Shown piece by piece: positions 1 to 64,000 of a DNA stretch of 64,000 nt; position 1 is the stretch's first letter; each line of letters begins with the position of its first letter. The notes beneath the pieces were generated by a model. It made no database searches. It was not told the origin of the DNA and worked only from the letters and a program-made list of their open reading frames with translations. A program made the position numbers and the translations under genes. Where the stretch lies: the NCBI GenBank assembly GCA_946886565.1, contig CAMPIX010000004.1, positions 1 through 64,000 on the forward strand, in the 5' to 3' direction. This DNA is from an uncultured Altererythrobacter sp. (GTDB lineage: Bacteria; Pseudomonadota; Alphaproteobacteria; Sphingomonadales; Sphingomonadaceae).

Positions 1-519
1 GCCCCAGGCTTCCCCCATCAGCACGCGCTTCTTGCGGTCTTGCAGATGCGCACCGATCAGCGCGAGGATCAGCACCGCGCTCGCGACAATAAGCGTTCGG
101 ACACTCCACCACAGCGCGATGTGTGCGAGTGCCCAAAGCGCGAAGCCCCACATCATCGGGTGGCGGGTGACCGCGAAGACCCCGGCGGGCTCGCGCTCGG
201 CCGCCTTCGCCGCACCCGGGTCGGGGAGCGCGGGGTTACCGCGGAGCGAGCCGAGGAACAGCACCAGCGCGGGCAGCGTGAGCGATGTCGCGACGATCCA
301 CCCGATCTCGCCCGAACCTGGCAGGTCGGCGGGCGGCGCGGCGCGGAAGGCGAGCACCATCCATGCGAAGGTCGCCAGCGCGACGAGCGAGTAGAGGCCG
401 AGGAACGCCCGCTCGCCGACCTTGCCGACGATCGCCGCGCGCAACGGGTGCGAGAGCGCGAAATGCGTGCCGACGAAGGCGACCGACGCGGCGCTCAACG
501 AGATCAGGGGCTCATTCAT
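1..519 (-). CDS. NnrU family membrane protein (partial, C-terminus off the window)
   Basis: The reading frame opens at an ATG at 519, with a GGAGAG ribosome-binding site just upstream, and runs off the left edge, so about 173 residues are visible. The product has several hydrophobic segments, a basic His-Pro motif after the first helix (THFALSHPLRAAIVGKVGER) and the RHPMMWGFALWALAHI signature. These are the hallmarks of NnrU, an inner-membrane family related to isoprenylcysteine methyltransferase-like folds and linked by name to denitrification, although in this lineage its role is unclear. It follows the FKBP gene by 53 nt on the same strand and may be read from the same transcript. No denitrification genes are visible nearby. 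Confidence 0.85.
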   Translation of the reverse strand, partial: MNEPLISLSAASVAFVGTHFALSHPLRAAIVGKVGERAFLGLYSLVALATFAWMVLAFRAAPPADLPGSGEIGWIVATSLTLPALVLFLGSLRGNPALPDPGAAKAAEREPAGVFAVTRHPMMWGFALWALAHIALWWSVRTLIVASAVLILALIGAHLQDRKKRVLMGEAWG

Positions 520-572
520 CGGCGTCTCTCCTGAAACGCCAATTAAGTAGCAAACGACAACTTACCTGGCAA

Positions 573-1112
573 TCAGCGCCCTTGTCCCTCGATCGCGAGC
601 AGTTCGATCGTGAACAGCAGCGTCGCGTTGCCGGGGATCGGGCCCTTGCCCCTGGGGCCATAGCCGAGATCGGCCGGCACCGCGATCTCGATCGTGTCGC
701 CGACCGCCATATGCGGGATCGCGAGCTGCCACGCTTCGACCAGCTTGCCGAGCGGGAAGGTCGCGGGTTCGCCGCGGTCCCACGAGCTGTCGAAGGTCGT
801 GCCATCGGTCAGCGTGCCGGCGTAGTGGACCGTCACCGTGTCCCGCACCGTCGGGTGCGGCCCGATTCCGTCGCCCTTCACGCGCCGGATGCGCAGGCCG
901 CCGGGGAGCGTGCCCCAGCCGTCGGCGGGCTGGAGACGCGCGAGCGCGGCCTGCTGCTCGTTGTGCCAGGCGGCGCTCTGCGAACGATCGGGCGCGGTGT
1001 CCTGCGCGACGGCGGGTACGAGTGCGAAGGCCGTAACCGCCATCGCAGCAACACTCAGCGCGCCCAGCGTCGAGGCCGCCCCCGCGGGCGCCTGCTGCGG
1101 CTTACCAGTCAT
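573..1112 (-). CDS. Exported FKBP-type peptidyl-prolyl cis-trans isomerase
   Basis: A 179-residue protein with a signal-type N-terminus (about residues 18-37 hydrophobic, ending PAVAQD), so probably periplasmic. The FKBP domain fills the C-terminal half: VTVHYAGTLTDGTTFDSSWD, then FPLGKLVEAWQLAIPHMAVG and IPADLGYG-like and NATLLFTIELL segments, which carry the aromatic pocket of active isomerases. It would catalyse proline isomerisation during folding of exported proteins. The ATG at 1112 lies inside the end of the upstream amidohydrolase gene (11-nt overlap), which suggests translational coupling. A longer upstream extension in the same frame lacks signal-peptide character and was rejected as start. 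Confidence 0.88.
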   Translation of the reverse strand: MTGKPQQAPAGAASTLGALSVAAMAVTAFALVPAVAQDTAPDRSQSAAWHNEQQAALARLQPADGWGTLPGGLRIRRVKGDGIGPHPTVRDTVTVHYAGTLTDGTTFDSSWDRGEPATFPLGKLVEAWQLAIPHMAVGDTIEIAVPADLGYGPRGKGPIPGNATLLFTIELLAIEGQGR

Positions 1113-2483
1113 AGGCTTCCGGCAGTGCACCGCGCTCGATCTCGCGATAGCGCTCGCGCAGCCCGGTCTGGTGGTTGTCCATCGGCTGCTCGACCCCGTC
1201 GATATAGACGCGGACCGGAGTGGAGGAGAGTTCGAGCGGATCGCCGTTCCACACCACCACATCGCCTGCCGCGCCTGGCGCGAGCACACCGAGCCGGCCG
1301 CCGTAGCCGCTGATCTCCGCCGGGATCGAGGTGATGCTCGCGAGCGCTTCGCCCCAGCTCAGGCCCGCTGCGCGCGGGATTTCGTTCAGCGCGACGAGAT
1401 TGCCGGCGAACTGGGCGAGATAGCGCGGCTGTTCCATCGCCGAGGCGTTGATCGCTACCTTGACGCCGGCGGCCTGCATCCGGCCGATGTTGCTCTGCGT
1501 CGCGGCGAGTTCCTCGAACTGTGTCGGCAGATCGTCGAGCGCGTCGGCGATCACCGGCACTCCGGCGGCAGCGATCGCGTCGGCGACCATCCAGCCCTCG
1601 CTCGCGCCGACCAGCACGAGCTTGAGGTTCGGGAATTCGCGCGGGAGCGCCAGCACAGAGCGGATATCGGCGGCGCGCTCGACGTGAACGTAGAGGGGCT
1701 GGCGACCGTTCACCACCGGTACGAGCGCGGCGGCGTCGAACCGGGTGAGCAGTACATCGCTGGCGCGCTCGGCGTCGCTCCCGACCAGCCGCGGATCGAT
1801 CGGCACGTCATCCCCGGTCGTGATCGGGGCCGGGCGGCTCGGGCTGCCCACGAGACCCGCTTCCTCCCCGAAGCTGCCCGCTTCGCGCAGCGCGTTGCGC
1901 AGCAGCGTGTGCGCCGCGGTACGGCTGCCGCCGGCGAGCCGGGCACCTGCTTCGCCAAGTTCGACGAACTGGAAGGCGCGCGCCCGGCGCACAGCCTGCG
2001 GATCGTCGCCCAGATCGATCATCGCGCCCTGCCCGGCGAAGATCGAGCTCGCCGCATCGGGCGCCACCGCGGCGCGGGTGATCCCCCCGGCGCGGCTGAC
2101 CAGAATGTGCTGCGAGCGCCGATTGATCGCCGGCGCGGCGTCGAGCGCGGCGCTGAAGGGCGAGTTGCGCGCCGAGGTGTCGTTGCTGTCCTGCACCGCG
2201 TTAACGTCCCACAGCCCGAGCGCGGTCACCGTCGCGAAAAGGCCCGGCGTGACCCAAGCGCCCGTGCCGTCGGATACCGGCACGCCCGGCGGCACATCGA
2301 CGTTGGCGCCCACAGCCACGACTTTGCCGTCTTGCACGACTACCGTGGCGTTCTCGATCGGCGCGCTGCCATCGCCGGTGGCGACGGTGGCGTTGGTGAT
2401 CGCGAAATCCTGGCCAAGAGCGGGCGAAGCGGCAGCCGAGGACAAAACAAGCGCCGCGGCGCCCGCGAGCAGCGTGCGCGCGA

Positions 2484-2487
<4 letters not shown>
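1102..2487 (-). CDS. Exported amidohydrolase-like protein lacking metal ligands
   Basis: A 461-residue protein with a clear signal peptide (cleavage near ASPALGQD). Its overall pattern is that of the imidazolonepropionase/dihydroorotase-like amidohydrolases: a small beta domain, a VTPGL turn at the start of the barrel and a C-terminal LAPGAAGDVVVWNGDPLE strand. Where its upstream neighbour has the metal-binding His-Ser-His, this protein has Val-Thr-Ala (VTPGLFATVTALGL). The later barrel His and the final Asp positions read LVLVGASEGW and AINASAMEQP. I infer it is not a standard metal-dependent hydrolase and may be a partner or scaffold of the intact paralogue, with which it overlaps by 4 nt. 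Confidence 0.85.
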
Positions 2488-3863
<1,376 letters not shown>

Positions 3864-3882
3864 TCGGATGCCCCCGGAAATT

Positions 3883-3909
3883 AAAGGGGCGCGGATCGCG
3901 CCGCGCCCC
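3883..3909 (-). terminator. Terminator-like hairpin after the peptide transporter gene
   Basis: GGGGCGCGG at 3886-3894 can pair with CCGCGCCCC at 3901-3909, and on the minus strand the stem is followed by TTTAATTT. The position, 17 nt beyond the transporter stop codon, fits a factor-independent terminator that would limit read-through into the amidohydrolase pair. Confidence 0.5.
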
Positions 3910-3925
3910 CGTCAGGTGTCAAAGG

Positions 3926-5560
3926 TCAGTCGTGCTGGCGAGTGGCCGGATGGACGCCCGCGGCCTGCGGTTCGCCGACTTCGCTGCCGCCCGACAGATC
4001 GTCGCCGACATCGTCGTCACCCAGCGTGTCGAGGTGCATCAGTTTCTTGACCAGGCCGGAGATGACGATGACGACCAGGCCGACGCCGATCGCGACCAGG
4101 CCGATCTTCCAGTAGATATCCATCGTCGCCGCACGGCTCATCTCACCATCGTGGCCGCCCGTCGCCGCGCCGATCATCCCCGCGATATAGTTGCCGCCCG
4201 CGGTCGCGAAGAACCATGCGCCCATGACGAGACTCGCGAGATGGCGCGGCGAAAGCCGGTTCATCGCCGAGAGACCGACGGGCGAAAGGCACAGCTCGCC
4301 GGTGGTGTGGAAGAAGTAGATGCCGAACAGGAAGATCACCGGCACCAGCGCCTCGGGCCCGACGCTCGCTGCGCCCCACACCAGCACCAGGAAGCCGAAC
4401 CCGAGCTGGACCAGACCGAGCCCGAACTTGGCGGGCGTCGAAGGCTCCAGGCCCCGGCGGCCGAGGAAAGTCCACAGACCCGCGAAGATCGGCGCGAGCA
4501 GGATGATGTAGATGGGATTGATCGACTGGAAGATCGGCGCCGGAACCCCGCCGAGGTCGATATAGCGATCGGTGAACAGGTTGAGCGAACCGCCCGCCTG
4601 CTCGAACAGGCCCCAGAACAGAGGCTGCAATGCGATCAGGAAGAGGATTGCGAACATCCGCTCGCGGGGGTGCTTCTCCAGCTTGAACGCCTCGAACAGC
4701 ACGTAAAGCAGCAGGGCCGCGCCCGCCACCAGCATCAGACCGCCGACGATCGACTGGTACTGGATCAGCACCCACATCACCGCGACTGCAGCGATGCCGA
4801 CGCCGTAGAGCGCGTACTCCAGGCCCTTCGCAAGCACCCGCGGCGGCTCGCCCTGGCCCAGCAGCAGCGGCCGGCCGATGACGAAGACGATCAGGCCGAG
4901 CAGCATGCCGAAACCAGCGGCGCCGAAGCCGTAGGCCCAGCCGAGGCGGAAGCCGAGATAGCCGGCGATGATCGTGCCGATCGCCGCACCGACGTTAATC
5001 CCCATGTAGAAGATCGTGTAGGCACCGTCGCGGCGCACGTCGGTGAGCGGATAGAGCTGCCCGACGATCACCGAAATGTTCGCCTTGAGGAAGCCCGAGC
5101 CGACGATGATGAAGCTGAGCGCGAGCCAGAAGATATTGATCGTGGGATCGTTCTGTCCACCGGTTCCTTCGAACGCCATCAGGAAGTGGCCGAAGGTCAG
5201 CAGCACCGCGCCGAAGGCAACCGCCTTGCGCTGGCCGAGATAGCGGTCAGCGAGCCAGCCGCCGAGCACTGGAGTGATGTAGACCAGGCTGACGTAAGCA
5301 CCGTAGACGATGTTCGAGGCGCTGTCATTGAACAGCCAGTGCTGGGTAAGGTAGAAGATCAGCAGCGCGCGCATGCCGTAGTAGGAGAACCGCTCCCACA
5401 TTTCGGCGAAGAACAGGATGTAGAGGCCCTTGGGATGGCCGCCGACTTCGGGTTGCCTGCGGGTGACGGCCCATGCGCCGGCGATCAGAAACAGTGCGAG
5501 CACGACGCTGGCAATGGCGGCGATCCAGTCGCCCTCTTGCCACAACGAGATATCTTTCAT
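3926..5560 (-). CDS. Proton-dependent oligopeptide transporter (POT/PTR family)
   Basis: A 544-residue integral membrane protein of the major facilitator superfamily. The first helix region reads LYILFFAEMWERFSYYGMRA, the diagnostic ExxERFxYYG motif of POT transporters that couples proton and peptide movement, and FYMGINVGAAIGTIIAGYLG matches the second PTR2 family signature. The length fits the 14-helix bacterial members. It should import di- and tripeptides across the inner membrane using the proton gradient. The gene is followed by a hairpin and then by two exported amidohydrolases, a neighbourhood consistent with peptide scavenging. The 213-nt upstream gap is shared with a divergent GntR regulator, which is a plausible but unproven local controller. 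Confidence 0.93.
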   Translation of the reverse strand: MKDISLWQEGDWIAAIASVVLALFLIAGAWAVTRRQPEVGGHPKGLYILFFAEMWERFSYYGMRALLIFYLTQHWLFNDSASNIVYGAYVSLVYITPVLGGWLADRYLGQRKAVAFGAVLLTFGHFLMAFEGTGGQNDPTINIFWLALSFIIVGSGFLKANISVIVGQLYPLTDVRRDGAYTIFYMGINVGAAIGTIIAGYLGFRLGWAYGFGAAGFGMLLGLIVFVIGRPLLLGQGEPPRVLAKGLEYALYGVGIAAVAVMWVLIQYQSIVGGLMLVAGAALLLYVLFEAFKLEKHPRERMFAILFLIALQPLFWGLFEQAGGSLNLFTDRYIDLGGVPAPIFQSINPIYIILLAPIFAGLWTFLGRRGLEPSTPAKFGLGLVQLGFGFLVLVWGAASVGPEALVPVIFLFGIYFFHTTGELCLSPVGLSAMNRLSPRHLASLVMGAWFFATAGGNYIAGMIGAATGGHDGEMSRAATMDIYWKIGLVAIGVGLVVIVISGLVKKLMHLDTLGDDDVGDDLSGGSEVGEPQAAGVHPATRQHD

Positions 5561-5773
5561 GCGAACCTTCCCCGAAACTTGTGCGGCTTGTCGCCGAGTG
5601 CGGGCACCCTAGCGCCAGATTTCGCCATGTGAAGCTTTAGTTTCAGGCGAAACCGGCGATTTTCCGCAGGGGCGCGGCCACGCCGGGAACCTTGCGCGCC
5701 GCGCTGTATTATGTCACTGATGCACCTTGTATCGCGCCCGCGAACGCCCGCTCCGGCGCAAGGACCGTATGCC

Positions 5774-6115
5774 ATGACCCAGCAGAGCCGCCCCGTCTAC
5801 CTCAAGCTCCGCGACCAGATCGCCGCCGCGATCATCGAGGGAGTCTATCCGGAAGGTGAAATGCTGCCCTCGGTGCGCGCCTTCGCTGCCGAACAGGGCG
5901 CCAATCCGCTCACCGTGGCCAAGGCGTACCAGCAGTTCCAGGCCGATGGCCTGGTCGAGGTGCAGCGCGGGGTCGGAATGTATGTCGTGCCCGGTGCCGC
6001 GGAAAAGCTGCGTCGGAGCGAGCGCGAGCAGTTTCTCGCCAGCGAATGGCCCGAACTCAAGGCGCGGCTCGCTCGTCTCGGTATCGAGCCCGCCGACCTC
6101 CTCGCCTGCAGCTGA
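5774..6115 (+). CDS. Short GntR (YtrA-type) transcriptional regulator
   Basis: A 113-residue protein consisting of a GntR winged helix ([17 protein letters not shown], then [20 protein letters not shown] and [14 protein letters not shown]) followed by only about 35 residues. This size fits the YtrA subfamily, whose short C-terminus serves dimerisation rather than ligand binding. The ATG at 5774 was chosen because AAGGA lies 9 nt upstream and the family starts just before the winged helix; an in-frame ATG at 5711 would add 21 unconserved residues. YtrA genes usually sit next to ABC transporter genes, but here the neighbour is a divergent peptide transporter. The target is not known. Confidence 0.9.
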
Positions 6116-6285
6116 CCGCGCCAGCGGATTGTCGGCGCGCGCAGCGATTGCGCGTGCGGCGCGGTTCTGGCATTGGCTGTGGCAAGGGTCGCCCACGCCG
6201 TCATCCCGCCGGCGCAACCGAAATCTGGGGTCTGCGAGACGATAGCCGGCGCGCTATCGGATCTCGAAGACCGGGAGGAGCGAGA

Positions 6286-6567
6286 ATGATAAGATCCGAA
6301 CTGCTACAGGCTCTGGCCAAGGATAATCCCGAACTGCGCGCCGAAGAAGTGGAGCAGGTGGTCGACATCTTCTTCGAGGAGATCGCCACGCGGTTGGCCG
6401 AAGGCGGCCGGGTCGAACTGCGCGGCTTCGGCGCATTCTCCACCCGTGAGCGTCAGGCGCGCACCGGGCGCAATCCCCGCACCGGCGAGGCGGTCGATGT
6501 GCCTGCGAAGCGGGTGCCCTACTTCAAGCCGGGCAAGGAAATGCGCGAGCGTCTCAATACCGATTGA
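6286..6567 (+). CDS. ihfB: Integration host factor beta subunit
   Basis: A 93-residue DNA-bending protein of the HU/IHF family. It begins [20 protein letters not shown] and contains [20 protein letters not shown], the [15 protein letters not shown] beta-arm with its intercalating proline, and [13 protein letters not shown], all typical of the IHF beta subunit. A strong GGGAGGAG ribosome-binding site precedes the ATG at 6286; the same frame is open upstream but not protein-like. With IHF alpha (encoded elsewhere) it would bend DNA at promoters and recombination sites. A small inverted repeat (GATAGC/GCTATC, 6240-6257) lies in the 170-nt leader. Confidence 0.94.
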
Positions 6568-6619
6568 GCGCGCGGCTCCGCGCTGGACTTTCCTTGCACA
6601 GCGCCTACGCGGGCGCCGT

Positions 6620-6704
6620 GCGGGCGTGGCGGAATGGTAGACGCCGGGGACTTAAAATCCCCTGAGCCTTGCTCGTGCGGGTTCGAGTCCCGCCGCCCGC
6701 ACCA
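6620..6704 (+). tRNA. tRNA-Leu, anticodon UAA
   Basis: An 85-nt cloverleaf. The acceptor stem is GCGGGCG paired with CGCCCGC, followed by A and an encoded CCA (6702-6704). The D-arm contains GGCGGAATGGTAGACGCC, the anticodon stem is GGGGA/TCCCC, and the anticodon TAA is at 6653-6655. A long variable arm (TGAGCCTTGCTCG), as in class II tRNAs, precedes the T-arm GCGGGTTCGAGTCCCGC. It reads the leucine codon UUA, which is rare in a genome of this GC content. Confidence 0.97.
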
Positions 6705-6752
6705 GAAGCGTGCCGTGTTAGCAACGTATTTACCCTTATACCCCTAGTAGCT

Positions 6753-6778
6753 GTTTGCCCACGAGTTGTCGGGCAAAC
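6753..6778. promoter_or_regulatory. Inverted repeat upstream of the PilZ gene
   Basis: GTTTGCCC (6753-6760) and GGGCAAAC (6771-6778) form perfect 8-nt arms around a 10-nt centre, 48 nt upstream of the chosen PilZ start. There is no T-tract after it, so it looks more like an operator or leader hairpin than a terminator. Nothing identifies the binding protein. Confidence 0.3.
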
Positions 6779-6825
6779 CCGCGGGACGGCGGCGTTGGTG
6801 CGCTACCGCGCTCGAAAGGCGGATT

Positions 6826-7464
6826 ATGGAGCAAGGTCGGAGCGACGCTCAGGTGAGCGAGCCCGGGTCGGCCGAAGAACGGGCCGCCCCGCGCTTCACG
6901 CTGCTGATCCGCGCTGCCAAACTGGTCGCGCCGCAGGGCCAGTTCGTCTGCGTGATCCGCGATGTTTCCTCGACCGGCGTCAGCCTCCGCGGATTCCATG
7001 CGCTGCCGGACGGCAAGGCGCTGATGGTCGAGCTCCAGTCGGGCGAACGCCATGCGGTAGAGAGAGTCTGGGAACGGGGCATGGATTCGGGCTATCGCTT
7101 CCGCGAGCCGGTCGAGGTGTCCGACCTGATCTCGGAATCGGGCGAATATCCACGGCGCCAGGTGCGGGTCGATCTCGACCGGCCGGTCTACGTCCGGTCG
7201 ACCGGGCAGACGATCGCGGCGCACCTCGTCAATCTTTCGCAACAGGGCGCGCGGATCGAGTGTCCCTATCTGCTCGCGATCGGCCAGCCGCTGCGGCTGG
7301 TTTCGGATGATCTGCCAGACATCTCGGCCAAAGTGCGCTGGCGCGAAGGGCGGCAGTTCGGCCTCGTCTTCGACACCACCTTCAATCTGCGCGAGCTGGC
7401 GATGCTGGTCGCTCAGCTGCAATGTCCCGAGCTCGTTCGCGAGCAGCCACCGGGGTTAGCCTGA
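6826..7464 (+). CDS. Tandem PilZ-domain protein
   Basis: A 212-residue soluble protein with two PilZ-like modules. The first (about residues 20-100) has RAAPR and IRDVSSTGVSLRG; the second (about 105-200) has RRQVR and LVNLSQQGARIE. These are the RxxxR and D/NxSxxG elements that bind cyclic di-GMP, so both modules look competent. The ATG at 6826 is preferred because a perfect inverted repeat lies upstream of it; an in-frame ATG at 6766 would add 20 residues. It stands at the edge of the exopolysaccharide locus, so control of envelope polysaccharide by c-di-GMP is a reasonable inference, though no direct partner can be named. Confidence 0.85.
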   Translation: MEQGRSDAQVSEPGSAEERAAPRFTLLIRAAKLVAPQGQFVCVIRDVSSTGVSLRGFHALPDGKALMVELQSGERHAVERVWERGMDSGYRFREPVEVSDLISESGEYPRRQVRVDLDRPVYVRSTGQTIAAHLVNLSQQGARIECPYLLAIGQPLRLVSDDLPDISAKVRWREGRQFGLVFDTTFNLRELAMLVAQLQCPELVREQPPGLA

Positions 7465-7544
7465 GGTACGCGCCGATGCCGCACTTAACTTCGTCCTAAC
7501 CATTTTCCTCCACTGCCGGACCGGACATCAATCCGGGGGCGTCG

Positions 7545-9122
7545 ATGGGGGAAGTACAAGCGAGCGAACTGGCGGTCGACGTTGCGATCGTGGGAGCAGG
7601 GCCCGCGGGGCTGACGGCGGGATATCTCCTGACCAAGGCGGGCAAGTCGGTTGCGATCGTCGAGAAGGATGCGACCTACGTCGGCGGCATAAGCCGCACA
7701 GTCGAGCACGAGGGCTATCGCTTCGACATCGGCGGGCACCGCTTCTTCTCCAAGTCGCAGCAGGTCGTCGATCTGTGGAACGAGATCCTGCCCGACGACT
7801 TCATCCAGCGCCCGCGGATGAGCCGCATATACTACGAGGGCAAATTCTATTCCTACCCGCTACGCGCGTTCGAGGCCTTGCGTAATCTCGGCGTCCTGCG
7901 CTCGGGTATGTGCATGGCGAGCTATCTCGCCTCCAGGCTGTTTCCGATCCGCGAGGTGAAGAGCTTCGAGGACTGGACGACCAACCAGTTCGGCAAGGGG
8001 CTCTATTCGATCTTTTTCAAGACCTACACCGAGAAGGTCTGGGGCATGCCGTGCGACGAGATGAGCGCCGACTGGGCGGCGCAGCGCATCAAGGGCCTGT
8101 CGCTGTGGGGCGCGGTGGTCGACGGGCTAAAGCGCTCGCTCGGACTCAATCGCCGGCCCAATGATGGGCAGGCGGTCAAGACCCTGCTCGAGACCTTCCG
8201 CTACCCGCGGCTCGGCCCGGGAATGATGTGGGACGCTGCGCGCGACCGGATCCTCGCCACCGGAAAGGGCCGGGTTCTTATGGGCCACGCGCTGGACCGG
8301 CTCGCAGCCGACGGCGAAGGCGGCTGGCGGATGAGCGCGACCGGCCCCGAGGGAAAGGTCGTGATCCGCGCGCAACACGCGATCAGCTCGGCGCCGATGC
8401 GCGAGCTCGCCGCGCGGCTCCATCCGCTGCCCGACGCGACCTGGAACGCCTCCAACCTCAAATACCGCGACTTCCTCACCGTGGCGCTCAAGATCCGCTC
8501 GGACGATCTGTTTCCGGACAACTGGATCTACATCCACGATTCGAAGGTGCAGGTCGGCCGGGTGCAGAACTTCCGCTCGTGGTCGCCCGAGATGGTGCCC
8601 GACGCGGGCGTCGCCTGCGTCGGGCTTGAGTATTTCTGCTTCGAGGGCGACGGCCTCTGGGCTTCGGCCGACGACGATCTGGTCGAGCTGGCGAAGAAGG
8701 AGATGGCGCTGTTGGGGCTGTGCGATCCGGCCGACGTGATCGGGGGCGTCGTCGTGCGGCAGGAGAAGGCCTATCCGGTCTACGACGAGAGCTATGCCGC
8801 CAATGTCGCCGCGCTGCGCCACGAGCTGGAGGCGAAGCATCCGACGCTGCACCTCGTCGGGCGCAACGGCATGCACCGCTACAACAACCAGGATCACGCG
8901 ATGATGACCGCGATGCTGACGGTCGAGAACATCCTGACGGGCGAGCGCCGCTACGACACCTGGTGCGTCAACGAGGACGCCGAATACCACGAGGCGGGCG
9001 ACGAAGGCGCCGAAAAGGCGATAGCCGCGCGCGAAACGATCACCGAAGACCAGGCCGCAGCTCTCGGCTCGGTCCGCGAGGTTCCCGCGCGCATCGCCGA
9101 CGCGGGCCGCAAGGCCGCCTGA
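7545..9122 (+). CDS. FAD-dependent oxidoreductase (amine oxidase / UDP-galactopyranose mutase-like)
   Basis: A 525-residue cytoplasmic flavoprotein. The N-terminal Rossmann motif VDVAIVGAGPAGLTAGYLL binds FAD, followed by the GG doublet region YVGGISRTVEHEGYRFDIGGHRFF that is typical of protoporphyrinogen oxidase-like and UDP-galactopyranose mutase-like enzymes. The C-terminal flavin region reads LHLVGRNGMHRYNNQDHAMMTAM. The last 45 residues are Ala/Glu rich and not part of the catalytic fold. It heads a gene set with GtrA and an STT3-like glycosyltransferase and lies next to exopolysaccharide genes, so an action on a sugar nucleotide or lipid-linked sugar is likely. The substrate is not identifiable from sequence. 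Confidence 0.82.
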   Translation: MGEVQASELAVDVAIVGAGPAGLTAGYLLTKAGKSVAIVEKDATYVGGISRTVEHEGYRFDIGGHRFFSKSQQVVDLWNEILPDDFIQRPRMSRIYYEGKFYSYPLRAFEALRNLGVLRSGMCMASYLASRLFPIREVKSFEDWTTNQFGKGLYSIFFKTYTEKVWGMPCDEMSADWAAQRIKGLSLWGAVVDGLKRSLGLNRRPNDGQAVKTLLETFRYPRLGPGMMWDAARDRILATGKGRVLMGHALDRLAADGEGGWRMSATGPEGKVVIRAQHAISSAPMRELAARLHPLPDATWNASNLKYRDFLTVALKIRSDDLFPDNWIYIHDSKVQVGRVQNFRSWSPEMVPDAGVACVGLEYFCFEGDGLWASADDDLVELAKKEMALLGLCDPADVIGGVVVRQEKAYPVYDESYAANVAALRHELEAKHPTLHLVGRNGMHRYNNQDHAMMTAMLTVENILTGERRYDTWCVNEDAEYHEAGDEGAEKAIAARETITEDQAAALGSVREVPARIADAGRKAA

Positions 9123-9139
9123 CCGGCGACGGGCGCGCG

Positions 9140-9547
9140 ATGACCCGCCTCCTCCTCGGCCTGCGCGATGCCCGGCTGGTTCGCTACCTCGTCGCCAGCG
9201 TCGTTGCGCTCGCGGTCGACATGGGAAGCTTCCTCGCGTTGCTCGCGCTCGCCGCGCCGCCGGCGCCCGCTTCGGCGGCGGCGTACATGGCGGGGATCGT
9301 CACCCACTGGCTGATCTCGAGCCGCGCGGTCTTCTCCGACACGGTCGCGGTGCGCGGCGCGGAGCGGACCCGGCAGAAGGCGCTGTTCCTCGGCTCGGCG
9401 ATCGTCGGGCTCGCCCTCACCACCGCCATCGTCGGCCTCGGCAATCTCGCCGGGATCGACCCGCGCCTCGCCAAGCTCTTCGCGATCGGGGTCAGCTTCG
9501 GCGCCACCTGGCTGCTGCGCAGCCGTGTCGTTTTCCGCGCCGCCTGA
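9140..9547 (+). CDS. GtrA family membrane protein (lipid-linked sugar flippase-like)
   Basis: A 135-residue protein with four hydrophobic segments and the family pattern RYLVASVVALAVDMGSFLAL near the start and THWLISSRAVF in the middle. GtrA proteins are small inner-membrane proteins thought to move polyprenyl-phosphate-linked monosaccharides across the membrane for glycan decoration. The gene begins 17 nt after the flavoprotein gene and is followed after 1 nt by the STT3-like GT-C gene, so all three are probably one transcript. That pairing matches the known GtrA logic: the flippase supplies a lipid-linked sugar and a GT-C enzyme uses it on the periplasmic side. Confidence 0.87.
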   Translation: MTRLLLGLRDARLVRYLVASVVALAVDMGSFLALLALAAPPAPASAAAYMAGIVTHWLISSRAVFSDTVAVRGAERTRQKALFLGSAIVGLALTTAIVGLGNLAGIDPRLAKLFAIGVSFGATWLLRSRVVFRAA

Positions 9548-9548
9548 G

Positions 9549-11357
9549 ATGGAACGCGACCGGCGCCTGCGACGGGACGAGCGTCCGACCCTGCGCGTGG
9601 CGCTCGTCTGGCTCGCGCTCTGCGCGATCATGCTGGCGGTCGGCTGGCCGCGGGTGGTCCAGGGCCAGTTTCCCGATCCCGACGACGTGCTGCGGCTGGT
9701 GCAGGTGCGCGACTTGCTTGCGGGGCAGGGCTGGTTCGATGTCACGCAGTACCGGATCGATCCTCCGCGCGGCGCCCCGATGCATTGGTCGCGGTTGGTC
9801 GATATCCCGCTCGCGCTCATGATCGGGATGCTGGCGCCGCTCTTGGGGCAGGCCACGGCGGAAACGATGGCGCTCGTGGCCGTCCCGCTGCTGACCTTCG
9901 GCGCCACCCTGTGGGTGGTCGGCCGCCTCGCCTGGCGGCTGCTCGGGCCGCAGACCGCGGTCTATGCCTGCCTCGCCTGCGGCTTCCTGCCCGCGCTGCT
10001 GTTCCAGTTCCAGCCGATGCGGATCGACCACCATGGCTGGCAGGTCTTCGCGGTCGCGCTCGCGCTGTGGGCGATTTCGGCCAGGAATCCGCGCACGGGT
10101 GCCGCGCTGGCCGGACTGGCGATGGCCGCGGGGCTCTCGATCTCGATCGAGTTGTTGCCGATGGCGGCGGCGTTTGGCGCGATCCTTGCGCTTCGATGGC
10201 TGCGGGATGTTCACGAGCGCTGGTGGCTTGTCGTCTATCTTCAGGCACTGGCGATCGGCCTGACGGGCCTGTTCCTCCTGACCCGGGGCCTGGCCGACCT
10301 GGCACAACATTGCGACGCGATCGCGCCGGCGCACCTTGGCTTCTTCGTCGTGGTTGCACTTGCGACGAGCGCGATTGCACCGCTGCGCACGATTACGCCG
10401 CTTGCGCTGACAGGCCTGCTCGCGGCCGCCGGGATCGCCGGACTCGCGGCTTTCGCGCTCGCCTCTCCGCAATGCGTCGCCACTCCGTTCGCGGCTCTCG
10501 ATCCACTCGTGCACGATTTCTGGTATGTCAATGTACTCGAGGGCCAGCCGCTTTGGCGGCAGCGATTTGCCTTCGCGGCTCCCATCGCGATTCAGCTCGC
10601 CGTCGGCCTTGCCGGCACGCTCTACTTGCGCTGGCGGGCGCGCGACTGGCTGCGACGGTGGTGGGGCGACTACCTGCTGTTGCTGCTGGCGGCGACGTTG
10701 CTGTCGGTGTTCGTCTGGCGTTCCGCAGCGTTCGCCTCCGTCATCGCGGCGATTCCGCTCGGCTTCCTGCTGCAACGCTTGCTCGCGCGCTTACGCGGCT
10801 CGCGCCGCCCCTTGAGCAAAGGGCTGGCAGTGGCCGCGATCGTCCTGCTCCTGGTGCCTTCGATCCCGGTCGTCGTCGCGCAGAAGATCGGGCAGAGCCA
10901 GAGCGGAAAGCAGGTCGCTTTGGTGGCAGAATCGGCATGCCGCATAGGGGACCAGGCGGCAAAGCTCGACCAGCTGCCGCCCAGCGTTGTCTTCGCACCG
11001 CTCGATATCGGACCGGCGATACTGGTGAAGAGCCACCATTCGGTCGTGGCGACCGGGCACCATCGGGCAGCAGCGGCCATGCGCGACGTCATTGCCGCCT
11101 ATACGGCAGAGCCGGATGAGGCGGAGACGATCATCGCGCGGCACGAGGCGCAATATCTCGTCATATGCACCGACCTTATGGAACCTCGGCTTTTTGCCCA
11201 CGCAGCTCCCGACGGACTGATGGCGCATTTGCTCGCAGGCGATGTTCCGGCCTGGCTCGAGCCCGTTCCAATCGAAGGGCCGCCCGAGTTCGCGGTCTAC
11301 CGCGTTGTCCGCCCCTACGCGGGACGGAAGTCCATCGCTGCGCCGTTCATGCAGTAG
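9549..11357 (+). CDS. Multi-pass GT-C glycosyltransferase, STT3/AglB-like
   Basis: About 602 residues with 10 or more predicted membrane helices and a C-terminal soluble part of roughly 130 residues. The first external loop contains QFPDPDDVLRLVQVRDLL, resembling the DxD acidic motif of oligosaccharyltransferase STT3/AglB/PglB, then APMHWSRLVDIPL, and a second loop has QPMRIDHHGWQVF with the DHH element seen in that family. I infer a transferase that moves a polyprenyl-linked sugar onto an external acceptor. The start at 9549 was chosen one base after the GtrA stop; an ATG at 9525 inside gtrA is possible. The 3' end overlaps the convergent msrB gene by 43 nt. Confidence 0.72.
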   Translation: MERDRRLRRDERPTLRVALVWLALCAIMLAVGWPRVVQGQFPDPDDVLRLVQVRDLLAGQGWFDVTQYRIDPPRGAPMHWSRLVDIPLALMIGMLAPLLGQATAETMALVAVPLLTFGATLWVVGRLAWRLLGPQTAVYACLACGFLPALLFQFQPMRIDHHGWQVFAVALALWAISARNPRTGAALAGLAMAAGLSISIELLPMAAAFGAILALRWLRDVHERWWLVVYLQALAIGLTGLFLLTRGLADLAQHCDAIAPAHLGFFVVVALATSAIAPLRTITPLALTGLLAAAGIAGLAAFALASPQCVATPFAALDPLVHDFWYVNVLEGQPLWRQRFAFAAPIAIQLAVGLAGTLYLRWRARDWLRRWWGDYLLLLLAATLLSVFVWRSAAFASVIAAIPLGFLLQRLLARLRGSRRPLSKGLAVAAIVLLLVPSIPVVVAQKIGQSQSGKQVALVAESACRIGDQAAKLDQLPPSVVFAPLDIGPAILVKSHHSVVATGHHRAAAAMRDVIAAYTAEPDEAETIIARHEAQYLVICTDLMEPRLFAHAAPDGLMAHLLAGDVPAWLEPVPIEGPPEFAVYRVVRPYAGRKSIAAPFMQ

Positions 11358-11812
11358 CGCTTGCCGGTCGGCTCGGGCCCGTCGTTGAAGACATGGCCGA
11401 GATGCCCGCCGCAATCGGCGCACAGCACTTCGGTGCGCGGGTAGCCGAGCTTGTAATCGGTGTCGGTCGCGATTCCGCCAGCCAGCGGCTTCCAGAAGCT
11501 CGGCCAGCCGGTGCCGCTGTCGAACTTGGTCTTCGAGGAATAAAGCGCATTGCCGCACCCGGCGCAGACGAAAGTGCCCGCCCGCTTCTCCTTGTCGAGC
11601 GGCGAGGAGAACGGCCGTTCGGTGCCGGCTTCGCGCAGGATGCGATACTCGGCGGAAGTGAGCTTTTTGCGCCACTCCGCGTCGCTCATCCGCACGCGAT
11701 AAGGTTTCGCCTCCGCGCTTCCGCCACAGGCGGCCAGCGCAAGGCTGGCGCACCCTGCTCCCATCAGTCGCAGCGTCGCACGGCGATCGGCAATCGTGGC
11801 GTGAATCGGCAT
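11315..11812 (-). CDS. msrB: Exported peptide-methionine (R)-S-oxide reductase
   Basis: A 165-residue protein carrying a complete MsrB domain: two zinc-binding pairs (CAGCG and CADCGG), SGTGWPSFWKP, and the catalytic region RYCMNGAAMDF with the redox Cys. It reduces methionine-R-sulfoxide in proteins. The N-terminus has a twin-arginine-like DRRATLRL followed by a hydrophobic stretch and LAAC, suggesting Tat export and lipidation, so it would repair envelope proteins. A strong AGGAGGAGGG site precedes the ATG at 11812. Its last 43 nt are antisense to the end of the STT3-like gene. Confidence 0.92.
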   Translation of the reverse strand: MPIHATIADRRATLRLMGAGCASLALAACGGSAEAKPYRVRMSDAEWRKKLTSAEYRILREAGTERPFSSPLDKEKRAGTFVCAGCGNALYSSKTKFDSGTGWPSFWKPLAGGIATDTDYKLGYPRTEVLCADCGGHLGHVFNDGPEPTGKRYCMNGAAMDFRPA

Positions 11813-11867
11813 GGCCCTCCTCCTATCAGTGCCAGCCTGAATAGCGGCGGAACGGCGAGCGTAGGAG

Positions 11868-13133
11868 TCAGGGCTTGCGACGCTCGAGAAGGCCCTTTCC
11901 GAATGCGTCGACCATAACCGTCTCGAAATGCTCGCGCGCGGCGGCCAGGCATCGGTCCTGAAGGGCGAGCCGGCCGCCGCGATCGCCGGCAACCTCCTCG
12001 ATCCGGGCGAGCAACCGGTCTTCCCAGCCGGCCGTAGCGGTGTTGATCACTTCGTCCGTCATGCCGATCATGTTGAAGAACCCGGTCAGCTTGAACGTCT
12101 CGGTCTCGACCGGAACGACCGGTGCGCCGGCCACCAGGCCGAGCACGCAGGTGTGCAGCCGCGAACTGACGACGACGTCGAAGTCCGACAGAAACCTCGC
12201 GTAATCATCGTACGGCAGCGTGCGCCCGTCGCACTCGATCCCGTCGCGCGCCAGGTATTTCTGCCAGAACGGGAAGTCGGTCGTCCATTCGTTGCTGGTC
12301 AGCGTAATCTTGCCGCGTGCGGACAGTTGCTCGATGACTGCATCCCACTGGTCTTCCAGCCCGTGGGCACGCGCCTGCAGCGCGTTGATCGCGAGCGCCA
12401 GACCTTTTCCGCCGCGCGACTGCGTGCGTTCGATCGCGCTCATCGCTGCTCCGTCGGGCAGCACGATCGGCTCTGCGGCGCCGCCGATTGAAGCCAGGTA
12501 GTCCGCGCTTTCGATATCGCGAAACTCGATCACATCGCACTGCGCGAACACATGATCGGACAGCGCGGCGAGAGTGCGGTCTTCCACTTCGAAACTCAGA
12601 TTGACGAAGGCCGTACGCGCGCCGGCAACCTGAGCGCAGCGCGCTTCGAGCAAATACGAGAGCGGCGTATCGGTCGACGTCGGGGCAAATTCGCCTGCCG
12701 GGTTGACGACAACCAGATCCGCCGAACAGATATAAGCGAGTCTTTCGAGATAGGATTTTTCACCGTAGCCGAATTTGGCCAGGAGACCGCGAAACGCGAT
12801 GAGCCGGCGAAATTTCAGAAATCGAGGCGACCGTTTTTTGCGGAAGTCGTATTCTACGTCTACCCTGGTTGGCTCGGCGGCAGCGCTACCGGACGCTTTG
12901 GCCACGAGCCGTTGAGCGAGGCGATCGAAAGCCGCGATCGGATCGGACGATTCCGCGAGTGTCTGAAGCGTGAAACGCTTCAAGTATGCCGGGACGCGCT
13001 CCAGAAGACGAATTTTGCTATCCGGATAGCGCCGGCGAAGAAAATCGCGCCACGCAATCGACAGAGCCTGGTTGCCTTGATTTTGCGTAATGGTTCTTGT
13101 TATAAGAGCTATATTTGTAGAGTTATTACTCAT
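11868..13133 (-). CDS. Polysaccharide pyruvyl transferase family protein
   Basis: A 421-residue protein. The N-terminus has NIALITRTITQNQGNQALS, the centre has LVVVNPAGEF, and the C-terminal half has VVVSSRLHTCVLGLVAGAPV, the Arg-Leu-His signature of the polysaccharide pyruvyl transferase family. Members transfer pyruvate ketals to exopolysaccharide sugars, or have adapted to other cell-wall roles, so the exact reaction is inferred. The coding start region (13060-13140) is notably AT-rich compared with the rest of the window, a sign of different origin. It lies 104 nt downstream of the flippase gene on the same strand and 55 nt before msrB. Confidence 0.8.
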   Translation of the reverse strand: MSNNSTNIALITRTITQNQGNQALSIAWRDFLRRRYPDSKIRLLERVPAYLKRFTLQTLAESSDPIAAFDRLAQRLVAKASGSAAAEPTRVDVEYDFRKKRSPRFLKFRRLIAFRGLLAKFGYGEKSYLERLAYICSADLVVVNPAGEFAPTSTDTPLSYLLEARCAQVAGARTAFVNLSFEVEDRTLAALSDHVFAQCDVIEFRDIESADYLASIGGAAEPIVLPDGAAMSAIERTQSRGGKGLALAINALQARAHGLEDQWDAVIEQLSARGKITLTSNEWTTDFPFWQKYLARDGIECDGRTLPYDDYARFLSDFDVVVSSRLHTCVLGLVAGAPVVPVETETFKLTGFFNMIGMTDEVINTATAGWEDRLLARIEEVAGDRGGRLALQDRCLAAAREHFETVMVDAFGKGLLERRKP

Positions 13134-13237
13134 TAAGTAATCCTATAGCCGAGGCTTCGGCGGCATGGCAAAGAGTTCGAGCTCGCGAACCAGGCATCGA
13201 TCGGCATTCGGTCTTCATACGAATTCGCCGATCGCGG

Positions 13238-14746
13238 TCAGCCGGAGCGGCCGAAGAGCTTGAACAACAGCGCCGCCTTCCTCTCGTTCCAGGCTGGAAA
13301 GGTCCATTTTTCGGGAGCGCAAAGCGCGATCAGGGTTGCGGCGAGGGCGAATATCACAAGCATCGCGGCGGCAAAAGCCATTCCCTCGGGCGACCATACA
13401 CGGCGCAACGCCTCACCCCCGGCCACGATCGCGCAGCCTGCGAGCAGCCCTGGAAGCATCGCCGCGATCACGTGCAGCCGCGTCGGGACGCCCGCGCCGC
13501 CGTCACGCGCGACCGGTACGATCACCGCCAGATAGAGCGTCGCAGTGCAGACCAGCGCTACCAGTTCGATCCCGCGCGGCGCCGCCCAGAACATCCCTGC
13601 GCCCATCGTCACGCTCATCAGGATGTGCCGGCGCAGCATATGTCCCATGGCGCCGGCGACGATGATCGTGCCGTCGATTAGGCTGAGCGCGATGCGCGCG
13701 GGCAGCCCGGCGACCAGAATCGCGAGCGGGATCGTGGCGCCCGTCCATTGCGACCCGAGCAGCACTGCGACGATTAGGTCGCGAAAGACGATCACGAATG
13801 CCGCGGCGAAGCTCGTCCCTATGGTGACCATGCGCAGGATCGCGCAGGCGAACGCCGTGCTGCTGCCGTCGCGCTCCCGTTTGGCGACCAGCGCCTGACG
13901 GATCGGGTGGTCCAGCGCGGCAAAGGGCTCTTTCGCCTGGGTGCTGAGGTTGTACGCGCGGCTGTAGAGGCCGGTCGTCGCGGCCGAATTCGAAAGGCCC
14001 ACTGCGATCGTGTCGATCGACGACCAGAACCATGCGAAGCCGCGCGAAGCCAGCCCGTAGCTGCCGGTCGCCGCGAGGCCCGACAGATCGAACCGGCGCG
14101 GCCAGCGCAGCGACAGCCGTGCGGCGATGGCGAATTCCACCGCCATGGTGAAGTGAAGCGCGATCTGGCCCGCGACGAGACTCCAGTAGCCCCATCCCGC
14201 GAACGCGAGCGCGATTGCGACGAGGACATAGACCGCCGCGCCCACGACCACGAACAGACCGGCATCGCGGAACCGGTGTTGCCGGCGGAGTATGGCCCGG
14301 CCTGTTACCATCACCGCCTGGAAGAAGAAGATCGCGCAGGTAGCGCGCAGCACCCCGGCGAGGCCGGCGAAGTCGAACAGCGTTTCGAGCGCGGGCGCGG
14401 CCACGATCACGCCCGCCGAAACCGCCGCCATGATCGCGAGGCACGTCCACAGCAGCGATCGCAGGCGGTTCTCGTCCAGATCGTTCGAGCGCAGGATCGG
14501 AAAGTCGATGAAGCCTTCGGCGACCACCAGCATCAGCAGGGCGAGCGAGGTCGAGATCGCGATCACGCCGAAGTCGCCCGGGGTCAGCAGCCGCGCGAGC
14601 ACCACGGTGCCCGCCAGCATGACGAAGCTTTGGCCGAACCGGCCCAGCAACGACCAGAATCCGCCGCCGATCAGCAGTCGCGAAAGGCTTGCCGAACTGC
14701 CGCGCCCCGTCCGCGCATCGTCCTTGGAAGGATCGGTCCCGGTCAT
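13238..14746 (-). CDS. Wzx-type polysaccharide flippase (MATE-like exporter)
   Basis: A 502-residue membrane protein with about 12-14 hydrophobic segments. The start of the fold, GGGFWSLLGRFGQSFVMLAGTVVLARLLTPGDFG, is characteristic of the polysaccharide synthesis/export branch of the MOP superfamily (Wzx, WzxC). It would flip undecaprenyl-linked oligosaccharide repeat units to the periplasm. The ATG at 14746 starts a short polar leader (TGTDPSKDD) before the first helix; the longer open frame back to 15052 is not protein-like. Divergent from the Wzy-type gene at 14998, the two share a control region. A possible 43-codon ORF ends 4 nt upstream. Confidence 0.88.
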   Translation of the reverse strand: MTGTDPSKDDARTGRGSSASLSRLLIGGGFWSLLGRFGQSFVMLAGTVVLARLLTPGDFGVIAISTSLALLMLVVAEGFIDFPILRSNDLDENRLRSLLWTCLAIMAAVSAGVIVAAPALETLFDFAGLAGVLRATCAIFFFQAVMVTGRAILRRQHRFRDAGLFVVVGAAVYVLVAIALAFAGWGYWSLVAGQIALHFTMAVEFAIAARLSLRWPRRFDLSGLAATGSYGLASRGFAWFWSSIDTIAVGLSNSAATTGLYSRAYNLSTQAKEPFAALDHPIRQALVAKRERDGSSTAFACAILRMVTIGTSFAAAFVIVFRDLIVAVLLGSQWTGATIPLAILVAGLPARIALSLIDGTIIVAGAMGHMLRRHILMSVTMGAGMFWAAPRGIELVALVCTATLYLAVIVPVARDGGAGVPTRLHVIAAMLPGLLAGCAIVAGGEALRRVWSPEGMAFAAAMLVIFALAATLIALCAPEKWTFPAWNERKAALLFKLFGRSG

Positions 14747-14750
14747 CGCG

Positions 14751-14882
14751 TCACGCGCCGGAGACGCGTGCGCACACCCGCAACGCGCCAGCGATCGCGC
14801 GGCGCTCCGGCAGCCGATCGACGTAGCCGGCGCGCGAACGGTCGACCGCCAAGGTGCCGCCCAGGTCGAGGTTGATATGCAC
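14751..14882 (-). CDS. Possible small ORF ahead of the flippase gene
   Basis: A GTG at 14882, preceded by AAAGGA at a spacing of 7 nt, opens a 43-codon frame that ends at a TGA 4 nt before the flippase ATG. The predicted peptide begins VHINLDLGGTLAVDRSRAGY and has no membrane segment or known motif. The good ribosome-binding site and tight spacing suggest a translated, coupled leader or a remnant of a longer gene. I do not recognise it, and coding is uncertain. Confidence 0.25.
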   Translation of the reverse strand: MHINLDLGGTLAVDRSRAGYVDRLPERRAIAGALRVCARVSGA

Positions 14883-14997
14883 GGGCGCGTCCTTTGAAAC
14901 CGGCCGTTCTCATTGCGGCAAGCGCGATGCTCCCTAGGTTTATCGCCGCACAACCTCAACACATTAAGCGAGCGATCGAAGGGAGGGAGGGGCCGAC

Positions 14998-16452
14998 TTG
15001 ACATCCATCGCCGCCGCCGCGAGAGCGGCTGGCCGAATTCCGGCCATGGCAAGACGAAGCGATCCGATGACCCACAGCCACGCCCGATCGCACCCCAGGC
15101 CGCTGGCCGCCTGGGTCGTGCTCGGTCTCTTCGCGGGGCTAGTCGCCCTGCTGGGCGGCAGCTCGCGGCCCGATGCGATCCAGATCGTCGCGCTCCGCCC
15201 GCTCGCGGCGCTGTTTCTCGCCCCGGTGCTCTATTTCTTCGCCTGGCCGCACTTTCGCGACTTGCGCGTGCCGTTTCTCCTGCTGGTCGCGCTGACCGTG
15301 TTGATGGCCCTCCAGCTCGTGCCGCTGCCGCCCGGAGTGTGGCAGGCGCTGCCCGGGCGCGAACCGATCGTCGAGCTCGACGCGGCCCTGGGGATATCGG
15401 ATGCCTGGCGACCGCTTTCGATGGTACCGAGCCGGACGCTGAATTCGCTTGCCGCCATGATCGTGCCGCTGACCGGCCTCGCGCTGGTGGCCGTGCTGCG
15501 TATCCGCCGCCGGGCGCTGCTCTATACGGTCGTCGCGATCGGCGCAGCGAGCGCCACGATCGGCCTGCTGCAGATCGCGGGAGGCGACGCGCTCTACCTT
15601 TACGAGATCGCCAACCGCGGCTCGCCGATCGGATTCTTCGCCAACCGCAACCATGCTGCGGTCCTTTGCGCGATGACGCTGGTCACGATCGTCTACCTGA
15701 TGACCGCGCCCGACTTCGGACGCCGTCCGCCTTGGCACAACATCTTGCTTGGGACGCTCGCGGCGCTGGTCCTGCTTGCCGGGCTGGTTTCGGGTTCGCG
15801 CGCGGGCCTCCTCGGGCTGACGCTGGCGCTGGCGGCGAGCGTCGGATTGTTCTGGGCGCGGCACGTACGGCGCGATCGCGCCCGCGATGCCGATGCGCGT
15901 GAAATGCCCGCCACGCTCGGCCGTCGGATCGCGCTGGCGCTCGGCATCGCCGCGGTGGTCGGGGTCGTCGCGCTCTTTTTCCTGTTCGACAGCATCCCCG
16001 CGCTCGAGCGCCTCTCGGAGAAGGGTCTTGCCGACGGCATGCGGCGCGACCTGGCGCCGATCCTGCTCGAGATGATCGGCAGATATGGGCTCGCAGGCAG
16101 CGGCTTCGGATCGTTCGAGGAAGTGTATCACATCAGCGAGCCTGCAGCGCTCATGCTTCCCTCGTATGTCAATCAAGCGCACAACGACTGGGCGCAGTGG
16201 GTGATCGAAGGCGGCCTGCCCGCTGTGGCGATCGCGGTGGTGTTCCTGGTGTGGTTCGCCGGCGCCCTGCGCGCGGTGTTCCGGGGCAGGCACGGCTTCG
16301 TGCGCGGGGTCCACTGGGCCAGCCTGGCCGCGATCCTGATCAGTGCGAGTCTGGTCGACTACCCTTTGCGCACGCCGCTGTTTCAGTTGGTTGCGGTTCT
16401 GCTACTGGCAGCCTTGTGCCGCGAGCAGCGCCACGCGCGCGACGGATACTGA
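14998..16452 (+). CDS. O-antigen ligase / Wzy-type polymerase family protein
   Basis: A 484-residue protein with about 10-12 membrane helices and a large periplasmic loop. The loop and following helix contain GSGFGSFEEVYHIS and NQAHNDWAQWVIEGGLPA, the conserved H-N-D pattern of the O-antigen ligase/polymerase (Wzy_C) family, and the middle has FFANRNHAAVLCAM. It would polymerise or attach repeat units at the outer face of the inner membrane. A TTG start at 14998 is favoured by GGGAGGG upstream; ATG codons at 15046 and 15067 in the same frame lack a good site. It precedes the Wza-like and Wzc-like genes and likely leads their operon. Confidence 0.87.
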   Translation: MTSIAAAARAAGRIPAMARRSDPMTHSHARSHPRPLAAWVVLGLFAGLVALLGGSSRPDAIQIVALRPLAALFLAPVLYFFAWPHFRDLRVPFLLLVALTVLMALQLVPLPPGVWQALPGREPIVELDAALGISDAWRPLSMVPSRTLNSLAAMIVPLTGLALVAVLRIRRRALLYTVVAIGAASATIGLLQIAGGDALYLYEIANRGSPIGFFANRNHAAVLCAMTLVTIVYLMTAPDFGRRPPWHNILLGTLAALVLLAGLVSGSRAGLLGLTLALAASVGLFWARHVRRDRARDADAREMPATLGRRIALALGIAAVVGVVALFFLFDSIPALERLSEKGLADGMRRDLAPILLEMIGRYGLAGSGFGSFEEVYHISEPAALMLPSYVNQAHNDWAQWVIEGGLPAVAIAVVFLVWFAGALRAVFRGRHGFVRGVHWASLAAILISASLVDYPLRTPLFQLVAVLLLAALCREQRHARDGY

Positions 16453-16533
16453 GCGCCGCGCGGCGCGGAAAAGGGCTTTGCATAAGCATCTGCCGACGGT
16501 TAAGGCCGGGTGCCTCGGGACGTGAAGGATAAC

Positions 16534-17244
16534 ATGACAAGCCTGATTGGAAGAGTGCTCGCGGCGGTACTGGTTTCGGCATCGCTCTCCGCGTGCGCGC
16601 ACGATCGTACGATCGGGGCGGCGCCGGGGATCGAGGTGGCCGATCTGGCGCAGTTGCCCGTTCCGCGCGACATCGGCGTTTACACCATCGGCGCGCAGGA
16701 CACCCTGCAGATTTCGGTGGTCGGATCGGAAATGCTGAGCGGCACCTTCCTGACCGACGACGAAGGATATCTGAACTACCCGCTGGTCGGCGACGTGTTC
16801 GTCGGCGGCAAGACCCCGAGCGAGGCGGCGCGTCTGATCGCCGATGGTCTGCGCGGCCGCTATGTGATCAATCCGCAGGTCAGCGTGCGGCCCGAAGCGA
16901 TCCCGGCCCCGACCGTCTCTGTCGGTGGCGAGGTGGAAACCCCCGGCACTTATCCGGCGGCGACTTCGGTCAGCCTGCTGCGCGCGATCAACAACGCCGG
17001 CGGTCTATCCGAATTCGCCAAGTCCGAGGATGTCCTCGTGCTGCGCACGGTGGATGGCCAGCGCTATATCGGGGTTTACAACATCGAAGCGATTCAGCGC
17101 GGCAATTATGGCGATCCCGCGATCTATCCCAACGACATCGTCACGGTGGGCGATTCGCCGTTCCGTAGAACGCTGCAGACCGTCCTGCAGCTCGTTCCCC
17201 TGCTTTCGACCAGCGTGATCCTGCTCGACCGGAACGGCAACTGA
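16534..17244 (+). CDS. Wza-type polysaccharide export lipoprotein (SLBB)
   Basis: A 236-residue protein with a lipoprotein signal (hydrophobic stretch ending LSAC). After it comes the poly-export domain, GVYTIGAQDTLQISVVGSE and the glycine-rich YPLVGDVFVGGKTPSEAA, then an SLBB domain around VSVGGEVETPGTYPA and ISLLRAINNAGGLSEFAK-like sequence. It would form the outer-membrane/periplasmic channel for polysaccharide. The ATG at 16534 has AAGGA 5-6 nt upstream, better than the GTG at 16510. The stop codon overlaps the kinase ATG by one base (TGATG), so the two products are translationally coupled, as expected for a Wza-Wzc export pair. Confidence 0.91.
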   Translation: MTSLIGRVLAAVLVSASLSACAHDRTIGAAPGIEVADLAQLPVPRDIGVYTIGAQDTLQISVVGSEMLSGTFLTDDEGYLNYPLVGDVFVGGKTPSEAARLIADGLRGRYVINPQVSVRPEAIPAPTVSVGGEVETPGTYPAATSVSLLRAINNAGGLSEFAKSEDVLVLRTVDGQRYIGVYNIEAIQRGNYGDPAIYPNDIVTVGDSPFRRTLQTVLQLVPLLSTSVILLDRNGN

Positions 17245-19406
17245 TGCGAGCCGATATGAACGACACGACTGATTTCCACGCTCGGTCGATCGGTATGCCG
17301 CCCGAGGGGACGTCGAGCCCCGAGGCGTTTCGCCGCGATCTCGAACGCTACTGGCTCCAGGCGCGCAATCTCAGGTACTGGCTGCTGGGCATCCTGGCGC
17401 TGGGCCTGCTGGCCGGCTTCGTGGTCACCATGCTGTCGACCGAACTTTACCGCGCAAGCGCACGGATCGAGATTTCGCGCACGGTCCAGAATGTGACCGA
17501 GGCCGAGCCGCTCGAAATCGAAGCCGGGGTGCTCGACCAGCAGTATTTCACCACGCAGTACGAGCTGTTGAAGTCGCGTTCGCTGGCGCAGCGGGTGGTC
17601 GACGAGGGCAACCTCACGCGCGACCAGGCGTTCCTGCGCGCGTTCGGCATGGGTAACGGCACGGGCGTGGCGCCCGGTGCGATCGAAGCCGCGCTGCTGG
17701 ACAATATCACGATCGAGCCGGTGAGCGATTCGAGCCTCGTGGACATCCGGTTTTCCAGCCCGGACCCCGAAGTCTCGGCCAATATCGCTAACCTGTGGGC
17801 GCGGCAGTTCCTCGCAGCCAACTACGAGAAGCAGTTCGGCGCCAACATCGAGGCGCGCCAGTTCCTCGAGGATCAGATCGAGGAATTGCGCGAACGCCTC
17901 GCCCTGTCCGAACGCGAGCTGATCGACTACGCCAACGCCAACGAGATCGTGATTCTCGATACCGGCGGTGACGAGGAAGGCTCGGAGATGGCGAGCCAGA
18001 CGCTGATCGGCGCCGAACTCGCCGCGCTGAACGAGGCGCTCGCCGAAGCCACTGCCGAGCGGATCGCCGCCGAAGCTGCGCTGCGTGCAGGCGCACGGGG
18101 CGACACGGCACAGACCGCGTCCGCCGGCCTTCGCTCGCGGCTCGCCGATGTCCGCGCCGAACTGGCCGAACTGCGCTCGCGCTTCGGGCCCGAATATCCC
18201 GAGATCAAGGCCAAGGAGGCCGAAGTGGCCTCGCTCGAAAGGGCGCTTTCGGGCGAGGACGACTTTGGTTCGAGCGCTTCGCGCGCGGCCTTCCGCGCCG
18301 CGTCGATGGAAGAGGACCAGCTTCGCCGCCAGCTCGACCAGGCGCGCGATTCCTATCTCGGCCAGCAGAACGAAAGCATCCAGTACGGCATCCTCAAGCG
18401 CGAGGTGGACACCAACCGGCAGCTCTACGACGCGCTTCTGCAGCGCTACAAGGAGCTCGAGGCGGCCGGCGCGGGCAAGAACAACATGACGCTGATCGAT
18501 CCCGCGCGGGTCCCGAACAGCCCCTACGCCCCGTCGCTCGCGCAGAACCTGCTGTTCGGCCTGCTCGCTGCGCTCGTTATCGCCATGCTGCTCGTCTACA
18601 TCCGCGAGGCGATGGACCAGACGCTGCGCGATCCGGCCGATCTCGATCGCCGTCTCAAGCTCGCGCCGCTGGGCCTCATCCCGCGCACCGAGTCGGACGA
18701 CATCATGGCCGATCTGGAGGAGCGCAGTTCGGAGATCAGCGAGGCCTATATCGCGGCGAGGACGAACATCACCTTCCTCACGCCCGACGGTGCGCCCTCC
18801 TCGTTCATGCTCACCTCGACCCGGCCCAACGAGGGCAAGAGCCTCTCGGCGGTCGCGCTCGCGCGCAGCTTCACCGGGCTCGGCAAGAAGGTGCTGCTGA
18901 TCGACGCCGACTTGCGGCACTCGGCGCTCGACGATTTCATCCATGTCGACGGCAAGGAAAGCCCGGGTCTGAGCGGGCTGCTGACCGGCCACGGCGATTT
19001 GCGCGAGGCGGTCGTCGCGATCCCCAAGCACGGGTTCGACGTTCTGCCTTCCGGGCGCCGCCCCCCGAACCCGGTTGAACTGCTCGCCGGCACGCGTCTG
19101 CGCGAGATCGTGCGCGAGGCGGGCGCTCACTACGATCACGTGCTGGTCGACGGCGCGCCGGTGCTCGGCCTTGCCGATGCGCTCGAAGTGTCGAAGGCGG
19201 TCGAGGGCGTGGTCTTCGTGATCGAGGGTAACGGAGTGAACTTCCGCGGCATCGAGAACGCACTCGCCCGCCTGCGCAGCGCCAACGCGCACATCTTCGG
19301 CGCCATCGCCACCAAGCTCGACCATCGCAACGCCAGCTACGGCTACGGCTATGGATACGGCTATGGGTACGGCTATGGCGAAGCGCACGATGCCCGGACG
19401 GTCTAA
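17244..19406 (+). CDS. Wzc-type polysaccharide co-polymerase / tyrosine autokinase
   Basis: A 720-residue inner-membrane protein. Residues about 35-60 form the first helix, followed by a Wzz domain and a long coiled-coil region (about 200-400, rich in ELAxLRSRFG repeats), a second helix near 435-455 (NLLFGLLAALVIAMLLVYI), and a cytoplasmic BY-kinase domain with Walker A TRPNEGKS near 535, VLLIDADLRHS and LVDGAPVLGLADAL. The C-terminus holds seven consecutive Tyr-Gly pairs (699-712), the autophosphorylation cluster. Phosphorylation cycles in such proteins set chain length and export through the Wza partner encoded just upstream. An alternative start at 17256 is possible. Confidence 0.93.
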   Translation: MRADMNDTTDFHARSIGMPPEGTSSPEAFRRDLERYWLQARNLRYWLLGILALGLLAGFVVTMLSTELYRASARIEISRTVQNVTEAEPLEIEAGVLDQQYFTTQYELLKSRSLAQRVVDEGNLTRDQAFLRAFGMGNGTGVAPGAIEAALLDNITIEPVSDSSLVDIRFSSPDPEVSANIANLWARQFLAANYEKQFGANIEARQFLEDQIEELRERLALSERELIDYANANEIVILDTGGDEEGSEMASQTLIGAELAALNEALAEATAERIAAEAALRAGARGDTAQTASAGLRSRLADVRAELAELRSRFGPEYPEIKAKEAEVASLERALSGEDDFGSSASRAAFRAASMEEDQLRRQLDQARDSYLGQQNESIQYGILKREVDTNRQLYDALLQRYKELEAAGAGKNNMTLIDPARVPNSPYAPSLAQNLLFGLLAALVIAMLLVYIREAMDQTLRDPADLDRRLKLAPLGLIPRTESDDIMADLEERSSEISEAYIAARTNITFLTPDGAPSSFMLTSTRPNEGKSLSAVALARSFTGLGKKVLLIDADLRHSALDDFIHVDGKESPGLSGLLTGHGDLREAVVAIPKHGFDVLPSGRRPPNPVELLAGTRLREIVREAGAHYDHVLVDGAPVLGLADALEVSKAVEGVVFVIEGNGVNFRGIENALARLRSANAHIFGAIATKLDHRNASYGYGYGYGYGYGYGEAHDARTV
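19338..19379 (+). repeat. In-frame Tyr-Gly codon repeat, about 12-nt unit
   Basis: Fourteen codons alternating TAC/TAT and GGN encode seven Tyr-Gly pairs. At DNA level the unit TACGGCTATGGN occurs three times in a row plus a leading TACGGC. Read in the next frame the same DNA gives ATG codons at 19351, 19363 and 19375, one per unit. Confidence 0.95.
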
Positions 19407-20610
19407 GGCAGGCACGCGAACCAAAGCCGGGTTACGTGTCAGGCCCGGCCGCGCGGTCGTGGCGGCGGCCGTCGCGCTGGTGCTCGCGGCCGCCCTGCTG
19501 GCTCAGGCGATCAGCGGAGCGCTCGCTCGCCGACAGCCGGCGCTGGCGGCGAACCTGCCGGTGCCCAACGGCGCCGCTTACGAACAGCTTGCAATGGTCA
19601 TCCACACCGCTGCCGCGATCAAGGGCATGGACCAGCGCGAAGCCGCGGAGCAGGCCCGTCCGCTGGCGATGCGCGCGCTCGCCCGCGACCCGCTCAGCCC
19701 GCGGGCGATAGCGATCGTCGCACTCGCTGCGGAGGGCCGTGAGGCGCGCCGCGCGATCCTCGAGGCCGGCACTGCGCTCAACCGCCGCGACCTCCTCCTT
19801 CAGGGGCTGATGCTGGAGGACCGCGTCGCGCGAGACGACTATCGCGGCACGATCGAAACGCTCGATGCAATGCTGCGGGTCCATCCCGAACAGCGCAAGC
19901 TGCTGTTCCCGTTGCTGCTGCAGGCGCTCGCGCAGGAACCCGCGGTGCCCGAATTCGCGCGCATGCTCGACGGCAGTTCGGACTGGCATATCATGTTTTT
20001 GCGCCATGCCGCCGGCCAGCCCGAGCTGCTCGCCAATCTGGGTGCGCTTCGGCTGAACAGCCGGCTCGAGGATCGTGCGTTCGATCAGCTTCTGGTCATG
20101 GGGCTGGTCGGGCAAGGCGAGCTCGATCTCGCCTACCGGGTGTACAGCCGGGCGACCGGGAGGCGGATCGGCGCACTCGGACCCGGGCCGATCGAGTGGA
20201 GCTCGGAACTGTCGCCGTTCGACTGGCAGTTCGCAGGCGAACAGGGAATGCGCGTCTATCCCCGCTCCGAGGATGGCCAGATCGAGCTCTATGTCCGCGG
20301 GGGCAAGGGCGGCGTCATCGCGCGCAAGCTGATCCGCAACCCGCGCGGCGATTTTGCAATTCGCGTGAACCATAACATCGCGCCGGCCAACGCGATCGAG
20401 GACGTCCGGCTCCGCCTGCGTTGCCCCAACGGACCTTGGCTGTTCGACCGCCCCTTCACCGAGGGCGCGACCACGTTCGCGATCGACCTTCCCCCGGTCG
20501 ACTGCAACTTCCTGATGCTCGAGATCCACGCCCGCGCATGGAGCGGCCAACCCCCGGTCCAGGGCACGATCGACCGGCTGGAGATCGTCTCGACCCCAAC
20601 CGCCAGCTAG
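19375..20610 (+). CDS. Exopolysaccharide-locus accessory protein, unknown function
   Basis: About 411 residues. The N-terminus is basic, then one hydrophobic segment (about 25-47) suggests a signal anchor with the rest in the periplasm. Residues about 60-240 are Ala/Leu-rich helices (AEQARPLAMRALARDPLSPRA, later RVHPEQRKLLFPLLLQAL) of TPR-like character. The C-terminal 150 residues look beta-rich and could be a carbohydrate-binding-like fold. I do not recognise a named family. The start is uncertain: ATGs at 19351, 19363, 19375 and 19390 are all in frame, and the first three lie in the kinase Tyr-Gly repeat with no clear ribosome-binding site, suggesting coupling to kinase translation. Confidence 0.7.
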   Translation: MAKRTMPGRSKAGTRTKAGLRVRPGRAVVAAAVALVLAAALLAQAISGALARRQPALAANLPVPNGAAYEQLAMVIHTAAAIKGMDQREAAEQARPLAMRALARDPLSPRAIAIVALAAEGREARRAILEAGTALNRRDLLLQGLMLEDRVARDDYRGTIETLDAMLRVHPEQRKLLFPLLLQALAQEPAVPEFARMLDGSSDWHIMFLRHAAGQPELLANLGALRLNSRLEDRAFDQLLVMGLVGQGELDLAYRVYSRATGRRIGALGPGPIEWSSELSPFDWQFAGEQGMRVYPRSEDGQIELYVRGGKGGVIARKLIRNPRGDFAIRVNHNIAPANAIEDVRLRLRCPNGPWLFDRPFTEGATTFAIDLPPVDCNFLMLEIHARAWSGQPPVQGTIDRLEIVSTPTAS

Positions 20611-20621
20611 CTCCGGCCGAG

Positions 20622-21449
20622 CTAGGTATCGAGCGCGATATCGGGCGCGTCTTCCTGCTTCATGCCGACCACATGATAGCCGGCGTCGACGTGGTGCGTC
20701 TCGCCGGTCACGCCCGACGACAGATCCGACAGGAAGTAGAGCCCCGATCCGCCGACGTCGTCGATCGTCACATTGCGCCGCATCGGCGAATTGAGCTCGT
20801 TCCACTTGAGGATGTAGCGGAAGTCGCCGATCCCGCTCGCCGCCAACGTCTTGATCGGCCCTGCGCTGATCGCGTTCACGCGGATGTTCGCGGGGCCCAG
20901 ATCATTGGCGAGATACTGCACGCTGGTCTCGAGCGCAGCCTTGGCGACGCCCATTACGTTGTAGTGCGGGATCACCTTCTCCGCGCCGTAGTAGGTCAGC
21001 GTCAGGATCGAACCTCCGCCTTTTCCATCTTCGGTTTTGGGGGGCATCATTGCCGCCGCGCGCTTGGCCACCGCCACCAGGCTGTAGGCCGAGATGTTCA
21101 TCGTCATCAGGAAGTTGTCGAGGCTGGTGTCGACGTATTTGCCGCGCAGCTCGCTCTTGTCCGAAAACCCGATCGCGTGGACCACGAAGTCGATCGTCTC
21201 CCAGCGCGATTTCAGCGTCTCGAACGCCGCGTCGAGCGCCGCCATCTCCGCCACGTCGCATTCGAAAGTGAAGTCGCTGCCGAGCTGCTCGGCGAGCGGC
21301 CTCACACGCTTGGCCAGCGCCTCGCCCTGGTAGGTGAACGCCAGTTCGGCGCCGTGCTCGCGCAGCTTCTTCGCGATTCCCCAGGCCAGCGACTTGTCGT
21401 TCGCAAGCCCCATGATCAGCCCGCGCTTGCCCGCCATCAACCCGCTCAT
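20622..21449 (-). CDS. fabI: Enoyl-[acyl-carrier-protein] reductase (NADH), FabI type
   Basis: A 275-residue short-chain dehydrogenase-fold enzyme of the FabI type: GKRGLIMGLANDKSLAWGIA is the FabI-specific nucleotide-binding start, the catalytic centre has YYGAEKVIPHYNVMGVAK with Tyr and Lys six residues apart, and VNAISAGPIKTLAASGI follows. It reduces enoyl-ACP in the last step of each fatty acid elongation cycle. The ATG overlaps the upstream YihY gene by 4 nt. Its 3' end lies 11 nt from the convergent exopolysaccharide-locus gene. Confidence 0.96.
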   Translation of the reverse strand: MSGLMAGKRGLIMGLANDKSLAWGIAKKLREHGAELAFTYQGEALAKRVRPLAEQLGSDFTFECDVAEMAALDAAFETLKSRWETIDFVVHAIGFSDKSELRGKYVDTSLDNFLMTMNISAYSLVAVAKRAAAMMPPKTEDGKGGGSILTLTYYGAEKVIPHYNVMGVAKAALETSVQYLANDLGPANIRVNAISAGPIKTLAASGIGDFRYILKWNELNSPMRRNVTIDDVGGSGLYFLSDLSSGVTGETHHVDAGYHVVGMKQEDAPDIALDT

Positions 21450-22495
21450 GCCGTTCCCTCTTTCGGTTCCTGTTCGTCCTGCATTCGGCGCGCACGCGCT
21501 TCCGCCCGCCGCCGGTCGTCGGCCTGGCCGATGCGGTTCTCCTCTTCCTCGGGAGTCTCGGCCAGCGCGGCGTTGAGTTCGGCGCCGATCACCATCCCTA
21601 GGCCGACGAGATAGAAAAAGAAAAGCGCGATCATCATCCCCGCGAGGCTGCCGTAGGTCGCGTCGTAGCTGAAGAAGCTGCGGATCGCGGGCGGCAGCGC
21701 CACGGTCACCGCGACCCACCACAGCGTCGTCGCCAGCGCGCCCGGCCACTTGGGATAGCGGCTGTCGCGGTAAGTCTTGGGCGCGAGCGTCAGGAACAGC
21801 AGGTAGAGCGAGCCGAACAGTCCGAAGGCGGGGATCAGGCGGCTGATCTGCAGCTCGCCGATCACGTGCGACAGCCACGGCAGATAGGCGTCGATCACCT
21901 CCTGCGCCGCACCGATGATGACCTGCGCGATCAGCGAGAGCATCAGCAGGATCACCGCAGCGACGATCACCCCGGCCGACAGCAGGCGATATTTCCAGAA
22001 CGCTTGCGTTGCCGCGGTGCCGTAAGCTCGGCGCAGGATGTCGCGGATCGTCTCGATCAGGCTCGAGACGGTCCACAGCGCGATCAGCCCACCGACCCAC
22101 AGCAGCCATCCGTTGCGCGACTGGACGACCTCGCGCGCGACTGGCTCTATCACGCTCCCCACGATGGGGGGCAGCGCGTAAAGCACGGCATCGATCGTCG
22201 CCGCACGCTCGCTGTTCTCGCCGACGATGGAGAAGATCGCCGCGCCCAGAATGAAGAACGGGAAGATCGCCAGCATCGCCATGTACGCGAGATTGCCGGC
22301 GTGGATGAACCCGTCGTTGTAAGCGCCGACCATCACCCGCTTGGCGACTGCGAACACGCGCGTGCCGGGGCCGACATGCTCGGCCACCCGGGCGCGCAGG
22401 CCGAGCTTCGCCTCGATCGCCTCCTTGCGCCGTTCTTCGGGCGAAAGCGTGTGGATGACGCGTTCCTCGGGAGCCGGGATATGTTCTTCGCTCAT
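21446..22495 (-). CDS. YihY/BrkB family inner membrane protein
   Basis: A 349-residue protein with about six membrane helices in the middle and charged ends. GFIHAGNLAYMAMLAIFPFFILGAA and SLAGMMIALFFFYLVGLGMVIGAELNA are the usual first and last conserved blocks of the YihY/BrkB family, once annotated as ribonuclease BN but now regarded as membrane proteins of uncertain role. The C-terminal tail is rich in Arg, Ala and Glu and probably cytoplasmic. It overlaps fabI by ATGA and starts 24 nt downstream of the J-domain gene, so dnaJ-like, yihY-like and fabI may form one operon. Confidence 0.92.
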   Translation of the reverse strand: MSEEHIPAPEERVIHTLSPEERRKEAIEAKLGLRARVAEHVGPGTRVFAVAKRVMVGAYNDGFIHAGNLAYMAMLAIFPFFILGAAIFSIVGENSERAATIDAVLYALPPIVGSVIEPVAREVVQSRNGWLLWVGGLIALWTVSSLIETIRDILRRAYGTAATQAFWKYRLLSAGVIVAAVILLMLSLIAQVIIGAAQEVIDAYLPWLSHVIGELQISRLIPAFGLFGSLYLLFLTLAPKTYRDSRYPKWPGALATTLWWVAVTVALPPAIRSFFSYDATYGSLAGMMIALFFFYLVGLGMVIGAELNAALAETPEEEENRIGQADDRRRAEARARRMQDEQEPKEGTA

Positions 22496-22519
22496 GGGCC
22501 CGTCAGGTGGCGGGATCGG

Positions 22520-23512
22520 TCAGACCCCCAGATCGGCACGCGGATTGCGGCTGTCCTGCCAACCTTCGAGCCGCTTGGCCAGTTCCGACACGTCCTCGGG
22601 CAGCGCGATCTCCAGCGTCACCAGCTGATCGCCCCGCGCGCCCGACCTGGCCGAAAAGCCCTTGCCCTTGAGCCGCATCGTCGTGCCCCCACTGGTGCCG
22701 GGTTTGACCGTCAGCATGACCGGCCCGTCGACCGTGGGGCAGCGCACCTTGGCGCCCGCGACCGCTTCGGACAGCGTGATGGGCAGATCGAGCCGCACGT
22801 CGTCGCCGTCGCGGCGGAAGAACTTGTGCCGGTCGATCGATATCGTCACCAGCCCGTCGCCGGCGCTGGCCCCCGCGGGGCCGGGCTCGCCCTTGCCCTT
22901 CATTCGCATCTGGGTGCCGTCCTCGACGCCGGCTGGCAGCTTGAGATCGATCGTCTTGCCGTCGGCGAGCGTGATCCGCTGATCCTTGCGCGCCGCCGCA
23001 TCGACGAAAGGCACGCGCAGGCGATAGGCGATGTCGGCTCCCTTGCGTGGCGGGGGCGGGCGTCGCTGCTGGCCGAAGCCTCCGCCCGGGCCGCGCGAGG
23101 CGCCGCGTGCGCCGCCCATCCCGCCGCCGAACAGGCCCTCGAAGATATCGCCCAGATCGGCCCCGTCCTGCTGGAACCCCTGGAAATCCTCGGCGCGAAA
23201 GCCGCGCTGGCCGCCGCCCCCGAAACCTCTGCCGGATCCGCCGCTCCCGAAGCCTCCACTGCCGCCCATGCCTGCGAACGGATTGGCCGGATTGCCCTCG
23301 GCATCGATCTCCCCCCGGTCGAAGCGCGCGCGCTTGTCGTTGTCCGAAAGCAGATCGTAGGCTTGCGTCACCTGGCTGAAGCGCTCGGCCGCCCTGGGAT
23401 TGTCCTTGTTGCGATCCGGGTGCAGCTCTTTTGCGAGCTTGCGGTAGGCGCTCTTGATGTCCTTCTCGCTCGCGTTGCGAGAAACACCCAGCGTTGCATA
23501 GGGATCGGCCAT
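22520..23512 (-). CDS. J-domain co-chaperone, CbpA/DnaJ-like without zinc finger
   Basis: A 330-residue protein. Residues 1-68 are the J-domain ([20 protein letters not shown] with the HPD tripeptide in [10 protein letters not shown]). Residues about 80-150 are a Gly/Phe-rich linker ([16 protein letters not shown]). There is no CxxCxGxG zinc-finger region; the C-terminal substrate-binding domains ([14 protein letters not shown], then [20 protein letters not shown]) follow directly. This is the class B layout of CbpA. It would stimulate a DnaK ATPase. It heads a run with yihY and fabI and is divergent from pdxH across 174 nt. Confidence 0.93.
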
Positions 23513-23686
23513 GGCGTGTTAGCTAGGTGAGGCAGTGGTCGGGCGCAAGCGGCGAGGCTTTCCTACACTTGCGTGCGGCGTTAGAGCCTTGGGGATGAGC
23601 CGCGTCTCGCCGTATATGCCGCATCGGGCCAGAGTCGCCGAACGGCGCTGCAGAGGGCGGATTTTTTCTCGCCAGGACAGTGTAAC

Positions 23687-24319
23687 ATGCGGTCCATGTC
23701 TCAAAGAAGCGCGATGACCGACGACCAGACCGCATTGCCCGAATCGGATCCGCTGGCGCTGTTCGACGCCTGGTTCGCCGAGGCGCAGGCGACCGAGCCG
23801 AACGACGCCAATGCGATGGCGCTCGCCACCGCCACGCGGGAGGGCGCGCCGTCGGTGCGGATGGTGCTGCTCAAGGGGCATGGTTCGGAAGGCTTCACCT
23901 TCTTCACCAACGCCCGGAGCCGCAAGGGCGAGGAGATCCGCGTCAATGCCCGCGCCGCGCTGCTGTTTCACTGGAAGAGCCTGCGCCGCCAGGTCCGCAT
24001 CGAAGGGCCGCTTGCCGAGGTGAGCGCTGCGGCGGCCGACGCCTACTTTCACTCGCGCGCCTTCGTCAGCCAGGTCGGCTCGGCCGCGAGCGACCAGTCA
24101 CGCCCACTGGCCGACCGCGCGACCTACGTGGCCCGGGTCGAGGCGCTGGCGGAGGCGTGCAAGACGGCAGGCGAAGTCCCGCGCCCGCCCTACTGGACCG
24201 GCTTTACGCTGACACCCGAGCGCATCGAGTTCTGGCTCGACCGCCCCAACCGTCTCCACGACCGCCGCCTCTACACCCGCGAGGGGGATGGGTGGTCCAG
24301 CACGCTGCTCTATCCGTGA
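23687..24319 (+). CDS. pdxH: Pyridoxamine 5'-phosphate oxidase
   Basis: A 210-residue FMN enzyme that oxidises pyridoxamine/pyridoxine phosphate to pyridoxal phosphate. Family features are [20 protein letters not shown], then [17 protein letters not shown] with FMN-binding residues, [26 protein letters not shown] and the C-terminal [15 protein letters not shown] segment. The ATG at 23687 has AGGA at a workable spacing; ATGs at 23696 and 23714 are alternatives. It is divergent from the J-domain gene. The stretch after its stop codon is a palindromic repeat. Confidence 0.95.
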
Positions 24320-24330
24320 GCGTCGCCCTC

Positions 24331-24453
24331 CCTCCGTTCGCCTCGAGCGAAGTCGAGAGGCGGGTGGCAGAGTGTCCCGACTTCCGCCTGCGGCGGAAGT
24401 TCATCCTGAGCGCCCACCCTGCGGGCAGTCGAAGGGCTCGACACGAACGGAGG
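24331..24453. repeat. Complex palindromic repeat, diverged relative of the 92-bp family
   Basis: The 123-bp unit starts CCTCCGTTCG and ends CGAACGGAGG, with inner hairpins (CTCGAGCGAAGTCGAG; CTTCCGCC/GGCGGAAG) and the TCATCCTGAGC...TCGAAGGGC wording shared with the repeats at 40339, 48934 and 54196. It fills the space between pdxH and the CDF gene, and its right end supplies the GGAGGT ribosome-binding site of the CDF gene. Confidence 0.75.
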
Positions 24454-24460
24454 TCGGGTG

Positions 24461-25408
24461 GTGACTGAGAAGCAAACGGACCGCGCCAGGCTGACCCGCA
24501 GCGCCGCCTACGCCTCGATCGCGGTCGCGGTGTTCCTCGCCGTGCTCAAGAGCTGGGCGGCGTGGCGCACCGGGTCGACCGCGATGCTCGGCAGCCTCGC
24601 CGATACCGCGCTCGATCTCGTCGCCAGCGTGGCGACGCTTGCCGGGGTGTGGGTCGCGGCGCAGCCGGCGGACGAGGACCATCGCTTCGGCCACGGCAAG
24701 GCGGAAGCGCTTGCGGCGGTGTTTCAGGTCATGCTGATCGCGCTGTCCGCCTCGGGCATCGCATTCCGCGCGATCTCGCACCTCGTCTATGGAGGGGAGA
24801 CCACCGCGGCGGGCGAGGGCATTGCGGTGTCCGTGGCGGCGATCCTCGCCACGTTCGCGCTGCTCGCGTGGCAGCGGCACGTGATCCGCCGCACCGGCAG
24901 TCTCGCGATCCGCACCGACAACGTCCACTACCAGTCGGACCTGCTGCTCAACCTCGCGGTGATCGCCGCGCTGGTGCTCGATCAGTACCTCGGGCTGTCG
25001 CAGGCAGACCCGCTGTTCGGGCTCGCGATTGCTGCGTGGCTGCTGTGGGGCGCATGGCGCGCGGGGAGCGAGGCGATCGATCAGATCATGGACCGCGAAT
25101 GGTCCGAGGAGAAGCGCCAGCGCTTCGTCGAGCGCGCCGCGCGCCATCCCGAGCTGACCAACCTCCACGATCTGCGCACCCGCACCAGCGGGGCGCACGA
25201 TTTCGTGCAGTTTCACGTCGACCTGCCCGGCAGCATGACCGTCGCCGAGGCGCACGACGTAATCGAACGGGTCGAGGCGGACCTGTGCGGCGAGTTTCCC
25301 CGTATGGAGCTGCTGATCCACATCGATCCGCAGGGCCACATCGACGAGCCGGGCAATCCGCTGGTCGAGGCCGACGAGTTCGGGAAACTGGAGAAAGACG
25401 CCAAATGA
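24461..25408 (+). CDS. Cation diffusion facilitator family metal exporter
   Basis: About 315 residues with five to six membrane helices and a cytoplasmic C-terminal domain. Metal-site signatures of the CDF family are present: GSLADTALDLVAS in helix 2, EDHRFGHGKAEALA in the loop, and NVHYQSDLLLNLAV in helix 5 with the His/Asp pair. The tail carries DFVQFHVDLPGSMTVAEAHD, the dimerisation domain that binds regulatory metal. It should export Zn or Fe in exchange for protons. GTG codons at 24458 and 24461 are adjacent; the second has the better spacing from GGAGGT. The stop overlaps the PhzF gene start by ATGA. Confidence 0.92.
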   Translation: MTEKQTDRARLTRSAAYASIAVAVFLAVLKSWAAWRTGSTAMLGSLADTALDLVASVATLAGVWVAAQPADEDHRFGHGKAEALAAVFQVMLIALSASGIAFRAISHLVYGGETTAAGEGIAVSVAAILATFALLAWQRHVIRRTGSLAIRTDNVHYQSDLLLNLAVIAALVLDQYLGLSQADPLFGLAIAAWLLWGAWRAGSEAIDQIMDREWSEEKRQRFVERAARHPELTNLHDLRTRTSGAHDFVQFHVDLPGSMTVAEAHDVIERVEADLCGEFPRMELLIHIDPQGHIDEPGNPLVEADEFGKLEKDAK

Positions 25409-26199
25409 AACTGCCCTACTGGCACGTCGATGCTTTCGCCGCGCACCCCTTCGCGGGCAATCAGGCCGCGGTCATGCCGCTCGACGAATGGCTCCCCGAC
25501 GCGGTGCTCCAGGCGATCGGGGAAGAGAACAATTTCGCCGAAACCGCCTTCGTCGTGCGCGACGAGACCGGCGAGGCCGACTGGGAGCTGCGCTGGTTCA
25601 CCCCGGCCTGCGAGATCCGCCTGTGCGGGCATGCGACGCTTGCCGCGGGGCATGTGCTGCTGGGGCGAGACGGCGGCGAGCGCGTGACGTTCCGCACGCG
25701 CAAGGCCGGGCTGCTCGAGGTGCGGCGCAGCGAAGCCGGCTACGAGTTGGCGCTTCCGGCAATCTCCACCGAACGCTCCGACTGGCCCGAGGCGGTCGCG
25801 CTGCTCGGCGCACAGCCGCAGGAGGTCTGGCGCAGCCCGGATGGCTACGGGATCTACCTGTTCGACAGCGAGGATGCGGTGCGCGCGCTCGATCCCGACT
25901 TGCGCGGTCTCGGCGCGCTCGGCGACGACCAGTTCATCTGCACCGCTCCCGGCCGCGAGTTCGACGTGGTCAGCCGGGTGTTCGTTCCTGGCGGCGGGGT
26001 CGACGAGGACAGCGTGACCGGCTCGGCGCACGCCGCGCTCACGCCGTTCTGGGCCGCGCGGCTCGGCCGCAGCGCGTTCACCGCGCACCAGGCCTCGCGC
26101 CGCGGCGGCGACCTCGCGTGCCGACTCGAGGGCGAGAGGGCGTGGCTCGGTGGGCCGTGCGTGACGGTGGTGGAGGGGAGCTTCTACCTCGCGGGGTAG
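25405..26199 (+). CDS. PhzF family isomerase/epimerase-like protein
   Basis: A 264-residue protein with the duplicated PhzF fold. It opens YWHVDAFAAHPFAGNQAAV, has NNFAETAFVV with the catalytic Glu of PhzF, WFTPACEIRLCGHATLAAGHV, and the C-terminal GGGVDEDSVTGSAHAALTPFW. Family members include PhzF and many uncharacterised enzymes related to diaminopimelate epimerase; without other phenazine genes here, phenazine synthesis is unlikely. The start ATG overlaps the CDF gene stop by 4 nt. Its last 16 nt overlap the convergent serine hydrolase gene. Confidence 0.92.
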   Translation: MKLPYWHVDAFAAHPFAGNQAAVMPLDEWLPDAVLQAIGEENNFAETAFVVRDETGEADWELRWFTPACEIRLCGHATLAAGHVLLGRDGGERVTFRTRKAGLLEVRRSEAGYELALPAISTERSDWPEAVALLGAQPQEVWRSPDGYGIYLFDSEDAVRALDPDLRGLGALGDDQFICTAPGREFDVVSRVFVPGGGVDEDSVTGSAHAALTPFWAARLGRSAFTAHQASRRGGDLACRLEGERAWLGGPCVTVVEGSFYLAG

Positions 26200-27311
26200 A
26201 GCTCCATGATATCCGCCAGCTCCTGCAGGAGCACCTTGCGCTCCTCGGCGTTCGAGTGACCGAGTCGGACGACGGTCAGCTTCTGCTCGGGCGAGACGAG
26301 GATGTACTGCCCCATGTGCCCGATCGCGGCGAACATGGATCGCGGCGCGCGGCCGGGGAACAGCGGGCTCTCGTCCTCGCCCGGCACCGGGCGGTTGAGC
26401 CAGGTCTGCATGCCGTAGTTCTCCTGCCGCGGGCTCGGCCGCGTCATCAGCTCGATCCACTTGCGCGGGACGAGCTGGCTGCCGCGGTACGAGCCCTTCG
26501 AGCGCAGGAAATCGCCGAAACGGGCCCAGTCGCGCGCGGTGCCGTGGATCAGGCTGCCGCCGATCAGGGTGCCGCTGGCGTCGAATTCGGGGACCATCGA
26601 ATCCATTCCCAACGGGGTGAACAGCCGCGTCTCGAGATAGTCCGCGACCGCGCGCCGCCGCGCGTCGGGATCGTCGCGGCGGGTGAGCACGCGCGCGGCG
26701 ATGTCGGCGAGGATCACGCTGGTGGCCGAGGAATACTCGAACTTCGCGCCGGGTTCTGCCTCGAGCGGCTGGCTCTCCGCCCAATCGGCCATGTCGTCGC
26801 GCCCGTCGAGGAACAGCATCCGCACTTCGGACGATTCGTAGGGTGGATCGCCCGCCTCGGTATGGCGCAGCCCGCTGCGCATCTGAAGCAGCTGGCGCAG
26901 CGTGATCTCGCCGCGCGGGTCGCCCGGGCGCTGCCAGCGCTCGATCGGCGGCGAGCGGTCGAGCGCGAGCCGCCCGTCGGCGACCAGCATGCCGATCATC
27001 ACCGCGGTCACCGTCTTGGCCATCGACCAGCTCGCGAAACGCGTATTGCGGTCGTAGCCGGGGGCGTAGCGCTCGGCCGCGATCTCCCCGCCGTGCATCA
27101 CGATCACCGCGCGCGTTTCGCCGACCGCTTCCCTGGTGAACAGATCGTCCACCTCGCGCGCGAGTTGCTCGGTCGGCGCACCGGCGCTTTCGGTGACGGC
27201 GGCGAGCGCTTCCTCGGTCAGCGGGGCGGGCGGGACGGGTGCGTCGCTGCACGAAACGAGGGCTGGCAGCAGGGCGAGGCAGGCGATAAGGGGGGCGGGC
27301 CGCAGGCGCAT
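26184..27311 (-). CDS. Serine hydrolase lipoprotein (class C beta-lactamase family)
   Basis: A 375-residue protein with a lipoprotein signal (hydrophobic stretch ending LVSC). The penicillin-binding-like fold has the nucleophile motif SWSMAKT (SxxK), an EYSSATSVILADI segment in the place of the YxN motif, and late GHMGQYILVSPEQKLTVVRL. Such proteins include esterases and D-amino-acid peptidases as well as beta-lactamases, so the substrate is open. The Ser-Ser after the Tyr replaces the usual Asn, which argues against a true lactamase. The ATG at 27311 is chosen for the signal peptide. It is divergent from the small gene at 27347 with only 35 nt between starts. Confidence 0.88.
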   Translation of the reverse strand: MRLRPAPLIACLALLPALVSCSDAPVPPAPLTEEALAAVTESAGAPTEQLAREVDDLFTREAVGETRAVIVMHGGEIAAERYAPGYDRNTRFASWSMAKTVTAVMIGMLVADGRLALDRSPPIERWQRPGDPRGEITLRQLLQMRSGLRHTEAGDPPYESSEVRMLFLDGRDDMADWAESQPLEAEPGAKFEYSSATSVILADIAARVLTRRDDPDARRRAVADYLETRLFTPLGMDSMVPEFDASGTLIGGSLIHGTARDWARFGDFLRSKGSYRGSQLVPRKWIELMTRPSPRQENYGMQTWLNRPVPGEDESPLFPGRAPRSMFAAIGHMGQYILVSPEQKLTVVRLGHSNAEERKVLLQELADIMELYPAR

Positions 27312-27346
27312 GCGGCGTTCCCTCGCGCAGCAACCCGAGCTTGGCA

Positions 27347-27721
27347 ATGGCAAACTCCTCCCCGAGCAAAAGGCCGCGCAAAGGCGTGCGCACCGGCCCT
27401 GCCAGGCGCCGCCGCTGGCCGCTCTGGCTCGCGCTCGTCGCGCTGATCGCGGGCGGGCTCGCATGGTATTATCGCGCGCCGATCACGGGCTATTCGGGCA
27501 TCGCTGCGGCGTATTCTGCGCGCGTCGCCTGTTCGTGCCGCTTCGTCGCCGGGCGCAGCCTCGAGGATTGCGAGAAGGACAAGCTCGACGGGATGGAACT
27601 CGTGGTGCTGAGCGAGGATGTCGAAGCGAAGAGCGTCACCGCGCGCTTCCTGCTGCTCGCGAGCGAGACGGCAACCCTGAAAGACGGCTACGGCTGCGTA
27701 CTGGAGCCTTGGGAGAGCTGA
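27347..27721 (+). CDS. Small single-pass protein with conserved cysteines, unknown function
   Basis: About 124 residues: a very basic N-terminus ([16 protein letters not shown]), one hydrophobic helix (about 25-41) and a periplasmic domain containing [19 protein letters not shown] and a later GCVL. The four Cys residues suggest disulfides or metal binding. I recall this pattern only as a conserved hypothetical in sphingomonads. It is divergent from and very close to the serine hydrolase gene, so the two may be functionally linked. The last 34 nt overlap the 3' end of mnmA on the opposite strand. Confidence 0.7.
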
Positions 27722-28875
27722 TCCGCGACCGCTTGGGTCGAATCGATCCATCCACCGCCGACCACGCGCTCGCCGGCGTAGACCACCGCCGCCTGCCCCG
27801 GCGCGACGCCGTATTCGGGCGCGGCGAAGCGGAGCGTGCATGCCGCACCGTCACCGAGCGGGCCGTCGAGCGTCACCGGCACCGGCCTGGCGAGGCTGCG
27901 GACTTTGGCGGTCAGTGGCGTGTCTGGCAGCGGACCGATGCGGTTGGTCTCGACGATCCGCGCCGCGGCGACCGCGAGCATACGCCGCGGGCCGACGCGA
28001 ACGCTGCGGCTTTCGGCATCGATCCCGACCACATAGAGCGGTTCGGCCCGCCCACCGATATCGAGCCCCTTGCGCTGGCCCACGGTGAAGTGGACGATCC
28101 CCTTGTGCTCTCCCAGCGTCTCGCCGCTCGTAGCGTGGACGATCGGGCCGGGCTCACCGCCTTCGGGCCGCAGCTTCTTGACGATCTTCGCATAGTCGCC
28201 GTCGGGAACGAAGCAGATGTCCTGGCTGTCGGGCTTCGCCGCGTTGCGCAGACCCGCCTGCTCGGCGAGCCGGCGCACTTCGCTCTTGGGCAGCCCGCCG
28301 AGCGGGAAGCGCAGGTAAGCGAGCTGGTCCTCGGTCGTCGCGTAGAGGAAGTACGACTGGTCGCGCGCGGGGTCGAGCGCGCGGTAAAGCTCGGGGCCTC
28401 CGGCGCCGATCAGCCGCTGCACGTAATGGCCGGTGGCGAGACAATCCGCGCCCAGCTCGCGCGCCATGCGGAACAGATCGGTGAACTTGGGGCCCATGTT
28501 GCAGCGGATGCACGGCACCGGGGTGCGCCCGGCCAGATAGTCGTCGGCAAAAGTCTCGACCACTTCTTCGCGAAAGGCGCTCTCGTGGTCGAACACGTAG
28601 TGCGCGATGCCGAGCCGGTCGGCGACTGCGCGCGCATCGGCGATATCGTCGCCCGCGCAGCACGCGCCCTTGCGCCCGGTCGCCGCGCCGTAGTCGTAGA
28701 GCTGGAGCGTGACGCCGATCGTCTCCGCGCCGCTCGCGGCGGCGAGCGCGGCCACGACCGAGCTGTCGACCCCGCCCGACATCGCGACCACGATCCGGCT
28801 CTCGCGCGCGGGGCGCGGCAGGTCGAACAGCGCGGCCGGGTCGGGCGTGCAGGGAAGACGGGCGGGAGCGTTCAT
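27688..28875 (-). CDS. mnmA: tRNA-specific 2-thiouridylase
   Basis: A 395-residue enzyme that thiolates uridine 34 of tRNA Lys, Glu and Gln. The N-terminal PP-loop reads [16 protein letters not shown]; the two catalytic cysteines are in [13 protein letters not shown] and [15 protein letters not shown]; the middle has [13 protein letters not shown]. The ATG at 28875 (MNAPARLP) leaves about 30 residues ahead of the PP-loop. A longer open frame upstream is not conserved-looking. Expected ATP and sulfur-relay dependence are family knowledge. Confidence 0.96.
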
Positions 28876-28980
28876 GCGCGCGCCCATACACGCACGGGCG
28901 TTATCCATAAAGCCGTGCGTGGCCCGGCGCTTCGCGGCGCCTTTACCCGATGTTGACCAAGCGCGGTGTAAGGCCGGGCG

Positions 28981-29286
28981 ATGTTCGAAGGGCAGATCGT
29001 TCCCGCCGCCGCCGATTCGGCGAGAGAAGGCGGCGCGCTGCGGGTTCCGGCGTGGCCGGAGCTCGTCGCGCGGCTGGCCGCAGCGCACGACCTGCGCCGC
29101 GCGATGGCGCGCGCCGGCTCATATCCGGCGGGCAACTTCGCTTGCTTCGGCGAGTGCGGGGAGGGGGTTTCGGGCGAAGGCGAACCCCTCGTTAACCCTG
29201 ATGGTTTAATGCATGGCAAAGGGCCCGGGGGCATGGCCTTTGCAGCCGCGAATGGTGCGGTAATGGCGAGCCGAGAGACGCGATGA
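28981..29286 (+). CDS. Small conserved-looking protein coupled to sciP
   Basis: A 101-residue frame starting [20 protein letters not shown], with no membrane segment and a C-terminal part [20 protein letters not shown] rich in Gly and Asn-Pro. An AAGG lies upstream of the ATG. Its TGA overlaps the sciP ATG by four bases (ATGA 29283-29286), the pattern of translationally coupled genes, which supports coding. I do not recognise a named family. The link with a cell-cycle regulator makes it worth following. Confidence 0.6.
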
Positions 29287-29582
29287 TCGAAAACCAGAAA
29301 ATCCGCCCTGCCCAGGTGATCGGCCCGCTCGGCGAGGCGCTCACGGTCGACGATCTCCCGCCGCGCAACACCAAGCGCTGGGTCGTGCGCCGCAAGGCAG
29401 AGGTGGTGGCCGCGGTCAACGGCGGGCTGCTGACGATCGACGAGGTGCTCGATCGCTACGGCCTCACGCTCGAGGAATTCGCCTCGTGGCAGCGCGCGGT
29501 CGACCGCTCTGGCATGCAGGGCCTGCGCGTCACCCGCATCCAGCACTACCGCGACCTCTACGAACGCCAGCTCAAGTACTGA
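29283..29582 (+). CDS. sciP: SciP-type CtrA inhibitor (DUF1153)
   Basis: A 99-residue protein with the DUF1153 helix-turn-helix: VIGPLGEALTVDDLPPRNT, then KRWVVRRKAEVVAAVNGGLL, LDRYGLTLEEFASWQ and LRVTRIQHYRDL. In Caulobacter, SciP binds CtrA and blocks its activation of transcription in swarmer cells; the family is a marker of alphaproteobacteria. It starts within the stop of the preceding small gene (ATGA overlap). No CtrA gene is in the window. Confidence 0.93.
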   Translation: MIENQKIRPAQVIGPLGEALTVDDLPPRNTKRWVVRRKAEVVAAVNGGLLTIDEVLDRYGLTLEEFASWQRAVDRSGMQGLRVTRIQHYRDLYERQLKY

Positions 29583-29740
29583 CGTTTCGGCAAGTTATCC
29601 TCTGCCCAAGATCGCGAGCCTAGCCGCGCGCGGTCGATTGGCGTATTCTCCTGCCACGGCACGAAGAATGCCGGGGAACCGCTTGGCCTTGCCCGCAGTT
29701 TAAGGCGGTGCAAGGTTTTGCAAACAGGAGGAGTTCTAGG

Positions 29741-30004
29741 ATGGACTGGATTGTCGCAATAATCGTCGGCGGCATCGCCGGCTGGCTCGCCAGCCTCGTG
29801 ATGAACCGCGATGCTTCGATGGGCATCTTCTGGAATGTCGTGGTCGGCTGCGTCGGCTCGGTGATCGGCAACCTGATCGCAAACCAGTTCGGCTGGGCCG
29901 GCACGGTGCAGGATTTCTCGCTCACCGGGCTCATCATCGCCTTCATCGGCGCCGTTGTCCTGCTCGCGATCGTTAATCTGGTCCAGCGCGGGCGCGTTCG
30001 CTAA
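29741..30004 (+). CDS. GlsB/YeaQ/YmgE family small membrane protein
   Basis: An 87-residue protein with three hydrophobic segments and the transglycosylase-associated family pattern: MDWIVAIIVGGIAGWLASLV, GIFWNVVVGCVGSVIGNL and LTGLIIAFIGAVVLLAIVNL. These proteins are linked to envelope stress responses, but the biochemical role is unknown. The ATG at 29741 follows a strong AGGAGGAG site; an upstream TTG at 29708 adds only a short polar leader. It is a single-gene unit, ended by a GC-rich terminator, in the 158-nt gap after sciP. Confidence 0.92.
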   Translation: MDWIVAIIVGGIAGWLASLVMNRDASMGIFWNVVVGCVGSVIGNLIANQFGWAGTVQDFSLTGLIIAFIGAVVLLAIVNLVQRGRVR

Positions 30005-30027
30005 GGCATCTTAATCTTTCCCGAAAA

Positions 30028-30062
30028 GGGCGGGCACGGCACGGGCCGCGCCCGCCTTTTTT
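30028..30062 (+). terminator. Factor-independent terminator after the GlsB-like gene
   Basis: GGCGGGC (30029-30035) pairs with GCCCGCC (30050-30056), followed by a run of six T (30057-30062), 24 nt beyond the stop codon. The loop is GC-rich and could extend the stem. Confidence 0.8.
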
Positions 30063-30151
30063 GCAGGCGGAGTCATTCGTCGGGCGCATATGCCCCCCGT
30101 CGAACTGCGCATTGCCGCGCGCAGCGGCGAGGTCTACAGGCAATCGGACTA

Positions 30152-30182
30152 TTGCCAGAAGTGAGTTACTGGGGTAACACAC
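30152..30182 (+). promoter_or_regulatory. Candidate promoter and operator of the RND efflux genes
   Basis: An inverted repeat GTGAGTTAC-TGGG-GTAACACAC (30161-30182) has 8 of 9 arm positions paired. A TTGCCA at 30152-30157 and TAACAC at 30175-30180, 17 nt apart, could be the -35 and -10, so the repeat would overlap the -10. It lies 29 nt before the adaptor gene start. TetR-type repressors commonly use sites of this form, but no regulator gene is adjacent. Confidence 0.4.
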
Positions 30183-30210
30183 TGCCGGGTTCCTGTAGAC
30201 TGAGAGCGCG

Positions 30211-31410
30211 ATGAACTACGAGACGTCCGTGTCGGCGGAATCTGCCGAGAGCTATCCCACCGACCTGATCGACGAAGGCGAGACGCGCGCTTCGCGCCGC
30301 CGGCGTTGGATCATCATCGCGCTGGTCGCGCTCGTCGTGCTCGCCGGCGTGGCGTTCTTCGTCGCGCGCGGGGGCGAGAACGGCGGCGTGGGCGCGGGTG
30401 ACGAGGAGTCGACGGCGCCCGTGATCACCGTGGTTACCCCCGGACGGACGACGATCGCGGGCGAGATCGAGGCGTCGGGCACGCTCGACGCGCGGCGGCC
30501 GCTGCCGATCGGCTCGGTCGGCGAGGGCGGGCGCGTAGTCTCGGTGCCGGTCGATGCCGGCGACTGGGTGAGCCAGGGACAGGTGCTTGCGGTGCTCGAT
30601 CGTTCGGTGCAGGTGCAGCAGATCGCCAGTGCCCGCGCGAACATCAATGTCGCGCAAGCCGACGCGGAGCTTGCGCAGGCGAACCTCGACCGTGCGCTCC
30701 AGCTGGTCGAGCGGGGCTTCATCTCGAAGGCAGAAGTCGACCGCCTGACCGCCACCCGCGACGCCGCGCGCGCGCGTGTCCAGGTCGCCCGCGCCCAGCT
30801 GGGCGAACTGCAGGAACGGACCGCGCGGCTCAATATCTATGCCCCCGCGGCGGGCCTCGTGCTCGAGCGCAATGTCGATCCGGGTCAGACCGTCGGCGGC
30901 GGCGGCGAGCCGCTGTTCACCATCGCCAAGGGCGGCGAGATCGAAATGCTCGCCAAGGTGAGCGAATCCGATCTCGCCAAGCTCTCGGTCGGCACCACCG
31001 CCACGGTGACCCCGGTGGGCCTCGACAAGAGCTTCACCGGTCAGATCTGGCAGCTTTCGCCGACGATCGAGGAGACCAACCGCCAGGGTACGGCGCGCAT
31101 CGCGCTGTCCTATGCGCCCGGCCTGCGGCCCGGCGGCTTCGCCACGGCTACGATTGCAAGCGGCACGATCGTCGCCCCGATGCTCCCCGAATCAGCGATC
31201 CTGTCGGACGATCAGGGCAGCTTCGTCTATGTCATCGACAGCGAGAACAAGGCGCAGCGGCGCCCGGTGCGGACGGGCATCGTCACCGACGAGGGCATCG
31301 CCGTGGTCGAAGGATTGACGGGGACCGAGCAGGTCGTCCTGCGCGCCGGGGGGTTCCTCACGGAAGGCGAGACGGTGCAGCCGAGGCCTGCCGAGACGGG
31401 CGGGAACTGA
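30211..31410 (+). CDS. RND efflux periplasmic adaptor (membrane fusion protein)
   Basis: A 399-residue protein anchored by one helix (about 32-52) after a charged cytoplasmic start. The periplasmic part has the usual layout: beta-barrel and lipoyl halves (SVGEGGRVVSVPVDAGDWVSQ near 110 and IYAPAAGLVLERNVDPGQ near 210) around a helical hairpin (SARANINVAQADAELAQANL). It bridges the inner-membrane pump, encoded 4 nt downstream, to an outer-membrane channel not encoded nearby. Substrate range cannot be told. No lipobox is present. Confidence 0.93.
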   Translation: MNYETSVSAESAESYPTDLIDEGETRASRRRRWIIIALVALVVLAGVAFFVARGGENGGVGAGDEESTAPVITVVTPGRTTIAGEIEASGTLDARRPLPIGSVGEGGRVVSVPVDAGDWVSQGQVLAVLDRSVQVQQIASARANINVAQADAELAQANLDRALQLVERGFISKAEVDRLTATRDAARARVQVARAQLGELQERTARLNIYAPAAGLVLERNVDPGQTVGGGGEPLFTIAKGGEIEMLAKVSESDLAKLSVGTTATVTPVGLDKSFTGQIWQLSPTIEETNRQGTARIALSYAPGLRPGGFATATIASGTIVAPMLPESAILSDDQGSFVYVIDSENKAQRRPVRTGIVTDEGIAVVEGLTGTEQVVLRAGGFLTEGETVQPRPAETGGN

Positions 31411-31414
31411 GCAG

Positions 31415-34400
31415 ATGAGCTTCCGCAACATCTCCGCGTGGTCGATCCGCAACCCTGTCATTCCGCTCGTCTTTTTTACGGCGCTGTTGTTGGCCGGCCT
31501 GTTGTCGTTCGCGCGGATGGACGTGGTCAACAATCCGGACATCGAGTTCCCGGCAGTCAACGTCTCGATCTCGCAGCCAGGAGCGGCGCCGACCGAGATC
31601 GAGAACCAGATCACGCAGCGGGTCGAGGCGGCGGTGCGCGCGATCAACGGTGTGAAGACGATCAACTCGACTGCGAGCGAGGGCAATTCGAGCACTTTCA
31701 TCGAATTCGAGATCGGCATCGATCCGAACGATGCGGTGTCCGAAGTCAAGAACGCGATCGACCAGATTCGCGGCAGCCTGCCCGACGGGATCATCGAGCC
31801 GCGGATCACGAAGGAGGAGATTGCGGGCGGCTTCCTCGGCATCTACGCCGTCGAGGCCGACGATATGACGATCGAGCAGCTCAGCTGGTTTATCGACGAC
31901 ACGGTGGCCAAGCGGTTGCTCTCGATCGAAGGCATGGCCGAAGTGAATCGCTTTGCCGGCGTCGATCGCGAGATCGAGGTTATCATCAACCCGGAAAAGA
32001 TGCAGGCTTTCGGGGTCACCGCGGGCCAGATCAACAACGTGCTGCGCCAGACCAATATCGACGCGGCGGGCGGCAACACCGAAGTCGGCGGCACACGCCA
32101 GTCTGTCCGTGTGCTCGGCAGCACCGAAACTGCCTACGAGCTCTCGCAGCGGCTGATTCAGCTCGGTGATGGCCGCACCGTGCGGCTGGGCGACGTCGCC
32201 ACCGTGCGTGATGGCTACAGCGAACGGACCTCGATCAGCAAGGTGCGGGACAAGGAAGTGGTCAACTTCGCGATGTCGCGCGCCAAGGGCTCGTCGGATC
32301 TCACCGTCTTCGAAGCCGCGACCGCCGAGATCGAGGCGATGGAAGCCGATTATCCGGGCGTGCGCTTCATCCCGCTGTTCAACACTGTCCAGTACACCGA
32401 AGAACAGTACGAAAGTTCGATGGCGGCGATGATCGAAGGCGCGATCCTCGCGGTCGTGGTGGTGTTCTTCTTCCTGCGGGACTGGCGCGCGACGGTGATC
32501 TCGGCGATCGCGATCCCGCTCTCGGCGATCCCGACCTTCTGGTTCATGGACCTGCTCGGGTTCAATTTGAACTCGCTCTCGTTGCTCGCATTGGGGCTCG
32601 TGGCGGGTGTTCTGGTCGACGACGCGATCGTCGAGATCGAGAATATCGTGCGCCATATGCGCATGGGCAAATCGGCCTATCAGGCCTCGATCGACGCGGC
32701 CGACGAGATCGGTCTCCCGGTGGTGGCGACCAGCTTCTGCATCGTCGCGGTGTTCCTTCCGGTTGGGCTCATGCCTGGTATTTCGGGACAGTTCTTCAAG
32801 AACTTCGGCATTACCGTGGTGGTCGCGGTGCTGATGTCGCTGGCCGTGGCGCGCATGATCACTCCGATGCTCGCGGCCTATTTCCTGAAGGCTCACGGCC
32901 ACGCCTCGCATGGCGAGGGGCCGTGGATGGACCGTTACATGCGCGTGCTCGGCTGGTCGCTCAACCGCGGCAGGATGTACACCCGCCGCGAAGGGCTGGA
33001 GGGCCCGCGTAACCGCCTCCTGTATAGCCTCGCATTTCTCGCGACGATTCTCGTGCTGATCGTGGTGCCGTTCGCCGTTGTCTTTGCGGTGTACGGCATA
33101 TTGCAGGCCGCCGGCGTCCCCGAGATTCTCGCAGGCGCGATCGTCCCGAGCGGCGAAGGTCTATTCCATTTCCTCGTGCTCAAGCCGCTCGAAATTCTCG
33201 AACTCGCGCTTGTGGTGGCGATCGGGCTGGGTGCGGGCTGGCTGGCGCTCAAGCTCATCGGCCTGCCGTGGCGCGGCCATCTGCGCGACAGCTGGCGTTG
33301 GCTCGAGGCGCGGTTCTACGATCATCGCGTGTGGATGATGATGACCGGCTACTTCGCGCTCATCCTGACCGTGCTGCTGTTCATGAACGTGCCGCCGCAG
33401 TTCCAGCCCGAGATCAACAGCGACAACAGCCAGGTCGAGATCGAGATGGTCCCGGGCACCACGCTCGAGACGACCGAGCGCGTTGCCGATCAGGTCGCGG
33501 CGATCCTCTACGAGCAGCCCGAAGTGCTGCGGGCGCTCGAGCGCGTGCGCGTCGGTAATGCGTCGATCTACATCACGCTCAAGCCCGACCGCGAGCGGAG
33601 CTCGGTCGAGTTCGAGCGCGCTCTCGCACCGGTGCTCGCGCAGATTCCCGACGCCCGCGTGCGTTTCCAGTCGCAGGGCGGTGGTTTCGGCAGCGGACGC
33701 GACATCACGGTGATGCTGGCGGGCTCGGATCCGGAACTGCTCGAGGAAACCGCGGCGACGCTGGTCGAGCAGATGAAGGAGCTCGATACGCTCGTCGCCC
33801 CGCGCATCAGCGCCGATATCAACCGGCCCGAGATCATCATCGAGCCGCGGCCCGATCTCGCTGCCGAGCTCGGCGTGACCACCGCCGCGCTGAGCCAGAC
33901 GATCCGCATCGCGACGCTCGGCGAGATCGAGCAGAATGCGGCCAAGTTCTCGCTCGCCGACCGGCAGATCCCGATCCGCGTTAAGCTGCCCGAACAGTCG
34001 CGCGAGGATCTGACCACGATCGAGAACCTGCCCGTGCCGACGCGCACCGGCGGTACCGTGCCCCTCTCGCGCGTGGCCGACATCAGCTTCGGCTCGGGGC
34101 CGACGACGATCCAGCGCTACAATCAAAATCGGCGCGTGCTGATCGGCGCCGATCTCGCGCAGGGTGTGGTCAAGGGCGAGGCCGACGCGCAGATCAACGA
34201 GCTGCCGGTGCTTCAGAACCTGCCTCAGGGCGTGATCCGCGACCTGGTGGGCGAGGACGAGTGGCAGCAGGAGATGATGGGCAGTCTCCTGATCGCAATC
34301 CTGTCGGGTATTCTGCTCGTGTTCGCGGTGCTGGTGCTGCTCTACAAACGGCTGATGAGCCCGCTCGTCAACATGACGTCGCTCGCCCTTGCGCCGCTTG

Positions 34401-34912
34401 GCGGCATCTTCCTCGTCTGGCTGGTCGGCCAGCCCCAGTCCATGCCGGTCTATATCGGTATTCTGCTGTTGCTCGGGATTGTATCGAAGAACTCGATCCT
34501 GCTGATCGACTTCGCGCTCGAGGAAATGGACAAAGGAACACGCAAACTCGACGCGATCATGGATGCCGGGCATAAACGCGCGCAGCCGATCGTAATGACC
34601 ACCGTGGCGATGACCGCCGGCATGATTCCGGTCTCGCTCTCGCTTTCGGGCGACGGCGCTTGGCGCGCTCCGATGGGCACGGTGGTGATCGGCGGGTTGA
34701 TCATGTCGACGATGCTCACCCTCCTCATCGTCCCCGCCGGATTCAGCCTGGCGGACGGGTTCGAGAAACGCATCGGGCCGTGGCTGCGTAGCCGCCTGCT
34801 GACTTATCGTCCGGACGAGCCGTCGCCGGCGCCTGCGGACGGGCCTGAACCCGATAGCGGGCCCGTTCCGGCGTCGCGCCGCACGCCGCCGGGTCCGTAT
34901 CCGGCCGAGTGA
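31415..34912 (+). CDS. RND efflux transporter permease with extra membrane segments
   Basis: A 1165-residue pump of the AcrB-like HAE/RND superfamily. Typical parts include NISAWSIRNPVIPLVFFTAL at the first helix, the proton-relay AGVLVDDAIVEIENIVRHM in helix 4, and near the C-terminus LGIVSKNSILLIDFALEE and MTAGMIPVSLSLSGDG. Between helix 6 and the second porter half (about residues 525-625) there is an insert with two additional hydrophobic stretches (LYSLAFLATILVLIVVPFAV and LELALVVAIGLGAGWLALKL), making the protein about 120 residues longer than usual. It uses the proton gradient to export drugs or other compounds with the upstream adaptor. The C-terminal tail is Pro-rich. Confidence 0.93.
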   Translation: MSFRNISAWSIRNPVIPLVFFTALLLAGLLSFARMDVVNNPDIEFPAVNVSISQPGAAPTEIENQITQRVEAAVRAINGVKTINSTASEGNSSTFIEFEIGIDPNDAVSEVKNAIDQIRGSLPDGIIEPRITKEEIAGGFLGIYAVEADDMTIEQLSWFIDDTVAKRLLSIEGMAEVNRFAGVDREIEVIINPEKMQAFGVTAGQINNVLRQTNIDAAGGNTEVGGTRQSVRVLGSTETAYELSQRLIQLGDGRTVRLGDVATVRDGYSERTSISKVRDKEVVNFAMSRAKGSSDLTVFEAATAEIEAMEADYPGVRFIPLFNTVQYTEEQYESSMAAMIEGAILAVVVVFFFLRDWRATVISAIAIPLSAIPTFWFMDLLGFNLNSLSLLALGLVAGVLVDDAIVEIENIVRHMRMGKSAYQASIDAADEIGLPVVATSFCIVAVFLPVGLMPGISGQFFKNFGITVVVAVLMSLAVARMITPMLAAYFLKAHGHASHGEGPWMDRYMRVLGWSLNRGRMYTRREGLEGPRNRLLYSLAFLATILVLIVVPFAVVFAVYGILQAAGVPEILAGAIVPSGEGLFHFLVLKPLEILELALVVAIGLGAGWLALKLIGLPWRGHLRDSWRWLEARFYDHRVWMMMTGYFALILTVLLFMNVPPQFQPEINSDNSQVEIEMVPGTTLETTERVADQVAAILYEQPEVLRALERVRVGNASIYITLKPDRERSSVEFERALAPVLAQIPDARVRFQSQGGGFGSGRDITVMLAGSDPELLEETAATLVEQMKELDTLVAPRISADINRPEIIIEPRPDLAAELGVTTAALSQTIRIATLGEIEQNAAKFSLADRQIPIRVKLPEQSREDLTTIENLPVPTRTGGTVPLSRVADISFGSGPTTIQRYNQNRRVLIGADLAQGVVKGEADAQINELPVLQNLPQGVIRDLVGEDEWQQEMMGSLLIAILSGILLVFAVLVLLYKRLMSPLVNMTSLALAPLGGIFLVWLVGQPQSMPVYIGILLLLGIVSKNSILLIDFALEEMDKGTRKLDAIMDAGHKRAQPIVMTTVAMTAGMIPVSLSLSGDGAWRAPMGTVVIGGLIMSTMLTLLIVPAGFSLADGFEKRIGPWLRSRLLTYRPDEPSPAPADGPEPDSGPVPASRRTPPGPYPAE

Positions 34913-36198
34913 ACCGCGAAACCCCGCCGCTTCCGGCGCGTTCTCCGGTCATGAGGCGCGCTTCGCTCCCTCCTGATCGTGCGCGCCGCATGCGCATGAC
35001 CGCGACTGCCATGCTCGTGTTCATGGCGGGCGTGTTCCTGTTCTCGCGCCAGTATCTCGAACTCCATCCCGTGTGGGGCTACGTCCATGCCTTCGCCGAA
35101 GCGGCGATGGTCGGCGGGCTGGCGGACTGGTTCGCGGTGACCGCGCTGTTCCGCCATCCGCTGGGGGTGCCGATCCCGCACACCGCAATCATTCCCGAAA
35201 ACAAGGACCGCATCGCCGACACCATGGCGCAGTTCCTGCGCGACAACTTCCTTACGCCCGCGGTGGTCGCGAGGCGGATGCAGACCATGAACCTCGCGCG
35301 CGCGGTCGGCGATTTCCTCGTCAAGCCTGGGGAGGGTGCGCAGTCGCGGCTTGGCGCGGGCGCGGCCGAGCTGTTCGCCGGAGTGCTCGAATCGCTCGAT
35401 CCCGAGCGGCTCGGCGGGCAAGTGCGCGCCGGGCTCAAGCACCAGCTCGAGAAGCTCGAGGTCGCGCCGCTGCTCGGCCAGATGCTCGGCGCGGCGATTG
35501 CCGACAAGCGCCACCTGCCGCTGATCGACAGCATCATCCGCTGGGCCGGGCTGACGCTCGAGGACAACGAGCCGATGGTGCGCGCGATGATCCACGAACG
35601 CGCCAACGCGCTGCTGCGCTGGACCGGGCTCGACGAGCGGCTCGCCAATTCGGTGCTCGATGGGCTCTACAAGCTGCTCGCCGAAGTGCTGGTCGATCCG
35701 CAGCATCCGCTGCGCGGCAAGATCGAAGAGGGGCTGGAGAAGCTCGCCCACGATCTCCAGCACGATCCCGAGACGCGCGCCAAGGTGGAGCGGATGAAGC
35801 GCGAGCTGCTCGACAACCCGGCCGTCGCCGACTGGTGGCAGGGCGTATGGGAGCGGATGCGCACCGGGCTGATCGGCATGGCGCGCGATCCCGATTCGAC
35901 GCTCGACGGCTGGCTGGGTTCAACCCTGGCCGAACTCGGCGCCGCGCTGCGCGACGATCCGCGGCTGCAGATGCAGGTCAACCGCTTCGCGCGCCGCACC
36001 GCGGTCGGCGTCGCGACCCGCTACGGCGGGCAGATCGTCCAGCTCGTGTCCGAAACGGTGCGCCGGTGGGATGCGCGCACGATCACCGACCGCCTCGAAA
36101 ACGCCGTCGGCCGCGACCTGCAGTTCATCCGCATCAACGGTACGCTGGTCGGCGGACTGGTCGGCGTGACCATCCATGCGGTGGACGGGTTGCTGTAA
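34909..36198 (+). CDS. DUF445 family membrane-associated protein
   Basis: A 429-residue protein. A helix (about 26-42) is followed by AFAEAAMVGGLADWFAVTALFRHPLG and IIPENKDRIADTMAQFLRDNF, the conserved N-terminal block of DUF445 proteins. Long amphipathic helices fill the rest, and a final hydrophobic segment (INGTLVGGLVGVTIHAVDGL) suggests a second membrane anchor. The function is unknown. A GTG start at 34909 overlaps the pump gene stop by 4 nt, and an ATG at 34951 is an alternative. The overlap suggests expression with the RND genes, though a shared role is unproven. It ends 9 nt from the convergent SLC13 gene. Confidence 0.92.
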   Translation: MNRETPPLPARSPVMRRASLPPDRARRMRMTATAMLVFMAGVFLFSRQYLELHPVWGYVHAFAEAAMVGGLADWFAVTALFRHPLGVPIPHTAIIPENKDRIADTMAQFLRDNFLTPAVVARRMQTMNLARAVGDFLVKPGEGAQSRLGAGAAELFAGVLESLDPERLGGQVRAGLKHQLEKLEVAPLLGQMLGAAIADKRHLPLIDSIIRWAGLTLEDNEPMVRAMIHERANALLRWTGLDERLANSVLDGLYKLLAEVLVDPQHPLRGKIEEGLEKLAHDLQHDPETRAKVERMKRELLDNPAVADWWQGVWERMRTGLIGMARDPDSTLDGWLGSTLAELGAALRDDPRLQMQVNRFARRTAVGVATRYGGQIVQLVSETVRRWDARTITDRLENAVGRDLQFIRINGTLVGGLVGVTIHAVDGLL

Positions 36199-36207
36199 AT
36201 CGCCGTT

Positions 36208-37518
36208 TCAGAACGGGAAGAACATCCGGATCGCGGCAATCGCGGCCACGCAGGTGACGATGTTCAGCGGCAGGCCCACCCGCACGAAGTCCATGTAGCG
36301 ATAGCCCCCCATCTGGTAGACAATCACGTTGGTCTGATATCCGAACGGGGTCGCGAACGCGAGGCTGCCCGCCATCATCACCGCGACCAGAAACGGCCGC
36401 GGGCTCACGCCGAGGCTCTCCGCCAGCGCGACCGCCACCGGGGTGACGAGCACCGCGACCGTGGCGTTCGAGAGCAGCTCGGTGAGGATCAGGGTCGCCA
36501 CGTAGAGCACGATCAGCGCAACCAGCGGGCTGAGCCCGTCGACCGTCTCGATCAGCAGCTGCGAGGCTTCGGCGGCGAGACCGCTCTCCTCCATCGCGAT
36601 GCCGATCACCACCATGCCCGCGATCAGGATAAGGATTTCGGCCTTGAGGCCGCTGTAGGCCTCGTCGGCGGTGATCACGCGCAGCAGGATCAGCAGGACC
36701 GCGCCGGCGAATGCGGTCGCTGCGATCGGCGCGACGTTGATCGTGGCGAGTGCCACCGCGCCCACGAACACCGCCATCGCGATCGCGGCCTTGGCTGGGG
36801 CGAACGGACGGGGCTCGGTGAACAGGTCGGCGTCGCCCACTTGCGCGCCGCCCATCTCGAGTTGGCCCGGAAGCGGCGGCCGCTCGGCTCCCTCTGCCTT
36901 TTCCTCATGGTAACGCAGCAGTCTGCCGCTCACCAGGAAGAGATAGAGACCGCCCGCGATGGCGACGATGATCCCGACCGGTGCGACTTCGAAAATGCCG
37001 AAGCTCGGCTGGCCCGACACCCGCGCCATGTCGTTCACCAGCAGGTTGGTCGAGGTGCCGATCAGCGTGCAGCATCCGCCGAGCACCGTGATATACGACA
37101 GCGGCATCAGGTAGCGCTTGGGCGACAGCTTGAGCTTTAGCGCGACATCGCGCACCACCGGCGCGCTCAGCACCACGATCGGAGTGTTGTTTAGGAACGC
37201 GGAGGTCGCACCGCACAGAACCATCAGCAGCCACATGCCCGCCGATCCCATCTTCTGGCACAAGCGCACCGCGCCGACGATCGCGCGGTCGAGCAGCCCC
37301 GAGAGTTCGAGCGCGTAGGCGATGACGAACAACGAGGCGAGCGCGATGATCGCGGGGCTGGCGAAGGCGCTCTGCACCTCGATCGGGCGAACGACGCCGG
37401 TCATCAGCAGAACCGCGGCACCGGTCAGCGCCACTACATCGGCGCGCACCTTGTCCCAGATGAGCGCCGCGACGACCGCGGCGAGGACGAGCAGGGTGAG
37501 GATCTGATCGATCGCCAT
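36208..37518 (-). CDS. SLC13/DASS family anion permease
   Basis: A 436-residue transporter with about 11 hydrophobic segments. Key elements are SAFLNNTPIVVLSAPVV and GGCCTLIGTSTNLLVND, the two helix-hairpin substrate motifs (N-N-T and S-T-N) of the divalent anion/sodium symporter family, and TPFGYQTNVIVYQMGGYRYM near the end. It would take up dicarboxylates, sulfate or phosphate. Many bacterial relatives have an added TrkA-C domain pair between the two halves; here the linker is short (about 205-230) and no such domain is present. Flanked by convergent DUF445 and a divergent unknown gene. Confidence 0.9.
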   Translation of the reverse strand: MAIDQILTLLVLAAVVAALIWDKVRADVVALTGAAVLLMTGVVRPIEVQSAFASPAIIALASLFVIAYALELSGLLDRAIVGAVRLCQKMGSAGMWLLMVLCGATSAFLNNTPIVVLSAPVVRDVALKLKLSPKRYLMPLSYITVLGGCCTLIGTSTNLLVNDMARVSGQPSFGIFEVAPVGIIVAIAGGLYLFLVSGRLLRYHEEKAEGAERPPLPGQLEMGGAQVGDADLFTEPRPFAPAKAAIAMAVFVGAVALATINVAPIAATAFAGAVLLILLRVITADEAYSGLKAEILILIAGMVVIGIAMEESGLAAEASQLLIETVDGLSPLVALIVLYVATLILTELLSNATVAVLVTPVAVALAESLGVSPRPFLVAVMMAGSLAFATPFGYQTNVIVYQMGGYRYMDFVRVGLPLNIVTCVAAIAAIRMFFPF

Positions 37519-37621
37519 CGGACCCTCTGCGTCGAGCCCGCCGCCTTCGCTGTCAACGCCTTAGTCGAAGAAAATCCGATTGGGGTATGGAGCCCGTGCG
37601 CGATTTTGCTATCACTTGGCC

Positions 37622-38482
37622 ATGCAGGAACCCACTCTTCGGGCCAGCCGGCTCGCCATCGCAGGCGGGCTCATCGCGGTGATCGCGGTCGGCGGGGCGG
37701 GGTTTTTCCTCGGTCGCTCCACTGCGCCGGATCGCGAACCGCGGGAACCGGTCGTCGTGGAAACCCCCGCGCCATCGCCGAGCCCGACGCCCGAGCCGAT
37801 CCGGATTCTCGAGCGGGCGGACCTTATCGCACTCGCCGGCGAAGCGACCGAGGCGCTGGTCGCGGGCGAACCTGTTCCCGAAGCCGTCGGCGAGGCGGTC
37901 GACCGGCGTTTCGAGCTCGCGGTGCCGTTCGGCTGCAGCGGACCTGCAGGGGAGGACAGTCTCGCCCCCTTGCGCTGGCGCTATGACGAGGAAGACGAGG
38001 CGCTGCGACTCCACGCGGCAGCGACCAGCTGGTCCGCAGCCGACTGGGGGCTTGCCGATACCGGCGCTATCGAGGCGATCCAGGGCTTCTGGATCGCACG
38101 GCCCTGGTCCTCGACCGGCGAATGCCCGCAGCGCGCGGGCCAGGCGCGGGCCACCGGTATGGAGCCGGTCACTCTGCCGGGGCAGACTCTGGCCGTGGCG
38201 CAGTTCTTCACTGGCGGCAGCCGGCGCGAGGCGCTGCGCGACGGACGTGCGTTCGAATCGGTCAAGCGCGTGCCCATCGACGAATTCAGCGCGCCGCGCG
38301 GCTTCCGGCTGATGCTCTCGGGCCGGATCGACCGCGTACCCGGCGGCGGGCCGGTGCGCTGCATCCAGCCCGCCGGGATCGAGCAACGCCCGATCTGCGT
38401 CGTTGCGGTCACGCTGGACGAAGTGCGGATCGAAAATCCAGCCAGCGGGGAAGTGCTCGCGAGCTGGCCGGTCGGCGGCTGA
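37622..38482 (+). CDS. Single-pass periplasmic-facing protein of unknown function
   Basis: A 286-residue protein. A short cytoplasmic start is followed by one helix (about 12-30, ending GFFLGR), a proline/glutamate-rich linker (PAPSPSPTPEP near 49-60), and a globular domain of about 220 residues containing five Cys (FGCSGPAGED, TGECPQRAG, PVRCIQPAGIEQRPICVVA). The cysteines suggest disulfide bonds in the periplasm. I do not recognise a named family. The ATG at 37622 places the helix properly. It ends 33 nt from the convergent methyltransferase gene. Confidence 0.75.
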   Translation: MQEPTLRASRLAIAGGLIAVIAVGGAGFFLGRSTAPDREPREPVVVETPAPSPSPTPEPIRILERADLIALAGEATEALVAGEPVPEAVGEAVDRRFELAVPFGCSGPAGEDSLAPLRWRYDEEDEALRLHAAATSWSAADWGLADTGAIEAIQGFWIARPWSSTGECPQRAGQARATGMEPVTLPGQTLAVAQFFTGGSRREALRDGRAFESVKRVPIDEFSAPRGFRLMLSGRIDRVPGGGPVRCIQPAGIEQRPICVVAVTLDEVRIENPASGEVLASWPVGG

Positions 38483-38515
38483 CCGCGGCACGCACCTCGG
38501 CCTTCCTCAGCGCTG

Positions 38516-39211
38516 TTAGGCCGGAGCTTCTCCGCCCCATGGCGTCTCGATGATCTTGATCGCCATTTCGCGATAGTAGCCGGCGGCCGATCCGATCACC
38601 TCATACTTTATGCCCCAGCCCGATTCCCAATCGCGTACCGCGCGGTAGACATGCAGGGGCTGCGCAAAGTCATCGAACAAAATGACATCGCCAGGCCGCA
38701 GCAGCTTCGCGAACTCGGCCAGGACGAAGAGCGTGGACGAATAGAGATCGGCATCGAGGTGGATTACCATCTGCCTACGGCGCTCGAAGTCAGCCAGAAA
38801 GGGCGGCAGGGTATCGGTGAACCAGCCCTTCACCATCTGCGCCCGCCGGTCGTCGAACTGTGGAATGTTGGTGGCGAAGTGGCCTTTTTTCATGGGATTG
38901 AAGGCCAGATCCCATTCTTCCGGGAGGCCTTCAAAGCTGTCGAAGCCGTAGAACCGGCTGCCGCTTTCCTGATGCAGTTCAAGCCATAATCCAAACGTCT
39001 TGCCGTTGAAGACGCCGAACTCCAAATAATCGATTTCGTGCTTGATATGCTCGCGCTCTATCAACTGAAAGAGGTCGAGCTTTTCCGGCAGGCGCGGCTT
39101 GTTCTCCGCGTTGTCCTTCAACCAGCGCGACATCGGAGCATTGCGGTTCGTCATATCGATCAGGCGCGAATACCGCGGCCAGATCACTGCCATCAACTCT
39201 CGCTTGTTCAA
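38516..39211 (-). CDS. TylF/macrocin O-methyltransferase-like class I SAM methyltransferase
   Basis: A 231-residue protein. YLEFGVFNGKTFGLWLEL is the SAM-binding motif I of the TylF/CalS11 group, followed by FYGFDSFEGLPEEW (motif for the ribose and acid pair), MVIHLDADLYSSTLFVL and VILFDDFAQPLHV. Members O-methylate sugars or phenolics in natural product and envelope glycan pathways. Codon use here is less GC-biased than in neighbours, consistent with horizontal acquisition. It stands alone, far from the exopolysaccharide locus. The stretch 39212-39392 upstream contains no gene that I can support. Confidence 0.87.
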   Translation of the reverse strand: MNKRELMAVIWPRYSRLIDMTNRNAPMSRWLKDNAENKPRLPEKLDLFQLIEREHIKHEIDYLEFGVFNGKTFGLWLELHQESGSRFYGFDSFEGLPEEWDLAFNPMKKGHFATNIPQFDDRRAQMVKGWFTDTLPPFLADFERRRQMVIHLDADLYSSTLFVLAEFAKLLRPGDVILFDDFAQPLHVYRAVRDWESGWGIKYEVIGSAAGYYREMAIKIIETPWGGEAPA

Positions 39212-39392
39212 GAAACGCTCCTCTCGATTTCGGTCGACGAGAATAGACGAGTTTCTCGTGATTCAGCGCGGATCTGAGTTTCTCGGTACGGTAGCGGCAC
39301 TCTTGCTCGCGCCGAACCTACGTATCGAGGTTGAATTGATCCGCAACCCTCTAAGCAGCGGCAGTCCGATCCCCGTAATCGAAAGTGAAGGA

Positions 39393-40322
39393 CTACAGCT
39401 TCTCGGTCAGCTCCGGTACGACCTTGAACAGATCGCCGACGAGGCCGATGTCGGCGACCTGGAAGATCGGGGCGTCCTCGTCCTTGTTGATGGCGATGAT
39501 GGTCTTGGAATCCTTCATGCCCGCAAGGTGCTGGATCGCGCCCGAGATGCCGATCGCGATATAGACTTCGGGCGCGACGATCTTGCCCGTCTGGCCGACC
39601 TGGTAGTCGTTGGGCACGTAGCCCGCGTCGACCGCCGCGCGGCTCGCGCCGACGCCCGCACCGAGCTTGTCGGCGAGCGGCATGATGATGCTCTCGAATG
39701 TCTCGCCGTCCTTCAGCGCGCGGCCGCCCGAGACGATGACCTTGGCGCTGGTCAGCTCGGGGCGCTCGCTCTTGGCGAGTTCCTGGCCGATGAAGCTGCT
39801 GGTGCCCGCGTCGCCGTCACCCGACACGGCTTCCACGGTGCCATTGCCACCCTCGCTAGCCGCCTTGTCGAACGCGGTGCCGCGCACGGTGATGACCAGC
39901 TTGGGATCGGAGCTCTCGACCGTCGCGATGGCGTTACCGGCGTAGATCGGGCGGGTGAAGGTCTTGTCGCCCTCCACGCTCATGATCTCGGAGATCTGCA
40001 TCACGTCGAGCAGCGCGGCGACGCGCGGGGCGACGTTCTTGCCGGTGGTGGTCGCGGGCGCGAGGAAGGCGTCGTGCGTCTCCATCAGCTTGGCAGCGAG
40101 CGGCGCGACGTTTTCGGCCAACTGGTGCTCATAGGCGGGATCGTCGGCGAGGTGGACCTTGCCCACGCCTTCGATCTTCGCCGCTTCATCGGCGACCGCC
40201 GCGCAGCCGCTGCCCGCAACGAGCAGGTGCACTTCGCCGAGCTTGGCGGCGGCGGTGACGGTGGAGAGCGTGGCGTCCTTCACCGAAGCATTGTCGTGTT
40301 CGACCAGAACGAGCGTTTTCAT
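39393..40322 (-). CDS. etfA: Electron transfer flavoprotein alpha subunit
   Basis: A 309-residue protein. The N-terminal ETF domain starts [19 protein letters not shown], and the C-terminal FAD domain reads [42 protein letters not shown] and [20 protein letters not shown]. With EtfB it accepts electrons from acyl-CoA dehydrogenases and passes them to ETF-quinone oxidoreductase. It lies downstream of etfB on the same strand, separated by 125 nt that is mostly a palindromic repeat, so the RNA between the two would form a long hairpin. Confidence 0.97.
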
Positions 40323-40338
40323 CTATCCAACCTCTAAG

Positions 40339-40430
40339 TCCGTTCGCCCTGAGCTTGTCGAAGGGCCGTACTTCCTTTCACCCGCGCGCCCGAAGAAGGA
40401 CGGTGCTTCGACAAGCTCAGCACGAACGGA
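40339..40430. repeat. 92-bp inverted repeat between etfB and etfA (family 1)
   Basis: Arms 40339-40368 and 40401-40430 match at 26 of 30 positions; the key half is CTGAGCTTGTCGAAG. The 32-nt loop ends GAAGAAGGA, similar to the loops of the copies in ileS and before purK. It forms a stable hairpin in the etfB-etfA mRNA and may attenuate etfA or protect upstream RNA. Confidence 0.93.
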
Positions 40431-40447
40431 TGTGGTTCGGTGTTTCC

Positions 40448-41194
40448 TCAGGCGATGCCCAGCGCCTTGATCTTGGCGACCAGCTCGTCGACGTCGGCGA
40501 CCTTCACGCCCGCCTGGCGCACCGGCGGCTCGGCGACCTTGAGCGTCTTCAGCCGCGGCGCGGTATCGACGCCGTAGTCGGCCGGGCTCTTGGTTTCGAG
40601 CGGCTTGGACTTGGCCTTCATGATGTTGGGCAGCGAGGCGTAGCGCGGCTCGTTGAGGCGCAGGTCGGTGGTGACGATCGCGGGAAGCGTGAGCTTCACG
40701 GTCTCGAGCCCGCCGTCGATCTCGCGCTTCACGGTGACGCTCTCGCCATCGAGCTCGACGGTGTTGGCGAAGGTGCCCTGCGGGCGCCCGGTGAGCGCGG
40801 CGAGCATCTGGCCGGTCTGGTTCGAATCGTCGTCGATCGCCTGCTTGCCGAGGATCACCAGCCCCGGCTGCTCGGCCTCGTAGATCGCCTTGAGGATCTT
40901 GGCGACAGCCAGCGGCTCGACCTCGTCGTCGGTCTGGACCAGGATCGCGCGATCGGCGCCCATCGCGAGCGCGGTGCGCAGCGTCTCGGTCGCCTTGGCC
41001 GGGCCGATCGACACCGCGATCACTTCCTCGGCCTTGCCCGATTCCTTGATCCGCAGCGCTTCTTCCACCGCGATCTCGTCGAACGGGTTCATGCTCATCT
41101 TGACGTTGGCCAGGTCGACCCCGGAGCCGTCGGCCTTGACGCGCGGCTTCACGTTGTAGTCGATCACCCGCTTCACGGGCACGAGGATCTTCAT
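40448..41194 (-). CDS. etfB: Electron transfer flavoprotein beta subunit
   Basis: A 248-residue protein with the EtfB signature: [20 protein letters not shown] at the start, [40 protein letters not shown] and [20 protein letters not shown]. It binds AMP and forms the flavoprotein heterodimer with EtfA. It is the first gene of the pair; a palindrome with TTACGTAA core lies 40-62 nt upstream of its start and may be an operator. Confidence 0.97.
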
Positions 41195-41233
41195 GGGTGG
41201 TCCTTCCTCTCGAATTGCGTGGCGTTCGCCTAA

Positions 41234-41256
41234 CTTGCGTTTACGTAAGCGTCAAG
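41234..41256 (-). promoter_or_regulatory. Candidate operator/promoter of etfBA with TTACGTAA core
   Basis: The palindromic stretch CTTGCG-TTTACGTAAG-CGTCAAG surrounds a perfect TTACGTAA (41241-41248). On the minus strand TTGACG at 41255-41250 could be a -35 with a weak TAGGCG 17 nt downstream, so the operator would lie in the spacer, the position used by MerR-family activators. LiuR-type MerR regulators of branched-chain amino acid and fatty acid catabolism bind similar TTTACGTAAA-like sites and often control etf genes. The regulator is not encoded here. Confidence 0.45.
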
Positions 41257-41401
41257 TGACGGGGACTCGCTCTCGCAGGTCCAAACTGCGCGCCATCCCT
41301 CGCGTTCCGCGTTCGCGGGGTCAAGCGGAGATCGCGCGGCGGCGCTTTACCGGCGTGCGCGCCGCGGGTATTTTCGGAGCGCCCGCGAGGAGGGGGCCGT
41401 C

Positions 41402-41905
41402 ATGCGCTCAGTTGCATTCGTGCTTGCCCTGGCGCTCGCCGCGCCCCTCGCCGCGCAGGAAACCCGCGTCGCGCCCGCAGGCCACATGCCGCCGCCCGCC
41501 ACGATCGAACAGGCTGGCTGGCTGGTGGGCGACTGGGTCGGCACGGGGATCGACGGGGCCGAGGCCGCGGAAAGCTGGCTCCCGCCTTCCGGCGACACGA
41601 TGGTCGGCCTGTTCGTGCAGGAAAAGCCCGACGGCGCTCTGATGTTCACCGAGCACATGTACCTGGCGGAGGAGGAGGGCAGCCTCGTCCTCAAGCTCAA
41701 GCACTTCAACCCCGACCTCACCGGGTGGGAGGAGAAGGACGGCATGGTCCGCTTCCGCCTGCTCTCAATCGAGCCTTGCGCGGCCTTTTTCTCCAGCCTC
41801 ACCTATCGCTGTGAGGGTGAGGACGGCTTGCTGGTCGCAGTGCGAATGAAGAGCGAGGGCGACGCGATCGAGGAACTGGTGTTCCGCTTCCAGCGCCGCC
41901 CCTAG
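41402..41905 (+). CDS. Exported DUF6265-like protein
   Basis: A 167-residue protein with a signal peptide (residues 1-20, cleavage near LAAQE). The mature part has [20 protein letters not shown], an opening typical of DUF6265, then [32 protein letters not shown] and a final FRFQRRP strand. Such proteins look like small lipocalin-like beta-barrels; the function is not established. Two Cys (SIEPCAAFF and YRCEG) could form a disulfide. It sits between etfB (divergent) and sucC (convergent, 9 nt apart). Confidence 0.8.
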
Positions 41906-41914
41906 CGTGGGCGA

Positions 41915-43114
<1,200 letters not shown>

Positions 43115-43229
43115 GGGGGCTGTTCCGCTGTCTGTGACTGTCCGTACCGGCGGCGCCGGTTTGCGCGGGGCCTAAGCATGGATTGCCGCGCTTGAAAAGT
43201 CTCGCGTCCGCTTCCACTGCTGGTCGCGA

Positions 43230-44012
43230 GTGATCGATCGTTCCCGCCTCGAAGACATCGTCCGCGAAGCCGCGCGCATCGCGCTCGCCGCCTGGCCGGG
43301 TGCGGGCCATGCGGTGGAGACGTGGGAGAAGACGCCGGGCAACCCGGTCTGCGCTGCCGATCTCGCGGTGGACGCCTTCCTGCGGCGCGAGCTCGGCCGG
43401 CTGCTGCCCTCGGCCGGCTGGCTGTCGGAGGAGACGGTCGACGATCCCGCGCGGCTCGCACGCGGGCTGATTTGGCTGGTCGACCCGATCGACGGCACGC
43501 GCGACTTCATCCGCGGGCGCAAGGGTTGGGCGGTCTCGGTAGCGCTGATCAGCGAGGGTCGGCCGCTGATCGGCATGCTGGCCGCGCCCGCGCGCGAGGA
43601 GGACTGGATCGGGGTTTCGGGGCAGGGATCGTGGCGCAACGGCGAGCGGCTCAAGGCCTCGCGCCGCACCGAGTTTCCAGGCGCGCGCGTGCCCGCCGAT
43701 TCGCTGCCGAAGGAGGATCGCGATCTCGAAATGGTCGCCAAGCCCAATTCGATCGCCTTACGCGCGGCGATGGTCGCCGCGGACGAGGCCGATCTGCTCG
43801 CCACGCTGCGCTGGGGGTTCGAGTGGGACATCGCCGCCGCGGCGTTGATAGCGCGCGAGGCGGGGGCCGCGATCAGCGACGCCTTCGGCCATCCGCTCAA
43901 CTACAACAAGCGCGATCCGCGCGCATTCGGTCTGCTGGTCAGCGCGCCCGGCATCCACGCCTGCGCGGTCGAACGGCTCGCCGGCCGCGCTCGAGAGCTG
44001 TCGCGCAAATAG
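43230..44012 (+). CDS. Inositol monophosphatase family phosphatase (CysQ-like)
   Basis: A 260-residue Mg-dependent phosphatase. LIWLVDPIDGTRDFIRG is the metal-binding DPIDGT motif, WDIAAAALIAREAGAAISD is the second conserved block, and LSEET supplies the upstream Glu. The family includes inositol monophosphatases and CysQ (3'(2'),5'-bisphosphate nucleotidase); in alphaproteobacteria proteins of this length are often CysQ-like, but assignment is uncertain. It starts with GTG at 43230, divergent from sucC. It ends at a bidirectional terminator shared with the OmpA-like gene. Confidence 0.88.
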   Translation: MIDRSRLEDIVREAARIALAAWPGAGHAVETWEKTPGNPVCAADLAVDAFLRRELGRLLPSAGWLSEETVDDPARLARGLIWLVDPIDGTRDFIRGRKGWAVSVALISEGRPLIGMLAAPAREEDWIGVSGQGSWRNGERLKASRRTEFPGARVPADSLPKEDRDLEMVAKPNSIALRAAMVAADEADLLATLRWGFEWDIAAAALIAREAGAAISDAFGHPLNYNKRDPRAFGLLVSAPGIHACAVERLAGRARELSRK

Positions 44013-44024
44013 AGGCGCGCAAGG

Positions 44025-44067
44025 AAAAAGGGCCGGCCCGCCGCTTGCTCGTCAGGCCGACCCTTTC
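44025..44067. terminator. Bidirectional terminator between phosphatase and OmpA-like genes
   Basis: AAAAAGGG(C)CGGCC near 44025-44037 pairs with GGCCG(A)CCCTTT near 44055-44066, an imperfect stem with A-rich and T-rich flanks on the respective sides, placed between two convergent stop codons. Confidence 0.65.
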
Positions 44068-44097
44068 TCTCCGCTCGCTGCGGAAGCGGGTAGCGCT

Positions 44098-44787
44098 TTA
44101 CTGATTCTGCGCTGCGTCGATCTCTTCCTGACTGATCGGGATGATCTTGATCTCGACCCGACGGTTGAGACGGCGCCCTTCCTCGGTCGAGTTGTCGGCC
44201 ACCGGCATCGTCTCGCCGAAGCCCTGCCAGCGAATGCGCGCCGAATTGACACCGCGGCTGGTCAGGTAGTTGGCGACCGTCTGGGCGCGGCGTTCCGAGA
44301 GGCCCTGGTTGAACGAATCGGAGCCGGTCGAATCGGTGTGGCCGTACACGTCGATCAGGCTGTTCGGATATTGCTGAAGGCTCGCCGCGACATCGTCGAG
44401 CGTGGCGCGGAAAGTGGGCTTGAGAGTCGCGCTGCCGACATCGAAGGTCACGCCATCGGGCAGGTTGACCAGGATTGCCTCGCCGCCGTCGACCTCGGTC
44501 ACGTCGACGCCCGAGCCGGCGGTCGATTCGCGCAGTTCCTTGATCTGCTGATCCATCTTGTAGCCGACCACGCCGCCGATCGCGCCGCCGCCGACCGCGC
44601 CGATGATGCGCCCGGTCTTGCCGCCGATCAGCCCGCCGAGCAGCGCGCCCGCGGCCGCGCCGCCGATGCCGCCGATCGCGGTGCGCGAAATCTTGCGCTC
44701 GCCGGTGTTGGGATCGGTCACGCACGCCGACACGCTCACCAGCGAAAGCGCGGCGAAGCCGGCGACGAACATTCTCGATTTCTTCAT
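44098..44787 (-). CDS. OmpA-family peptidoglycan-binding lipoprotein with glycine zipper
   Basis: A 229-residue protein with a lipoprotein signal (ending SVSAC). Residues about 35-85 are a glycine zipper (GGIGGAAAGALLGGLIGG, then GAVGGGAIGGVVGYKM) that may insert in or cross a membrane. The C-terminal OmpA domain has GVTFDVGSATLKPTF, DVYGHTDSTGSDSFNQGLSE with the Asp used to hold diaminopimelate, and NRRVEIKI. It likely tethers the outer membrane to peptidoglycan. The ATG at 44787 (MKKSRMF) is chosen for the signal peptide. Similar to the YiaD family. Confidence 0.93.
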   Translation of the reverse strand: MKKSRMFVAGFAALSLVSVSACVTDPNTGERKISRTAIGGIGGAAAGALLGGLIGGKTGRIIGAVGGGAIGGVVGYKMDQQIKELRESTAGSGVDVTEVDGGEAILVNLPDGVTFDVGSATLKPTFRATLDDVAASLQQYPNSLIDVYGHTDSTGSDSFNQGLSERRAQTVANYLTSRGVNSARIRWQGFGETMPVADNSTEEGRRLNRRVEIKIIPISQEEIDAAQNQ

Positions 44788-44953
44788 GGGGATACCCCTC
44801 TCGTTGTGAACCGTTAGCGCCCGTGGGGGCCGGGCGCGCCCACCTGCGCCTCGTTCGCTCAACACGGAAACGGGGCGCCCGTTCCCCGTCGAGTGCGCGG
44901 GGCTCCGTCGTCTCAGGCTGGCGCGGCGTACCAATTGTGCTAGCGACGCAGGC

Positions 44954-46246
44954 GTGACTCCCTATCCCTGGACAGATCTCCTCATCATCGCCGGGCTGAT
45001 TGTGCTCAACGGCGTCTTCGCCATGTCCGAACTGGCGATCGTTTCGGCCAAGACCTCGCGCCTGCAGCATATGGCGGACAAGGGGAGCAGCGCCGCGGCC
45101 ACAGCGATTGCGCTGGCGGCCGATCCGGGAAAGTTTCTTTCGACGGTTCAGATCGGGATTACCCTCGTCGGGATCGTCGCGGGCGCCTATTCCGGCGCGA
45201 GCCTCGGTGCGCCGACGGGCGAGCGGCTCGAAGCGCTCGGTCTGCCGCCTGCCTATGCGGACGAAGTCGGCTTCGTGGTGGTGATCGCGCTGACGACGTA
45301 CTTCAACCTGGTGATCGGCGAACTGGTGCCCAAGCAGGTGGCGTTGCGCGCCGCGGTGCCGATCTCACTCGTCATGGCGCGCCCCATGGCGCTCATCGCG
45401 CGGATCGCGGCGCCGCTCGTCTGGCTGCTGGACAACTCGTCGGGGCTGCTGATCCGCCTGCTCGGCGTTCGTTCGGGCGGGCATTCGAATGTCACCGCCG
45501 AGGAACTGCACATGATCTTCGCGGAAGCGACCCGTTCGGGCGTGATTGAGGTCGATCAACATCAGATTCTCGCGGGCGTGGTGCGGCTGGCGGACAAGCC
45601 CGTCCGCGATGTGATGACCCCGCGGACCGAACTCGACTGGGTCGATGCAGACGCCGATCAAGCCGCGATCCGCGGGGCGATCGAGGCGAGCCCGCATTCG
45701 CTCCTTCCCGTCGCGGAGGGGGCTTCCGACCGCGTGGTGGGCGTCGTCAAGGTGCGCGAAGTGCTCGCGCGAATGGTTGCGGGCGAACCGGTCGCCCTGC
45801 GCTCGATCATGAAGAAGGCCGAGGTCGTGCCCGACCAGCTCGACGCGATGGACGCGCTACGCGTGCTCCAGCAGTCCGAAGTCGCGATGGCGATGGTGCA
45901 CGACGAATACGGCCATCTCGACGGTATCGTGACCCCGGCGGACTTGCTGATCGCGATCGCGGGCCAGTTCGCGAGCGATCAGGATCAGGGCGAACAGCCC
46001 GGCATACTCGAGCGCGCCGACGGCTCGCTGCTGGTCTCGGGCGCGCTCGCGGCGGACGATCTCGCTGAGAGGCTGGATCTCGAATACCCCGACGACCGCG
46101 AATTCGCGACCGTGGCGGGCTATGTCCTGTCGGTGCTCAAGAACCTGCCGACCGAAGGCGAGAGCTTCACCGACCAGGGCTGGCGGTTCGAGGTCGTCGA
46201 CATGGACGGGCGCAAGATCGATAAATTGATCGTGAGCGAGGAGTAG
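44954..46246 (+). CDS. CNNM/CBS-domain HlyC/CorC family protein
   Basis: A 430-residue protein: an N-terminal CNNM membrane domain with three or four helices (LIIAGLIVLNGVFAMSELAIV, STVQIGITLVGIVAGAYSGA), a CBS pair (about 205-330; ADKPVRDVMTPRTELDWV and HDEYGHLDGIVTPADLL), and a CorC_HlyC domain at the C-terminus. Such proteins are thought to act in Mg/Co efflux or homeostasis. It begins with GTG at 44954, 166 nt from the divergent OmpA-like gene. A structured repeat element begins 40 nt after the stop. Confidence 0.93.
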   Translation: MTPYPWTDLLIIAGLIVLNGVFAMSELAIVSAKTSRLQHMADKGSSAAATAIALAADPGKFLSTVQIGITLVGIVAGAYSGASLGAPTGERLEALGLPPAYADEVGFVVVIALTTYFNLVIGELVPKQVALRAAVPISLVMARPMALIARIAAPLVWLLDNSSGLLIRLLGVRSGGHSNVTAEELHMIFAEATRSGVIEVDQHQILAGVVRLADKPVRDVMTPRTELDWVDADADQAAIRGAIEASPHSLLPVAEGASDRVVGVVKVREVLARMVAGEPVALRSIMKKAEVVPDQLDAMDALRVLQQSEVAMAMVHDEYGHLDGIVTPADLLIAIAGQFASDQDQGEQPGILERADGSLLVSGALAADDLAERLDLEYPDDREFATVAGYVLSVLKNLPTEGESFTDQGWRFEVVDMDGRKIDKLIVSEE

Positions 46247-46285
46247 TAAACACGCTCGCGGGCGTCGTGAGAGCGGCGCGGAGTC

Positions 46286-46400
46286 TTTGTTTTTCGCAGG
46301 CGCATCCGCGCCTGCGTCCTCGGGGCTGTTCCTCCCTTCGGTCGGGCCCCTGCGGGCGGCCGTTCGGCCTTGCGGTCCGCTGGTCGCGGACCGGAGCTTT
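46286..46400 (+). ncRNA. Structured repeat element, copy 1 (three covarying hairpins)
   Basis: Following TTTGTTTTT, helix I is CGCAGGCGC-ATCC-GCGCCTGCG (46295-46316), helix II is GGCCG-TT-CGGCC, and helix III is GGTCCGC-TGGTC-GCGGACC (46374-46392). Conserved single-stranded segments include GTCCTCGG, TCCCTTCG and CCTGCGGG. Two other copies in the window keep the loops but change the stems in paired fashion. Whether it acts as RNA or as a DNA repeat is not known. Confidence 0.7.
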
Positions 46401-46409
46401 CCAGACATC

Positions 46410-46524
46410 AATGGCCGGGAAGAGTTCGGGCTGCGACCAGCAGCCCGCAAGCGCGACCGCGCGCCCGCAGCGCCCGAAGGGAGCGAGGATATCGCGCGCG
46501 CGGATGCGCGTGCGGAAAACAAAT
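46410..46524 (-). ncRNA. Structured repeat element, copy 2 (minus strand)
   Basis: Read on the minus strand: TTTGTTTTC, then helix I CGCACGCGC-ATCC-GCGCGCGCG (46514-46493, one mismatch), helix II GCGCG-GT-CGCGC, and helix III GGGCTGC-TGGTC-GCAGCCC (46446-46428). Helices II and III differ from copy 1 by paired changes. It lies directly behind the terminator of the DUF3035 gene and faces copy 1, so the two form a large imperfect inverted repeat. Confidence 0.7.
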
Positions 46525-46555
46525 GAAAAGCAGTTATCCCGCAGGGATAACTGCT
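46525..46555 (-). terminator. Terminator overlapping the DUF3035 stop codon
   Basis: On the minus strand GCAGTTATCCC-TGC-GGGATAACTGC is a perfect 11-bp stem followed by TTTTCATTTGTTTT. The stem encodes the last residues (AVIPAG) and the TAA stop of the lipoprotein gene, so the terminator begins inside the coding sequence. Confidence 0.85.
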
Positions 46556-46950
46556 TGCGCGAACTGCCCGTCACCTTCCGGCGCCGCGACGATGTCGCGG
46601 GTCACGCGGCCTTTGGCCACCGTGTGCGTGGCCGGGTCGCCGACTTCGGTGCGAATGCCGGGATCGGCCACGCCCGCGCGGTCGAGCGCGCTGGTCTCGA
46701 CGCCGCTGCGCGGAGCCGGGCCGCCGAACAGCACTTCGAGCGCTTCCTCGCTCGCAGCGTCCTCGGTCGGGCGCGGAGCGCCGGGCGCGGGGGGCACGAG
46801 GCTGAAATCGGGCGGCACGACCAGCGGCGCCTGGCGCTGCACCGCGAACTCATCGGGGCGCTCGCGGCCGAGAATGCCGCCGCTGCTGCCGCAACCGGCG
46901 AGCATCGCGCTCGCGCCGGCGAGAAGGACGAGGGTGGTCGATTTACGCAT
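46534..46950 (-). CDS. DUF3035 family lipoprotein
   Basis: A 138-residue exported lipoprotein: the signal ends LAGC, and the mature part begins with Gly/Ser and then RERPDEFAVQRQAPLVVPPDF, the recognisable DUF3035 block, followed by a Pro/Ala-rich stretch and a C-terminal helix. The family occurs in alphaproteobacteria next to lspA and is assumed to act at the envelope; no function is assigned here. The ATG at 46950 is 2 nt after the lspA stop, so lspA and this gene are probably one transcript. It ends in its own terminator. Confidence 0.88.
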   Translation of the reverse strand: MRKSTTLVLLAGASAMLAGCGSSGGILGRERPDEFAVQRQAPLVVPPDFSLVPPAPGAPRPTEDAASEEALEVLFGGPAPRSGVETSALDRAGVADPGIRTEVGDPATHTVAKGRVTRDIVAAPEGDGQFAQAVIPAG

Positions 46951-46952
46951 CT

Positions 46953-47483
46953 TCAGCTCTCCGCGGCGCCGTGCGCCCGCTCGGTTTCGGGTGTTGCGTC
47001 CTTGTCGCGCACGAAGAACGCGCGGGCAAGGATTATCAGGACGCCGATGGTGATCGCGGCGTCGGCGATGTTGAAGATCAGGAACGGGCGGAACTCGCCG
47101 AAATGGAGATCGGCGTAGTCGATCACGTAGCCGTATTCGTAGCGGTCGCGGATATTGCCGAGCGCGCCGCCGAGGATCAGCGAGAGGCCCGCGATCTCGC
47201 CGAGCGCCTTCTCGCGCAGCATCCACACGGTGACGACGAGCGCGATCAGGCTCGTCACGCCCACCAGTATCCAGCGCATCTCCATCGAATCGGCCTGAAA
47301 CATGCCCAGCGAGATGCCGAAATTGTAGGTCATCCGAAAATCGAAGAACGGCAGCAGCTCGACCACCTCGCCGCGCTCCATCCCGAGCGTCTCGGTGACG
47401 TAGAACTTCATCGCCTGGTCGATCAGGAACAGCACGATCGCCGCGGCAAAGCCGATCAGGCGGTATTTCATGACCTTGCTCAT
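46953..47483 (-). CDS. lspA: Lipoprotein signal peptidase (signal peptidase II)
   Basis: A 176-residue aspartyl protease of the inner membrane with four helices. The conserved blocks are LFLIDQAMKFYV in the first helix, FRMTYNFGISLGMF, GGALGNIRDRYEYGYVIDY with the first catalytic Asp, and FLIFNIADAAITIG with the second. It removes signal peptides from lipidated prolipoproteins, of which at least seven candidates are encoded in this window. The start at 47483 overlaps the ileS stop by ATGA, the classic ileS-lspA arrangement. Confidence 0.96.
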   Translation of the reverse strand: MSKVMKYRLIGFAAAIVLFLIDQAMKFYVTETLGMERGEVVELLPFFDFRMTYNFGISLGMFQADSMEMRWILVGVTSLIALVVTVWMLREKALGEIAGLSLILGGALGNIRDRYEYGYVIDYADLHFGEFRPFLIFNIADAAITIGVLIILARAFFVRDKDATPETERAHGAAES

Positions 47484-50461
47484 GCGGCGTCCAGCTCCGA
47501 AATCACATCGTCGCAGCGGGCGCAGAGCGCGCCGTCCTCGGCTACCTCGGGCAGGAGGCGCCAGCAGCGGCCGCATTTGTGGTCTTGGGTGCGCGTCACG
47601 GTCACTTCGCCGCCCTGGCCGCGCGCGACTGACGCGACGATGAACAGTTCGGCGAGATCGGCGTCGGAAAAGCCCTCGGGCACCGCGGCGGCGGGCACCG
47701 CGACTTCGGCCTCGAGTCCCGAGCGCACGACCTTCTCGCGCCGCAGCGGCTCGATCGCCTCCATCACCCGCTCGCGCAAAGTGCGCAAGGCGTCGAAGCG
47801 CGCGGCGATTTCCGGGTTCACCCATTCGCCCGGCAGCGGGTGCAGCTCCTGCAAGTGGACGCTGCCGCGCTCCGGGAAGCGCGTGGTCCAGGCCTCTTCC
47901 GCCGTGAACACCAGCACCGGCGCGGCGTAGCGCACGAGCGCGTGGAACAGCACGTCGAGCACGGTGCGGTAGGCGCGGCGGCGCAGGTCGCCTTCGCCGT
48001 CGCAGTAGAGGCTGTCCTTGCGCACATCGAAGAAAAACGCCGAGAGGTCCTCGTTCGCGAAATCGACCAGCTCGCGGGTGTACTCGTTGAAGTCGAAATC
48101 GGCGATCGCCTGCCGCAGCGTCGCGTCGAGCGCGTGGAGCTGACTCAGCACGTAGCGTTCGAGCTCGGGCATCTCGGCCGGATCGACGCCTTCGCTCTCG
48201 TAATCGAACCCGTCGAGCGCGCCGAGCAGGTAGCGGAAGGTGTTGCGCAATCGGCGATACTGGTCGCCCACGCCCTTGAGGATCTCGTCCCCGATCCGGT
48301 GGTCCTCGGTGAAGTCGACCGACAGCGCCCACAGGCGGATGATGTCCGCCCCGTACTGCTCCATCACCTTGACCGGATCGACCGTGTTGCCGAGCGACTT
48401 CGACATCTTCTTGCCGTCGCTCGCCATGGTGAAGCCGTGGGTCAGCACCGCGTCGTAGGGCGCGCGCCCGCGCGTGGCGCAGCTTTCGAGCAGCGAGGAC
48501 TGGAACCAGCCGCGATGCTGGTCGGACCCTTCGAGATAGAGATCGGCGGGCCACTTGAGCTCGGGCCAGCGCCCGCTTTCGAGCACGAACGCATGGGTGC
48601 AGCCCGAATCGAACCACACGTCGAGGATGTCGGTGATCCGCTCGTAGTCGGCGGGGTCGTAGTCGGGGCCGAGGATTTCGCCCGCCGCCTCGTCGGTCCA
48701 GGCATCGACGCCCTGCTCGCGCACCGCGGCGACGATGCGTTCGTTAACCGCGGGGTCGACCAGATATTCGCCGCTTTCGCGGTGGACGAACAGCGTGATC
48801 GGCACCCCCCACGCGCGCTGGCGGCTGAGCACCCAGTCGGGCCGCCCCTCGACCATCGCCCCGATCCGGTTGCGCCCCTTGGCGGGCACGAAGCGCACAC
48901 GATCGATCTCGGCGAGGGCGGTCGACCTCAAAGTCCGTTCGCCCTGAGCTTGTCGAAGGGCCGCACTTTTTTCGGACGCAGCGCTGGAAGAAGAGGACGG
49001 TGCTTCGACAGGCTCAGCACGAACGGAATTTGGGGTTTCCGCCAAATTCCGATCCATCGGCACGAACCACTGCGGCGTGCAGCGGTAGATGACCTTGGCC
49101 TTGGAACGCCACGAATGCGGGTAGGAGTGCTGGTAGTCCGCGCTCGCAGACAGCAGCGCGCCGGCATCGCGCAAGTCCGAGCAGATCGGCCCCTCGGGCG
49201 CGTTGAACCTGGGGTTGATGACCGACATCCGCCGCTCGTCGCCGCCGCCGAGCCACAGCCAGTCGTCGCGATAGCGCCCGTCGGCCTCGACCGCGAACTT
49301 CGGCGTCAGGCCGTGGGCCTTGCACAGCTCGAAATCGTCCTCGCCGTGGTCGGGCGACATGTGGACCAGCCCGGTGCCGCTGTCGGTGGTGACGAAGTCG
49401 CCCGGCAGGAACGGTCGCGGCGCGGCGTAGAACCCGCCGAGATGGTGCATCGGGTGGTGGGCGACGGTTCCGGCGAGGTCGGAGCCTTTGCCGCGCCAGA
49501 TTGGCTTTAGGCTGTCCGCGGCAAAAGCCGACCGTGCTCGAAAAGCATCGAGCAAACTACCCGCGACGAGTATCACTCCGCTCCAAATCGTTTCAAGATC
49601 ATCTGGCGTCTGTGGAGGATACTTGCCACGCAGCATGTGTTGACGACCGGCAATGGCAACATACTCAATCTCCGGCCCATAGGCCAAGGCCTGGTTCACC
49701 GGGATCGTCCACGGCGTGGTCGTCCAGATCACTGCGTGCGCGCCGACCAGTTCGGGAATCGGGCTCTCGACGATCTCGAACGCCACGTCGATCTGGGTCG
49801 AGGTGATGTCCTCGTACTCGACCTCGGCCTCGGCCAGCGCGGTCTTTTCGACCGGGCTCCACATCACCGGCTTGGCGCCGCGATACAGGTTGCCCGCCTC
49901 GGCGAACTTGAGCAGCTCGGCAACGATCGTCGCTTCCGCCGCGAAGTCCATCGTCAGGTAGGGCTTGTCCCAGTCGCCGTTGATGCCGAGCCGCTTCAGC
50001 TGCTCGCGCTGCACGTCGACCCAGTGCTGCGCGTAGGCGCGGCATTCGGCGCGGAATTCGGCCGCGGGGACCTCGTCCTTGTTCAGCTTCTTCTTGCGGT
50101 ACTGCTCCTCGACCTTCCACTCGATCGGCAGCCCGTGGCAGTCCCACCCGGGCACGTAGGGCGCGTCCTTGCCCAGCAGCGTCTGCGTGCGCACGACCAT
50201 GTCCTTGAGCACGTGGTTCAGCGCGTGGCCGATGTGCATATCGCCGTTGGCATACGGCGGCCCGTCGTGGAGCACGAACTTTTCACGGCCCGCGCGCTCC
50301 TCGCGCAGCTTCGCGTAGAGCCCGTCGGATTCCCATTGCGCGAGAATGCCCGGCTCCTTCTGCGGCAGGCCGGCCTTCATCGGAAACTCGGTCTTCGGCA
50401 GGAAGACCGTGTCCCGGTAATCTCGCTGGGGGGGCGTTGGCGGATTTTGGGCGTCGTTCAT
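47480..50461 (-). CDS. ileS: Isoleucyl-tRNA synthetase with in-frame palindromic insert
   Basis: A 993-residue class I synthetase that charges tRNA-Ile. The HIGH motif is in PYANGDMHIGHALNHVLKDM, KMSKS in ASDGKKMSKSLGNTV, and the C-terminal zinc site in CGRCWRLLPEVAEDGALCARC-like sequence (C-G-R-C and C-A-R-C pairs). After WFVPMDRNLAE comes SVRAEPVEAPSSSSSAASEK and ALRQAQGERT, encoded by a 94-bp palindromic repeat, then LAEIDRVRFVP resumes. A 180-nt stretch of the editing domain (49501-49680) has lower GC, about 54 percent by hand count. ATG at 50461. Overlaps lspA. Confidence 0.97.
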   Translation of the reverse strand: MNDAQNPPTPPQRDYRDTVFLPKTEFPMKAGLPQKEPGILAQWESDGLYAKLREERAGREKFVLHDGPPYANGDMHIGHALNHVLKDMVVRTQTLLGKDAPYVPGWDCHGLPIEWKVEEQYRKKKLNKDEVPAAEFRAECRAYAQHWVDVQREQLKRLGINGDWDKPYLTMDFAAEATIVAELLKFAEAGNLYRGAKPVMWSPVEKTALAEAEVEYEDITSTQIDVAFEIVESPIPELVGAHAVIWTTTPWTIPVNQALAYGPEIEYVAIAGRQHMLRGKYPPQTPDDLETIWSGVILVAGSLLDAFRARSAFAADSLKPIWRGKGSDLAGTVAHHPMHHLGGFYAAPRPFLPGDFVTTDSGTGLVHMSPDHGEDDFELCKAHGLTPKFAVEADGRYRDDWLWLGGGDERRMSVINPRFNAPEGPICSDLRDAGALLSASADYQHSYPHSWRSKAKVIYRCTPQWFVPMDRNLAETPNSVRAEPVEAPSSSSSAASEKSAALRQAQGERTLRSTALAEIDRVRFVPAKGRNRIGAMVEGRPDWVLSRQRAWGVPITLFVHRESGEYLVDPAVNERIVAAVREQGVDAWTDEAAGEILGPDYDPADYERITDILDVWFDSGCTHAFVLESGRWPELKWPADLYLEGSDQHRGWFQSSLLESCATRGRAPYDAVLTHGFTMASDGKKMSKSLGNTVDPVKVMEQYGADIIRLWALSVDFTEDHRIGDEILKGVGDQYRRLRNTFRYLLGALDGFDYESEGVDPAEMPELERYVLSQLHALDATLRQAIADFDFNEYTRELVDFANEDLSAFFFDVRKDSLYCDGEGDLRRRAYRTVLDVLFHALVRYAAPVLVFTAEEAWTTRFPERGSVHLQELHPLPGEWVNPEIAARFDALRTLRERVMEAIEPLRREKVVRSGLEAEVAVPAAAVPEGFSDADLAELFIVASVARGQGGEVTVTRTQDHKCGRCWRLLPEVAEDGALCARCDDVISELDAA
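48934..49027. repeat. 94-bp inverted repeat inside ileS (family 1)
   Basis: Arms 48934-48963 and 48998-49027 match at 25 of 30 positions and share the left arm exactly with the copy at 40339. The repeat keeps the ileS frame open and adds about 31 residues, read as SVRAEPVEAP...LRQAQGERT, in the linker after the WFVPMD strand. Confidence 0.95.
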
Positions 50462-50522
50462 GGAACCAGCGCCGCTAGAGGAAAGCGGGCGTGTAGGAAA
50501 GTGAATAGGTTTCGCGCAGCGC

Positions 50523-51458
50523 CTATCCAACGCTCGCGAGCAACCGCCGCGCCTCGGTGCAGTCCGAATCGATCTGCGCCACCAGCGAATCGAGCGAATC
50601 GAACGTCGCCTCGGGCCGCAGGAAGTGGTGGAACGCGACCTCGATCTCCTGCCCGTAGAGATCGCCGGCGAAGTCGAAGAAATGCGGTTCGAGCAATTCC
50701 CGGGGCGGCTCGAACTGCGGGCGCACGCCGATGTTCGCCGCGCCCTGCAGCGCCTGCCCCGTCGCCAGTACCCGCCCGGTGACGGCATAGACCCCGAACT
50801 TGGGGCGAAGATAGCTCTCGATCGCGAGGTTCGCGGTCGGATAGCCGATTGCGCGCCCGCGCTTGTCGCCATGCTCGACCACGCCGCGAATCGCGAACGG
50901 GCGGGTGAGGAGCCGCGCGGCCTCCTGCGGATCGCCCTCGCGCAGCGCCTCGCGCACGCGGCTGGACGATACCGGTTCGCCGCCATCCATCACCGCCGGC
51001 ACCGCGCGCGCCGCGATGCCTGCCTCGCGGCCGAGCTCCTCGAGCCGTGCGCGATTCCCCGCGCGGCCCTTGCCGAAGGTGAAGTCCTCCCCCGTCACCA
51101 CGCCCACGACGCCGAGCCGCCGCCCGAGCAAGTCGTGCACGAAATCCTCGGCGCTGGTGCCCGCCAGTTCGGCGTCGAAGTGGAACACCAGCATCGCGGT
51201 CGCCCCGGCGGCGAGGTAGAGCTCCTGCCGCTGCTCGAGCGTGGTAAGGCGGAAGGGCGGCACCTCGGGCTTGAACAGGCGCACCGGGTGCGGGTCGAAG
51301 GTGGCGATGATCGCGGGGCGGCCCTCTGCGCGCGCCCACTCGATCGCCTCGCGCGCGACCGCCTGGTGCCCCTTGTGAAAGCCGTCGAAATTGCCGAGCG
51401 CGATCACTGCGCCGCGCAGGCTCTCGGGCATGGCCTCGCGATGATCGAGCCACCTCAT
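50523..51458 (-). CDS. ribF: Bifunctional riboflavin kinase / FAD synthetase
   Basis: A 311-residue enzyme. The N-terminal nucleotidyltransferase half has GAVIALGNFDGFHKGHQAV and FVHDLLGRRLGVVGVVTGEDF with GKGRAGN; the C-terminal flavokinase half has GDKRGRAIGYPTANLAI, FGVYAVTGRV and AANIGVRPQF. It converts riboflavin to FMN and then FAD. The start overlaps the M19 gene stop by ATGA and the ileS gene follows after 61 nt, so the run folA - M19 - ribF - ileS - lspA is likely one operon. Confidence 0.96.
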   Translation of the reverse strand: MRWLDHREAMPESLRGAVIALGNFDGFHKGHQAVAREAIEWARAEGRPAIIATFDPHPVRLFKPEVPPFRLTTLEQRQELYLAAGATAMLVFHFDAELAGTSAEDFVHDLLGRRLGVVGVVTGEDFTFGKGRAGNRARLEELGREAGIAARAVPAVMDGGEPVSSSRVREALREGDPQEAARLLTRPFAIRGVVEHGDKRGRAIGYPTANLAIESYLRPKFGVYAVTGRVLATGQALQGAANIGVRPQFEPPRELLEPHFFDFAGDLYGQEIEVAFHHFLRPEATFDSLDSLVAQIDSDCTEARRLLASVG

Positions 51459-52636
51459 TTGGCTGCGTCCATCGGCGCTATCCCCGCGCGCAGCACGCGC
51501 AGCGCATTGCCGCCCATCGCCGCGCGCACCTCGTCGTGGGTGAAGCCTTCGTCGAGCAGCGCCTGCGTCATCTGTACGAGCTGGCTGGCGTCGAAGCGCA
51601 CCGTGGTCGCCCCGTCGTAGTCGCTGCCGAGCGCGACGTGCTGTATCCCGACCAGATCGCGCACGTGCTTCATCGCGCGTGCCGCGTCACGCGGGCTCGT
51701 GCCGCACACCGCCGCGTCCCAGAAGCCGATCCCGATCACCCCGCCGGTGCGCGCAACGCCGCGGATTTCGGCGTCGGAGAGGTTGCGGTTGACCTCGCAC
51801 GTCGCCTGCACCCCGCCGTGGCTCGAGACCACCGGGCGGCGCGCCATCGCAAGGATGTCGGCGACGCAGGCGTGGCTGCAATGCGCCACGTCGACGATCA
51901 TCCCGAGCGCCTCCATCCGCCGGATCGCCGCGCGGCCCTTTTCGGTCAGTCCGCCTTTCTCGAGCCCGTGCATCGAGCCCGCGAGATCGTTGTCGAAGAA
52001 ATGCGTGAGGCCCGCCATGCGGAAGCCCGCGGCGTGGAGCCGGTCGAGGTTGGCAAGGTCGCCTTCGAGGTTCTGCAGACCCTCGATGCTGAGCAGCCCG
52101 CCCACGGGCACCGGCTTGCCATCGCGCCGGGCGAGCAACGCCGCGATGTCCTGCGGCTGCGCGACCTTGACCAGCCGACCGTCCGACTGCGCCACCGCCC
52201 GATCGAGCTTCTCGCCGTGGTACAGCGAGCGTTCGAGCAGCGAGGTCCAGGTGCGGATCGGCTGGAGCTGCGCGATCGCCAGCGCCGTGATGTTGTCTGT
52301 TTCCGCGCTGTTGGCCTCGTAGTTCTGGCCCTTGGGTGTCTTGGTCACGCTGGAGAACACCTTGAGCGCGACGTTGCCGTCGATCATGCGCGGTACATCC
52401 TCGTGCCCACGCTCGGCGCGCTCGATCAGGTCGCGGTCCCACAGCAGCGTGTCCGAATGCAGATCGACGATCGTCAGCGTTGCGTGCAGCGCTCGCGCCT
52501 CCTCGGACACCGGAATCAGCGGCTTGCCGTCGATCTTGTTCATGCTCCGCTCGACCATTCCCGGCGCGAGCGCGAAGAACGCGATCGCGGCGAGCACGAT
52601 CAGCGCCAGCGCGCCCCAGGCGAGCTTGCGCTTCAT
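51455..52636 (-). CDS. Membrane dipeptidase (peptidase M19 family)
   Basis: A 393-residue protein with one N-terminal helix (about 5-23) that anchors it or serves as signal. All M19 metal ligands are visible: DLHSDTLLW (His-x-Asp), GLLSIEGLQN (Glu), VDVAHCSHACV and PVVSSHGGVQ (His), and LGSDYDGAT (Asp). It would hydrolyse dipeptides at a di-zinc centre in the periplasm, fitting with the peptide transporter elsewhere in the window. The ATG at 52636 overlaps the folA stop (ATGA). Confidence 0.92.
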   Translation of the reverse strand: MKRKLAWGALALIVLAAIAFFALAPGMVERSMNKIDGKPLIPVSEEARALHATLTIVDLHSDTLLWDRDLIERAERGHEDVPRMIDGNVALKVFSSVTKTPKGQNYEANSAETDNITALAIAQLQPIRTWTSLLERSLYHGEKLDRAVAQSDGRLVKVAQPQDIAALLARRDGKPVPVGGLLSIEGLQNLEGDLANLDRLHAAGFRMAGLTHFFDNDLAGSMHGLEKGGLTEKGRAAIRRMEALGMIVDVAHCSHACVADILAMARRPVVSSHGGVQATCEVNRNLSDAEIRGVARTGGVIGIGFWDAAVCGTSPRDAARAMKHVRDLVGIQHVALGSDYDGATTVRFDASQLVQMTQALLDEGFTHDEVRAAMGGNALRVLRAGIAPMDAAK

Positions 52637-53121
52637 GCCGCGCGCCGCCGCAGGGTGACGAAATCGAACGCGGGCAGATCGCCCTGCGCCGGATGCGCCT
52701 CGCGCGACGCCTCTTCCCACTCGGCCCCGAGCGGCGGCATCAGCACGTCGCCTCCGTATTCGGCGTGGATTTCGGTCAATTCAACCCGGCTCGACAATGG
52801 CAGGAACACGTCGAAGATCGCCGCCCCGCCGATCACCGCGACTTCGCCTTCACCCGCCAGCGCGAGCGCCTCCTCGGGCGTGCGCGCCACTTCGGCGCCT
52901 TCGCGCTCCCACCGATCGCGACGGGTGAGGACGATATGGCGGCGGCCGGGCAGCAGCCCGGGCAGGCTCTCGAAGGTCTTGCGGCCCATGATCATCGGCC
53001 GGTTCATCGTCAGCGCCTTGAAGCGCTTGAGGTCGGCCGGGATGTGCCACGGCAGCGTGCCCTCGTTGCCGATCACGCCGTTGGCGGCGCGGGCGTAGAT
53101 GCAGAACAGCTCCTGCGCCAT
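52633..53121 (-). CDS. folA: Dihydrofolate reductase
   Basis: A 162-residue enzyme: IYARAANGVIGNEGTLPWHI with the Trp of the active-site loop, PADLKRFKALTMNRPMIMGR, GRKTFESLPG and VAVIGGAAIFDVFLP are the standard blocks. It reduces dihydrofolate with NADPH. The start at 53121 lies 8 nt after the purK stop. No thymidylate synthase gene is next to it, in contrast to many bacteria. Confidence 0.95.
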   Translation of the reverse strand: MAQELFCIYARAANGVIGNEGTLPWHIPADLKRFKALTMNRPMIMGRKTFESLPGLLPGRRHIVLTRRDRWEREGAEVARTPEEALALAGEGEVAVIGGAAIFDVFLPLSSRVELTEIHAEYGGDVLMPPLGAEWEEASREAHPAQGDLPAFDFVTLRRRAA

Positions 53122-53129
53122 CGGGGCCG

Positions 53130-54191
53130 CTAGCCGCGCTCGATCCGCGTGACGTGCCCCATCTTGCGCCCTTCGCGCGCCTGGCGCTTGCCGTAGAGGT
53201 GCAGATGCGCGCCGGGTTGGGCGAGGCATTCGTGCGCAGTGAGCGCCTCCTCGCCGATCAGGTTCGACATGACGATCTGTCCGGCGATGGTCGCGGTGTT
53301 GCCCAGCGGCAGCCCGCAGATCGCGCGCACGTGGTTCTCGAACTGGCTCGTCGCCGCGCCCTCGATTGTCCAGTGGCCCGAATTGTGGACCCGGGGGGCC
53401 ATCTCGTTGAACACCGGGCCTTCATTGGTGGCGAAGAACTCGCAGGTCAGCACTCCGACATAGCCGAGCGCCTCGGCGACTTGGGCGGCGAGGTCGCGCG
53501 CCGGGCCGACCTGCGCGGCGATCGCCTCGCCCGCCGGCAGCGCCGAGGTCGCAAGGATGCCGCCGACATGCGTGTTCTCGGCACTGTCCCAGAACCGCAC
53601 CTCGCCGTCGCGCCCGCGCACGAGGATGACCGAGAACTCGCTCGTGAACTCGACGAAGCCCTCGTAGATCGTCGATGCGTCGGGCAGGCGGATCGCGTCG
53701 GCGTCGCGCGCCGTCTGGATGCGCCACTGGCCCTTGCCGTCGTAGCCGTCGCGGCGGGTCTTGAGGATGCCCGGCGCTCCGATCCGGTCGACCGCTGCGG
53801 CCAGTTCCTCGGCGGTATCGACCGGCGCGTAGGCAGCGGGCGTTCCGCCGAGCCCTTCGACGAAGCGTTTTTCCTTGAGCCGGTCCTGCGCGGTCTCGAG
53901 CGCGCGCGGATGCGGCGCGAGCAGCGGCTCGATCGCCGTCAGCGGCCCGACCGGCACGTTCTCGAACTCCCACGTGACGACGTCGCACGCGGCGGCGAAA
54001 TCGCTCAGCGCCGCGGCGTCGGTCCACGGTGCGCAAGTGAATTCGGCGCTGACTTCGGCGGCGACGCTTTCGCGGCCCGGGGCATAGACATGGCAGCGAT
54101 AGCCGAGCTGCGCCGCGGCCATCGCGATCATCCGCCCGAGCTGACCGCCGCCGAGAATGCCGATTGTCGCGCCTGGAATTATCACCCTCAC
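53130..54191 (-). CDS. purK: N5-carboxyaminoimidazole ribonucleotide synthase
   Basis: A 353-residue ATP-grasp enzyme: IGILGGGQLGRMIAMAAAQL at the start, VTWEFENVPVGPLTAIEP, ILKTRRDGYDGKGQW with the ATP-grasp loop, EFTSEFSVILVRGRDG and EMAPRVHNSGHWTIEGA. It carboxylates aminoimidazole ribonucleotide with ATP and bicarbonate, feeding PurE. Start uncertain: GTG codons at 54191 and 54185 are both in frame; the second gives the usual length, and neither has an ideal ribosome-binding site because a palindromic repeat ends 4 nt upstream. The pairing with purE is standard. Confidence 0.95.
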   Translation of the reverse strand: MRVIIPGATIGILGGGQLGRMIAMAAAQLGYRCHVYAPGRESVAAEVSAEFTCAPWTDAAALSDFAAACDVVTWEFENVPVGPLTAIEPLLAPHPRALETAQDRLKEKRFVEGLGGTPAAYAPVDTAEELAAAVDRIGAPGILKTRRDGYDGKGQWRIQTARDADAIRLPDASTIYEGFVEFTSEFSVILVRGRDGEVRFWDSAENTHVGGILATSALPAGEAIAAQVGPARDLAAQVAEALGYVGVLTCEFFATNEGPVFNEMAPRVHNSGHWTIEGAATSQFENHVRAICGLPLGNTATIAGQIVMSNLIGEEALTAHECLAQPGAHLHLYGKRQAREGRKMGHVTRIERG

Positions 54192-54195
54192 CTAC

Positions 54196-54286
54196 CCCGT
54201 TCGGGCTGAGCTTGTCGAAGCCCCGCTTTGCTTCGGAGTTGCGCTAGAAGAAAATGCGGCCCTTCGACAAGCTCAGGGCGAACGGA
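54196..54286. repeat. 91-bp inverted repeat between purE and purK (family 1)
   Basis: Arms at about 54196-54225 and 54256-54286 share the CTGAGCTTGTCGAAG core with the copies in ileS and between etfB and etfA, and the loop contains GCGCTAGAAGAAAA. It occupies nearly all of the 109-nt gap between purE and purK. Confidence 0.93.
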
Positions 54287-54300
54287 TTTGGGGAGGCGGC

Positions 54301-54792
54301 TCAATCTTCGGGCCGTTCCTTGACTGCCGCGGTGCGCGCGGCGCGCCAGGTTCGCAGACGCTCGGACAGCTGCGGGTCGCCGAGCGCGAGGATCGCGGCG
54401 GCGAGCAGGCCGGCGTTGGTCGCCCCGGCCTTGCCGATCGCGAGCGTGCCGGTGGGCACCCCGGCGGGCATCTGCACGATCGAGAGCAGGCTGTCCTGCC
54501 CACGCAGCGCCTTCGATTCGACCGGTACGCCGAGCACCGGCAGATGGGTCAGCGCGCTGAGCATCCCCGGCAGATGCGCCGCGCCGCCGGCGCCGGCGAT
54601 GATGACCTGAAAACCTTCCTCCGCTGCGTGCTTGCCGAATTCGTACATCCGATCGGGCGTGCGGTGCGCCGAGACGATCCGCGCCTCGTATTCCACGCCG
54701 AGCTCGTCGAGTACTTCGGCGGTGCAGCGCATCGTCGGCCAGTCGGACTGGCTGCCCATGACGATTGCGACTTTGGCTCCCCCGTCGCCCAT
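54301..54792 (-). CDS. purE: 5-(carboxyamino)imidazole ribonucleotide mutase
   Basis: A 163-residue protein with the PurE hallmark [20 protein letters not shown], then [15 protein letters not shown] with the catalytic His, and [20 protein letters not shown]. The GAT-like C-terminus ([16 protein letters not shown]) completes the octamer interface. It is a class I PurE acting with PurK in purine synthesis. It lies between gpmA (1 nt away on the upstream side) and purK. Confidence 0.96.
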
Positions 54793-54793
54793 C

Positions 54794-55480
54794 TCAGCGG
54801 TCCTTCAGATAGTGGCGCTCGCCCGGTTTCATCCCGGCGTCGAACTCGTAGACGATCGGCTGGCCGGTGGGAATCTCGAGCCCGGTGATGTCCTCGTCCG
54901 AAATGCCCGACAGGTGCTTGACCAGCGCGCGCAAGCTGTTGCCGTGCGCGGACACGATCACAGTCTCGCCGGTCGCGAGCACCGGCAGGATTTCGCCTTC
55001 CCAATAGGGCAGCACACGCTCGATCGTGAGCTTGAGGCTCTCGGTGCCGGGCACGTCGATCCCGGCGTAGCGCGGATCGGCGGAGAGATCGTAGTCGCTC
55101 CCGGCGACCATTTCGGGCGGCGGCACGTCGAAGCTGCGGCGCCAGATATGGACCTGCTCGTCGCCGTGCCGGTCGCGGGTCTCCTGCTTGTTCAGCCCGG
55201 TGAGCCCGCCGTAGTGCCGCTCGTTGAGCCGCCAGTCCTTGACCTCGGGGATCCACAGCCGCCCGCAGGCCTCGAGCGCGAGGTGCAGCGTCTTGATCGC
55301 GCGGGTCTGGAGCGAGGTGAAGGCCCGCGTCGGCAGCACGCCCTTTGCCGCGAGCAGTTCGCCGCCCGCGATCGCCTCGGCCACGCCCTGCTCGGTCAGG
55401 TCGACGTCCCACCAGCCGGTAAAGCGGTTCTCCAGGTTCCACTGGCTCTGGCCGTGGCGGACGAGGATCAGGGTGGGCAA
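54794..55480 (-). CDS. gpmA: 2,3-bisphosphoglycerate-dependent phosphoglycerate mutase
   Basis: A 228-residue glycolytic enzyme. [20 protein letters not shown] has the phosphorylated His, [15 protein letters not shown] the substrate loop, and [19 protein letters not shown] the second His; the family length fits. The start is TTG at 55480, preceded by AAGGAG at a good spacing; no ATG lies near the first strand. The cofactor-dependent form is shown by the long insertion after the active-site loop. Confidence 0.94.
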
Positions 55481-55514
55481 GCGGCGCTCCTTGTTCGTTC
55501 GGGAGCGAGTGCGG

Positions 55515-55676
55515 TTAGCTTTTCGCGTCCGGCTTGGAAACCCCGCTGTCGCGCGATTCGCCGGCCCCGTTGCTCGCCATCTCGCGCGATTGGGCTTTCC
55601 GGCGGCGCAGGTTCTCGCGCAGCCGGGCCGCCAGCCGCTCCTCGCGCGACATTTTCTTGTCGGTGCCTTCACCCAT
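55515..55676 (-). CDS. Small highly charged protein, unknown function
   Basis: A 53-residue frame beginning [20 protein letters not shown], with the basic helix [14 protein letters not shown] and a polar C-terminus. I recall short proteins of this type near gpmA in sphingomonads as conserved hypotheticals; the [19 protein letters not shown] helix is the conserved part. It starts 87 nt from the tRNA-Thr gene on the other strand and lies 34 nt upstream of gpmA, with which it may share a transcript. Confidence 0.65.
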
Positions 55677-55766
55677 GCGCAACGCCTTGCCCTTATAGCG
55701 CCGAACGCTCAAGCTCGGCTTGACTTTCCCCGGGGGTGCGCCAATAGCGCGCCCGCTTCTTGCAGC

Positions 55767-55841
55767 GCTGCTGTAGCTCAGTGGTAGAGCGCACCCTTGG
55801 TAAGGGTGAGGTCGGGAGTTCAATCCTCCCCAGCAGCACCA
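55767..55841 (+). tRNA. tRNA-Thr, anticodon GGU
   Basis: A 75-nt cloverleaf: acceptor GCTGCTG/CAGCAGC, D-arm GCTCAGTGGTAGAGC, anticodon stem CACCC/GGGTG with loop TTGGTAA (anticodon GGT), and T-arm GGGAGTTCAATCCTCCC; discriminator A and encoded CCA end at 55841. It reads ACC and ACU threonine codons. A terminator follows immediately. Confidence 0.97.
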
Positions 55842-55870
55842 TTCTTGCCGCAGGCAAGAATGGTTTTTTT
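55839..55870 (+). terminator. Terminator of tRNA-Thr, starting in the CCA end
   Basis: CCATTCTTGCC-GCA-GGCAAGAATGG is a perfect 11-bp stem whose 5' arm begins with the encoded CCA of the tRNA; seven T follow. Transcription would stop at about 55870, just before the third copy of the structured repeat. Confidence 0.9.
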
Positions 55871-55993
55871 GCTTTTCGAACGCGCATCCGCGCGTTCGTC
55901 CTCGGCGCTAATCCCTTCGCTTCGCTACGGGGCGCCTGCGGGCGGCCGGTCGGCCTTGCAGTCCGTGGTCGCGGACCGGGCCTTTCCAAGCCA
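55871..55993 (+). ncRNA. Structured repeat element, copy 3 (after tRNA-Thr)
   Basis: After GCTTTT, helix I is CGAACGCGC-ATCC-GCGCGTTCG (55877-55898), helix II GGCCG-GT-CGGCC, and helix III GTCCG-TGGTCG-CGGAC (55961-55976). Compared with copy 1, helix I carries two paired replacements (C-G to A-T and G-C to C-G) while the ATCC loop is unchanged. It shares GTCCTCGG, TCCCTTCG and CCTGCGGGCGGCC with copy 1. Confidence 0.7.
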
Positions 55994-56017
55994 TAAGCTG
56001 TCGGACGATGGTTCGAT

Positions 56018-56097
56018 CCTCCCCATCGACTTGCGATGGGGAGGTGGCAGACGCCGCAGGCGTCTGACGGAGGGGTGAAGTCGCGAGAGGCCCCTCC
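56018..56097. repeat. Triple-hairpin repeat unit (CCTCCCC...GGGGAGG type)
   Basis: Three adjacent stems: CCTCCCCATCG/CGATGGGGAGG (56018-56044), CAGACGCC/GGCGTCTG (56048-56066) and GGAGGGG/CCCCTCC (56069-56097). I associate this wording (GGGGAGGTGGCAG...CTGACGGAGGGG) with repeats dispersed in sphingomonad genomes. It occupies part of the 319-nt region 55842-56160, which contains no gene besides the terminator and copy 3 of the structured element. Confidence 0.75.
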
Positions 56098-56160
56098 ACC
56101 GGTCGCAGGCTGCCAAACAACTTCTTGCCTCTCGCTACCGTCTTATCCATGTAAACCACC

Positions 56161-56628
56161 ATGGACGAGAGCGAAGAGCTGACTGCGCTGCACCCGAACC
56201 ACGTCAAGGTTCTGCGGGTCGCCACCGCGATTGCGACGATACCCTTTGTGATCGGCTCGCTCGTGCTCGAGTTCGCCGGCCTGCTGCCGACCGGAGTCTT
56301 GATCGTCCCGGTGCTGCTTGTCGCGGCGCTGGCCATCGTCCGCGCGCCGCTGCGGCGTTATGCGGCGCGGGGCTATGTGATGGGCGAGGACCGGCTGCGC
56401 GTGGTGCGCGGGCTGTGGTTCCGTTTGGACACGGTCGTGCCGTTCGGCCGGGTGCAGCATATCGACGTCGACCAGGGCCCGCTCGAGCGCGCCTATGGCC
56501 TCGCCACCCTGACGCTGCACACCGCGGGCAACCACAACGCCTCGGTCGCGCTGCCCGGCCTCGCCGACGCAGACGCGCGCGCCATGCGCGAGACGATCCG
56601 CGCGCGGATCCGGCGCGACACGATGTGA
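56161..56628 (+). CDS. Bacterial PH domain membrane protein (YdbS-like)
   Basis: A 155-residue protein with two hydrophobic segments (about 22-60) followed by a bacterial PH domain (YAARGYVMGEDRLRVVRGLW, then VVPFGRVQHIDVDQGPLERA and LATLTLHTAGN). This matches YdbS, usually encoded beside YdbT. The YdbS/YdbT pair is found in many bacteria; the role at the membrane is not settled. The stop overlaps the start of the next gene by four bases (GTGA). Confidence 0.92.
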   Translation: MDESEELTALHPNHVKVLRVATAIATIPFVIGSLVLEFAGLLPTGVLIVPVLLVAALAIVRAPLRRYAARGYVMGEDRLRVVRGLWFRLDTVVPFGRVQHIDVDQGPLERAYGLATLTLHTAGNHNASVALPGLADADARAMRETIRARIRRDTM

Positions 56629-58145
56629 GCGAGCCTGCCGCCTCAAACGAAGGCGAGGAGCGGCGCACCGAGCCGGTCGGCATGGTGGTGCGCGCGATCG
56701 CGGGTCTGCGCCAGCTCGTCCCCGCGCTGATCGCGCTGGTCTTCGTGCTGCGCGACGCGGGGCCATGGATGCTCGCCGCGCTGCCGCTCGCACTGGTGGT
56801 AGTGGGCCTGAGCGCGTTCGCGTCCTGGCTCCAGTGGCGGCGCTTCACCTACCGCGTCGGCGCGGAGGATATCCGGGTCGAGAGCGGCGTGTTGAGCCGC
56901 GCGGCGCGTTCGGTACCCTACGAGCGGATTCAGGACGTCAGCCTCGAGCAGGGCCCGCTCGCGCGGCTGTTCGGGCTGGTCGAGGTGCGCTTCGAGACCG
57001 GCGCGGGCGGCAAGGACGAGCTCAAGCTCGCTTTCCTGCGCGAGGCCGAGGGCGAGCGGCTGCGTGAAGTGGTGCGCGCGCACAAGGATGGTACGCCCGC
57101 GCAAGCCGACACCGCCGAAAGCAACGAACCCGCCGCCGAAGCGCTCTTCGCGATGGGGCCGCGCCGCCTGCTCACCTTCGGCCTGTTCGAGTTCTCGCTC
57201 GCGGTGGTCGCGGTCGCGGCGGGCGCCGTGCAGCAGTTCGATTTCCTGCTGCCGTTCGATCCGTGGGACTTCGACGAATGGCAGACGCGGCTCGCCGGGC
57301 CGGGCGCGTGGCTGGCGCATCTGGGGTCGACGGCACAGGTGGTCGGCGGCGTCATCGCGGCGGGTTCGCTGATCGCGGTCGGCTTCGCCACCGGCGTGAT
57401 CCGCACCGTGCTGCGCGACTGGGGCTTCGTGCTCGAGCGGACCGCCAAGGGCTTCCGCCGCCGCCGCGGGCTGCTGACGCGGACCGACGTCGTCATGCCC
57501 GCGTACCGCGTTCAGGCGCTCAAGTTCCGCACCGGCTTCATCCGCCGCCGCTTCGGCTGGCACGGGCTGAAGTTCGTCAGTCTCGCGCAGGACGCGGGCG
57601 CGGCGAGCCACGATGTCGCGCCCTTCGCGAAGTGGCCCGAACTCGCGCCGATCGTCCGTGCGGCCGCATTCGCCATGCCGGCCGAGGACCTCGCGTGGCG
57701 GCGCGCGAGCGAGCGGGCGCGGATCGACGGAGCCCTGTTCGCCGGAGGATTGATCGGCGCGATCGCGCTCGTGGTGCTCGTCGCGTTGTCCGCGACCGGC
57801 GCGGCCACCCCGCTCTTCGCGCTGATCCCGCTCTCCGCCGCACTGCCGCTCGCCGCCTGGCAATGGCTCCTCTGGCGGTTCGAACGGCATGCGGTCGACG
57901 AGACGCAGCTTTATTCGCGGCGTGGCTGGCTCGCCCCGAGCACCGATGTCGCGAGCCGGATCAAGCTCCAATCGGCCGAGATCGCGCAGGGCCCGATCGC
58001 GCGCCGCCACGGCTACGCGACGCTCAAGCTCGGGCTGGCGGGCGGCAAGCTCGAGATCGAGGGCATCCCGCTCGCGCGCGCGCGCGAACTGCGCGCGGCG
58101 GTGCTCGACAGCATCTGCGCGCAGGATTTCTCCCAGCTCAGCTAG
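56625..58145 (+). CDS. Multi-PH domain membrane protein (YdbT-like)
   Basis: A 506-residue protein with several pairs of hydrophobic segments and three bacterial PH domains: the first at about 75-155 (YRVGAEDIRVESGVLSRAAR, then SVPYERIQDVSLEQGPLARL), the second at about 270-340 (LERTAKGFRRRRGLLTRTDV, then VMPAYRVQALKFRTGF) and the third near the end (YSRRGWLAPSTDVASRIKLQ, then GYATLKLGLAGG). This matches YdbT, whose partner YdbS is encoded just upstream. Start is GTG at 56625. The last 8 nt overlap the convergent GNAT gene. Confidence 0.9.
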   Translation: MSEPAASNEGEERRTEPVGMVVRAIAGLRQLVPALIALVFVLRDAGPWMLAALPLALVVVGLSAFASWLQWRRFTYRVGAEDIRVESGVLSRAARSVPYERIQDVSLEQGPLARLFGLVEVRFETGAGGKDELKLAFLREAEGERLREVVRAHKDGTPAQADTAESNEPAAEALFAMGPRRLLTFGLFEFSLAVVAVAAGAVQQFDFLLPFDPWDFDEWQTRLAGPGAWLAHLGSTAQVVGGVIAAGSLIAVGFATGVIRTVLRDWGFVLERTAKGFRRRRGLLTRTDVVMPAYRVQALKFRTGFIRRRFGWHGLKFVSLAQDAGAASHDVAPFAKWPELAPIVRAAAFAMPAEDLAWRRASERARIDGALFAGGLIGAIALVVLVALSATGAATPLFALIPLSAALPLAAWQWLLWRFERHAVDETQLYSRRGWLAPSTDVASRIKLQSAEIAQGPIARRHGYATLKLGLAGGKLEIEGIPLARARELRAAVLDSICAQDFSQLS

Positions 58146-58446
58146 GCGTCGGCGCCAGCAACTCGGTCCATTCGGGATGGCGGCGGAACTGCGCCTCGAC
58201 GTAGGAGCACTGCGGCACGATGGTGAACCCCTCGGCCTTCGCGTCGGCCACAAGCGCCTCGACCAGCGCGGCGGCAACCCCGCGCCCGCCGATCTCGGGC
58301 GGGACGAGCGTGTGGTCGGCGATCCGCGCGTTGCCGCGCGCCTTCCAGGTCAGCCGCCCGATGTGGTCGCTGCCGGGGACGTGCGCGCGGTATTCGCCGT
58401 GGGTCGTCTCTTCGTGACGGGTGATGTCGAGACCTTCTACGCTCAT
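58138..58446 (-). CDS. Small GNAT-family N-acetyltransferase (YjdJ-like)
   Basis: A 102-residue protein with the minimal GNAT fold: GRLTWKARGNARIADHTLVP, then PEIGGRGVAAALVEALVADA (acetyl-CoA loop GGRGVA) and a C-terminal FTIVPQCSYVEAQFRRHPEW. The group is known as GCN5-related Gtn/YjdJ proteins; substrate unknown. An AAGGAG 8 nt before the ATG at 58446 decides the start over a longer frame from 58467. The 3' end overlaps the YdbT-like gene. Confidence 0.9.
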   Translation of the reverse strand: MSVEGLDITRHEETTHGEYRAHVPGSDHIGRLTWKARGNARIADHTLVPPEIGGRGVAAALVEALVADAKAEGFTIVPQCSYVEAQFRRHPEWTELLAPTPS

Positions 58447-58498
58447 GGCGCTTGCTCCTTCTTGCACTCAACGTCGTGCTCGCTAGACGCGTTCCGCG

Positions 58499-59494
58499 AT
58501 GATGTTCCTCTCCGACAACGCCGCCGCCGTCCACCCTCAGGTCTGGGAGGCGATGCGCGCCGCCGACGCGCCCGATTCGCCTTATGACGGCGATGCGCTG
58601 TCGCAGCGGCTGGACGAGGCGTTTACGGCTTTGTTCGGACGCGAGTGCGCAGCGATCTGGGTCGCCACCGGCACCGCCGCGAATTGCCTCGCGCTGGCGA
58701 CGATGGTCCAGCCGCACGGCGGCGTGGTCTGCCACCGCGATGCGCATATCGAGGTCGACGAGGGCGGCGCGCCGGGATTCTACCTTCACGGCGCGAAGCT
58801 GCTGCTGGCGGATGGGGAGGGCGCGAAGATCGACCCGGATGGCATCCGCTCGGTCATCGATCCGATCCGCGACGATGTGCATCAGGTGCAGCCGCACGCG
58901 ATCTCGGTCACCCAGGCGAGCGAATACGGGCGTTGCTACCGGCCGGAGGAACTCGTCGCGATCGGCGCGCTGGCGCAGGACCGCGGGCTGGGCCTGCATG
59001 TCGACGGCGCGCGCTTCGGCAATGCGGTGGCCTTCCTCGGCTGCTCGCCCGCCGAAGCCGTCCGCCCGGCCGACGCGCTGAGCTTCGGCTGCGTGAAGAA
59101 CGGCGGCATGAGCGCGGAGGCGGTGGTGTTCTTCGATCCCGCCGCGGCCGATCTCGCGCGCTATCGCCGCAAGCGCGCCGGGCACCTGCAGTCGAAGGGC
59201 CGCTTCCTCGCCGCGCAGGTCCTGGCGATGCTCGAAGGCGACCTGTGGCTCGAGAATGCGCGTGCCGCCAACGCGGCGGCGCGCGAGATCGCCGGGGCCT
59301 GCGGCGCGCGGCTGCTGCATCCGGTCGAAGCGAACGAGCTGTTCGTGCGCCTGACCCCCGCCGAGCGCGAGGCGCTGCGCGGGCAGGGCTTCGGCTTCTA
59401 CGACTGGGGCGCCGACGCGGCGCGCTTCGTCACCGCCTGGAACAGCGACCCGGCCGACGCGGCGGCGCTGGCGCGCGCGATCGCCGGTTTATGA
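58499..59494 (+). CDS. Threonine aldolase / beta-eliminating lyase family PLP enzyme
   Basis: A 331-residue fold-type I PLP enzyme. MMFLSDNAAAVHPQVWEAM and DGDALSQRLDEAFTALFG open it like L-threonine aldolases; ATGTAANCLALATM and LHVDGARFGNAVAFLGC hold the ring-binding residues, and SFGCVKNGGMSAEAVVFFD has the cofactor Lys. It would cleave threonine or related beta-hydroxy amino acids, forming glycine. A downstream ATG (58502) is equally usable. Its stop overlaps the EamA gene start by ATGA, so the two are coupled; an amino-acid-related role for the transporter is possible. Confidence 0.9.
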   Translation: MMFLSDNAAAVHPQVWEAMRAADAPDSPYDGDALSQRLDEAFTALFGRECAAIWVATGTAANCLALATMVQPHGGVVCHRDAHIEVDEGGAPGFYLHGAKLLLADGEGAKIDPDGIRSVIDPIRDDVHQVQPHAISVTQASEYGRCYRPEELVAIGALAQDRGLGLHVDGARFGNAVAFLGCSPAEAVRPADALSFGCVKNGGMSAEAVVFFDPAAADLARYRRKRAGHLQSKGRFLAAQVLAMLEGDLWLENARAANAAAREIAGACGARLLHPVEANELFVRLTPAEREALRGQGFGFYDWGADAARFVTAWNSDPADAAALARAIAGL

Positions 59495-60411
59495 ACCGGG
59501 CCGAGGAGGGCGCTCCGCCGCACGCGCTGCTGCGGCCGGCGATCGTGCTCCCCTTCGTGCTCGTCGCGCTCATCTGGGGCTCGACCTGGTTCGTCATCAC
59601 CGGCCAGATTGCCGCGGTCCCGCCGAGCTGGTCGGTCGCCTACCGCTTCGCACTCGCGACCCCGGCCATGTTCGCGGTCGCGCTGGCGATGCGGCGCGGG
59701 CTTGCGATCGGCAAAGCGGGACACCTGCTCGCCTTGGCGATCGGGCTCACGCAGTTCTGCGGCAATTTCAATTTCGTCTATCGGGCAGAGCTGCACCTGA
59801 CCTCGGGCGTGGTCGCGGTGATGTTCGGGATGCTCATGGTGCCCAATGCGCTGCTCGGCGCCTGGCTGCTCGGCCAGCGGGTCACGCCGCGGTTCCTGCT
59901 CGGGAGCGCGGTCGCGATCGCGGGGATCGCGCTACTGCTGCTGCACGAGGCGCAGCTCTCGCCGCTCGGCGGCAACGTCGTGCTCGGCGTGGCACTGGCG
60001 GCCGGCGGGATCCTGTCCGCCTCGATCGCCAACGTGATCCAGGCGAACGAGACCGGGCGCACGCTGCCGATGGCGAGCCTGCTCGCCTGGTCGATGCTCT
60101 ACGGCACCGGCTTCGACGTGGCGTTCGCCTGGTTCACCGCAGGCCCGCCGGTGTTCCCCGCCGCGCCGGCGTTCTGGGCCGGAACCGCGTGGCTCGCGAT
60201 CGCCGGGTCGGTGGTCACGTTCCCGCTCTATTACACGATCGTGCGCGAGATCGGCCCCGGCCGCGCGGCCTACAACGGCGTGCTGGTGATCGTGATCGCA
60301 ATGCTGATCTCGACGCTGGTCGAGGGCTACGAATGGTCGCTCCTCGCGGGCGCGGGGGCGGTGCTGGGGATGGCCGGGATGATCGTAGCCTTGCGCGCGC
60401 GGCAAGTGTGA
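59491..60411 (+). CDS. EamA family (drug/metabolite) transporter
   Basis: A 306-residue membrane protein with ten hydrophobic segments arranged as two EamA repeats; the first begins PFVLVALIWGSTWFVITGQI and the second PLGGNVVLGVALAAGGILSA. Such carriers export amino acids or metabolites. It overlaps the threonine aldolase-like gene by 4 nt. The stop lies 2 nt before an inverted repeat. Confidence 0.9.
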   Translation: MNRAEEGAPPHALLRPAIVLPFVLVALIWGSTWFVITGQIAAVPPSWSVAYRFALATPAMFAVALAMRRGLAIGKAGHLLALAIGLTQFCGNFNFVYRAELHLTSGVVAVMFGMLMVPNALLGAWLLGQRVTPRFLLGSAVAIAGIALLLLHEAQLSPLGGNVVLGVALAAGGILSASIANVIQANETGRTLPMASLLAWSMLYGTGFDVAFAWFTAGPPVFPAAPAFWAGTAWLAIAGSVVTFPLYYTIVREIGPGRAAYNGVLVIVIAMLISTLVEGYEWSLLAGAGAVLGMAGMIVALRARQV

Positions 60412-60413
60412 TT

Positions 60414-60587
60414 GGTTCGCGCAGAGGCGCCGAGGCGCGGAGTTTTGGTTCGCGCAAAGTGCGCCGAGTTGGTTTTCTGGCGGCGCAGCCGCACATCAAG
60501 CTCACTGCGTGAATGCCGCCTTCGCTCTCTCTGCAAGCTCAGTTTCGGCGCGAAACTCCTCCGCGCCTCCGCGCCTCTGCGCGAACC
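60414..60587. repeat. 174-bp inverted repeat between convergent EamA and SDR genes
   Basis: The left arm (60414-60446) starts GGTTCGCGCAGAGGCGC; the right arm (60553-60587) is its complement with one mismatch and a 3-nt difference. Inside, 60447-60468 (GGTTCGCGCAAAGTGCGCC) repeats the left arm again. It fills the whole gap between the two stop codons, the last arm reaching the stop codon of the SDR gene, and could terminate transcription in both directions. Confidence 0.8.
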
Positions 60588-61366
60588 TAAATCAGCAAGG
60601 CCAGCCCGTCGCGGAAGGTCGGATACTTCGGACTCCACCCTAGCACGCGCTTCGCCTTGCCGTTGGCGACGCGGCGGTTTTCGGCGTAGAAGCCGCGCGC
60701 CATGTCGGACAGGCCCGCCTCCTCGATGCTCTGCATCGGCGGCGGGGCGATGCCGAGCAGGCGACAGGCTTCCTCGATCACCGCGTTCTGGCTCGTCGGC
60801 AGGTCGTCGGCGAGATTATAGGCTCCGGGCGGGGCGTCGAGTCCGGCGAGCACGCCCGATACGATATCGTCGACATGCACCCGGCTGAAAACCTGCCCCG
60901 TCAGATCGATCCGGTGCGCCTTGCCCTCGCGCACGCGGTCGAGCGCGCTGCGGCCGGGGCCGTAAATGCCCGGCAGGCGGAACACTCGTGCTCCACGTGC
61001 AAGCCACGTCGCGTCCGCCTCGGCGCGCGCGGCGCGTCGCCCGCCACCGGTGGGCGCGCTCTCGTCGACCCATGCGCCGCCGCTGTCGCCGTAAACTCCG
61101 GTGGAGGAGAGATAGCCGAGCCACCGCCCTGTGCCGCCGAGCTGGGCGCCATAGGCCGCGAGCACGGGGTCGCCACTCTCGGCACCGGGCGGGACCGAGG
61201 ACAATACATGCGTCGCCCCGGCGAGCGCCGTGCGCACCGCATCGCCATCGTCGAACGCCACCGTCCCGCCGCGACCGGTGCCGGCGACCGCCCACCCGCG
61301 CCCCTCCAGCGCGGCGGCGACACGTTTCGCGGTGTAACCCATTCCGAAGATAAACATTGTCCCCAT
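60587..61366 (-). CDS. NAD(P)-dependent SDR/epimerase family protein (YeeZ-like)
   Basis: A 259-residue extended SDR-type protein. MGTMFIFGMGYTAKRVAAAL is a variant GxGxxA nucleotide-binding start; GRWLGYLSSTGVYGDSGG and VFRLPGIYGPGRSALDRVRE follow, with HVDDIVSGVLAGL. YeeZ-like proteins have the fold but no well-defined substrate. A second ATG lies at 61357. It is convergent with EamA and divergent from pepN. Confidence 0.87.
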   Translation of the reverse strand: MGTMFIFGMGYTAKRVAAALEGRGWAVAGTGRGGTVAFDDGDAVRTALAGATHVLSSVPPGAESGDPVLAAYGAQLGGTGRWLGYLSSTGVYGDSGGAWVDESAPTGGGRRAARAEADATWLARGARVFRLPGIYGPGRSALDRVREGKAHRIDLTGQVFSRVHVDDIVSGVLAGLDAPPGAYNLADDLPTSQNAVIEEACRLLGIAPPPMQSIEEAGLSDMARGFYAENRRVANGKAKRVLGWSPKYPTFRDGLALLI

Positions 61367-61419
61367 ATCCTCGTTCTACCCGGTGGACGCGGAAGTGAAA
61401 GGACCTAGAAGCTCGACCC

Positions 61420-64000
61420 ATGGATATCGCACCCACGCCCTCCACCGCCTCCGGCAACCCCGAGATGGCCGACGCAGCACCCGAACCGCGGGAGCCGGCG
61501 CTGATCCGGCGGGAGGACTACAAGCCGTTCGGCTGGCTCGTCCCCGAGACCGCGCTCGATTTCGATCTGGGGCTCGAGAAGACACGCGTCACCGCGACAC
61601 TGACGGTGGCGCGCAACCCGGCGGCCGAACGGGCCGACACGATCCGCCTCAACGGCGACGGGCTCTCCCCGCTCGCAGTCGCGGTCGACGGCCGGACGGT
61701 AAACGACTGGACGCTCGACGGCGGCGACCTGCTGCTGCCACTGCCGGAGGACGAGCACGAGATCGCGATCGAGACCGAGATCGATCCTTCCGCCAATTCG
61801 CAGCTCATGGGCCTCTACGCCTCGAACGGTATGCTCTGTACCCAGTGCGAGGCGGAGGGTTTCCGCCGGATCACCTTCTTCCCCGACCGGCCCGACGTGC
61901 TTTCGACCTATCGGGTTCGGATGAGCGGGCTGAAGTCGCTGTTCCCGATCCTGCTCTCGAACGGCAATCTCGTTGCCGAAGGCGAAGGCGAAGGCGGCGC
62001 ACACTGGGCCGAATGGCATGACCCGTGGCCCAAACCCAGCTACCTCTTCGCGCTCGTCGCGGGCGATCTGGTCGCCAATTCGGGCAGCTTCACCACGATG
62101 GGCGGGCGCGAGGTCGCGCTCAACGTCTGGGTCCGCGCCGAGGATCTGCCGCGCACCGACCACGCGCTCGAATCATTGAAGCGCTCGATGAAATGGGACG
62201 AGGAGGCGTTCGGCCGTGAGTACGACCTCGACCTGTTCAATATCGTCGCGGTCGGCGATTTCAACATGGGGGCGATGGAGAACAAGGGGCTCAACGTCTT
62301 CAACACGAAGTACGTCCTGGCCGACCCAGAAACCGCGACCGACGGCGATTTCGACGCGATCGAGGGGGTGATCGGGCACGAATACTTCCACAACTGGTCG
62401 GGCAACCGCGTGACGTGCCGCGACTGGTTCCAGCTTTCCCTCAAGGAAGGCTTCACCGTGCTGCGCGACCAGCTGTTCAGCCAGGACATGCGCGGCGAAG
62501 CCGTCAAGCGGATCGAGGACGTTCGCGTGCTGCGCTCGGTCCAGTTCCCCGAGGATTCAGGGCCGCTGGCGCATCCGATCCGGCCCGACAGCTTCCGCGA
62601 GATCTCGAACTTCTACACCGCGACGGTGTACAACAAGGGCGCCGAAGTCATCCGCATGATGCGCACGATGGCCGGACCCGAGGCGTTTCGCGCGGGCACC
62701 GATCTCTACTTCGACCGCCACGACGGCGAGGCGGCGACGTGCGAGGATTTCGTCACCGCGATGGAGGACGGCGCGGGGCTCGATCTCGAGAAGTTCCGGC
62801 TATGGTATTCGCAGGCGGGCACGCCCAAGGTTTCGATCTCGCTCGAACACGACGGTGATGTCGCGACTCTGACGCTGAGGCAGCAGGTGCCGCCGACGCC
62901 GGGCCAGCCGGGTAAGCTCCCGATGCCTATTCCGCTCAGGCTCGCGCTGTTCGACCGCGCGAGCGGATCGCATGGCGGCGAGCGACTGGTGGTGCTCGAT
63001 AGCGCGGAGATGACGATCGCGTTCGAGGGTTTTGCCGACGCGCCTGTCCTGTCGATCAACCGCGGCTTCTCCGCCCCGGTGTCGATCGAGCGCCATGTCC
63101 CGCGCGAGGATCTGGTGTTCCTCGCCGCGCGCGACGACGACGCTTTCGCCCGCGCCGAGGCGATGCAGGAGCTCGTCGTCGGCCATCTCGTCGCCGCAGC
63201 GGGCGAAGGGCTCGACGCGCGCGAACGGAGTGAAGGCCGCGCCGCGATCCGCGAGGCGCTGGCCGCAATTCTCGACGACCAGGCACTCGACGATCTGATG
63301 CGCGGCGAACTGATGGTCCTGCCGGGCGAGACCTATCTCGCCGAGCAGATGCTGGTCGCCGATCCCGGCCGCATCCACGCCGAGCGCGAGGGGCTCAAGG
63401 CGTGGCTGGCGAGCGAGCTCGGCGATGCGCTGCGTGCGATCCATGCCCGCGCAAGCGACACGCCCTACGGCCTCGACCGCGCGGCGCGCGGAGCGCGCAA
63501 GGTCAAGACGCTGGCGCTGTCGTATCTCGCTGCTGGCGATCCGGAGCGCGGGGCGCACATGGCTGCGGCGCAGTACGACGCGGCCGACAACATGACCGAC
63601 CGACAGGGCGCGCTGATGGTGCTTGCCGGGCTTTCCGGGCGCGTGCGCACCGACCGGTTGACCGAGTTCTACCGCCGCTACGAGAGCAACGCGCTGGTGG
63701 TCGACAAATGGTTCGCGCTCCAGGCCAGTTCGCTCCATCCCGACGTGCTCGAGCACGTGAAGGCGCTGGCCGATCATCCCGACTTCACGCTCAGAAACCC
63801 AAACCGGGTGCGCTCGCTCTACATGCCCTTCACCGGCACCGCGCATGGTTTCCACGCGGCGAGCGGCGAGGGCTACCGGATGATCGCCGACCTGATCCTC
63901 GCGCTCGACCCGATCAACGCGCAGACGGCGGCCCGCTTCGTCCCCTCGCTCGGCCGCTGGCGGCGGATCGAGCCGCGCCGCGCCGCACTGATGCGCGCCG
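61420..64000 (+). CDS. pepN: Aminopeptidase N (partial, C-terminus off the window)
   Basis: At least 860 residues of a zinc M1 aminopeptidase. Two signatures are plain: NMGAMENKGL (GAMEN exopeptidase motif) and VIGHEYFHNWSGNRVTCRDW, the HExxH-x18-E zinc site with the distal Glu in SLKEGF. The N-terminal beta-domain precedes, and the long C-terminal helical region runs to the window edge (ends ...GRWRRIEPRRAALMRA). It removes N-terminal residues from peptides in the cytoplasm, completing the peptide use suggested by the transporter and dipeptidase. The ATG at 61420 is chosen; an ATG at 61465 is also in frame. Confidence 0.95.
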   Translation, partial: MDIAPTPSTASGNPEMADAAPEPREPALIRREDYKPFGWLVPETALDFDLGLEKTRVTATLTVARNPAAERADTIRLNGDGLSPLAVAVDGRTVNDWTLDGGDLLLPLPEDEHEIAIETEIDPSANSQLMGLYASNGMLCTQCEAEGFRRITFFPDRPDVLSTYRVRMSGLKSLFPILLSNGNLVAEGEGEGGAHWAEWHDPWPKPSYLFALVAGDLVANSGSFTTMGGREVALNVWVRAEDLPRTDHALESLKRSMKWDEEAFGREYDLDLFNIVAVGDFNMGAMENKGLNVFNTKYVLADPETATDGDFDAIEGVIGHEYFHNWSGNRVTCRDWFQLSLKEGFTVLRDQLFSQDMRGEAVKRIEDVRVLRSVQFPEDSGPLAHPIRPDSFREISNFYTATVYNKGAEVIRMMRTMAGPEAFRAGTDLYFDRHDGEAATCEDFVTAMEDGAGLDLEKFRLWYSQAGTPKVSISLEHDGDVATLTLRQQVPPTPGQPGKLPMPIPLRLALFDRASGSHGGERLVVLDSAEMTIAFEGFADAPVLSINRGFSAPVSIERHVPREDLVFLAARDDDAFARAEAMQELVVGHLVAAAGEGLDARERSEGRAAIREALAAILDDQALDDLMRGELMVLPGETYLAEQMLVADPGRIHAEREGLKAWLASELGDALRAIHARASDTPYGLDRAARGARKVKTLALSYLAAGDPERGAHMAAAQYDAADNMTDRQGALMVLAGLSGRVRTDRLTEFYRRYESNALVVDKWFALQASSLHPDVLEHVKALADHPDFTLRNPNRVRSLYMPFTGTAHGFHAASGEGYRMIADLILALDPINAQTAARFVPSLGRWRRIEPRRAALMRA

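Follow-up and report, generated by a model that had tools for sequence, protein, structure and literature searches.

What is a repeat of about 100 nt that occurs three times in one stretch of alphaproteobacterial DNA and whose hairpin stems change while their pairing is kept? The stretch (hereafter the window) comprises 64,000 nucleotides from an uncultured Altererythrobacter sp. A first-pass annotation had read it as either a small RNA (or 3'-UTR) or a mobile REP-like unit; it is partly supported overall, the second reading being the one that the present analysis supports. The three copies lie where it had placed them, with the stems and loops that it quoted, and the flanking genes are also as described, each 5' of its copy and in the same direction. 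Copy 1 (46295..46392, + strand) is a four-hairpin element located 3' of a CNNM-family gene (44954..46246, +; PF01595, 157 bits; 87% identity to Pelagerythrobacter marinus). Copy 2 (46428..46514, - strand) is found 3' of a DUF3035 gene (gene model 46534..46950, -; PF11233, 61 bits), and copy 3 (55877..55976, + strand) 3' of tRNA-Thr(ggt) (55767..55841, +). A cmsearch with a covariance model of 16 copies, which included copies 1 and 3 and left copy 2 outside, retrieved copy 1 with 91.3 bits (E 4.7e-14), copy 3 with 85.2 bits (E 5.3e-13, end at 55977) and copy 2 with 66.7 bits (E 7.3e-10), the next best match in the window having an E-value of 0.076. With up to three mismatches allowed, the core CTGCGGGCGNNCGNTCGNNCTTGC matched the window at the three copies only, each without mismatch; 0.39 matches were expected, and 1 of 100 shuffles reached three.

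The unit of about 100 nt consists, in order, of a T/G-rich leader, hairpin P1 (loop mostly NTCC), P2, P3, the word TTGC and P4, with the leader, TCCTCG, CTGCGGG and TTGC as constant linkers. In copy 1, the leader GGAGTCTTTGTTTTT (46280..46294, +), similar to leaders at copies in other genomes, is followed on the same strand by P1 (46295..46316, CGCAGGCGC(ATCC)GCGCCTGCG), P2 (46317..46356, with a base TCC-U-C...G-C-GGG containing a C.U mismatch and a bulged U), P3 (46358..46369, GGCC(GTTC)GGCC) and P4 (46374..46392, GGTCCGC(TGGTC)GCGGACC). The corresponding hairpins of copy 2, delimited by eye on the - strand, are P1 46493-46514, P2 46464-46489, P3 46451-46462 and P4 46428-46446; those of copy 3 (+) are P1 55877-55898, P2 55899-55942, P3 55944-55955 and P4 55961-55976. 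An imperfect palindrome recognized by eye (46393..46427) bridges the tails of copies 1 and 2, which form a tail-to-tail inverted pair. Three helices had been given before, and all three are present, but P2 (TCCTCG...CTGCGGG) had been overlooked: the words TCCCTTCG and CCTGCGGG, called single-stranded, are mostly paired in it, with its constant C.U mismatch and bulged U. Likewise, reading helix II as GGCCG/CGGCC leaves only 2 nt for the loop; the actual stem has 4 bp and a GTTC or GGTC tetraloop. The first helix does change in pairs, as claimed, save for one A.C mismatch in P1 of copy 2.

The claim that stems change in pairs beyond chance was borne out in 16 diverse copies, hand-picked for well-formed hairpins: 95.9% of cells are paired and 17 of 29 pairs vary on both sides. 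None of 500 shuffles scored as high on four of five measures, and 6 of 500 did so on the number of pair types. Free of this hand-picking, the two P3 pairs that the search patterns did not prescribe were Watson-Crick in 513 of 524 cells over 262 copies (summed), cells that are not independent because the copies are related. The loops are near-constant, as are the P2 mismatch and bulge. Folding energy was less telling than these pairing statistics (z of -3.0, -2.1 and -0.8 for the window copies). P1 and P3 types are partly linked (in 83 copies their mutual information is 0.56, versus 0.32 after shuffling, and 2 of 2000 shuffles were as high), which is what shared descent would give; the P1 parses, including those for this association, demanded a loop ending in TCC, and 56 of the 262 copies had no parsable P1.

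We then asked how widely the repeat is dispersed. Exact patterns were used for counting because the covariance model, run on whole genomes, gave scores to just 150 candidates where a genome could have as many as 9266; such patterns miss degenerate copies. The exact core was found in 35 of 50 related genomes (the genomes of 50 of 80 CNNM loci), with 322 copies (summed) and 0 to 34 per genome, and a reversed-pattern control gave none. Within a single genome, copies from separate loci reach up to 93.9% identity over 114 nt. The annotation had named two observations as fatal to its proposal, a lack of covariation in a larger alignment and a lack of further copies in relatives; covariation is strong, both in the 16-copy alignment and at the orthologous site described below, and further copies abound. 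Among 178 chromosomal copies, 28 form tail-to-tail pairs with a core-to-core distance of 53-188 nt. Many sites are common to several species, for example 12 of the 15 copies examined in genome G419, so turnover must be slow at many loci. Below an aldehyde dehydrogenase gene, about 6 of 30 loci (the best 30 of 34 matches at 84% identity or more) are occupied as judged by eye, 3 of them with the exact core.

Position relative to genes is far from random. The copies are palindromic, multicopy and intergenic, only 3 of 191 chromosomal copies lying within a predicted gene, and are in this wide sense REPs, although their P1-to-P4 span (87-101 nt in the window copies) exceeds the 20-40 nt usual for these. 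Of 178 intergenic copies, 141 have P1 pointing toward the 3' end of a gene or tRNA (null mean 83, top of 2000 draws 103), and in 74 copies P1 lies at most 16 nt from that end (null mean 7.2, highest 16), while a comparably close gene start was seen for 1 of 37 copies. Sense orientation at gene 3' ends predominates, often 2-16 nt past the stop codon. Some copies stand directly behind a terminator-like hairpin: that of the DUF3035 gene (46528..46556, -, 13 pairs) abuts copy 2 on its 5' side, and that of tRNA-Thr (55838..55864, +, 12 pairs and a T run) abuts copy 3 on its 5' side.

The site below the peptide deformylase gene (def) is an orthologous place where hairpins switch type block-wise. In the genus of Erythrobacter oryzae, 27 of 30 loci (from the 30 best of 58 genomes in which def was matched) carry a copy, 25 parsed and 2 by eye, with the exact core in 9. 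For the genus to which Qipengyuania flava (G397) belongs, inspection by eye gave 1 occupied site in 30 loci, and for that of Pelagerythrobacter marinus (G001) 0 in 7. On the gene tree of the 27 loci, for which the P1 types of L315, L323 and L329 were assigned by hand, P1 changes at least 16 times between types that recur, usually by four of the eight arm bases together. In 72 pairs of loci whose def genes are at least 88% identical, the arms differ at 0 positions in 16 pairs, at 1 in none, at 2 in 9, at 3 in 3, at 4 in 42 and at 5 in 2; among the full set of 351 pairs, 9 show a one-base difference. The sister loci L306 and L307 (support 99/94) have different P1 hairpins and nearly the same P2. 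Small paired steps occur too, as between L214 and L285. In the alignment of 23 of the 27 copies (L315 and L329 being unparsed owing to a P1 indel, and L323 and L326 omitted as shifted), P1 is 99% paired and 48 cells are changed on both sides; on three measures no shuffle out of 500 was as high, and on the pair- and type-counting ones 37 and 75 of 500 were.

Some units also contain others. L318 carries two inserts, one within P2 (about 37 nt, with a leader-like GTCTTTGTT) and one at the tip of P3 (about 39 nt); both are missing from aligned orthologues, save the P3 insert in L319. P3 inserts of this kind are found in L319, L330, L065, L083 and L100, and L258 has a comparable one in P2. The proposal of a mobile REP-like unit is thus supported by dispersed near-identical copies, inverted pairs, placement at gene 3' ends, internal inserts and empty versus occupied sites; it is from such patterns that we infer movement. 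We consider it probable that the repeat is a composite, REP/BIME-like family of palindromic DNA repeats of Erythrobacteraceae, whose hairpins are exchanged as modules. Copies would spread as non-autonomous mobile DNA, perhaps with a single strand folding during replication or repair, and either T-rich sequence at gene ends would be favoured or copies would survive only there. Recombination or template switching, with the constant linkers as junctions, could trade hairpin modules among copies. On this view, a large share of the covariation would reflect the copying of whole hairpins, and some selection would act on the constant P2 base and loops. If a copy affects the 3' end of its host transcript, this may be incidental. 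A more specific version, which we put forward only tentatively, is that the mosaic assembles itself: palindromic units with a common GTCTTTGTT-like leader might insert into the tips or stems of other units and swap hairpin cassettes across copies, through a single-strand- or hairpin-acting activity of Erythrobacteraceae, so that covariation would arise from exchange at the DNA level.

Compensatory changes had been taken as a sign of RNA structure, and a structured 3'-UTR RNA under selection (a stabiliser, a processing or termination element, or a source of 3'-UTR small RNA) would account for the sense orientation close to stop codons, for the near-constant loops with the fixed P2 mismatch and bulge, and for the double-changed, almost fully paired P1 at the def site. 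Retention of a copy at 27 of 30 def loci suggests use rather than drift and leaves room for a function. The covariation stands, but the RNA inference drawn from it is weakened because P1 mostly jumps at several pairs together and not pair by pair, because P3 has no excess of G.U (3 G.T versus 7 A.C among 760 cells) and because copies 2 and 3 of the window already follow terminator-like hairpins. In P1 the wobble count is blurred by one recurrent A.C variant and by mixed types; the def site alone gives 4 G.U versus 0 A.C. Moreover, 35 of 61 intergenic copies on viral contigs are oriented against the genes. At the gathering thresholds of Rfam, the window gave two tRNAs only and nine related loci tRNA only; the 9 sub-threshold matches (best E 0.0007) are to families such as microRNA precursors, a snoRNA and an IRES. 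We therefore regard a dedicated RNA as unlikely, and favour the REP/BIME-like mosaic because of the P1 type switches, the nested palindromes and the lack of G.U excess in P3. As hairpins seem to be swapped in blocks, paired base changes alone do not prove a functional RNA; if this is true, covariation tests alone can mislead wherever repeats exchange hairpins.

Still less probable is a role as a chromosomal DNA site, either insulating convergent genes from each other or serving as a target for gyrase, a methylase or a nucleoid protein. Copies do lie between convergent features more often than comparable gaps (88 of 178 chromosomal copies versus 104 of 473 gaps of at least 110 nt at the same loci), and 23 GANTC sites over 206 copies mark an enrichment at 11-14 nt before P1. 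This leader site, however, is present in only roughly one of every nine copies, the copy number ranges from 0 to 34 across related genomes, and sequence-specific duplex binding should fix the half-sites and not symmetry alone. From 60 nt before to 29 nt after the core start, GANTC occurs 9 times in 260 copies, below background density. That GC-rich hairpins resemble each other by chance, or that the alignment is an artefact, as the ready folding of GC-rich DNA might suggest (the folding of copy 3 is only a little better than that of its own shuffles, z -0.81, 41 of 200 as good), is scarcely credible given 322 exact cores against none for the reversed pattern and 513 of 524 open P3 cells being Watson-Crick.

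The composite palindromic family that we favour was compared with known repeats. In the literature searched we met no description of its sequence, CIR and RIME being compared by description rather than by sequence. RIME elements of rhizobia are intergenic mosaic palindromic elements of alphaproteobacteria, and the likeness lies in the name and in these general traits (intergenic, mosaic, palindromic, alphaproteobacterial). CGTC and GTAG REPs are described by Di Nocera and others (2013, PMC3733652) as intergenic palindromes (the CGTC type mainly alphaproteobacterial and not known to have a transposase), each consisting of one 20-40 bp hairpin that bears an unpaired tag, GTAG or CGTC. Most lie less than 20 bp from an ORF 3' end and between convergent or unidirectional genes. 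GTAG REP termini may provide a stop codon, and inverted dimers and nesting in other palindromes are reported there. Our repeat shares the intergenic palindromes near gene 3' ends, the inverted pairs and the nesting, but has four hairpins over about 100 nt. At P1, the only hairpin so tested, the GT(A/G)G head of GTAG REPs preceded 3 of 206 copies; a CGTC-like tag (TGTC and CCTC also accepted) was seen in 5, A/T at the first two stem positions in 26 and a CCA tail in 0 of 206. The mosaic architecture with inverted units recalls BIMEs (excerpt of PMC2817692), and the doublet build recalls REPINs, in which the REP doublet is the replicative unit (excerpt of PMC3116915), but here each unit is itself multi-hairpin and only the 28 of 178 copies are paired tail to tail. 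GAGTC in the leader had pointed to CIR of Caulobacter and Brucella, described in the excerpt of PMC2229807 as intergenic, about 110 bp long, with two arms, a linker and GANTC at the terminal loop. Size, intergenic location, host class and arms with a linker are similar; identity was rejected on the position of GANTC, enriched here only in the leader, and the four hairpins contrast with two arms. The repeat thus adds a large multi-hairpin family to the palindromic repeats of alphaproteobacteria.

The family also bears on what moves alphaproteobacterial REPs, for which no dedicated transposase is reported in PMC3733652. Profiles of RAYT-type (PF01797), reverse transcriptase (PF00078) and IS110 (PF02371) genes gave no match in G411, G416 and G418 (30-34 copies each), which rules these out as resident movers there. 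PF01797, expected as the cognate RAYT of GTAG REPs and REPINs, was also absent from G412 and G419, giving five genomes with 19-34 copies each and no match, and was present in 6 of 50 genomes (G002, G390, G391, G392, G428 and G434), of which G390 has 15 copies and G434 has 10. If the preferred reading is true, the origin of mosaic palindromes could be tested in culturable strains.

Copies are also carried by 60 IMG/VR stretches, which first looked like a link to phages. Plasmids and isolated phages gave no match with blastn, a weak tool for repeats so short and variable. We do not claim a phage element. Six of the stretches were examined. In L010, the single protein tested had only an SppA-like match, below cut-off. 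L038, L049 and L001 match TIGR02217 or TIGR02218 above cut-off, families whose names refer to phage or gene transfer agent; a megatron match in L038 stays below its cut-off. L054 carries phage portal and major head genes, and L053 carries terminase, portal, capsid and tail genes in an order that matches L038.

The first-pass annotation had described a structured repeat in three copies, and all three were found, at 46295..46392 (plus strand) after the CNNM gene, 46428..46514 (minus) after DUF3035 and 55877..55976 (plus) after tRNA-Thr; there were no other clear copies within the window. Comparison of these copies with relatives gave the anatomy of the element, a T/G-rich leader (49% T and 8% A in the 10 nt preceding P1, 206 copies) followed by four hairpins, P1 to P4; the copies themselves stood, and the hairpin scheme first drawn for them had overlooked P2. 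The P1 loop was CTCC in 80, ATCC in 60 and GTCC in 12 of 152 parses, which demanded NTCC, and P1 loops of other sequence exist (e.g., at loci L303, L307 and L318). Viral contigs show a shorter P1 form too; a longer one, CCTCAAGCGCCGG...TTGGCTATCC, is present both there and in genomes. The base of P2 is TCC-U-C/G-C-GGG, and P3, whose loop is [GAT][GT]TC, precedes TTGC and P4. Judged from its sequence, the source of the window is a Pelagerythrobacter-like bacterium; its CNNM protein is 87% identical to that of P. marinus. GANTC, the CcrM/CerM methylation site according to PMC2229807, is enriched 11-14 nt ahead of P1 as the GAGTC of the leader (23 sites vs about one expected from background density in 206 copies, by our arithmetic).

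The core, an exact sequence pattern of the element, occurred in 35 of 50 whole genomes of Erythrobacteraceae and relatives (322 copies when the tabulated counts are summed), and the reversed control pattern gave none. In wider samples, it was present in 11 of 118 genomes at order level (one reversed match), 6 of 385 at class level (no reversed match) and 5 of 249 at phylum level, all five of which also belong to the order sample. Sixty stretches of viral contigs match the core. When the window and 80 CNNM loci (81 sources) were searched with a looser pattern, 30 had matches, 47 in total; one match, in L138, resembles coding sequence by eye. In Pelagerythrobacter marinus, the element stands four times in tandem (period about 155 nt; G001:C15:61808-62357, locus L143 and neighbours).

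We consider it probable that the element is a REP/BIME-like mosaic of palindromic DNA. Its placement was analysed with neighbours from our own codon-usage gene caller and tRNA genes. Of 191 chromosomal copies, 13 were set aside (10 lying at the edge of a locus, 3 within a predicted gene), so that 178 intergenic ones with a visible neighbour on each side remained. Relative to element direction, these neighbours were convergent (88), co-directional sense (53), co-directional reverse (32) or divergent (5). P1 faced a 3' end in 141 of the 178, against a mean of 83 and a maximum of 103 in 2000 random draws within gaps of the same loci. It started -5 to 16 nt from that end in 74 copies (random 7.2, maximum 16), and equally near a gene start in only 1 of 37. 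Stop codons lying -20 to 30 nt from P1 were TGA (54), TAG (21) and TAA (18; n=93, with viral loci counted). Where the element follows DUF3035 or the aldehyde dehydrogenase gene, that gene often has, by eye, an altered last codon and then TGATTT or similar, as if the element supplied its stop codon. These habits are similar to those of the REPs in PMC3733652, which reports that GTAG REP termini frequently supply stop codons and that, in its plotted genomes, most convergent REPs are separated from the 3' end of either ORF by <20 bp.

Pairing in the stems is far above chance. Below def, the peptide deformylase gene (PF01327), the element is present in 27 of 30 loci from the genus of Erythrobacter oryzae and absent in L305, L312 and L327; the exact core is found in 9 of the 30, other carriers having a variant or interrupted P3 (by eye). 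In the 25 parsed loci (the other two carriers, L315 and L329, have a P1 indel), the recurrent P1 arms are GTGCCCGC (6), GCTCGCCC (6) and GAAGGCGC (5), beside seven other types. P1 type changes at least 16 times on the def tree of 27 loci, a tree of weak resolution (of its 24 inner branches, 14 are open and three starred). Of the 72 locus pairs whose def genes are at least 88% identical, 58 have P1 arms (8 bases) with either no difference or four, and none has exactly one; across all 351 locus pairs, nine differ at one. The sister loci L306 and L307 differ in P1 and hardly in P2; P2 is also almost the same in L319 and L316, while the orthologous pair L233/L255 shares the upstream flank, P1 and P4 and differs in P2 and P3. 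One- or two-pair steps were also seen (L214/L285, L252/L283). With hairpins differing in blocks at orthologous sites, the covariation looks in large part like hairpin replacement, not slow paired substitution. Recurrent P1 arms occur at several loci within one genome, so candidate donors could exist. P1 and P3 are partly reshuffled, short of full independence.

Hairpins also carry inserts. Below def, L318 has about 37 extra nt in P2 relative to L306, L314, L319 and L316, and about 39 at the P3 tip relative to L306, L314 and L316; the P3 insert recurs in L319 and L330, with related forms in L065, L083 and L100. The P2 insert includes the leader-like GTCTTTGTT, and its hairpin core GCTTCGCTACTTGAG occurs in six places among the loci examined. 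With contexts judged by eye, these are L318, P2 of L258 (the orthologous P2 in L278 lacks it) and four sites that seem to lie beyond the element, in L223, L024, L007 and L086; the outer stems vary by paired changes, also by eye. A third insert type lies within P2 of L229, L242 and L284.

The main rival, a functional structured RNA in the 3' UTR, seems unlikely to us. It is retained since persistence below def within one genus suggests use, orientation is mostly sense, every wobble pair in P1 at def is G.U (4 cells), and 42 of 85 copies examined across five genomes occupy sites that another of the five also has, with both flanking genes alike. Against a strict 3'-UTR role count the viral-contig loci, where copies split into 26 sense and 35 reverse; in 30 of the latter, P1 lies at most 40 nt from where the next gene begins (our count). 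REPs at most 15 nt downstream of an ORF are linked to translational control in RepRanger (PMC12306157), and such control would be one way in which the def copy might act. The element may well have a mixed history, mobile in origin and later put to use at some genes. Copies also lie between structural genes on viral contigs such as L001, L038 and L049, often reversed and shortly before the following gene begins, and some such contigs resemble gene-transfer-agent clusters.

Enzyme families that might move the element were searched for. PF01797 was present in 6 of 50 genomes, two of them with 15 and 10 element copies, and was not found in any of the five with at least 19. Among 24 of the 50, PF00078 was present in 6 and PF02371 in 7, neither being found in genomes G411, G416 and G418. 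We recognised no paper describing the element among the matches listed, judged from titles and abstract starts in a search that reached a minority of subscription papers.

Other palindromes lie nearby. In many of the def loci L302-L331, CCCCGGACTTGATCCGGGG, often with CGTCA before it, stands downstream of the element (by eye) and resembles CGTC-tagged REPs. The window holds a second inverted repeat, CCGTTCG..CTGAGC.TGTCGAAG ... CTTCGACAAGCTCAG..CGAACGG, in three copies at about 40345-40430, 48940-49030 and 54195-54290. The copy at 48940-49030 is in frame within a class I tRNA synthetase gene (47480-50461, minus strand; PF00133 and a weak IleRS zinc-finger match), and PMC3733652 mentions E. lithoralis (the paper's spelling) as having REPs within tRNA synthetase genes.
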